Below are positions 1 through 25,411 of a stretch of DNA of 25,411 nt, one piece after another. The translations under genes and the position numbers were made by a program. This stretch comes from a virus, in IMG/VR virus record IMGVR_UViG_3300000230_000196, positions 1 through 25,411 of that record; one strand, written 5' to 3'. The notes below the pieces were generated by a model. It did not search any database. It saw only the letters and a list, made by a program, of their open reading frames with translations, and was not told the DNA's origin. Position 1 is the stretch's first letter. Each line of letters starts with the position of its first letter.

Positions 1-1
1 T

Positions 2-592
2 ACTCCTAATGGTGGATCAATATTTAAATATAATCTATCTGATTATTCTTATGTGTCGGATATTTCTGTGGGAAATTCCGATTCGGGACTTCATGCTACT
101 TATAAAGATCCATATTCAAATGATATTTTTACTACAGAATTTGATTGGACAGTTGCAGCAGATGTTATGAAAATAGATACAGTATCTATGTTGAAAACGG
201 GTACACTCTCTATACCAGACGGAAAAATGACAGATGAATTCGCAATAACAGAAACACATCTTTTTGTTGGCCTAGAGGATGCAACGAATAGAAGAATTTA
301 TAAAATAAATAAATCAAATTTTTTGGACAATTCCTATATCACCCTTCCCTCTGGTGTTAATCCTTGTTATGGATTAACATATGACGGAACTTGGATTTGG
401 GGAACCTATTCTACAACTCCAGGTAAACTTTTAAGATTAAATCCATCCAATATGTCATATGAAGTATTTAATATGCCAACTGGAGTAAATTCCATAAATG
501 GATTAGTTATAGATGGATATAGAATGTTTGTTACTTCATGGGAGCATCCCGCTAAAATAACAAGACTTAAAAAAACTGATTATTTACCATAA
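2..592 (+). CDS. Beta-propeller repeat protein, 5' end outside window
   Basis: The reading frame is open to the left edge, so the true start lies before the window and the GTG at 53 is internal. The protein carries degenerate repeats of about 45-60 residues: a hydrophobic/aromatic strand (YGLTYDGTWIWGTY, NGLVIDGYRMFVTSW) followed by a K(Y/I/L)N-x-S(D/N) turn (KYNLSDYSYV, KINKSNFLDN, RLNPSNMSYE). This is the pattern of a YVTN/WD-like beta-propeller. The next gene is a FISUMP protein, which suggests both are virion-surface or tail-fibre-associated proteins; that role is inferred. The gene ends 22 bases before the next start. Confident as coding, moderate on fold. Confidence 0.75.
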   Translation, partial: TPNGGSIFKYNLSDYSYVSDISVGNSDSGLHATYKDPYSNDIFTTEFDWTVAADVMKIDTVSMLKTGTLSIPDGKMTDEFAITETHLFVGLEDATNRRIYKINKSNFLDNSYITLPSGVNPCYGLTYDGTWIWGTYSTTPGKLLRLNPSNMSYEVFNMPTGVNSINGLVIDGYRMFVTSWEHPAKITRLKKTDYLP

Positions 593-614
593 TTAAAATT
601 AAAACCAAATTTAT

Positions 615-1310
615 ATGTCATATATAACTTATAACAACAAATTAATAACAAATTCAGGTAAATATTTAACACAAGTTATAGCACCATTACCTGTTATAAA
701 ATTCGGACGACTTTATAATTGGTATGCTGTCAATACGGCGAATTTTGCTCCTTCTGGATGGCATGTTCCTACCTTAACTGAATTAAATTCATTAATATCA
801 TATTTGGGTGGCAATTCAATTGCAGGCGGAAAATTAAAAGAGGCCGGCACATCACATTGGCAAAGTCCAAATACTGGAGCCAGTAATTCAAGTGGATTTA
901 CTGCATATCCTGGAGGTTATAGGAATCCTTACACATCAGATTTTTCATTAATAACATATGACGGGTATATGTGGACAGCCTCTCAATATGATGCATGGAC
1001 TGCCGAAATGTTGAAGATGACATATGATTGGGAACAATGTGTTCAGGGGGATGTCGAAAAGTATGAAGGACTTTCAGTTAGATTAATTAAAGATGATTCG
1101 ATTAATCCAGGATCATTAACTGATTTAGATGGAAATGTTTATGGTACTGTTACAATAGGAACTCAAGTATGGACAGATAAAAATTGGGCATGTACTAAAT
1201 TAAATGAAGGAACAAACATACCAGAAGTAACTGATAATACAGCATGGAGTAATTTAGTTACATTAGGCAGATGTAATTATAATAATGATATTGCTAACGT
1301 ATTTGAGTAA
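615..1310 (+). CDS. FISUMP-domain protein (Fib_succ_major family)
   Basis: 231 residues. The core matches the Fibrobacter succinogenes major paralogous domain: GRLYNWYAVN (about residues 31-40), GWHVPTLTELNSLISYLGG, a KLKEAG segment, then GFTAYPGGYRN, a WTASQYD strand and a final SVRLIKD. A second partial unit follows (DLDGNVYGTVTIGTQVWTDKNW, residues about 171-192), the typical FISUMP opening, but it stops before a complete second domain. The family is common in surface proteins of Fibrobacteres and Bacteroidota and occurs in their phages, where a receptor-binding or adhesin role is likely but unproven. The ATG follows an A/T-rich leader without a Shine-Dalgarno sequence. Confidence 0.85.
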   Translation: MSYITYNNKLITNSGKYLTQVIAPLPVIKFGRLYNWYAVNTANFAPSGWHVPTLTELNSLISYLGGNSIAGGKLKEAGTSHWQSPNTGASNSSGFTAYPGGYRNPYTSDFSLITYDGYMWTASQYDAWTAEMLKMTYDWEQCVQGDVEKYEGLSVRLIKDDSINPGSLTDLDGNVYGTVTIGTQVWTDKNWACTKLNEGTNIPEVTDNTAWSNLVTLGRCNYNNDIANVFE

Positions 1311-1375
1311 TAATTAAACTACAAGTCTTTTTATATCCTTAAAAGTATAAAAATTAAACTAAACTAATTTTAATT

Positions 1376-1720
1376 ATGTTATATGTAAAAAATAAGGATT
1401 TAAGAGATCAATTAGTCCTATCTAAAGAACGTAATGAACTAACTAAAGAAGCTTTGGATATGATTATTTTAATGTCTAATAAGTTTTCTTTAAAATTTAA
1501 ATATCAATATGAAGATGATCGAAAAGATTGTGTTTCATTTGCAATAATGGATTGTTATAAATATTGGCGTAATTATAATCCAGATAAATCTCCTAACGCT
1601 TTTTCCTATATTACTCAAATAATCAAAAATGGTTTCGCTAAATCTTGGAGACAACTTACTAATAATATGGCTAGAAGTAAAAGAATAAGTATTTCTAGTA
1701 ACAATATTTATTCTATATAG
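1376..1720 (+). CDS. gp55: T4 gp55-like late sigma factor
   Basis: 114 residues. It resembles T4 gp55, the sigma-70 region-2-like protein that directs host RNA polymerase to late promoters. The comparable stretches are a helix ending in LSNKF-type residues (IILMSNKFSLKFKYQ), a DxKDCVSFAIMDCYKYW segment aligned with the gp55 EMIADGIEAS region, then FDxxKxxNAFSYITQxxxNGFAKSWRQL matching the gp55 NPHAYITQACFNAFVQ region. It is shorter than T4 gp55 (185 residues) and lacks most of the C-terminal clamp-binding tail. The next gene is a gp4-like nuclease, so it sits in a late morphogenesis block. GATATATAAA-type boxes in this window are plausible targets. The assignment is from remembered motifs, not an alignment. 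Confidence 0.7.
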   Translation: MLYVKNKDLRDQLVLSKERNELTKEALDMIILMSNKFSLKFKYQYEDDRKDCVSFAIMDCYKYWRNYNPDKSPNAFSYITQIIKNGFAKSWRQLTNNMARSKRISISSNNIYSI

Positions 1721-1732
1721 TTTTTTATTTAG

Positions 1733-1742
1733 GATAAATAAA
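1733..1742 (+). promoter_or_regulatory. Weak late-promoter-like box
   Basis: GATAAATAAA lies 16 bases before the start at 1749. It is a one-base-type variant of the GATATATAAA box seen at 6541, 9076, 9104 and 21316 and resembles the T4 late-promoter core TATAAATA. In DNA this A/T-rich such matches also arise by chance. Confidence 0.35.
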
Positions 1743-1748
1743 TAAAAA

Positions 1749-2369
1749 ATGTCTTCAAATAATAATAGTTACAAACTTTGGCATAAACCTAATAGATCTG
1801 GCACTAAAGCTGAAGGCGGTACTAGTCAAACACATCAAGGTTATTATAAAGTAACTAATCGAGAAAAATATATTGGTGATCCAGGACTTATAATATATAG
1901 AAGTTCTTGGGAATATTCATTCTGCAAATGGTGTGATTTTTCAGAATCTATAAATAGATGGAGTTCTGAACCTATCAAAATACCCTATCTAGACAAAGTA
2001 TCAAAATTAAATGAATGTAAAAGATTAGGATTGGACCCAAATAATCCAAAGAATTGGGTAACTAAAACATATCATGTAGATTTTTGGATCAAAATTCAAA
2101 AATCTGATGGTTTAATAGAAGATTGGTTTATTGAAATAAAGCCAAAATCTAAATTATTTAAACCAAAACCACTGTTAAGTACAGCATCATTAAAAGAACA
2201 AAGACGTTTTAACAATGCAGTTAAAGAATTTTTAATAAATGAAGCTAAATGGGAATCCATGTATAAATATGCAATTCAAAATAATTCAAAATTTTTTATT
2301 TTTACAGAAATAGAACTTCAGAAATTTGGAATTATCGGCGGTAAATTTGATCTTAATAAAAACTTGTAA
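1749..2369 (+). CDS. gp4: T4 gp4-like head completion nuclease
   Basis: 206 residues. It matches the T4 gp4 (gp50/4) head-completion family: NREKYIGDPGLIIYRSSWEYSFCKWCD (residues about 37-63), then WSSEPIKIPYLD, and the nuclease core YHVDFWIKI with DWFIEIKPKSK, an arrangement of D and ExK typical of PD-(D/E)xK-like folds. In T4 this protein is needed to finish filled heads before tail joining. The protein is somewhat longer than T4 gp4 (150 residues), with extra sequence between the IPYLD strand and the YHVDF strand and at the C-terminus. It follows the late sigma gene closely. The stop codon lies inside a 10-base tandem repeat. Confidence 0.78.
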   Translation: MSSNNNSYKLWHKPNRSGTKAEGGTSQTHQGYYKVTNREKYIGDPGLIIYRSSWEYSFCKWCDFSESINRWSSEPIKIPYLDKVSKLNECKRLGLDPNNPKNWVTKTYHVDFWIKIQKSDGLIEDWFIEIKPKSKLFKPKPLLSTASLKEQRRFNNAVKEFLINEAKWESMYKYAIQNNSKFFIFTEIELQKFGIIGGKFDLNKNL

Positions 2370-2390
2370 AAACTTGTAAAAACTTGTATA
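2361..2390 (+). repeat. Triple 10-bp tandem repeat over a stop codon
   Basis: AACTTGTAAA occurs in three near-perfect head-to-tail copies (the last ends in TATA). The first copy contains the last two codons and the stop of the head-completion nuclease gene. It looks like replication slippage. Confidence 0.9.
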
Positions 2391-2410
2391 ATTTTATGAA
2401 TATATAATAT

Positions 2411-2581
2411 ATGGAAGAAGTATATTATACACAAAAACAAATTCTAGAAATTTTTAAAATTCATCGTCAAACATTAAATAATTGGCGGCGAAAAGGTACA
2501 ATAAAATATAAAAAAATAAATAAAAGAAATTTTTTATATCTTTTTCCTGAAACTAAAATTATTAAGGAAAAAAATGAATAA
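2411..2581 (+). CDS. Small helix-turn-helix DNA-binding protein
   Basis: A 56-residue ORF. Its N-terminal half, YYTQKQILEIFKIHRQTLNN followed by WRRKG, reads as a helix-turn-helix of the MerR/excisionase (HTH_17) type: a first helix on TQKQILEIF, a turn, a recognition helix on HRQTLNNWRR, then a basic loop. The C-terminus (KKINKRNFLYLFPE) is like the wing. The stop overlaps the start of the GIY-YIG endonuclease by 8 bases (ATGAATAA), implying translational coupling. It may be a separated DNA-binding part of that endonuclease or its regulator. No orthologue was recognised. Confidence 0.6.
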   Translation: MEEVYYTQKQILEIFKIHRQTLNNWRRKGTIKYKKINKRNFLYLFPETKIIKEKNE

Positions 2582-3197
2582 GAAATTTAATTATGTTTAT
2601 ATTACAACAAATCTTATTAATAATAAACAATATATAGGTGATCATTCTACTAATAATTTAAATGATAAATATTTAGGAAGTGGAGTCGGAATAAAAAATG
2701 CTATAAAAATATATGGCAAAGAAAATTTTAAAAGAGAAATATTAGAATTTTTTTGTACTAAACAAGAATCATTTTATGCGCAAGAAAAATATATAAATGA
2801 ATATAAAACGTTATCACCTAATGGTTATAATAATAGTAAAAAAGGTGGTTATGTAAATATTAAAGAATTTTCGCAAGAAACTAGAAATAAAATAGGATTA
2901 AAAAATAAAGGAAAAATTATATCTGAAGAACATAAACAAAAAATAAAAGATTTTATGAAAACCTTTAAACATTCTGAAGAAACTAAACAAAAATTAAGAA
3001 AACCAAAAACTAAAACTGATAAATATGCTGCAAGTAAAATTGGATCAAATAATCCAATGTATAAAAAATCTTTAAAAACTTTATGGATTGAAAAATATGG
3101 GGAAGAAGAAGCTGAAATTCGTTATAAAATTTGGACAGAAAAAATAGGAATATCTAATAAAAATAGAGCTATAAAACATTATAAGAAAAAAATTTAA
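2574..3197 (+). CDS. GIY-YIG homing endonuclease with NUMOD3 motifs
   Basis: 207 residues. The N-terminal nuclease domain has YVYITTNLINNKQYIGDHS (GIY-YIG core, residues about 7-25), then KYLGSG, the KNAIKIYGKENFKREILEF helix with the catalytic-type R, an E in EKYINEY, and NGYNNSKKGG at the domain end. Two or more NUMOD3 DNA-binding repeats follow (EETRNKIGLKNKGK, EEHKQKIKDFM, EETKQKLRKPK). The rest is a basic tail with a GSNNPMYKKSLKTLW segment. It is a mobile endonuclease, probably free-standing because it lies between intact genes. It overlaps the upstream HTH gene by 8 bases. Confidence 0.85.
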   Translation: MNKKFNYVYITTNLINNKQYIGDHSTNNLNDKYLGSGVGIKNAIKIYGKENFKREILEFFCTKQESFYAQEKYINEYKTLSPNGYNNSKKGGYVNIKEFSQETRNKIGLKNKGKIISEEHKQKIKDFMKTFKHSEETKQKLRKPKTKTDKYAASKIGSNNPMYKKSLKTLWIEKYGEEEAEIRYKIWTEKIGISNKNRAIKHYKKKI

Positions 3198-3251
3198 TAT
3201 TTTTAGATAAAAAAATAATAATTGGTGTGAAGCTGAAAATAAATAAGTCAT

Positions 3252-3944
3252 ATGAATTCCCCTACTGAAGATTATAAATTTTATACTGAGGTTAATGGTA
3301 TTAAGGATATTGCTTATTTTAATTTATTTGAAAAATACCACATTAATAAACTCGATGGACCAGATAAAGTAATAGAAATTGATGATACAGATCAAGAAAC
3401 TCTTTTAATTAATAAATTCGGGGGTTATCCAATACCTGGAATGATTTATACGTATATTTATGGGGAACCTGCTAAAATAGAAGATCCACCAAAAACACCA
3501 AAAGAGTATATTGATTTGGTACCCCTAACATTTTGTCTTAATATTACTAGGGATGGTTTTACAGGACTTAATTTAAATTTATTACCAGCAACAGTAAGAT
3601 TATCTTTTTTAGAAACTTTTTATAATTTGTATAAGAATTTTTTAAAAAATAGAGTAGATCGATTAGCACAAAATAATAAATTAGCAATAAATAAAGAATT
3701 TATAAATTTAATGGGTTCAGGAGAAAGTCGACAAATCCTAAAATTAATTAGTAAAATAGCAAGTGAAAATTTTAGTTTTGCATTTAGACGTTATCAATAT
3801 ATTAAAATAATTAATTTTAGAGCTGTTGAATATTCAGAATGGCGTTATATACCATTTTACGAACCTAAAGATGCTATAAAAAAACTTAATCTATCTGTAA
3901 TCTATAATTTATATAATAAAAATAAACAAACTAAAGAACTTTAG
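3252..3944 (+). CDS. Conserved-looking protein of morphogenesis block, function unknown
   Basis: 230 residues, no signal peptide or membrane segment. Visible landmarks are GGYPIPGMIYTYIY (about residues 57-70), a strand pair LVPLTFCLNITRDGFTGLNLNLLP (about 94-117), a long helical middle, and a C-terminal WRYIPFYEP. The PG-x-(I/L)YxF, PL-x(n)-GF-x-G-x-NxxxLP and final FYxP motifs recall T4-like virion proteins that I cannot name firmly. Its position between the head-completion nuclease and the portal favours a structural or DNA-packaging role, but the surrounding mobile genes make this uncertain. The start ATG at 3252 has no Shine-Dalgarno sequence. Confidence 0.7.
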   Translation: MNSPTEDYKFYTEVNGIKDIAYFNLFEKYHINKLDGPDKVIEIDDTDQETLLINKFGGYPIPGMIYTYIYGEPAKIEDPPKTPKEYIDLVPLTFCLNITRDGFTGLNLNLLPATVRLSFLETFYNLYKNFLKNRVDRLAQNNKLAINKEFINLMGSGESRQILKLISKIASENFSFAFRRYQYIKIINFRAVEYSEWRYIPFYEPKDAIKKLNLSVIYNLYNKNKQTKEL

Positions 3945-3967
3945 TTTAATGTAACCATATAATTATT

Positions 3968-4900
3968 ATGTATAATACAACTATGGATTATAACGAAAAA
4001 GATCAAAAAAATTTAAAAGAAATAGAAGATTTTCTTAAAGAAAATAATATTGAATATTCTACAAAATATTCAAATTTTTGTTTATGGGCTGATAATCCTA
4101 ATGGTAGACGTTCATATCAAATTGAATATATACCAACTAGATTATATCCAATAAGTTATCCTAGATTTAATATAAATGGAGTAAGCGGCGATTATTTTTA
4201 TAAATTAAGTATTGAAGCTGAAAATAATAATTCATTTAAGCTTTGGATAAAAGATTTTGAATGGGATAATCCTAGACAAAAAGAAGTATTAAAATCTTAT
4301 ATTTTACATGCTGGAGATAAAACCCCTAATAAGTTTTATGCAAGAGATTGTGAAATTCGTGTAGTACCATCAAAAGAAGCCAGAGCATTTGAAGTAGATA
4401 ATTGTTTTTATGGCAAAAGAGGTGCATCCCTAAATTTAGGTTTATATTTAAAAAAAGAAAAAAATGGTGTATCAACAGATACATTATTAATGTTATATAC
4501 ATTTGGCATGAATTTTTTTGCTAAAAAAGAAGGCATTATTGAAATTATTAGAGTTGGAACTAAAAAATTTAGTCATATTGTTGGGGGCTCATCTAAACTT
4601 TTAAAACATTTTCTATCCAATTATAAAACTATTATAATAGGTAAAAAAACTGTTAAAGTTACTCAAATCAAATTTTATTCAGATTATGATCATAATTTAG
4701 GTTCAAGTATGGATGCATTAGGGTTTGAATTTTTAGGTTATACTAAAGGGGGCTTTATGAATTATTGGGTAGAAACAAATACAGTTAAACATAGAGAACC
4801 CATGCGTCATAAATGGGTAATGGAACAAATGCGCCTTGGAAAATGTTTAGCTATACCAAATGCTGGGACTAAAAATTATATGTTAAATATTGTCGATTAA
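3968..4900 (+). CDS. Stand-alone copy of the GNAT-like domain of phage Vsr-type homing endonucleases
   Basis: 310 residues. From about residue 120 it matches the accessory domain usually found after the nuclease domain of Vsr-like phage homing endonucleases: FYARDCEIRVVPSKEARAF, then GASLNLGLYL, LMLYTFGMNFF, an IIRVGTK strand, HIVGGSSKLLKHFLSNY, FYSDYDHNLGSSMDALGFEF, and a final segment ending HREPMRHKW and NAGTKNYML. The first 120 residues look like an altered remnant of the nuclease side (FKLWIKDFEWDNP in the place of the usual IFEDEW), and I see no nuclease motif there. It ends 11 bases inside the next gene. It may be a split product of a once-complete endonuclease or a domesticated protein. 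Confidence 0.6.
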   Translation: MYNTTMDYNEKDQKNLKEIEDFLKENNIEYSTKYSNFCLWADNPNGRRSYQIEYIPTRLYPISYPRFNINGVSGDYFYKLSIEAENNNSFKLWIKDFEWDNPRQKEVLKSYILHAGDKTPNKFYARDCEIRVVPSKEARAFEVDNCFYGKRGASLNLGLYLKKEKNGVSTDTLLMLYTFGMNFFAKKEGIIEIIRVGTKKFSHIVGGSSKLLKHFLSNYKTIIIGKKTVKVTQIKFYSDYDHNLGSSMDALGFEFLGYTKGGFMNYWVETNTVKHREPMRHKWVMEQMRLGKCLAIPNAGTKNYMLNIVD

Positions 4901-6541
4901 TAGAATTATTACGGAATTTACGAAAACAACTTACATTATTTTTCAAATTAGGAATAAATTAGAAAATAAATTATATAGAGGATTTCAATCAGGAAAAAGC
5001 TTAACCTTTAAAAAATTACGTACACCAGGAAATCAAAAGTTAATAGATGATTATAGAAGATTAGGTTTTAAAAATTTCGAAAAGACTTTATTATATGAAA
5101 CCACAAATAAAGAAGATTTTTTAAAACATAAAAAGGAATTAATAAGTTTGGAATTTAAAAAAAATAATACTGCTTATACAAGCACGCTAGGTTATGTACA
5201 AGTTTTAGATTCTATCGGTAAAAAACTTAGAGTTCAACGAGATGACCCAAGATATTTAAGTGGCGAATTAATTAATTTTTCTATTGGTAAATTAGCAGTT
5301 AAAGATAAAACTGGAAATGCATTTCAAGTTAGCAAAACTGATCCTAGATTTATTAATGGAGAATTAAAAGCTATTGCTAAAGGTAAAGTTTGTGTTAAAG
5401 ATAAAGAAGGAAAAACTAAACAAGTTGATATTAATGATCCACAATATTTAAATGGTGAATTAACTTTTATTTCTACAGATAGTAAATATTCAAAAGAAGC
5501 TATAAAAAAAGTAACTGCAGCTCAACATAATAGAAGAGTTTTAGAAAGACAAAATATCTTTCCTAAATTTACGCATAATATAAAACCTAATTCTAATAAT
5601 TATTTAATTAAAAATTATTGTGAACATGGTGATTTAATTATAGAACAAAGATTTTTCAAAAAATTATATAATCATAAAAATGATGTAAAAATATATTGTA
5701 AACAATGTTTAGACACATATATTAATAATTATATACCAACGGATAAAGATTATATTAAATATAGGGATATTTGTAATATTCTATTTGTCAAACAAATTAG
5801 ATATTTATTTGATATGGTTTTTTTAAAATATTTTAATCCTAATTTATATAAATGTATTTTACAATTTAATGAAAACCACGGCGATATAACATGGATACAA
5901 AAATATATAATTTTAGATATAATATTAAAGAAAACCCCACATGTTTACAAAAAGATTGTATCGAATATACTAGATATTCAACAAGTAATAAGAGATATAA
6001 TTTATATTGTGATAAACATATATTATATCATTTTACATCTGTTGGAGAAAATCAAGTTTATGAATATATAAAATCTATATTACCTAAAAATATAGAAGTT
6101 ATATTACGTGATAAAACACAAATTAAACAAGAATTAGATATTTATATTTCATCTTTAAATTTAGCTTTTGAATATAATGGTTTATATTGGCATAGTGAAG
6201 AAAATTTATCCAAATTTTATCATAGGGATAAACTAAAATTAGCAAATGATAAAAATATAGATTTAATATTTATATGGGAAGATGATTGGATCTTTAATAA
6301 AGAAATAGTTCAAATCATGATTGAAAATAAAATACAATCCTGTATAAATAAAACAAATGTAATAAAATTTAATTTAATAGAAACCAATTTAGAATATTGG
6401 TGGGTTAAAAATAATAAACGATATAATATATTTGATAATATAATACAAGATTTATTAATAAAAAATTATAATAAATTAGAAGATGATATTATGAAAGAAC
6501 ATGGTTTTTTTAAAATTTGGGGTACGTCTAAATTAAATTAG
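4890..6541 (+). pseudogene. GIY-YIG/Vsr-type homing endonuclease split by a -1 frameshift and lacking its middle domain
   Basis: Two frames make one protein. Frame A, from TTG 4890 to about 5905, has a degenerate GIY-YIG-like start (TYIIFQIRNKLENKLYRGFQ), three repeats of G-K-(L/V)-x-VKDK-x-G-x(4)-V-x(3)-DPR(Y/F)-x-x-GEL, and a segment ending NPNLYKCILQFNENHGDITW. Frame B, from about 5906 to 6541, continues with YNFRYNIKENPTCLQKDC, a CDKH zinc-like motif, and a Vsr-like nuclease core (ELDIYIS, LAFEYNGLYWHSE, FIWEDDW). The joint falls in CAAAAATATATAAT near 5898-5911; one extra base there would restore a single frame. The end (YWWVKNNKRYN ... KIWGTSKLN) is the usual C-terminus, but the GNAT-like domain normally before it is missing, and a copy lies in the preceding gene. 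Confidence 0.7.
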
Positions 6542-6550
6542 ATATATAAA
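6541..6550 (+). promoter_or_regulatory. Late-promoter-like box before the portal gene
   Basis: GATATATAAA, 20 bases before the portal ATG. The same decamer occurs at 9076, 9104 and 21316, each near a virion-type gene or the tmRNA terminator. Resembles the T4 late core TATAAATA; a gp55-like sigma gene is in the same window. Confidence 0.55.
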
Positions 6551-6570
6551 GTAAATTAATAAATTAACTA

Positions 6571-8361
6571 ATGGCAGGATTTACAATGAAAGCACTAGAC
6601 AGCACACGAGTTGGTTGGATTAATGCTATTCAAAAAAATATCAGACAATTCTCATTAATTGGAATGAAATGGGAAGATAAATTAATCAAACAATCTAAAT
6701 CTATTGGTGTTGCTGAAGCACAATTAGATTCAATGTATGGTTTATATCATCAAGGTAATTATGTTGGTACTGATTATGGTCAAAAAGAATTTATAGCTTT
6801 TTTTGATAAGGAGTATCCCACTCGCCGTGAATTTCTTCGCAAATTTGCGATGAATGGTGAAATAGAACATGTTATAGAAGTTATATGTGATGAAACTATT
6901 ATATATGATGATAACAATTATTTTGCATATCCGGCTACTAGAAATCTTAAAGCCCTAATTAAAGCAGATAAAGCTAAAGAAATTATAGATAATTTAAATG
7001 AATCCTTTAAACGTGTTTATTTTTCATTTGGGTTTAACCAAGGACATGATGCCTGGCATTATTTAAAAAAATTTCTTATTGATGGTTTCTTAGCATTTGA
7101 AATTATTTATGACGGTGAAGATGGTGAAGATGCTAAAAATATAATTGGTTTTAAAGAATTAGACCCTATTTCATTAGAACCTGAACTCCGAATTAATGAC
7201 GATGATGGACTTGAATATAGGGTTTGGACACAATATAAAGGTGATTTGCAGAAGCAACGTGAATTATTAGATGCTAATTTAATATACATATCATGGGCTA
7301 GAGGTAATTTTATTTCTAGATTATCATATGTAGAAAGATTAGTTAGATCCTTTAACATGTTAAGAACTTTAGAAAATTCCAGGATTATTTGGAATGTTTG
7401 GAATGCACAATTACGTATGAAAATATTAGTTCCAATAGGTTCACAATCAGAAGCTAAAGCTAGAACTAGATTATCAGAACTTCGTGGCATGTATAAAGAA
7501 GAATTAAATATAAATGACCAATCGGGTGAAGTAACTTATAATGGTTCGCCACAATTTAATTTTGCTAAAACATTTATTATACCAACTAAAGATGGTGCAC
7601 AAACTGAAATTAGTGGAATTGATGTGCAAGGTTATAATTTATCTGAAACAGATTCATTAAAATATTTTTGGTTAAGGTATATAGTGGAAACAAAAGTTCC
7701 TCAATCTAGGTTTTCTAATCAATTTTCTAGTGAGGGTAGTTCAAGTAATTGGGGAGCTGGTTCAGAATCTGCATCTAGAGAAGAAATTAGATTTTCATAT
7801 TTTTTAAATAGAGTACGATCAATTTTTCAAGAAATTTTATTAAAACCAGTTTGGTATCAATTTATTTTAAAATACCCTGAATTTAATAAAGATAAAGCTC
7901 TTAAAGCTGCTATTGGATTAAAATTTCAGGAAGAAAATTTATTTAAAATATTAAAAGAACGTGAAATAGCAGAAAAAGGTGCAACAACAATAACAAGTTT
8001 ATTAGGTATTAATGAAACTAGTATTAATCCTGATGGTACACCTTTAGAAAAGAAATTCTTTGATCCTAAATTTCTTGTAGATAAATATATGGATTTAACA
8101 GAATCCGATATAAAACTTAATGAGAAATACAAAAAAGAAAGAGATGAACAAATTAAACGTTTAGCTAAAGTATATGCACAAATAAAAGCACAGGCTGAAG
8201 GTGGAGCAGAAGGTGGAGACACTGGTAGCTTTGGTGGAGGAGGTGGAGGTGATTTAGGTGGAGGTGATTTAGGTGGAGGTGATTTAGGTGGAGGTGATTT
8301 AGGTGGAGATGATTTAGGTGGAGATGATTTAGGTGGAGATGAAGAAACTGCTGAAATTTAA
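6571..8361 (+). CDS. gp20: Portal vertex protein (T4 gp20-like)
   Basis: 596 residues (T4 gp20 has 524). Recognised by the gp20 block order: YPTRREFLRKFAMNGEIEHV followed by CDETIIYD, the clip region GFNQGHDAWHYLKKFLIDGFLAFEIIYD, GFKELDP, WARGNFISRLSYVERLVRSFN with MLRTLENSRIIWNVWNAQLR, an elongated stem helix, and KYFWLRYIVETKVPQSRF. The portal forms the dodecameric ring through which DNA is packaged and to which the neck attaches. Odd feature: the last 55 residues form a Gly/Asp-rich low-complexity tail made by 15-base tandem repeats (GGGDL and GGDDL units) that T4 gp20 does not have. A GATATATAAA box lies 20 bases upstream of the start. Confidence 0.93.
   Translation: MAGFTMKALDSTRVGWINAIQKNIRQFSLIGMKWEDKLIKQSKSIGVAEAQLDSMYGLYHQGNYVGTDYGQKEFIAFFDKEYPTRREFLRKFAMNGEIEHVIEVICDETIIYDDNNYFAYPATRNLKALIKADKAKEIIDNLNESFKRVYFSFGFNQGHDAWHYLKKFLIDGFLAFEIIYDGEDGEDAKNIIGFKELDPISLEPELRINDDDGLEYRVWTQYKGDLQKQRELLDANLIYISWARGNFISRLSYVERLVRSFNMLRTLENSRIIWNVWNAQLRMKILVPIGSQSEAKARTRLSELRGMYKEELNINDQSGEVTYNGSPQFNFAKTFIIPTKDGAQTEISGIDVQGYNLSETDSLKYFWLRYIVETKVPQSRFSNQFSSEGSSSNWGAGSESASREEIRFSYFLNRVRSIFQEILLKPVWYQFILKYPEFNKDKALKAAIGLKFQEENLFKILKEREIAEKGATTITSLLGINETSINPDGTPLEKKFFDPKFLVDKYMDLTESDIKLNEKYKKERDEQIKRLAKVYAQIKAQAEGGAEGGDTGSFGGGGGGDLGGGDLGGGDLGGGDLGGDDLGGDDLGGDEETAEI
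8242..8346 (+). repeat. 15-bp tandem repeat coding the portal Gly-Asp tail
   Basis: Seven head-to-tail units: four exact GGTGGAGGTGATTTA units (GGGDL), then two GGTGGAGATGATTTA units (GGDDL) and a divergent last one ending in GAAGAA. All units are in frame, so length changes do not disrupt the protein. Confidence 0.95.
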
Positions 8362-8377
8362 TAAAATAAATTTTTAA

Positions 8378-8776
8378 ATGAAATTAATTAAAGAATCTTT
8401 AAATGAATTTGAAAGAGGTCTAGAACCCAAAGTAGCTTTAGGTATAGGTAGATATGCATGGAAAACACTTAGACCTTATACAATTTTAAAGTCTTTAAAA
8501 ACTGTTCATATAAATATGAATGGTTTTTTTAGAAATAGTCCTTCATATTTACATATTTGGCCTGGAATGTATGTTTTATTATCGGATATTGCGCACGAAA
8601 CAAATAATTATATTTTATGTAAATTTAATCAGTTTTGGGACTTAGAAAAGGCAATAAATGCTACAGAGGAAAATAATCGTATAAGCAAATTAATTTATAA
8701 TCATATGCAAGGTTCAATTCTACAATTTAAAAATAGATTTGAAATTATACGACTAGAATATTTAGCAAAGATTTAA
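8378..8776 (+). CDS. Small protein with capsid-targeting-like N-terminus
   Basis: 132 residues of unknown function directly after the portal gene, where T4 carries small prohead core genes (67, 68). The N-terminus MKLIKESLNEFE is shared in form with two other genes in this window (19573, 21336) and resembles T4 internal-protein capsid-targeting peptides (MKTYQEFIAEA), which end at a prohead-protease (I/L)xE site; here LIKE and LNE would fit. The rest is a basic, aromatic-rich globular stretch (HINMNGFFRNSPSYLHIWPGM). No membrane segment or known domain is seen. The stop codon lies in a duplicated 11-base unit. Confidence 0.65.
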   Translation: MKLIKESLNEFERGLEPKVALGIGRYAWKTLRPYTILKSLKTVHINMNGFFRNSPSYLHIWPGMYVLLSDIAHETNNYILCKFNQFWDLEKAINATEENNRISKLIYNHMQGSILQFKNRFEIIRLEYLAKI

Positions 8777-8787
8777 CAAAGATTTAA
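8766..8787 (+). repeat. Double 11-bp tandem repeat over a stop codon
   Basis: CAAAGATTTAA occurs twice head to tail; the first copy holds the stop codon (TAA at 8774) of the upstream gene, the second is non-coding. Same type of slippage as at 2361. Confidence 0.85.
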
Positions 8788-8839
8788 CAAATAAATTTTT
8801 ATTATTCGGTAAAATATATTATATTAGTAAGATATTTAG

Positions 8840-9073
8840 GTGTTGAATAAACTAGTTATTTGAAGACGCTAAGCCAGACCTGGGATCATACCCAGCAGCT
8901 CCACTAATTATAAAAAGGTATATGGGGCTGAGTTGTATTGATGGGTAGAAAGATTCTTATAATGAAATCCTAAATAAGCGTTAAACGACGCAGAAACACG
9001 TACATTTGCAATGGCAGCTTGAGTTTGTCTTTTGTGACGAGATTAGTGCCCAGCGAAAGTGGGCACATTTTTT
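8840..9073 (+). ncRNA. ssrA: Circularly permuted (two-piece) tmRNA
   Basis: Seen in order: a T-arm (stem CTGGG 8880-8884, loop ATCATA, stem CCCAG 8891-8895), the 3' acceptor strand CAGCTCC 8896-8902 followed by ACTA, a 21-base spacer, then the 5' acceptor strand GGGGCTG 8924-8930 followed by a D-loop-like AGTTGTATTGATGGG. The acceptor strands pair over 7 bp with one G-U. Downstream a tag frame, most likely from GCG at 8978, reads ALNDAETRTFAMAA then TGA at 9020. A 5-bp hairpin (TTGTC/GACGA) and a terminator close the gene. No T-arm or acceptor 3' strand occurs after the tag, so the halves are swapped relative to a one-piece tmRNA. Mature RNA would be two pieces after removal of the spacer, as known for alphaproteobacterial and some cyanobacterial tmRNAs. 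The 5' boundary and helix P2 were not resolved. Confidence 0.82.
9046..9073 (+). terminator. Rho-independent terminator of the tmRNA
   Basis: Perfect 7-bp stem GTGCCCA (9046-9052) / TGGGCAC (9060-9066), loop GCGAAAG, followed by ATTTTTT. Unusually GC-rich for this window. Confidence 0.92.
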
Positions 9074-9075
9074 CA

Positions 9076-9085
9076 GATATATAAA
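9076..9085 (+). promoter_or_regulatory. Late-promoter-like box, first of two
   Basis: GATATATAAA immediately after the tmRNA terminator, 41 bases before the next gene. It is part of a duplicated segment (GATATATAAAATAAAA at 9076 and again at 9104). Confidence 0.5.
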
Positions 9086-9103
9086 ATAAAAAATAAAAAT
9101 TTA

Positions 9104-9113
9104 GATATATAAA
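9104..9113 (+). promoter_or_regulatory. Late-promoter-like box, second of two
   Basis: Second GATATATAAA copy, 12 bases before the ATG at 9126, within the direct repeat with the box at 9076. Confidence 0.5.
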
Positions 9114-9125
9114 ATAAAATATTTT

Positions 9126-9572
9126 ATGGCTATTGGAAATTTTAATATAAACGATTATCTTAATAAACTTTATGAAGAAGCTGAAGAAAATTCAGGTGGA
9201 ATTAAAGGAGAAGGTAAAGATGGGTTAATTATACCTGAAGAAAATAAAAAATCATTTTCTTGGTTAAAAAGAGAATATGATAAAGGCAAGGTAGAAGTTA
9301 AAGTCGAAATTAAAATGGGTGGTGCAAAATTTGAGCCCGGTTATAACATGCAAACTAATCTTAAATCTGTTAAGGATTTTAAACCAGGAATGTTTGGTGA
9401 TGTTAAAACTTCTGATACTCCCGATAATAAAAAAGAAGTAGATAAAAAAGTTTTAGATGCCGAAAATTCAAAAGGACAAAAAAAACAACCAGATTATAAG
9501 GTTGAAAAATTTGCTAAAGGAAATAAATCTGTTATTAAAGCATCAGTAAAAACAACTGAAGATACAGATTAA
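9126..9572 (+). CDS. Highly charged Lys/Glu-rich protein, possible prohead core or internal protein
   Basis: 148 residues, very rich in Lys, Glu and Asp with few hydrophobic clusters, so likely partly disordered. It begins FNINDYLNKLYEEAEENSGG, a short amphipathic helix containing LYE, a possible (L/I)xE prohead-protease site. The middle has SFSWLKREYDKG and the C-terminus is a string of KK/EV segments ending KTTEDTD. No domain was recognised. The location a short distance after the portal gene and two late-promoter-like boxes upstream are compatible with a scaffold core or internal head protein, an inference only. Confidence 0.65.
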   Translation: MAIGNFNINDYLNKLYEEAEENSGGIKGEGKDGLIIPEENKKSFSWLKREYDKGKVEVKVEIKMGGAKFEPGYNMQTNLKSVKDFKPGMFGDVKTSDTPDNKKEVDKKVLDAENSKGQKKQPDYKVEKFAKGNKSVIKASVKTTEDTD

Positions 9573-9581
9573 AATAAATAG

Positions 9582-9662
9582 AAAAAACTAATTAAAGAAT
9601 CTGCTAAAAAATTAGTTAAAGAATTTTTTGATGTTGAATATGAATTTTTAAAAATAATATAA
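9582..9662 (+). pseudogene. Start-less 26-codon remnant of a capsid-targeting-like peptide gene
   Basis: After a TAG at 9579 the frame reads KKLIKESAKKLVKEFFDVEY and ends in TAA at 9660. The first residues match the MK-L-I/V-K-E-S opening of the genes at 8378 and 21336, but the start is ATAG instead of ATG, so a single inserted A (or the loss of ATG) would explain it. Either a broken copy or a peptide using a non-standard start. Confidence 0.45.
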
Positions 9663-9989
9663 ATGATTCCAAATAACGCATTAGAAAAACGTTTAAATGA
9701 TATAAAAAATGGTAAATCAGCTCCCGAACCACCATCGGATAAAGTTATTATATTAAATCCAGCTCAAGAATCAATAGTTGAAAAACCTGAAATTATAGAA
9801 TCGCCTAGAACTATATTATATAAAACTGCTATTAATTTAGTAGCTTATTTTTTTATTTCAGTTATAGATGGTTTTGCTATTAAAACTATATTTAACCAAA
9901 GTTGGTCATTTTTACAAATGATTGCTGTTGGTTATTTTTTTTATCAAATATTAATGATTATTTCCAATTTATTTAAACTACACAAATAA
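9663..9989 (+). CDS. Small membrane protein with two C-terminal helices
   Basis: 108 residues. The first 50 are hydrophilic (ALEKRLNDIKNGKSAPEPP, then an acidic linker). Two hydrophobic segments follow: about residues 55-72 (INLVAYFFISVIDGFAIK) and about 83-101 (FLQMIAVGYFFYQILMIIS), ending in a basic tail LFKLHK. The layout predicts a cytoplasmic N-terminus and a two-helix hairpin in the inner membrane. It lies 6 bases before the thymidylate kinase gene. No family was recognised; a holin-like or membrane-modulating role is possible but unsupported. Confidence 0.7.
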   Translation: MIPNNALEKRLNDIKNGKSAPEPPSDKVIILNPAQESIVEKPEIIESPRTILYKTAINLVAYFFISVIDGFAIKTIFNQSWSFLQMIAVGYFFYQILMIISNLFKLHK

Positions 9990-9995
9990 TTTTTT

Positions 9996-10697
9996 ATGGC
10001 AGCTAAATTGATTAATCTTGAATCCATAGATGGAGGCGGTAAAGGAGTACAAACAAAATTAATTCAAAATTACTGTAAAACGCTAAATCTAAAATTTAAG
10101 CACATACATTTTCCAATGTATGAACATAATACGTTTTCAGAACTAATTGCAATGTTTTTACGTGGTGAATTTGGTCCTAATGATGAGGTAGACCCTTATT
10201 TTGTAGCAAATATTTTTGCAATGGATAGATTTAAATTTTTACCAGTATTACAACAATATATGGAAGAATATGATATTATAGTCTTAGACAGATATGTATT
10301 TTCAAATATGGCTTATCAAGGTGCTAAATTAAATGGTGAAGATAGTGATAAAATTAAAAATTGGATTTATCAATTTGAATTTAATTTTTTAAAATTACCC
10401 TATCCAGATATTAATATATTTTTAGATGTTCCTAGTGAAATTTCTAAAAAACGAATGGAATTAAGAGACCAAACTGAAGTACGTGAATATACAAAAGGTA
10501 AAGCAGATATACATGAAGCTGATTTAGAATTTCAAGAAAAAGTAAGAAATACTTATTTGAATTTAGTTGGGTTTCCTAATTATCATATTATACCTTGTGT
10601 ATTTGATGTTAATGATAAACAATATGCTCTAACACCAACCGAAATATTTAAAACATATGAACCAATAATTGAAGAACTATTAACTAATAATTTATAA
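9996..10697 (+). CDS. tmk: Thymidylate kinase (dTMP kinase)
   Basis: 233 residues. It phosphorylates dTMP to dTDP in the cytosol, feeding dTTP synthesis for phage DNA. Seen: P-loop region NLESIDGGGKGVQTKLI (residues about 6-22), the FPMYEHNTFSELIAMFLRGEFG strand/helix, FAMDRFKF, the DR(Y/S) motif IIVLDRYVFSNMAYQGAK (about 93-110), and FLDVPSEISKKRM before a LID-like region with REYTKGKADIHE. Odd: the Walker A is GGGKGVQ rather than the usual GxGK(S/T)TQ, so the Ser/Thr after the lysine is Gly, as in adenylate kinases (GKGTQ). It follows the membrane protein by 6 bases and precedes a 76-residue gene by 2 bases, so these are one transcript. Confidence 0.92.
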   Translation: MAAKLINLESIDGGGKGVQTKLIQNYCKTLNLKFKHIHFPMYEHNTFSELIAMFLRGEFGPNDEVDPYFVANIFAMDRFKFLPVLQQYMEEYDIIVLDRYVFSNMAYQGAKLNGEDSDKIKNWIYQFEFNFLKLPYPDINIFLDVPSEISKKRMELRDQTEVREYTKGKADIHEADLEFQEKVRNTYLNLVGFPNYHIIPCVFDVNDKQYALTPTEIFKTYEPIIEELLTNNL

Positions 10698-10699
10698 TT

Positions 10700-10930
10700 A
10701 TGCCAAATATATCAGAATTTAAAAGCTATAAATTATTACATACTTTAGCAAAGGATAAATCTAATTATAAAATAGCATTTATGACAAATGATAAAGATAA
10801 TTGGTTTATTGAAGTAATACATTATGCAGGTAAAAATGGTAATATTTCTAATATATCTACAATTATTAAACAGGACATGGATACATGGCTTTCATTTATG
10901 ATATCTAATGGTTGGGTTAACATTAATTAA
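10700..10930 (+). CDS. Small protein of unknown function
   Basis: 76 residues, begins two bases after the thymidylate kinase stop, so co-translated. It has two short beta-type stretches (YKIAFMTND, WFIEVIHYAG) and a C-terminal amphipathic helix (MDTWLSFMISNGW). No membrane segment, zinc motif or known domain was seen. The gene is followed by a promoter of the TTAACAT-N27-TTGTATATT type. Confidence 0.6.
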   Translation: MPNISEFKSYKLLHTLAKDKSNYKIAFMTNDKDNWFIEVIHYAGKNGNISNISTIIKQDMDTWLSFMISNGWVNIN

Positions 10931-10970
10931 CATATTTTTTATTATTTATATATAATTTTTTTGTATATTA
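10927..10970 (+). promoter_or_regulatory. Bipartite phage promoter TTAACAT-N27-TTGTATATT
   Basis: TTAACAT at 10927-10933 overlaps the upstream stop; TTGTATATTA at 10961-10970. The 27-base gap is the same as at 13736, 19955 and 24563. The TATATT part resembles the Bacteroidota -7 element (TAnnTTTG). Drives the gene at 11034. Confidence 0.55.
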
Positions 10971-11033
10971 GATAAAACTTATTAATATTTTTAACTATAA
11001 TAAATAACTAATTTTAAATTTAAATTTTTAAGT

Positions 11034-11327
11034 ATGAGCGAAAAACAAAAAGAAGAAAAAACAGTTGATGCTACTCAAAAAGTTGAAACTAATGCGTATG
11101 TGCCAACTTATAACGTTAAGCCAGAATTTAAGGCTGCAGTTTTAAGAACTATTGGTAAATATCCATATAATCAAATTGCCGGCATTATGAATGCGATTAA
11201 TGTTCCTGTGATGGATCATCAAACTTTAACTCAAGTTATTAATGTATTGGGTAATTTTCCATATGCTGAAATCAATAGTTTAATTTCTACAATCAATGAT
11301 TATGTTGAACAGGTAATTGAGGAGTAA
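11034..11327 (+). CDS. Small soluble protein of unknown function
   Basis: 97 residues. A charged N-terminus (SEKQKEEKTVDATQKVE) is followed by two similar helical units: VKPEFKAAVLRTIGKYPYNQIAGIMNAIN and QTLTQVINVLGNFPYAEINSLISTIN. Both have the form hydrophobic helix, (G)-(K/N)-(Y/F)-P-Y-x-(Q/E)-I, then a second helix ending in IN, so this is an internal duplication. The family was not recognised. It has its own promoter (10927) and is followed by a hairpin, so it is a single-gene unit that may be strongly expressed. Confidence 0.7.
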   Translation: MSEKQKEEKTVDATQKVETNAYVPTYNVKPEFKAAVLRTIGKYPYNQIAGIMNAINVPVMDHQTLTQVINVLGNFPYAEINSLISTINDYVEQVIEE

Positions 11328-11353
11328 TTACATTACATTAAGCAACTCTTATT

Positions 11354-11390
11354 AGAGGATTAGGATTAGGATTATCTTAATCCTCATTTT
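11354..11390 (+). terminator. Hairpin built on GGATTA repeats, probable terminator
   Basis: Three tandem AGGATT units run into an inverted copy: stem AGGATTA (11368-11374) / TAATCCT (11378-11384) with loop TCT; an alternative longer pairing joins the first repeat to the same 3' arm. Followed by CATTTTATG, a weak T run. Confidence 0.55.
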
Positions 11391-11422
11391 ATGTTTTATA
11401 ATTAAAATTAAAAGAAAAAGAT

Positions 11423-12049
11423 ATGGCTAAAAACAATTCAATTCAATCAATTGCATTAGATTTCATAGAAAAAAGAGATGATGAAACTTTTAGAAAAGTA
11501 ATAAGTCGTTTGAGGCCGGGGTTAATGTCGCACACATACAAATTTGTCCATAATTTTGATTTATGTAGTGAAATTGTAGAAAAAACTTTTATAGCAGTTT
11601 GGGAAAAAATTGATCAATATAAAACTGAATATAATTTTTCTACATGGGTATATGCTATAGCTAAAAATGAATGTTTAGGACAATTAAGACTTAACAAGAA
11701 ATTTTTATCACATAATAAATTAACTGAAGCCAATTCTTCTATTTTAAGAAGTTACAATCCTGTTGTTAATTTAGATATTGAGGTGTATGGGCCAAGTGGC
11801 GAAGAAATTACTTATCATTTACATGACAAAGTTGTAGATGAATTTAATTCATTAAAGGAACCTTATAGAACAGTTATAATTGAACGTGAGATTAATCAAA
11901 AATCTTTACAAGATATTGCTGATAATCTTAATTGGAATTTATCTACTGTTAAAACTAGATTAAAAAAAGCTAGAACAGATGTAGCCAATATAATTAAAGA
12001 AAAACACAGTAATTTATTAGAATTATATTATAATGAAAAAAATAGCTAA
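11423..12049 (+). CDS. ECF-type sigma-70 family RNA polymerase sigma factor
   Basis: 208 residues. Region 2 spans about residues 25-95: LMSHTYKFVHNFDLCSEIVEKTFIAVWEKIDQYK, then FSTWVYAIAKNECLGQLR, the usual region 2.3/2.4 pattern (F-x-TW-x-Y-x-IA-xN). Region 4 spans about 138-195: FNSLKEPYRTVIIEREINQKSLQDIA, then a helix-turn-helix DNLNWNLSTVKTRLKKARTDV. There is no region 1 or 3, as in ECF factors. Together with the gp55-like protein this gives the phage two sigma-type proteins. It overlaps the next gene by 17 bases. It could serve an early or middle promoter class, possibly the TTAACAT-N27-TTGTATATT type, an inference. Confidence 0.88.
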   Translation: MAKNNSIQSIALDFIEKRDDETFRKVISRLRPGLMSHTYKFVHNFDLCSEIVEKTFIAVWEKIDQYKTEYNFSTWVYAIAKNECLGQLRLNKKFLSHNKLTEANSSILRSYNPVVNLDIEVYGPSGEEITYHLHDKVVDEFNSLKEPYRTVIIEREINQKSLQDIADNLNWNLSTVKTRLKKARTDVANIIKEKHSNLLELYYNEKNS

Positions 12050-12488
12050 TTTATTACCAATTCTTGGCGTAATACAAGATTTTAAAAATTACAGGGAATG
12101 GTCTAATGTTATTCATAGAGAAAAATCTAATTCTGAATCTACTTTTAATAAATTTGGCCTAGATCATAATTTCTTTTATATTTTATATATGGTAATTACC
12201 CTTCCTGAAGAGGACAGAGTATTACCTGATAATATAAAACGATTAAGAGTAGTGGAATTACTTAAACCTATTCATCAATATTTAGATGAAGATTTAGGTT
12301 TTGCTAATTATATTATACCAGAATTTAATCAATTTGTAGATAATGATGGTAATCCTACCTTAGCTTATGGCATAGTCTACAGATTTGCATTTAAAACATT
12401 TTCATTTAAATGGTTAATAACAAGACTTTTATTAATTGGCACAATTGGATTATTTTTTTATTTTAAATTATATACTTATTTAATATGA
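12033..12488 (+). CDS. Protein with C-terminal membrane helix, translationally coupled to the sigma factor
   Basis: 151 residues, starting 17 bases inside the sigma gene. Residues 1-125 are soluble, with FKNYREWSNVIHREKSNSES, VITLPEEDRVLPDNIK and YIIPEFNQFVDNDGNP. The last 25 residues are hydrophobic (WLITRLLLIGTIGLFFYFKL), predicting one membrane helix with its soluble part in the cytoplasm. Overlap with an ECF sigma gene and a single membrane helix are typical of anti-sigma factors, but the HxxxCxxC zinc signature is absent and topology (soluble part first) also fits. That role is a guess; no family was recognised. Confidence 0.7.
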   Translation: MKKIANLLPILGVIQDFKNYREWSNVIHREKSNSESTFNKFGLDHNFFYILYMVITLPEEDRVLPDNIKRLRVVELLKPIHQYLDEDLGFANYIIPEFNQFVDNDGNPTLAYGIVYRFAFKTFSFKWLITRLLLIGTIGLFFYFKLYTYLI

Positions 12489-12775
12489 ATATATTAGAAG
12501 AAGCTAATAATATAGTTAATGCCCGTTCTCAGGAAAAAGAACGTATGTATGGCCCTTTTAGTGAAGGTATGGAACGTGCTACTCAAATTTTTAATGGTAT
12601 GACCGGTCTAAATATAACTGCAATAGAAATGTATAAAGCATTGGTTGCATTAAAATTATCACGTGAATCATATAATCATAAAGAAGATAATTTATTAGAT
12701 GCATGTGCATATCTTGGTGCCTTAAATAATTATATACAAGAAAATGAATTTGTTAAAGACCCAGTTAAAAAATGA
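12485..12775 (+). CDS. Conserved phage protein, DUF6378-like
   Basis: 96 residues, overlapping the previous gene by 4 bases (ATGA). The sequence EKERMYGPFSEGMERATQIFNG, TAIEMYKALVALKLSRESYN and HKEDNLLDACAYLGALNNY follows the pattern of the DUF6378 family of phage proteins: an R-x-x-x-YG motif, an M-x-x-LKLSR helix and H-x-D/E-DN-x-x-D-x-x-Y-L. The all-helical layout with conserved E and D residues recalls MazG-type folds, but no enzymatic claim is made. Function unknown. Confidence 0.75.
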   Translation: MNILEEANNIVNARSQEKERMYGPFSEGMERATQIFNGMTGLNITAIEMYKALVALKLSRESYNHKEDNLLDACAYLGALNNYIQENEFVKDPVKK

Positions 12776-12854
12776 GTCAAGTGTAAACCGGGTGATATAA
12801 GAATAACACCCTAATATTTAAGAAAAATACAAACAATACCTTAAAAAATAAAAT

Positions 12855-13085
12855 ATGGGAGAAAATAGTTCTTATAAATATGAAGATGTATTAAATGGTA
12901 CTACAGACTATATTGAACAATTATTTAAAACTGTACCAGATGAATATAAAGTTGATATTGCAATTAACTTGGTGTATCAATCAGCATTATTTGGTAGTTA
13001 CAATCATGCAGAAGCATTGGGAATAATGGACTGGGCAAGGCATAGATATATTCAAGTTACTGACAAAGGTGATGAAATAATTTAA
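12855..13085 (+). CDS. Small protein of unknown function
   Basis: 76 residues. Mostly helical and acidic: YEDVLNGTTDYIEQLFKTVP, IAINLVYQSALFGSYNHAEALGIMDWARHRY. No known domain. A weak hairpin (GGGTG/CACCC, about 12791-12812) lies in the 79-base gap before it. The decayed gene at 13088 starts 2 bases after its stop. Confidence 0.6.
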   Translation: MGENSSYKYEDVLNGTTDYIEQLFKTVPDEYKVDIAINLVYQSALFGSYNHAEALGIMDWARHRYIQVTDKGDEII

Positions 13086-13087
13086 AA

Positions 13088-13290
13088 ATGACAAAGAAAT
13101 ATAGCACAGCAGATTTAAATCCAGAAACAACATTTGAAAGACACATATTTCACAGGATTAATATTGTTTTAGTAAATTACAAGAATTAGTAGCAAATAAA
13201 TTAAATAAACCATTAGGATGGTATTATCATTTTGCACATAATTTACATTTATATGATAAGTATCATCTCATTGATAAAAGATTACACTAA
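13088..13290 (+). pseudogene. Decayed gene, possible thymidylate-synthase-family remnant
   Basis: From ATG 13088 the frame reads MTKKYSTADLNPETTFERHI followed by FHR and stops after 33 residues (TAG 13187). In another frame from 13168 to TAA 13288 the sequence reads FSKLQELVANKLNKPLGWYY, then HFAHNLHLYDKYHL. The second part resembles the late segment of ThyA-family proteins (vA-x-x-L-x(3)-G-x-Y-x-H-x(4)-LHLY-(D/E)). The missing middle points to an internal deletion plus frameshift. The family call is from memory and weak; that the gene is broken is clear. A thymidylate kinase gene is present upstream at 9996. Confidence 0.45.
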
Positions 13291-13344
13291 AAATACAAAA
13301 GGTTAATTTAATTATTGACCTTTTTTAAATTTAATATATTTTTA

Positions 13345-13539
13345 ATGGACAAATTTAAAATAATATTTGAATTAGAAGCAAACAATATAATTGATGTAGT
13401 TAAAAAAATGTCTGAATTAAAACACCATAATTGTGGTGAACAGTTTCATATACAAGATGAAAAAAATAGTATATGGAATATAGATTTAAATGAAAACCCT
13501 ATTTTAATTGAAAAAATTAATAAATTTAATTATGACTAA
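13345..13539 (+). CDS. Small protein of unknown function
   Basis: 64 residues from the ATG at 13345; the in-frame TTG at 13315 is less likely because it adds a low-complexity Phe/Ile stretch. Contains FELEANNIIDVVKKMSELKHHN and IWNIDLNENP. The end overlaps the next start by 8 bases (ATGACTAA), so it is coupled to the Tad2-like gene. No known domain. Confidence 0.6.
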   Translation: MDKFKIIFELEANNIIDVVKKMSELKHHNCGEQFHIQDEKNSIWNIDLNENPILIEKINKFNYD

Positions 13540-13723
13540 AGAAGAGGCATTCACAGCAATGAAAGCTGGTAAAAAAGTTACACATAATTATTTTCACCCT
13601 GATGAATATATTTATATGATTGGAAATAACATGTATGACGAAGATGATATATTCTTAGAACAATCTTATTTTTGGGAAGAACGAACTCATGCAAATTGGG
13701 ATAAAAATTGGTCTATTAAATAA
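13532..13723 (+). CDS. DUF2829/Tad2-like small protein, possible anti-Thoeris
   Basis: 63 residues from ATG 13532 (the TTG at 13508 would be an upstream in-frame start). MTKEEAFTAMKAGKKVTHNY followed by HPDEYIYM, an acidic loop, FWEERT and a final WDKNWSIK. The order E-A-x-x-AM-x-x-GKKV-x-(R/H), an aromatic strand with Y-(I/M), then W-x-x-R and W-x-x-(D/N)W-x-(I) is that of DUF2829, the family that includes Tad2, a phage protein that captures the signal molecule of the Thoeris defence system. The protein is shorter than experimentally known Tad2 and may be a general phage family member. Overlaps the upstream gene by 8 bases. Confidence 0.5.
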   Translation: MTKEEAFTAMKAGKKVTHNYFHPDEYIYMIGNNMYDEDDIFLEQSYFWEERTHANWDKNWSIK

Positions 13724-13735
13724 ATTTAATATTAT

Positions 13736-13779
13736 TTAACATATTTTATTTTTTTATTAAGGATTTATTTTGTATATTT
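13736..13779 (+). promoter_or_regulatory. Bipartite phage promoter TTAACAT-N27-TTGTATATT
   Basis: TTAACAT 13736-13742 and TTGTATATTT 13770-13779, gap 27. The segment ATTAAGGATTTATTTTGTAT inside it is repeated exactly at 14980-14999. Only 17 bases separate the box from the ATG at 13797, so the leader is very short. Confidence 0.6.
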
Positions 13780-13796
13780 ACTATAAAGTAAAATAT

Positions 13797-14087
13797 ATGA
13801 TACCAGTAGATTTAAGAATTGAATTAGTTGGTAGAAGAAATGGTATGGTTTCAAAATGCGTTAATTATGAATATAGTTTTGAAGCAAAAGATGGGAATGT
13901 TACCCCATATATAATTGGTTTTGCAGAAACTACTTATGGAAAATTTGTTGTTTGGGAATGTCCAAAATGTTTTCAAAAACAATATTTTCATTATATGCAT
14001 TCTATAGAATGCGGATATGATTATGTTAAATCACTACAAGCATTTAAAGATGAAAATAAAGATTGGTTAATAAAAGAACTTATATGA
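13797..14087 (+). CDS. Small protein with a zinc-ribbon-like CxxC
   Basis: 96 residues from ATG 13797; the in-frame TTG at 13770 lies in the promoter and is rejected. Beta-rich start (IPVDLRIELVGRRNG, CVNYEYSFEAKDGN), then FVVWECPKCFQKQYFHYM, a CPxC motif followed later by IECGYD; half of a zinc ribbon with a possible His/Cys pair completing it. It overlaps the next gene by 4 bases (ATGA). Likely a phage accessory gene; no named family. Confidence 0.6.
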   Translation: MIPVDLRIELVGRRNGMVSKCVNYEYSFEAKDGNVTPYIIGFAETTYGKFVVWECPKCFQKQYFHYMHSIECGYDYVKSLQAFKDENKDWLIKELI

Positions 14088-14404
14088 TAGATCAAGAAGA
14101 AATAAATTTAGGTAATAAACTAATTTCCGAATTTGTCGGGTATAAAAGATGGCTTATTTATGATTATTCTGTAATTAAATACCATAATGATTGGAATAAA
14201 CTTATGCTTGCTGTTGACAAAATTGAATTGTTGGACGATAATAAGTATGTTGTCCAAATAGCTGCAGATAGGTGTACAATATTTGAATATGATGATAATT
14301 CAAAAGCTATTGTTAAATTCAATGTAATGTTTGCCGGAGAAAAAATTTGGGCTGTGTATAGATGTATTGTCGAATTTATAAAATGGCATAATAATGGAAA
14401 GTAA
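14084..14404 (+). CDS. Conserved phage protein of unknown function
   Basis: 106 residues from ATG 14084 (ATGA overlap). Opens NLGNKLISEFVGYKRWLIYD, then IKYHNDWNKLMLAVDKIELLD, VQIAADRCTIFEYD, and ends IWAVYRCIVEFIKWHNNGK. The order N-x-LI-x-EF-x-G, Y-H-x-x-W-x-x-LM-x-V-x-KIE, a strand with C-x-I, and a V-EFI-K-W-(H/Y)N helix is one I recognise from many Bacteroidota phage hypothetical proteins. Function unknown. The downstream 37-residue gene starts 11 bases before its stop. Confidence 0.7.
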   Translation: MIDQEEINLGNKLISEFVGYKRWLIYDYSVIKYHNDWNKLMLAVDKIELLDDNKYVVQIAADRCTIFEYDDNSKAIVKFNVMFAGEKIWAVYRCIVEFIKWHNNGK

Positions 14405-14507
14405 ATATAAAGAAAGAGCATTAAAAATGCTAATTGACAAAGTTAAAGGTTCCAGTGTAGGTTATACATTAGAATTGTGTATTAGTGCAATAAAAAATGA
14501 AAAATGA
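14394..14507 (+). CDS. 37-residue peptide
   Basis: Short ORF beginning MESKYKERALKMLIDKVKGS and ending SAIKNEK. Its start lies 11 bases inside the previous gene and its stop overlaps the methylase start (ATGA), so it keeps an unbroken chain of coupled genes. Helical, basic, no known domain. Confidence 0.5.
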   Translation: MESKYKERALKMLIDKVKGSSVGYTLELCISAIKNEK

Positions 14508-14950
14508 AAAATAAAAATTTACAACAAAATGATAATTGGGCAACACCTAAATATTTTTATGATCAATTAAATGTAGAATTTAATTTTGATTTTGATCCTT
14601 GCCCATTAAATACTAGTGAAATTACGCCAGATAAAGATGGTTTATTAATAGAATGGGGAGAACGAAATTTTATTAATCCCCCTTATAGTAGAAAATTAAA
14701 AGATGCATTTGTTAAACGAGCTGTAGAAGAAAGTAAAAAGGGCAAACTATGCGTATTGTTATTACCTGTATCAACCTCTACTGCATTATTTCATGATTAC
14801 ATATTACCTAATGCATCGGACATAAGATTTATTAGGGGTCGAATACCTTTTGAAGGTATAAATACATTTGGTGTTAGAGTTACTGGTAAATGTGGAATGC
14901 ATGATAGTATGGTAGTTGTATTATCACCAAATAATGGAAATTATTTTTAA
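14504..14950 (+). CDS. dam: Phage DNA N6-adenine methyltransferase (Dam, PF05869 type)
   Basis: 148 residues. Features of the phage Dam family: NDNWATPKYFYDQLNVEF (residues 9-26), FDFDPCPLN, then ERNFINPPYS with the NPPY catalytic motif at residues 58-61, and the later KLCVLLLPVSTSTALFHDYI strand/helix and IRFIRGRIPF. It transfers methyl from S-adenosylmethionine to adenine N6, probably to protect phage DNA from restriction or to mark it. The protein is shorter than typical family members (about 170 residues) but all motifs are present. No restriction partner is nearby. Confidence 0.88.
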   Translation: MKNKNLQQNDNWATPKYFYDQLNVEFNFDFDPCPLNTSEITPDKDGLLIEWGERNFINPPYSRKLKDAFVKRAVEESKKGKLCVLLLPVSTSTALFHDYILPNASDIRFIRGRIPFEGINTFGVRVTGKCGMHDSMVVVLSPNNGNYF

Positions 14951-14963
14951 AAAATAACATCAT

Positions 14964-15000
14964 TTAACATCATTTTTTTATTAAGGATTTATTTTGTATT
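14964..15000 (+). promoter_or_regulatory. Bipartite phage promoter, shorter spacing variant
   Basis: TTAACAT 14964-14970 and TTGTATT 14994-15000, gap 23. Shares ATTAAGGATTTATTTTGTAT with the promoter at 13736. Lies 27 bases before the ligase gene. Confidence 0.5.
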
Positions 15001-15027
15001 TTTATATAAATTTTAAATTATATTATT

Positions 15028-16908
15028 ATGGAATCTATACACCAATATGAAGAACAATATCTTAAAGCTAAAATAGCATATTACGATGGTAATCCTTTTT
15101 TAACAGATGCGGAATTTGATGTATTAGAAGAATTTTTAAAAGGTAAAAATTCTAAAGTAATTAATCAAGTTGGTTCTAAAAGAAAAGATTTTGATTTTCC
15201 ACATCCAAGTAGAATGCGTTCACTATCTAAAATACAAATGTCACAAACCGAATCAAGTAAAGATTATAAAATAGAAGAATTTATCAAATGGTATGATAAG
15301 CGCAAAAAAATTGTTGGAGCTAGTACATTATTAGCATCAGCAAAATTTGATGGAAATGCTATCAATATTATTTATAGGGGTGGCATATTATCTAATATTC
15401 TAACAAGGGGTGATGGCAATACAGGAAAAGATATTACTAAAAGATTAAAATCATATTTACCCGAAGAAATACATTCGACTATTAAATTAACAAATACTGA
15501 TGTATTAGAAATACGTGCTGAAGTTGTTATAGATTTAAATTTGTTTAATTCTAAATATGCTAAGGATTTTGCTAATGCTAGAAATTATATAGGTGGTGTT
15601 TTAGGAGCAGATGAAGAGGATTTAAATAAAACATCTGAATTAAAAATAATGCCAATACATTATATTTTAAATGGTAATCATATTGAACCCAATAATTTTT
15701 CTAATAATCCAGTTTTTCATACTAATAATTCAATATTTTTTGAAATAGACAGATATGCGCAAACTATAAAATTATTTGAAGAAATTCGACTAAAATATAA
15801 TTATCAATTAGATGGTGTTGTAATATCATTTTCTGAACAATATAGAAAAAAATTAGGGGAAAATGAACATGAACCGGAATGGGCCGTTGCTATAAAATTT
15901 ATACCGCCAGAAGCAATCACAACTGTTACTGATATAGAATGGAATGTATCCAAAAATGGAGAACTTATACCTACAGTCTTATTAGAACCTGTATTTTTAG
16001 ATGGTTCAACTATTAGACGTGTTTCCGGATATAATGCTGGTTATATAGTTAATAAAAAAATAGGAAAAAATGCAAAGTTATCCATAGCAAAAGCGGGAGA
16101 AATTATTCCAGAGGTACAAAAGGTAATTATATCAAGTTCAAATACTAATCAGTTGGTAACAAATTGCCCAGCTTGTTCATCAGAAACTGAATTTGATGGC
16201 ATACATTTATATTGTACAAATGAAGATTGTATTGGTAAAAAAGCTAAACAATTAAGTAGTGCTATTAAAGTTTTAAATATTAAAGGTATTGGTGAAAAAA
16301 CTATAGAACCTTTTGCTAAAACATTTAATAATATATTTGAATTAATTAGATGGGCACGTACAGAAGCCGTTACAGTAAATGGTAATATTGACCAATATGG
16401 TATTAAATATGGTTCAAGATCTCATGAATTATTCTTAAATGCATTTAAGAATATTAAAACTATTAATTATAGTCAAATTATTCAGACATTGGGCTATGAA
16501 AACGTTGGGGATAAATTATCAACTCAAATAGCTCGTGAACATGCCGGTTTAGATTTTGACTATTCTAATTTAGAAAAAGAATTAGTTGCTAAATTAAGAA
16601 GTGAAAAAGAAAGTAATTTTATTAAATCCATTGTTAGAGATATTGAATTAATGGGTGGCATTGAAATTAATAAGCCAAAGATAGAAACAAATCTAAATGT
16701 AGTATATGCTTGTTTAACAGGTTCACCAAAAGCATTTGGGTTTAATGTAAAACAAGATTTTTTGGCAAAATATCCAAATTTACAAGAAATTTCTATTAAT
16801 GATAAAAAGTGTCAGTTTTTAATCACAGATTCTTATCAATCTACAAGTTCCAAAATGAAAGATGCTGTTAAAAGGGGTATTACAATAAAAACTTATGGAG
16901 ATTTTTAA
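15028..16908 (+). CDS. ligA: NAD-dependent DNA ligase (LigA)
   Basis: 626 residues; bacterial LigA is usually about 670. It seals nicks in DNA using NAD+. Domain Ia is a short N-terminal unit (YDGNPFLTDAEFDVLEEF). The adenylation domain has the KxDG motif with the catalytic Lys at residue 106 (SAKFDGNA), then RGDGNTGKDIT, EIRAEVVI, and QLDGVVISF. The OB fold has KAGEIIPEV. A four-Cys zinc finger lies at about 379-401 (CPAC ... CTNEDCIG), then helix-hairpin-helix sequence (LNIKGIGEKTIEPFA), and a BRCT-like end (FLITDSYQSTSSKMKDAVKRG). All core motifs are intact, so it should be active. It has its own promoter. Confidence 0.95.
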   Translation: MESIHQYEEQYLKAKIAYYDGNPFLTDAEFDVLEEFLKGKNSKVINQVGSKRKDFDFPHPSRMRSLSKIQMSQTESSKDYKIEEFIKWYDKRKKIVGASTLLASAKFDGNAINIIYRGGILSNILTRGDGNTGKDITKRLKSYLPEEIHSTIKLTNTDVLEIRAEVVIDLNLFNSKYAKDFANARNYIGGVLGADEEDLNKTSELKIMPIHYILNGNHIEPNNFSNNPVFHTNNSIFFEIDRYAQTIKLFEEIRLKYNYQLDGVVISFSEQYRKKLGENEHEPEWAVAIKFIPPEAITTVTDIEWNVSKNGELIPTVLLEPVFLDGSTIRRVSGYNAGYIVNKKIGKNAKLSIAKAGEIIPEVQKVIISSSNTNQLVTNCPACSSETEFDGIHLYCTNEDCIGKKAKQLSSAIKVLNIKGIGEKTIEPFAKTFNNIFELIRWARTEAVTVNGNIDQYGIKYGSRSHELFLNAFKNIKTINYSQIIQTLGYENVGDKLSTQIAREHAGLDFDYSNLEKELVAKLRSEKESNFIKSIVRDIELMGGIEINKPKIETNLNVVYACLTGSPKAFGFNVKQDFLAKYPNLQEISINDKKCQFLITDSYQSTSSKMKDAVKRGITIKTYGDF

Positions 16909-16920
16909 GTTTAATATTTA

Positions 16921-17085
16921 ATGGAAGAAAAAGAAAAAATAGAAATTTTATATACGGCTAATCAATTAAAAATTCATGCCGTAGATTTTTGTAAATGGTA
17001 TGTTCAAAATAAATTTGATATATCATTTATAACATATGAAATTGCATATGTTATTTATTTAAATATAAAAAATGGAAAATTATAA
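16921..17085 (+). CDS. 54-residue peptide
   Basis: Starts 12 bases after the ligase stop and overlaps the next gene by 14 bases. MEEKEKIEILYTANQLKIHA then WYVQNKFDISFITYEIAYV. Helical, one weakly hydrophobic end, no domain recognised. Coding is supported by its tight fit between genes. Confidence 0.5.
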   Translation: MEEKEKIEILYTANQLKIHAVDFCKWYVQNKFDISFITYEIAYVIYLNIKNGKL

Positions 17086-17275
17086 ATTTAAAATTGGTGA
17101 TTTAGTTTATTGTAATGCTAATGCACTATTAAAAATGTCGGTTTTATCAGTTCGTACTTTATATGATATAAGAAATGAATATCAATTAGTTAAATGTATG
17201 TGGGTAACCAAGAAAAAAGAAAAAATTCGTATTGCAGAATTTCCTGATAAATGTTTAATTTTAATTAAAAATTGA
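17072..17275 (+). CDS. DUF2158-like small protein
   Basis: 67 residues. FKIGDLVYCNANALLKMSVL, then YQLVKCMWVTKKKEKIRIAE and FPDKCLILI. The order F-K-x-GD-x-V, a K-M-x-V strand, V-x-C-x-W and a final F-P-x-x-x-L is that of the DUF2158 (YodC-like) small beta-barrel family. Function unknown. Overlaps the upstream peptide gene by 14 bases. Confidence 0.6.
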   Translation: MENYKFKIGDLVYCNANALLKMSVLSVRTLYDIRNEYQLVKCMWVTKKKEKIRIAEFPDKCLILIKN

Positions 17276-17334
17276 ATTTATAAGTAAAATTTTATTAAAA
17301 GAATTTTTTAAAAATTAAACAAAATTTTAAAAAT

Positions 17335-18369
17335 ATGAAAACAGTATGTGTATATCATTCAATAGATCTTGATGGCTGGATGTCAGCGGCAATAGTTAAA
17401 CATTGGTTTTTAACTCATAGAACTCTTGATAATAAACCTTATATAGTAGAAGCTAATACAAAATATATTAGCATTGCAGAACAAGATGCACAAGAAATTA
17501 GTTTCATAGGTTATACACACGGTGACACTATTCCAGACTTATCAGAATATGATAAAATTATAATGTGCGATATTAGTTTTCCGATGGAAAACATGTTTAA
17601 TTTATTTTATACTAAATCTTTAATCTGGAATGATCATCATGTTTCCAGCATAAAAGACCTTAAAAATTTTAATGATGGTCATTATGATAAAAGAATACAT
17701 GGGGAAATTTGGGGATTAAGGGATACTAAATTTTCAGCTTGCGAATTGACATGGAAATATTTTTTTCCGGATGAAACCATGCCGGAATTAGTTAGATTAC
17801 TTGGTAGATACGATTGTTTCGGTCACAAGGATACAGAAGAAGAATTAAAAGTATTAAGATTTCAATATGGTGCAAGAGCTGAAATTTCTAATTATGAAGA
17901 AGCTTATGATAAATTAATTTATAATTTAGCTGATGATAAAGAAAAAACGGAGGGTTTAGATCATACTGTTAATAGGATATTATATAAAGGTCTGGGCATT
18001 TATGAGTATCTTTGTACAGAGGCTAAGCAAACTTATAAAAATGGATTTGACGTTATACTTGAAAATAAATCCGTGGATTTTAGTAGCAGAACAGATATTA
18101 AAATGCACCCAAAATATAAATTTATTTTTTTTAATAAAGAACGTTTTAACCCTATTAACTTTGGTATACATTACCACAATGGCGGTTATGATGGAGCAGC
18201 TTGTTTTCATTTCGCCCGTGGGGTATGGAACTTTAGTTTATATAATGACAATGGTTTAGTGGATTGTTCGGTTTTAGCTAAACAATTTGGAGGGGGCGGT
18301 CATAAAGGTGCAGCTGGATTTGTATTGGATACTGAAGGCTTTTTAAAATTAATTAGTAATAAAATATAA
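17335..18369 (+). CDS. DHH-family phosphoesterase with DHHA1 domain
   Basis: 344 residues. The N-terminal DHH domain has VYHSIDLDGWMSAAIV (metal ligands D11, D13), a second Asp in KIIMCDISF, and the namesake LIWNDHHVS. The C-terminal DHHA1 domain ends with FGGGGHKGAAGFVL, the GGGH-x-x-A-x-G nucleotide-binding signature. Members degrade short RNA or DNA or pAp-like nucleotides (NrnA/NrnB, RecJ group); the length and single-subunit layout resemble NrnB-type oligoribonucleases. The likely role is nucleic acid turnover or removal of nucleotide signals. Substrate cannot be told from sequence. Confidence 0.9.
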   Translation: MKTVCVYHSIDLDGWMSAAIVKHWFLTHRTLDNKPYIVEANTKYISIAEQDAQEISFIGYTHGDTIPDLSEYDKIIMCDISFPMENMFNLFYTKSLIWNDHHVSSIKDLKNFNDGHYDKRIHGEIWGLRDTKFSACELTWKYFFPDETMPELVRLLGRYDCFGHKDTEEELKVLRFQYGARAEISNYEEAYDKLIYNLADDKEKTEGLDHTVNRILYKGLGIYEYLCTEAKQTYKNGFDVILENKSVDFSSRTDIKMHPKYKFIFFNKERFNPINFGIHYHNGGYDGAACFHFARGVWNFSLYNDNGLVDCSVLAKQFGGGGHKGAAGFVLDTEGFLKLISNKI

Positions 18370-18406
18370 TTTTGAAAATTAGATATATATTTTGATAAAT
18401 TAAAAT

Positions 18407-18426
18407 AATTAATCTTTAGATTAATT
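18407..18426 (+). terminator. Possible terminator hairpin after the DHH gene
   Basis: AATTAATC / GATTAATT, perfect 8-bp stem with a TTTA loop followed by TTAAAA. AT-only stem and a short T run make it weak. Confidence 0.35.
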
Positions 18427-18452
18427 TTAAAATAATAGTAAAATGGAAGACA

Positions 18453-18671
18453 GTGAAAGTTTTAAAACGAAATCAAATCGCAACAATTCTCCTAATGCTG
18501 GGAACATTCTTCAATCCTCTTGGATACGACGCACTATTAAAACTAATGATAGATTTGATGGGTGGCTACTGGAATGGAATTTTCATTTTCTACCTCTTAT
18601 CAGTATCTTGCTTTATATCTTATTTTATTGTTGCTAAAAAAAATCCGTTAAATATATTTAAAAAAAAATAA
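18453..18671 (+). CDS. Small membrane protein, two helices
   Basis: 72 residues from GTG 18453. Two hydrophobic segments, IATILLMLGTFFNPLGYDAL and IFIFYLLSVSCFISYFIVAK, ending in a basic tail NIFKKK. An ATG at 18443 opens another frame of 64 residues that is less protein-like (NRNNSPNAGN, then a hydrophobic end reading through the same helix). I prefer the 18453 frame because both hydrophobic segments are clean and the basic tail is plausible. Codon use differs from neighbours: CTC, TTC, TAC and GAC are common here and rare elsewhere, suggesting recent acquisition. Confidence 0.6.
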   Translation: MKVLKRNQIATILLMLGTFFNPLGYDALLKLMIDLMGGYWNGIFIFYLLSVSCFISYFIVAKKNPLNIFKKK

Positions 18672-18678
18672 ATAAATG

Positions 18679-18717
18679 TTAAAATATTTTTTTATTTCGT
18701 TTTTTAATTGTATATTT
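18679..18717 (+). promoter_or_regulatory. Bipartite promoter variant
   Basis: TTAAAAT 18679-18685 and TTGTATATTT 18708-18717, gap 22; the first half departs from TTAACAT. Lies 29 bases before ATG 18747. Confidence 0.4.
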
Positions 18718-18746
18718 ATATTATAATAATTTTTAAATATAAAAAA

Positions 18747-18935
18747 ATGAATAAGGAAATACTTAGAAATTCAGGTGTCAACAAAGAAGTAGATGTCACT
18801 GAATCAAACCTTTGTCCCTTTTGTAGATATTCAGTAAAATTAGAGGATTTTAAAAATAAATTCTTTCTTAACGAATATCAAATTTCGGGGTTATGCCAAG
18901 AATGCATGGATAAGATTTTTACGATTAATATTTAA
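18747..18935 (+). CDS. Small zinc-ribbon protein
   Basis: 62 residues from ATG 18747; the in-frame ATG at 18708 lies inside the promoter and would add an Ile/Tyr-rich stretch. NLCPFCRYSVKLEDFKNKFF, then EYQISGLCQECMDKIF: two Cys pairs (CPFC and CQEC) 27 residues apart form a zinc ribbon. The phrase SG-x-C-Q-x-C-x-D-x-(I/V)F is common in Bacteroidota phage small proteins. Function unknown. Five bases separate it from the next gene. Confidence 0.75.
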   Translation: MNKEILRNSGVNKEVDVTESNLCPFCRYSVKLEDFKNKFFLNEYQISGLCQECMDKIFTINI

Positions 18936-18940
18936 ATGAC

Positions 18941-19150
18941 ATGAAAACAAAAAGAAATTTATCAGGAATTTATTTTAGGTCTAAAATTGAAGTGACAGGA
19001 AAATTTGATAATGTTGTTTTTGAAGATTTAGCAGAAGAGGAACAAGATATAGTAATGAAAGATCGTTCTATTGAATGGCTAAAATCATTAGCAAAAAAAT
19101 TAGCAAATACACTAAATGATATTGGAGAACAATTTGACCTTGCTTCATAA
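18941..19150 (+). CDS. Conserved small phage protein
   Basis: 69 residues. KRNLSGIYFRSKIEVTGKFD, VVFEDLAEEEQDIVM, and a C-terminal amphipathic helix RSIEWLKSLAKKLANTLNDI. The sequence is one I associate with a widespread family of Bacteroidota phage and prophage proteins of unknown function. It follows the zinc-ribbon gene by 5 bases. Confidence 0.7.
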   Translation: MKTKRNLSGIYFRSKIEVTGKFDNVVFEDLAEEEQDIVMKDRSIEWLKSLAKKLANTLNDIGEQFDLAS

Positions 19151-19160
19151 ATTAATAAAA

Positions 19161-19573
19161 ATGAAAACTAAAAAATAATTATAGGATGCATTAATTGAAA
19201 TGTTTGAAGATTGACTTAACTAAAGGTAATAACCCATTGGATATGATAATAGCAGGGCAATGATTAATATATGGAAAGAAAATGAAAAATTAAGACTTAT
19301 TAATATTGTTGAAACTATAAATTTATATAACGTGCCGTAAAACTAACCCATCGCTTTTTAGCGTGGGCGGGTAGTTCACTTTATATATTAGGTTATAATA
19401 AAAATTCAGAAATTTATAGAAAGTTTTTTTGGGATTTATATTATTCCCTAAGTGGATATTGGGAAATATTTTATTGGAAAGTTAATAATGAAATTGCTGA
19501 TGAATATAAACCCTCCCTATTAAAAAAAATTATATATAAATTTAGGGATATATATAAAAAAAGAAAAAAATAA
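19161..19573 (+). pseudogene. Decayed phage gene with several frame breaks
   Basis: From ATG 19161 the frame meets stops within 6 codons. Fragments in successive frames read DALIEMFED, LTKGNNPLDMIIAGQ, then from ATG 19260 INIWKENEKLRLINIVETIN followed by LYNVP and a stop, then from about 19334 AVKLTHRFLAWAGSSLYILG running on to DIYKKRKK and TAA 19571. The fragments are consistent with a single protein of about 130 residues broken by stops and at least two frameshifts; the join at NVP/AVK overlaps AACGTGCCGTAAAA. The last fragment alone is open for about 80 codons but has no start codon. Function unknown. Confidence 0.6.
19547..19558 (+). promoter_or_regulatory. Late-promoter-like box inside the decayed gene
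   Basis: GATATATATAAA, 14 bases before ATG 19573. One TA longer than the GATATATAAA core at 6541 and 21316. It precedes a gene with the capsid-targeting-like N-terminus. Confidence 0.4.
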
Positions 19574-19941
19574 TGAAAACAACTAATAAATTAGTAGCTG
19601 AGTCTTTAAATGAATGGACCAATGAAACGGATGGGGTTATAAATGAATCCTATACTAAAATAGAATCCCTTTTTAAAAATGTAAATTTGGATGATGAACA
19701 AACTATGAATACGTTTATTAGAATATTTACAGGAGTTATTGATAGTAAAATCTGGAGAAAAGCCCTTTTACAAAAAGGTAGGGATAGAAGATTGGAAGAA
19801 GCAATATCCAACACATCTAAAGAGGAAAAACAAAAATTACTTAAAGCTGCTAGAGAAAAAAAATGGCAAAAAGCAATTACGTTTGCAGACCCTAATAACA
19901 TGGGGGAATATAAATTAGTACTTTCTGGGGTTAAATTTTAA
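19573..19941 (+). CDS. Helical protein with capsid-targeting-like N-terminus
   Basis: 122 residues. Opens MKTTNKLVAESLNEWTNETD, sharing the MK-x(n)-L(V/I)-x-ES-(L/F)NE-(W/F) pattern with the genes at 8378 and 21336. VAE and LNE would fit the (I/L/V)xE pattern cut by T4-type prohead proteases. The rest is helical and charged (DEQTMNTFIRIFTGVIDSKI, EEKQKLLKAAREKKWQKAIT), without a known domain. An internal head protein injected with DNA would fit the N-terminus and the late box upstream; this is an inference. The ATG overlaps the stop of the decayed gene. Confidence 0.65.
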   Translation: MKTTNKLVAESLNEWTNETDGVINESYTKIESLFKNVNLDDEQTMNTFIRIFTGVIDSKIWRKALLQKGRDRRLEEAISNTSKEEKQKLLKAAREKKWQKAITFADPNNMGEYKLVLSGVKF

Positions 19942-19954
19942 TATTTAACATTAT

Positions 19955-19997
19955 TTAACATAAAATATTTTTCTGGTAAGGTTTTTATTCGTATATT
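19955..19997 (+). promoter_or_regulatory. Bipartite phage promoter TTAACAT-N27-TCGTATATT
   Basis: TTAACAT 19955-19961 and TCGTATATT 19989-19997 (followed by TG), gap 27. A second TTAACAT lies at 19945. TATATTTG matches the Bacteroidota -7 element exactly. Precedes the gene at 20023. Confidence 0.6.
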
Positions 19998-20022
19998 TGT
20001 ATAGTAATTAAATACGTAAAAG

Positions 20023-20454
20023 ATGAAAACTAACGAGATAACATTTGAAAATTTGAAATTTTTTCTTACAATAGATAGAAATTTTTCTAAAGACCAAAGA
20101 CAAGATTATTTGGATAATGTATTAGCTGAAAAAGGCATATATGCTTTTATTAGTACAGAAGAACAAATGGATACTGATAAAATCCATGTTAATGCTTCAA
20201 GACAATATATCCTAGAAAAATTTTCATATGTTTTATTAATAGCTTCAGTAGGTTTAGCTTTAATGCATGCATTTATTCCAGCTAGTATTTTATTTGTCCT
20301 GTCATTTGTTGCAATATTTCATGCTAAATATTGGTTTAGAAATAGATTGGAACGTTTAATGTTTACTAAGGATTTACATATACAACTTAATAAAGATTTA
20401 AAAATGTTGGAAAAAGTACGACAAGACATAATTAATGAAAAAAATCAAAAATAA
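20023..20454 (+). CDS. Membrane protein with two central helices
   Basis: 143 residues. The N-terminal 65 are soluble and acidic (EKGIYAFISTEEQMDTDKIH). Two adjacent hydrophobic segments, about residues 69-84 (FSYVLLIASVGLALMH) and 87-103 (IPASILFVLSFVAIFHAK), form a hairpin, followed by a basic amphipathic C-terminus (RNRLERLMFTKDLHIQ) ending in a coiled-coil-like helix. Both ends are predicted to be cytoplasmic. Function unknown. It has a promoter of the TTAACAT-N27 class. Confidence 0.75.
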   Translation: MKTNEITFENLKFFLTIDRNFSKDQRQDYLDNVLAEKGIYAFISTEEQMDTDKIHVNASRQYILEKFSYVLLIASVGLALMHAFIPASILFVLSFVAIFHAKYWFRNRLERLMFTKDLHIQLNKDLKMLEKVRQDIINEKNQK

Positions 20455-20515
20455 TAAAACTTTTTTATTACGTTAACATATAATAATTAAAAATAAAGCT
20501 TAAATATATATTAAA

Positions 20516-20629
20516 ATGAAAAGGCACTTAATACATAGAGTTTTACAAATAGTTTTGTATACTATTCATAGTATTAGTTCATCGATATCGATTTCGGTAT
20601 ATGGTGTGGCCTTGCTTTGCTTTTTATAA
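20516..20629 (+). CDS. 37-residue hydrophobic peptide
   Basis: MKRHLIHRVLQIVLYTIHSI then SSSISISVYGVALLCFL. A basic start followed by a long uncharged stretch, so possibly a membrane peptide. A TTAACAT (20473) with a weaker ATATATATT box (20504) precedes it and a strong terminator (20654) follows, suggesting an independent transcript. Confidence 0.4.
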   Translation: MKRHLIHRVLQIVLYTIHSISSSISISVYGVALLCFL

Positions 20630-20653
20630 TTACTAATTTTTAATTACAAATGC

Positions 20654-20680
20654 AAGAGAGGCCAAAAGCCTCTCTTTTTT
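20654..20680 (+). terminator. Rho-independent terminator
   Basis: AAGAGAGGC (20654-20662) / GCCTCTCTT (20668-20676) with loop CAAAA and a T run to 20680. Lies between the 37-residue peptide gene and the tRNA cluster. Confidence 0.9.
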
Positions 20681-20690
20681 ATTTTATATT

Positions 20691-20774
20691 GGAAGGTACG
20701 CTAGCGGCCTAGCAACTGGATTTGAACTCCAGGATGCATCGTAATAGATGGGGGGTCGGCACCTCTACCTTCCG
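20691..20774 (+). tRNA. tRNA-Ser(UGA)
   Basis: Acceptor GGAAGGT / ACCTTCC, D-arm GCTA/TAGC, anticodon arm CTGGA-TTTGAAC-TCCAG (anticodon TGA), a long variable arm starting GATGCATC, T-arm loop near GTCGGCA, discriminator G as in serine tRNAs. No CCA is encoded. The T-loop departs from TTCGA. Confidence 0.88.
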
Positions 20775-20779
20775 CATTC

Positions 20780-20864
20780 GGAAATCTGACAGAAAGGTAA
20801 TGTACAGGTTTGGAAAACCTGAGTCAGGGTTAAACCTGAGCGAGATCGGTACTCGCGATTTCCA
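20780..20864 (+). tRNA. tRNA-Ser(GGA)
   Basis: Acceptor GGAAATC / GATTTCC, anticodon arm CAGGT-TTGGAAA-ACCTG (anticodon GGA), variable arm CAGG/CCTG, T-arm GCGAG-ATCGGTA-CTCGC. The D-stem is weak, T-loop atypical and the base after the acceptor is A rather than the usual G. No CCA encoded. Confidence 0.85.
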
Positions 20865-20873
20865 CAAATTTTT

Positions 20874-20946
20874 CGGTATATCTTCTAATTGGTTAGGAAG
20901 CGCGTCTTATAAGCCCGTAATCTAGGTTCGAAGCCTAGTATACCGA
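20874..20946 (+). tRNA. tRNA-Ile(UAU)
   Basis: Acceptor CGGTATA / TATACCG, D-arm TTCT/GGAA, anticodon loop CTTATAA (anticodon TAT), T-arm CTAGG-TTCGAAG-CCTAG, discriminator A. The anticodon stem has one C-C mismatch. Would read AUA, which most bacteria read with a lysidine-modified CAU tRNA. Confidence 0.82.
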
Positions 20947-20959
20947 CAAAATAATACTT

Positions 20960-21032
20960 CGGAATATCGTCTAGTTGGTTAGGACGCATCTCTGATAAGG
21001 ATGTAACGTTGGTTCAAGTCCATCTATTCCGA
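20960..21032 (+). tRNA. tRNA-Ile(GAU)
   Basis: Acceptor CGGAATA / TATTCCG, D-arm GTC/GAC, anticodon arm CATCT-CTGATAA-GGATG (anticodon GAT), T-arm GTTGG-TTCAAGT-CCATC with one mismatch, discriminator A. It resembles the preceding gene in acceptor and D-arm, so the two probably arose by duplication. Confidence 0.9.
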
Positions 21033-21043
21033 CATTTTAAAAT

Positions 21044-21132
21044 GGAAAATAAAGCACTAAGGTTGGTGTCCTTGTCTGCTAAACAAAGGGTTCGTTTAAA
21101 AAATGAATAGATTTCGATTATCTTATTTTCCG
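21044..21132 (+). tRNA. tRNA-Ser(GCU)
   Basis: Acceptor GGAAAAT / ATTTTCC, anticodon loop CTGCTAA (anticodon GCT) on a stem with one C-A mismatch, long variable arm TTCGTT/AATGAA, T-loop TTCGATT, discriminator G. With the UGA and GGA isoacceptors it completes the six serine codons. Confidence 0.82.
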
Positions 21133-21173
21133 CATAAAAATATTAGTGTGAATATAATTTCACATTTTCCGCT

Positions 21174-21257
21174 GTGTCTGTAGCCGGTAAATGGTATCCG
21201 AGCAGATTGTGGCTCTGCGCAGAAATGCACATGCGGGTTCGAATCCCGTCAGATACC
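21174..21257 (+). tRNA. tRNA-His(GUG), atypical with extended variable arm
   Basis: Acceptor GTGTCTG / CAGATAC with one G-T pair, anticodon arm GCAGA-TTGTGGC-TCTGC (anticodon GTG), T-arm GCGGG-TTCGAAT-CCCGT, C at position 73 as in histidine tRNAs. Odd: a 14-base variable region containing GCA/TGC pairing and a long D-region give 84 bases instead of about 76, and the base at -1 is T, not the G expected for tRNA-His. Confidence 0.72.
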
Positions 21258-21260
21258 CAA

Positions 21261-21290
21261 TGTGAAAGTTCTAAAAAGCTTTCACATTTT
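21261..21290 (+). terminator. Terminator of the tRNA cluster
   Basis: TGTGAAAG (21261-21268) / CTTTCACA (21279-21286), perfect 8-bp stem, followed by TTTTC. A similar smaller hairpin (GTGAA/TTCAC) lies at 21148-21165 between the last two tRNAs. Confidence 0.8.
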
Positions 21291-21315
21291 CATTTAATTT
21301 TCATTTGAAAAAAAA

Positions 21316-21325
21316 GATATATAAA
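21316..21325 (+). promoter_or_regulatory. Late-promoter-like box
   Basis: GATATATAAA followed by TAAAA, 10 bases before ATG 21336. Same decamer as at 6541, 9076 and 9104. Confidence 0.55.
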
Positions 21326-21335
21326 TAAAAAATAA

Positions 21336-21656
21336 ATGAAAACAAAATTAGTAAAAGAATCATTTAATGAATTTCTAGAAAATTCATCACAGGTAAAATA
21401 TCAGGGATATACTATTGTTGCTAATCAAGATGAGGAAGGCATGTATTATGCTAATATACTTGAATTACCAACTGAACCTTTTGAAGATGTAGTCGTTTTT
21501 GATACCCCCACTGAAGCTATAGAGAACATGAAAAATTGGATAATGCAAACTTCTAGATCTCAGAAAAACTATGACTATGAAGAAGATGACTATGAAGAAG
21601 ATGACTATGAAGAAGATGACTATGAAGAAGATGACTATGAAGAAGATGACTATTGA
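21336..21656 (+). CDS. HicB-like domain protein with capsid-targeting-like N-terminus and acidic repeat tail
   Basis: 106 residues in three parts. Residues 1-16 (MKTKLVKESFNEFLEN) match the N-terminal motif shared with 8378 and 19573. Residues about 20-70 resemble a HicB-like antitoxin fold: VKYQGYTIVANQDEEGMYYA then NILELPTEPFE, and TPTEAIENMKNWI. Residues 79-106 are five DYEED units plus DY, encoded by a 15-base tandem repeat, a strongly negative tail. No HicA partner is nearby. A late box precedes and a terminator follows, so it is a separate unit. An acidic tail could mimic DNA, a guess. Confidence 0.75.
   Translation: MKTKLVKESFNEFLENSSQVKYQGYTIVANQDEEGMYYANILELPTEPFEDVVVFDTPTEAIENMKNWIMQTSRSQKNYDYEEDDYEEDDYEEDDYEEDDYEEDDY
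21573..21652 (+). repeat. 15-bp tandem repeat coding DYEED
   Basis: GACTATGAAGAAGAT in five exact head-to-tail copies, then GACTAT before the TGA stop. Lack of synonymous differences indicates recent expansion. Confidence 0.97.
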
Positions 21657-21706
21657 GATGCGCAATAACCTTTGTTCTTAGATAATTATTTAAATTTTAA
21701 AAAAAT

Positions 21707-21737
21707 AAAAAAGTCTCCAATAATTGGGGACTTTTTT
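21707..21737 (+). terminator. Rho-independent terminator
   Basis: AAAAAAGTCTCC (21707-21718) / GGGGACTTTTTT (21726-21737), loop AATAATT; one T-G pair. Ends the acidic-repeat gene. Confidence 0.9.
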
Positions 21738-21742
21738 ATTTA

Positions 21743-21752
21743 GATAAATATA
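21743..21752 (+). promoter_or_regulatory. Weak late-promoter-like box
   Basis: GATAAATATA directly after the terminator and 13 bases before the hemerythrin gene. Variant of the GATATATAAA box. Confidence 0.35.
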
Positions 21753-21765
21753 ATAAAAAGTTGAT

Positions 21766-22161
21766 ATGAAAAAATTAGAATGGACTAAAAATATGGAATT
21801 GGGAATTCCTGTTATTGATAATCAACATAAAATGCTTTTAAATATTATAGTTAAACTTATAGAAGCTAATAAACAACATAGGAATAAATATATTATTGAA
21901 GAAATAATAGATGAAATGGAAATATATTATAACTATCATACTAAATTTGAAGAAACTTTTCAAACATCAATAAATTATAGTAGTGTATTACATCTTCGAG
22001 AACATGGAGAATTCAAATTAAAAATAAAACAATGCCGGACAAAAGTGCATATTGATAATAATTTATCTGATGAAATTTTGGATTTTCTTATTCAATATTT
22101 TTATAATCATACATTAAATATGGATCGAGAAATGATTCAATATTTTCTTAATGTTAGCTAA
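21766..22161 (+). CDS. Bacteriohemerythrin-like diiron protein
   Basis: 131 residues, the usual length for a single-domain hemerythrin. The four-helix bundle starts LEWTKNMELGIPVIDNQHKM, the classic W-x(4)-(M/L)-x-x-GI-x-x-ID-x-QH. Candidate iron ligands are all present: H21, H58 and E62 (YHTKFEE), H76 and H80 (HLREHGEF), H115 and D120 (NHTLNMD). It should bind a mu-oxo diiron centre and reversibly carry O2, or sense oxygen or bind iron. It is unusual in a phage. It sits alone between a terminator and a conserved gene. Binding is inferred from ligands only. Confidence 0.88.
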   Translation: MKKLEWTKNMELGIPVIDNQHKMLLNIIVKLIEANKQHRNKYIIEEIIDEMEIYYNYHTKFEETFQTSINYSSVLHLREHGEFKLKIKQCRTKVHIDNNLSDEILDFLIQYFYNHTLNMDREMIQYFLNVS

Positions 22162-22233
22162 TTATTTTACCTTTTATAAAACTAAAATATTATATTTTCA
22201 TATAATATAGATAATTATTTAAATATATTTGTT

Positions 22234-22644
22234 ATGGATTATTCTAATAAAACATTAAAAAATTTAATGGCATGGTTTGACACAGATGAGGGCAAAAAAA
22301 ATATTGAAGATTTTGCAAAAAAAATTCAGTTAAAACAAGACATAAAGGATATGCAACTTGAACGCTTTAAAAGTAAGGGAAATTTTGCAGAATTTGTTGA
22401 AAGGGTAATTACAAAATATAATTCCTCTAAATATAGGGACAAATGGTATAATCGTGGTGTTGAACCACCTAAAAATTTATATTGGTTTTTATTTTTTTAT
22501 GCTGAAAAATTCGGGAGAGAATGTGCATCAGAAGAATGGGAAAAATATGGAAATACATTTACATCTACTCTATATTTTTATGAAGGATATTATTTTAATA
22601 GAATGGATGGACAAGGTAGTATAATTAAAATTGAAAAACAATAA
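22234..22644 (+). CDS. Conserved phage protein of unknown function
   Basis: 136 residues, soluble, rich in aromatic residues. Landmarks: FAEFVERVITKYNSSKYRDK, WYNRGVEPPKNLYWFLFFYA, FGRECASEEWEKYGNTFTS and GYYFNRMDGQGSIIKIEK. These are strong and distinctive motifs that I recall from many Bacteroidota phage and prophage hypothetical proteins. No catalytic motif was recognised. Single gene, separated by more than 60 bases on either side. Confidence 0.75.
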   Translation: MDYSNKTLKNLMAWFDTDEGKKNIEDFAKKIQLKQDIKDMQLERFKSKGNFAEFVERVITKYNSSKYRDKWYNRGVEPPKNLYWFLFFYAEKFGRECASEEWEKYGNTFTSTLYFYEGYYFNRMDGQGSIIKIEKQ

Positions 22645-22713
22645 AATTTTTATATAAATTAATAATATAATATAAGATATAGTATTAATTAAATATTTAA
22701 TGAAAAATGAAAA

Positions 22714-23127
22714 ATGAAAAAAATAATTATTTTTTGTATTAGCTTTTTAATGTTATTATTTGCTAATTGTACTGAAGTTGAAAAATGTGAAACTAATAAC
22801 ACAGGAAGTGTTAAAGTTGTAAATCATTCTGGTTTTAATCTTATTGTAGACGTTACATGGGGTAGTTATACTTATAATGACGAAAGAACCTTGTATAATG
22901 GGAATTATACAACTTATAGTAATGTACCTGCCGGATATGTGGAAATATGGGGTTCATTTGATGGTATAAATTGGAGTGTTGGTGACCTTCGTGTAAATGC
23001 TTGTGAAACTTCTACATATACTTGGAATTATAAAAAATCCACAACTGAAAAAAGTACATTAGAATTAATTGCTGATGTTGAAAATGGAGAAATTATAATT
23101 AGACAGAAAAGCAAAAGCAAAAATTAA
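22714..23127 (+). CDS. Secreted protein, probable lipoprotein
   Basis: 137 residues. A classic signal peptide: MKK, then a hydrophobic core IIIFCISFLMLLFANC. The Cys at residue 19 could be a lipobox cysteine, although FANC is not the canonical L-(A/S)-(G/A)-C. The mature part is beta-rich with paired aromatic strands (GSVKVVNHSGFNLIVDVTWG, YVEIWGSFDGINWSV), ending in KSKSKN. It would be on the cell envelope of the infected host; a superinfection-exclusion role is possible, because phage lipoproteins often do this, but nothing here shows it. A start at 22700 (ATG in another frame) is rejected. Confidence 0.75.
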   Translation: MKKIIIFCISFLMLLFANCTEVEKCETNNTGSVKVVNHSGFNLIVDVTWGSYTYNDERTLYNGNYTTYSNVPAGYVEIWGSFDGINWSVGDLRVNACETSTYTWNYKKSTTEKSTLELIADVENGEIIIRQKSKSKN

Positions 23128-23155
23128 AAAAAGATAATTTTTTATATCTTTTTTT
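23126..23155 (+). terminator. Terminator after the secreted protein gene
   Basis: AAAAAAAGATA (23126-23136) / TATCTTTTTTT (23145-23155), loop ATTTTTTA. The left arm overlaps the stop codon. Confidence 0.65.
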
Positions 23156-23281
23156 AACTTAAAAAAACCAATAGATGGACATAAATATACATTAAAAAAA
23201 TGTGATTTTGGAAAAAGGTTTAACAGTAGAAAATGTAGGTCAAAGCTATTAAAACACTTTCTTATCAAAAAAATTAATAAT

Positions 23282-23323
23282 ATGAATTTAAAAACTAATA
23301 ATATGAATTTAAAAACTAATCAA
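23282..23323 (+). repeat. 21-bp tandem duplication at a gene start
   Basis: Two head-to-tail copies (23282-23302 and 23303-23323) differing at two bases near the end of the unit; each begins with ATG and codes MNLKTN(N/Q). Confidence 0.9.
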
Positions 23324-23557
23324 TATAATACAGGAGACGGTAAATGCAAAAAATGTGGTAAATTATTATATTATATTGGGGACGTACCACCAAGTGGATT
23401 TCCAAAAGGTTATGAACCTTGGTGTACATGTGAAACGCAAAAACAATCATCATATTTATATGGATGGATTTGTCCAAAATGTAATGCCTCATTAAGCCCA
23501 TTCATAAGCGTGTGCCCGTGTAGTACTCAAGGAATATCATATAAAACAACACATTAA
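23282..23557 (+). CDS. Zinc-ribbon protein
   Basis: 91 residues, or 84 if translation starts at the second ATG (23303): the first 21 bases (ATG AAT TTA AAA ACT AAT AAT) are duplicated almost exactly. Cys pairs KCKKCGK (about residues 21-25), WCTCE, then GWICPKCNASLSPFISVCPC give up to two zinc-binding sites. The final CPKC-x(10)-CPC pattern is common in small Bacteroidota phage proteins. The same frame is open upstream to 23138 but has no start there. Function unknown. Confidence 0.7.
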   Translation: MNLKTNNMNLKTNQYNTGDGKCKKCGKLLYYIGDVPPSGFPKGYEPWCTCETQKQSSYLYGWICPKCNASLSPFISVCPCSTQGISYKTTH

Positions 23558-23599
23558 AAAATAAGGCTTACCAATCTTAGTTTAAAACATCATACATGA

Positions 23600-23946
23600 A
23601 AAAATGAAATTAAATCAAAAGCACAAGGAGGCGAAAATCATTGGACAAAGAATAAAAAATTTTCACAAGAAAGTAAAAAGAAAATGAGTGATGTGCAAAA
23701 AAGATTATATAAAGAAGGATATATTAGCCCAAAAAAAGGTTAAAAGATACACCAGAATAAATTCTAAATAAATCTAATTGGGCATCGAAACCTATTATTC
23801 AATTTAATAAAGATAGGTATTTTATAAAAGCATGGAAAAATGCAGCATTAACAAAAGAATTTGGATTTATTCCTTCTTGTATAAGTAAATGTTGTAAAAA
23901 TCAAAGAAAAACACATAAATCATTTATATGGAAATACAAAGAATAA
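23600..23946 (+). pseudogene. Homing-endonuclease C-terminal remnant (NUMOD3 and NUMOD1/IENR1)
   Basis: One frame from 23600 reads KSKAQGGENHWTKNKKFSQE followed by SKKKMSDVQKRLYKEGYISP, a NUMOD3-like segment, and stops near 23742. A shifted frame then reads NKSNWASKPIIQFNKDRYFI followed by KAWKNAALTKEFGFIPSCIS and THKSFIWKYKE, the NUMOD1/IENR1 DNA-binding end, to TAA 23944. In-frame stops and a frameshift separate them, and no nuclease domain is present, so this is a decayed remnant. Its last 19 bases overlap the start of the HAD gene, suggesting the endonuclease once inserted here. Confidence 0.65.
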
Positions 23947-24377
23947 AACCACTTGTTATAGCTTTAGATTTTGATGGGACGTGTGTAACACATGAATTTC
24001 CTGAAGTAGGTAAAGATATAGGTGCTGTTCCTGTTATAAAAAAATTAATAAATGCAGGGCATAACATTATTTTATATACAATGAGAAGTAATAGGTCTAT
24101 AAAAAACAAAACAGGTGATCCATCTGTTATAGACGCGACTGGATTATTTTTAGATGATGCTGTGAATTGGCTTACTGATAATGGTATTAAACTATATGGT
24201 ATTAATGAAAATCCAACACAAAAACATTGGACAACTTCACCAAAAGCATATGCTCAACTTTATATTGATGATGCAGCACTCGGAATTCCCCTAATGTTTG
24301 ACAGTACTATATCAAGTAGACCATTTGTAGATTGGAATCAAGTAGAAAAAATGCTTATTAACAATGGAATAATTTAA
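23928..24377 (+). CDS. HAD-family hydrolase
   Basis: 149 residues. VIALDFDGTCVTHEFPEVGK contains the DxDGT motif (D14 nucleophile, D16); GHNIILYTMRSNRS supplies motif II (T), and the YIDDAALGIPL segment supplies the motif IV acidic pair, with Lys from KHWTTSPKA as likely motif III. Small single-domain phage HADs act on phosphorylated nucleotides or as polynucleotide phosphatases; the substrate is not shown. The gene start lies inside the homing-endonuclease remnant. All catalytic residues appear intact. Confidence 0.85.
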   Translation: MEIQRIKPLVIALDFDGTCVTHEFPEVGKDIGAVPVIKKLINAGHNIILYTMRSNRSIKNKTGDPSVIDATGLFLDDAVNWLTDNGIKLYGINENPTQKHWTTSPKAYAQLYIDDAALGIPLMFDSTISSRPFVDWNQVEKMLINNGII

Positions 24378-24436
24378 AAGAATTAAAATGTGGTCAATAT
24401 GGTGTACATATTCTTATCTTTTATATTAACGAGAAA

Positions 24437-24553
24437 ATGGGAAAATTATTGTCAAATGTACAAAATACAAAAGTATATATAATATCTATAACAATTCCTG
24501 AAATTAAAATAAGAAATGTATATAGGTTAGATACTTTATGTACATTTTATTAA
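24437..24553 (+). CDS. 38-residue ORF, doubtful
   Basis: Begins MGKLLSNVQNTKVYIISITI and ends RLDTLCTFY. Neighbouring sequence (24388-24429) also holds a 13-codon ORF. No motif, so it may be non-coding; kept because the following promoter suggests an intact transcription unit boundary. Confidence 0.25.
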   Translation: MGKLLSNVQNTKVYIISITIPEIKIRNVYRLDTLCTFY

Positions 24554-24562
24554 TAACGTTTT

Positions 24563-24605
24563 TTAACATATTTTAATAAAAACTAATAAAATTATTATGT
24601 ATATT
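24563..24605 (+). promoter_or_regulatory. Bipartite phage promoter TTAACAT-N27-ATGTATATT
   Basis: TTAACAT 24563-24569 and ATGTATATT 24597-24605, gap 27. Twenty-two bases before ATG 24628 of a gene that is now full of stops. Confidence 0.55.
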
Positions 24606-24627
24606 AGAGTATAATAAATAAAATATT

Positions 24628-24900
24628 ATGACAGAGTTATTAAAAAAGCAATTAAAACAAATGAAATTAGAAAGATATTAATATACTGTAAGAAAGGGTA
24701 TTGTTGTTCTTTACAAAGATTAACATATAATTATATGTGACATGTTTTATCAAAATCAAATAATTAATTGGGATAATATCGTTACGATTTATAAAAATGT
24801 TGTGATATGGACTTTGAAATAAAATGTTGATTTTTGTTGTACTGTGTAGAACAAATTTAATAAAAATGCATATAATAAATGTCCAAAATGTAATAAATAA
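24628..24900 (+). pseudogene. Gene with four internal in-frame stops
   Basis: ATG 24628 opens a frame of 91 codons before the last TAA, with internal stops TAA, TAA, TAA and TAG but no frame break. The sequence reads MTELLKKQLKQMKLERY, stop, YTVRKGIVVLYKD, stop, HIIICDMFYQNQIINWDNIV with a WTLK end, stop, NVDFCCTV, stop, NKFNKNAYNKCPKCNK. A CPKC zinc-like pair ends it. A promoter of the accessory class lies upstream. It is either a pseudogene decaying by nonsense mutation or, less likely, a recoded gene. Confidence 0.5.
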
Positions 24901-24923
24901 AATAATAATTAAAAAAAAAGAAA

Positions 24924-25286
24924 ATGACAAAAGTTGAATTTTTGAATGAAGAAACATTTAAACAAAAAGTATTTAATTTTGAGCTTAATAAAGAATGGAA
25001 ATTTGAAGGTGAATTACCTTGTTTAATTGATTTCTATGCAGATTGGTGTGGGCCATGTAAAATGGTAGCTCCAATTTTAGAAGAATTACAAAATGAATAT
25101 GAAGGCAAAATTAATATTTATAAAATCAATACAGAAGTAGAAAGGAATTTAGCAGGAATGTTTGGAATTCAAAGTATACCTTCTTTATTATTTGTGCCAA
25201 AAAGTGGACAACCACAAATGTCAATGGGAGCAATGCCAAAAGAACAATTAAAATTAGCTTTTGCTGATGTTCTATCTATTTCGTAA
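24924..25286 (+). CDS. trxA: Thioredoxin
   Basis: 120 residues. The active site WCGPCK lies at residues 41-46 in FYADWCGPCKMVAPILEELQ; the cis-proline motif is IQSIPSLLFV. The Asp in FYAD and the KINTEVERNLAGMFGIQ helix are as in thioredoxin. It reduces disulfides in the cytosol; in T4-like phages thioredoxin-type proteins can also serve ribonucleotide reductase. Slightly longer than E. coli thioredoxin (109) with an N-terminal extension. A strong terminator follows. Confidence 0.95.
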   Translation: MTKVEFLNEETFKQKVFNFELNKEWKFEGELPCLIDFYADWCGPCKMVAPILEELQNEYEGKINIYKINTEVERNLAGMFGIQSIPSLLFVPKSGQPQMSMGAMPKEQLKLAFADVLSIS

Positions 25287-25340
25287 AATAATAAAAAAAT
25301 TGAATGACGAAAACTATTTCTAATTAGTTAATACAGAATA

Positions 25341-25375
25341 AAAAAGAAATATAATTTTAATATATTTCTTTTTTT
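25341..25375 (+). terminator. Terminator after thioredoxin
   Basis: AAAAAGAAATATA (25341-25353) / TATATTTCTTTTT (25361-25373), loop ATTTTAA, T run. Perfect 13-bp stem. Confidence 0.8.
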
Positions 25376-25411
25376 CATTGATTACCTAATTATGTAAATA
25401 TCAATAAGTAT

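Follow-up and report, generated by a model that had tools for sequence, protein, structure and literature searches.

A circularly permuted tmRNA gene in a putative Bacteroidota phage lineage related to the Lak megaphages

A large T4-like phage that probably belongs to the sister clade of the Lak megaphages carries a circularly permuted tmRNA gene, and the main point of our analysis, which lay beyond the view of the preliminary description of this DNA, is that the sister phages retain a one-piece gene. Our joint reading, to which we give a probability of about 0.8, is that of a permuted tmRNA that is inferred to be processed into a two-piece rescue RNA and that derives from a Bacteroidota-type one-piece tmRNA, outside the alphaproteobacterial, betaproteobacterial and cyanobacterial lineages. 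The observed features on which this is built are the swapped halves, the pairing of the acceptor stem, P2 and P2b, conserved helices, a G3-U70 pair, a tag frame and a terminator-like hairpin. Permuted tmRNAs have been ascribed to three main bacterial clades, the models of which were merged to build the Rfam model RF04321 (PMC11915505), and their occurrence in phages as such is not new (PMC9004378). What appears new is a Bacteroidota-phage lineage of permuted tmRNA, which probably represents a fourth origin; no paper joining permuted tmRNA and Bacteroidetes was found in the literature searched, and some of the sequences may sit unremarked in databases, including those of PMC11915505. With both forms present in sister phage clades near one structural gene, the manner in which the halves of a tmRNA flip while function is kept becomes comparable and testable. 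The finding also raises the question of whether a two-piece RNA can be processed and used by hosts that have a one-piece tmRNA, and it shows that permuted tmRNA is spread through Bacteroidota phages, crAss-like gut phages included.

Layout of the gene in the window

Positions 8842-9074 on the plus strand of the window (the whole stretch of DNA analysed, 25,411 nucleotides) form, to judge from sequence alone, a circularly permuted tmRNA gene, its function in processing and tagging not having been shown. RF04321, the Rfam permuted tmRNA model (curated cut-off 47 bits), matches 8855-9022 on the same strand with 51.1 bits (E 1.7e-7 for the window). The preliminary description had claimed that the halves of the gene are swapped and had proposed a covariance-model search as a check; the claim was upheld both by this score above the cut-off and by the order of the parts, the T-arm and 3' acceptor strand (8880-8903) preceding the 5' acceptor strand (8924-8930). 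ARAGORN, run on the window, did not call the tmRNA copy there. A T-arm followed by CCA and a 7-bp partner starting GGGG is found once in the window against 3 in 200 first-order shuffled windows. The bare layout is by itself improbable by chance yet not decisive, and it is the model score and the relatives that decide.

All parts of the gene described here are on the plus strand. The acceptor piece opens, on its 5' side, with a small hairpin, H1 (8842-8852, GTT/AAC), which has 3 bp here, is present with compensatory changes in most clade members and is the weakest helix of the clade alignment (63% of cells paired). The 5' strand of P2b (8855-8859, GTTAT) pairs with 8959-8963 across both pieces, as derived from RNAalifold and pair counts, with 90.7% of cells paired in the clade alignment and double changes at four of the five pairs. 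P2, which also joins both pieces, is formed by CTAAGCC of the acceptor piece (8869-8875) and GGGTAG of the mRNA-like piece (8943-8948); it has one mismatch and a bulge in the window copy, and across the clade alignment 78% of its cells are paired, with double changes at all seven pairs. The T-arm (8880-8895, CTGGG/CCCAG with the loop ATCATA) is read directly and is 100% paired in 15 sequences. Its loop in the window copy (8885-8890) has 6 nt and not the canonical 7 nt, whereas most relatives have a canonical TTCRANY-like T-loop; the loop varies inside the clade, and we do not treat the 6-nt form as defining enough to exclude the window copy from the permuted tmRNAs. A loop of this size in an otherwise intact tRNA-like domain may reflect divergence, decay or a one-base assembly error.

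The acceptor piece closes with the 3' acceptor strand CAGCTCC (8896-8902) and the discriminator A (8903), with CCA not encoded (CTA comes next), and the mRNA-like piece starts with the 5' acceptor strand GGGGCTG (8924-8930), identified by direct reading and by RF04321, before which an RNase P site is expected. The two strands had been described as pairing over 7 bp, and all 7/7 pairs form, including G3-U70, a mark of alanine identity; the separation given as 21 bases is 20 nt (8904-8923) and becomes 21 only if A73 is counted. Removal of this intervening sequence is expected, not shown. A hairpin GATT/AATC (8952-8969), found by reading the sequence, provides one stem in the region of a putative pseudoknot 1, where relatives have similar stems of other bases. 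The ending of the tag frame in AMAA-stop stands (FAMAA-TGA), but the proposed start at an upstream GCG, giving 14 amino acids, probably does not: the tag is more likely the 11-residue DAETRTFAMAA (8987-9022, with its TGA stop), with GAC 8987 as the probable resume codon, because TAAAC-GAC-GCA of the window aligns with TAAAC-GGC-GAA of relatives. The P5 hairpin (9013-9029, GGCA/TGTC here) spans the tag stop codon and is 98% paired in the clade. As had been remarked, no acceptor strand lies 3' of the tag; instead there is an intrinsic-terminator-like hairpin (9046-9066, stem GTGCCCA/TGGGCAC, loop GCGAAAG) with a T-run to 9074, the stem of which covaries across the clade and which is the probable end of the precursor. 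With its 6-nt T-loop, P2 mismatch and 3-bp H1, the window copy is among the most deviant of its clade.

Permuted and one-piece genes among related phages

Relatives were drawn from two IMG/VR portal searches, which yielded contigs of 61-81% identity besides many of 40-46%. A permuted tmRNA (E <= 1e-3) was found in 15 of the 17 examined contigs of 61-77% portal identity, 13 of them over the RF04321 cut-off, and with the window included 16 of 18 portal-clade contigs carry one; the two contigs without it are fragments of 4.7 and 7.3 kb. Where measured, the gene lies 0.2 to ~4 kb downstream of the portal match. ARAGORN called a permuted tmRNA in ten relatives of the window, and every tmRNA that it called in clade contigs is permuted; their tags include GETVNEMRMAA, GTYNEMKMAA, GANKQTFAMAA, GEKQTQFAMAA and GEQFNEYRIAA. 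A tag frame with a stop is retained in all clade copies read. RF00023, the standard tmRNA model, gave no match above its cut-off in the window or the permuted clade, and BLASTN of the window gene against 50,697 phage records returned no full-length relative. One weak permuted match outside the clade (G048, 324516-324611) proved to be a tRNA-Ala that belongs to a tRNA array.

Fifteen clade genes were aligned with the intervening sequence removed (the rows labelled L190 and L191 come from loci L267 and L268). From this alignment RNAalifold recovered the T-arm, the acceptor stem, P2, P2b, P5 and the terminator stem, while H1 was put into the structure by hand. Paired cells amount to 89.5%, compared with 71.3% after shuffling (0/500) and 40-52% for slid versions of the structure. 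Both sides have changed at 28/37 pairs, with 99 double-changed cells against 35 in shuffled alignments (0/500 as high), and pairing reaches 100% in both the acceptor stem and the T-arm, G3-U70 being invariant in 15/15 sequences. Because part of the structure was inferred from these aligned genes themselves, the comparison with the slid versions is biased towards it; that bias does not affect the double changes of the acceptor stem, which lie across the permuted junction. As far as comparison of sequences can establish it, the clade-wide compensatory changes show selection on the entire RNA.

The intervening sequence ranges from 15 to 186 nt across the clade, and an Rfam search of these sequences for riboswitches and ribozymes found none. 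A recurring element resembling an H-type pseudoknot (GGCTTTGATGATTGAGCC..AATCAATCAT and variants) is present in the intervening sequences of L052, L057, L062 and L268, and those of L047 and L060 have a common structured insert that is unlike it; neither has an Rfam match.

Beyond the clade, full one-piece tmRNAs over the RF00023 cut-off are found in Lak-A2, Lak-B4, Lak-C1, LR756500 and LR756504, and likewise in three IMG/VR relatives (G038, G047, G048). In the three Lak genomes the match coordinates place the one-piece gene immediately upstream of the portal gene. RF04321 also gave low-scoring matches in Lak and further huge phages; these were discarded, as they reach 12-18 bits, far under the cut-off, and in three records overlap the standard tmRNA. 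In portal trees (58 rows; 29 rows with bootstrap) Lak and the permuted clade group together with full support (100/100), the split between the two has moderate support (81/66), other phages bearing the standard gene fall outside, and one change separates both forms. Although Lak sits on a long branch of the portal tree, the one-piece form is likely the ancestral state in the megaphage family, because phages outside Lak also have the standard gene. Since both the Lak sister clade and remoter relatives carry one-piece tmRNA, the permuted form appears to have been gained once inside the family, on the clade stem of the portal tree, and it is undecided whether this occurred by permutation in place or by arrival from another Bacteroidota phage. 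The clade shares with the one-piece tmRNAs of Lak and huge phages its phage family (portal tree), a portal-adjacent position (in Lak) and similar tag ends (FRMAA, EMRMAA), and permuted L060 has the same 21 nt at its tag end (GAAATGAGAATGGCAGCTTAA) as standard LR756500; the one-piece genes differ in their standard half order and in retaining the PK2-PK4 region.

Known permuted lineages and the origin of the clade

The half order, the G3-U70 acceptor stem, the T-arm, the inter-piece P2 and the internal tag frame are all shared with the permuted tmRNAs of RF04321. Unlike known permuted tmRNAs, the clade genes have little past P5 but a terminator hairpin, and they occur in phages and not in the bacterial genomes scanned. 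They also remain below the cut-offs of the three subtype models and differ from these lineages in a Bacteroidota-type signature and tags: the best clade scores are 39.2 of 50 bits for alpha (RF01849), 49.6 of 84 for beta (RF01850) and 48.0 of 70 for cyano (RF01851), and the window reaches a partial 25.8 bits with RF01849, whereas two other viral genes from the scans do reach subtype cut-offs (cyano 104, alpha 88.6). The signature base lies past the acceptor, in a stretch that is (U/A)UCGA in bacterial permuted genes; it is C in 28/28 scored permuted genes of Pseudomonadota and in 72/75 other viral ones, as opposed to U in 14/14 clade genes scored; the three viral exceptions are a clade member again (L310), a cyano-type gene (L312) and an unassigned one (L141). 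The same U is present in a standard Bacteroides-type tmRNA, L360, which lies on a prophage contig and reads GGGGTTGACTGGATTTGACAGC there; its tag, GETNYALAA, opens with GGC-GAA like many clade tags, many of which start GE.

The one-piece gene had been named as the form used by Bacteroidota, in agreement with the standard tmRNA of seven Bacteroidota-type (prophage-borne) copies, and by mean alignment score the 5' domain is nearest to these seven in 14 of 16 clade members. By best single score many clade members match one of ~120 alpha, beta and cyano permuted sequences as well as they match one of the 7 Bacteroidota ones; such best-hit group scores are uninformative owing to the unequal group sizes. 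Only one clade tag, that of L054 (ANNQEMLMAA), has an alpha/cyano-like start, all others lacking the AND/ANN start of known permuted lineages. The comparison points to a putative origin outside the alpha, beta and cyano lineages.

Related permuted genes are present in at least two further phage lineages, one Flavobacterium-phage-like and one crAss-like. In relatives of Flavobacterium phage immuto (L311, L313, L107, L174) the permuted genes have the U signature and the tag GEQVEMAMAA, while immuto itself lacks a permuted tmRNA. The crAss-like cr7_1 and cr124_1 (Burzaovirus), for which GenBank lists an SsrA RNA, likewise have a permuted tmRNA with the U signature; they differ from the clade in their acceptor (GGGCGTG/CACGTCC), in their tag (DNVNNIVDYTNVA) and in belonging to another phage order. 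This non-GGGG acceptor and tags ending NVA were observed at ~546-902 of NC_055895 and NC_055899 (L358/L359). Among the loci from one pattern scan, 36 were called as permuted by ARAGORN and have the acceptor strand upstream, and 40 are standard. In other viral contigs with the U signature (L362, L363, L370, L385 and others) the tmRNA is of the standard form and its tag unusually long (ANAQIEANMNKVFSLLREEVAVAA and variants). An immuto-like phage has a DUF805b RNA motif (L354, 831-863; 36.0 bits, cut-off 35.6) close to its permuted tmRNA. The phage lineage of L424 could not be told from its DNA polymerase.

A fourth, phage-born origin would have a portal-linked one-piece gene opened and re-joined in place, with the product working in hosts that have one-piece tmRNA and with the same form found in several unrelated Bacteroidota phage lineages; we put this forward tentatively, at somewhat short of even odds. 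Because the permuted form extends past this clade, a transfer from one phage to another must be weighed seriously against in-place permutation. The clade ancestor may have swapped its one-piece tmRNA for that of another Bacteroidota phage (e.g., Flavobacterium-phage-like or crAss-like), in which it had been permuted earlier, a course of events that is possible, though less likely than not. The U-signature permuted genes of immuto relatives, cr7_1, cr124_1 and 36 further loci are consistent with such a swap, as is the likeness of the tag ends of clade members L056 and L190 (EMAMAA) to the immuto-like GEQVEMAMAA. However, the portal-near locus in the clade and the portal-upstream one in Lak are as expected if one locus changed form, the tag end common to L060 and standard LR756500 also speaks against replacement, and the clade terminator comes right past P5 where the immuto-like group has a longer, apparently structured tail.

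Acquisition of the gene from an alphaproteobacterial, betaproteobacterial or cyanobacterial permuted lineage, as in marine phages such as Melnitz, is by comparison largely refuted and must be thought very improbable. Two-piece tmRNAs made up 53 of the 133 unique phage tmRNAs of one survey, 50 of these 53 being marine or aquatic, and marine phages (OM43 phage Melnitz, pelagiphages, cyanophages) commonly have permuted genes of alpha and cyano type; they resemble the clade in being T4-like phages with a phage-encoded permuted tmRNA (PMC9004378). The partial scores against the alpha, beta and cyano models and the alpha-like T-loops of L050 (GGCAGAA) and L055 (AGGCATA) would fit such a source. Marine-phage genes, however, group with alpha- and cyanobacterial ones (tags ANDN... 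and ANN... in the viral loci here), whereas the clade has the U signature, mostly GE or similar tag starts and one-piece sister phages; it reaches no curated cut-off of the three subtype models, has an AND/ANN tag start only in L054, and its layout with U, when scanned for in 84,980 bacterial and archaeal species, yielded only one chance match (L309), which sits in an apparent protein gene and is no tmRNA. A different concern is that the window copy does not tag, either because it is decaying or because it serves as a decoy, binding SmpB and blocking the tmRNA of the host, a role proposed for the RNA of mycobacteriophage DS6A, which consists of a tRNA-like domain only (PMC4131195). Decay could indeed account for the 6-nt T-loop, the weak, mismatched P2, the short H1, the low model score and the ARAGORN miss, yet the acceptor stem, G3-U70, the tag frame with its stop and the terminator are all intact, compensatory changes run through the clade and every copy read has a tag frame and stop, and we consider a non-tagging copy unlikely.

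Proposed function and carrier phage

For a functional permuted tmRNA we envisage that a single precursor would be transcribed and then cut, with RNase P cleaving before G8924, and with 3' processing and CCA addition giving an acceptor piece that ends at A8903. Both pieces would remain paired, and alanyl-tRNA synthetase would charge the RNA with alanine. Together with a phage- or host-encoded SmpB, it could then rescue stalled ribosomes and add the DAETRTFAMAA tag. Processing, CCA addition, charging, SmpB binding, rescue and tagging are all inferred from known two-piece tmRNAs, with no RNA data at hand. Possible benefits include the freeing of ribosomes in late infection, recycling, or competition with host tmRNA, between which the sequence does not decide. 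Huge phages are known to encode both tmRNA and SmpB (PMC7162821), and SmpB is encoded by related megaphages (Lak, LR756501/502/504, LR745206, G020, G047, G048); no SmpB gene was found in the clade contigs, all of which are fragments (the largest 260 kb).

The carrier had been described as a T4-like Bacteroidota phage, of which the T4-like part is well supported and the host is only inferred. The IMG/VR contig of 28,475 bases has T4-type head genes (portal, DNA end protector, head closure), and its portal protein gene (6571-8361, plus strand), the neighbour of the tmRNA in the clade, is of the T4 gp20 type (PHROG 213, E 3e-49). A 132-aa ORF without a family match (8378-8776, plus strand) lies between portal and tmRNA. 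The nearest named relatives are the Lak megaphages (listed host Prevotella), to whose portals that of the window is 40-41% identical, compared with 39% for LR756500, a 462-kb uncultured phage; remoter portal matches include Tenacibaculum and Chryseobacterium phages. The carrier is probably a large T4-like phage of the sister clade of the Lak megaphages, with infection of Bacteroidota inferred and the host not shown.

Several other genes of the window may be mentioned. A Fib_succ_major domain protein (615-1310; Pfam PF09603, E 6e-30) fits a Bacteroidota-phage setting, and a "major paralogous domain" protein is annotated in Microcystis phage Mel-JY01 (L348). GIY-YIG-like (just under the Pfam cut-off) and HNH/homing-endonuclease-like genes (2574-3197, 3968-4900, 5891-6541) are located in the head region upstream of the portal gene, and an RNA polymerase sigma-factor-like gene (11423-12049; PHROG 1740, E 3e-18) lies near the head genes. 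Five tRNA genes (Ser-GGA, Ile-TAT, Ile-GAT, Ser-GCT, His-GTG) are clustered at 20780-21258. The T4-late-promoter-like TATAAATA stands immediately 5' of the acceptor piece of both L047 and L048, a hint that this RNA has a late transcript of its own; in the window it occurs at eight places, with GTAAAATA at the position upstream of the tmRNA.
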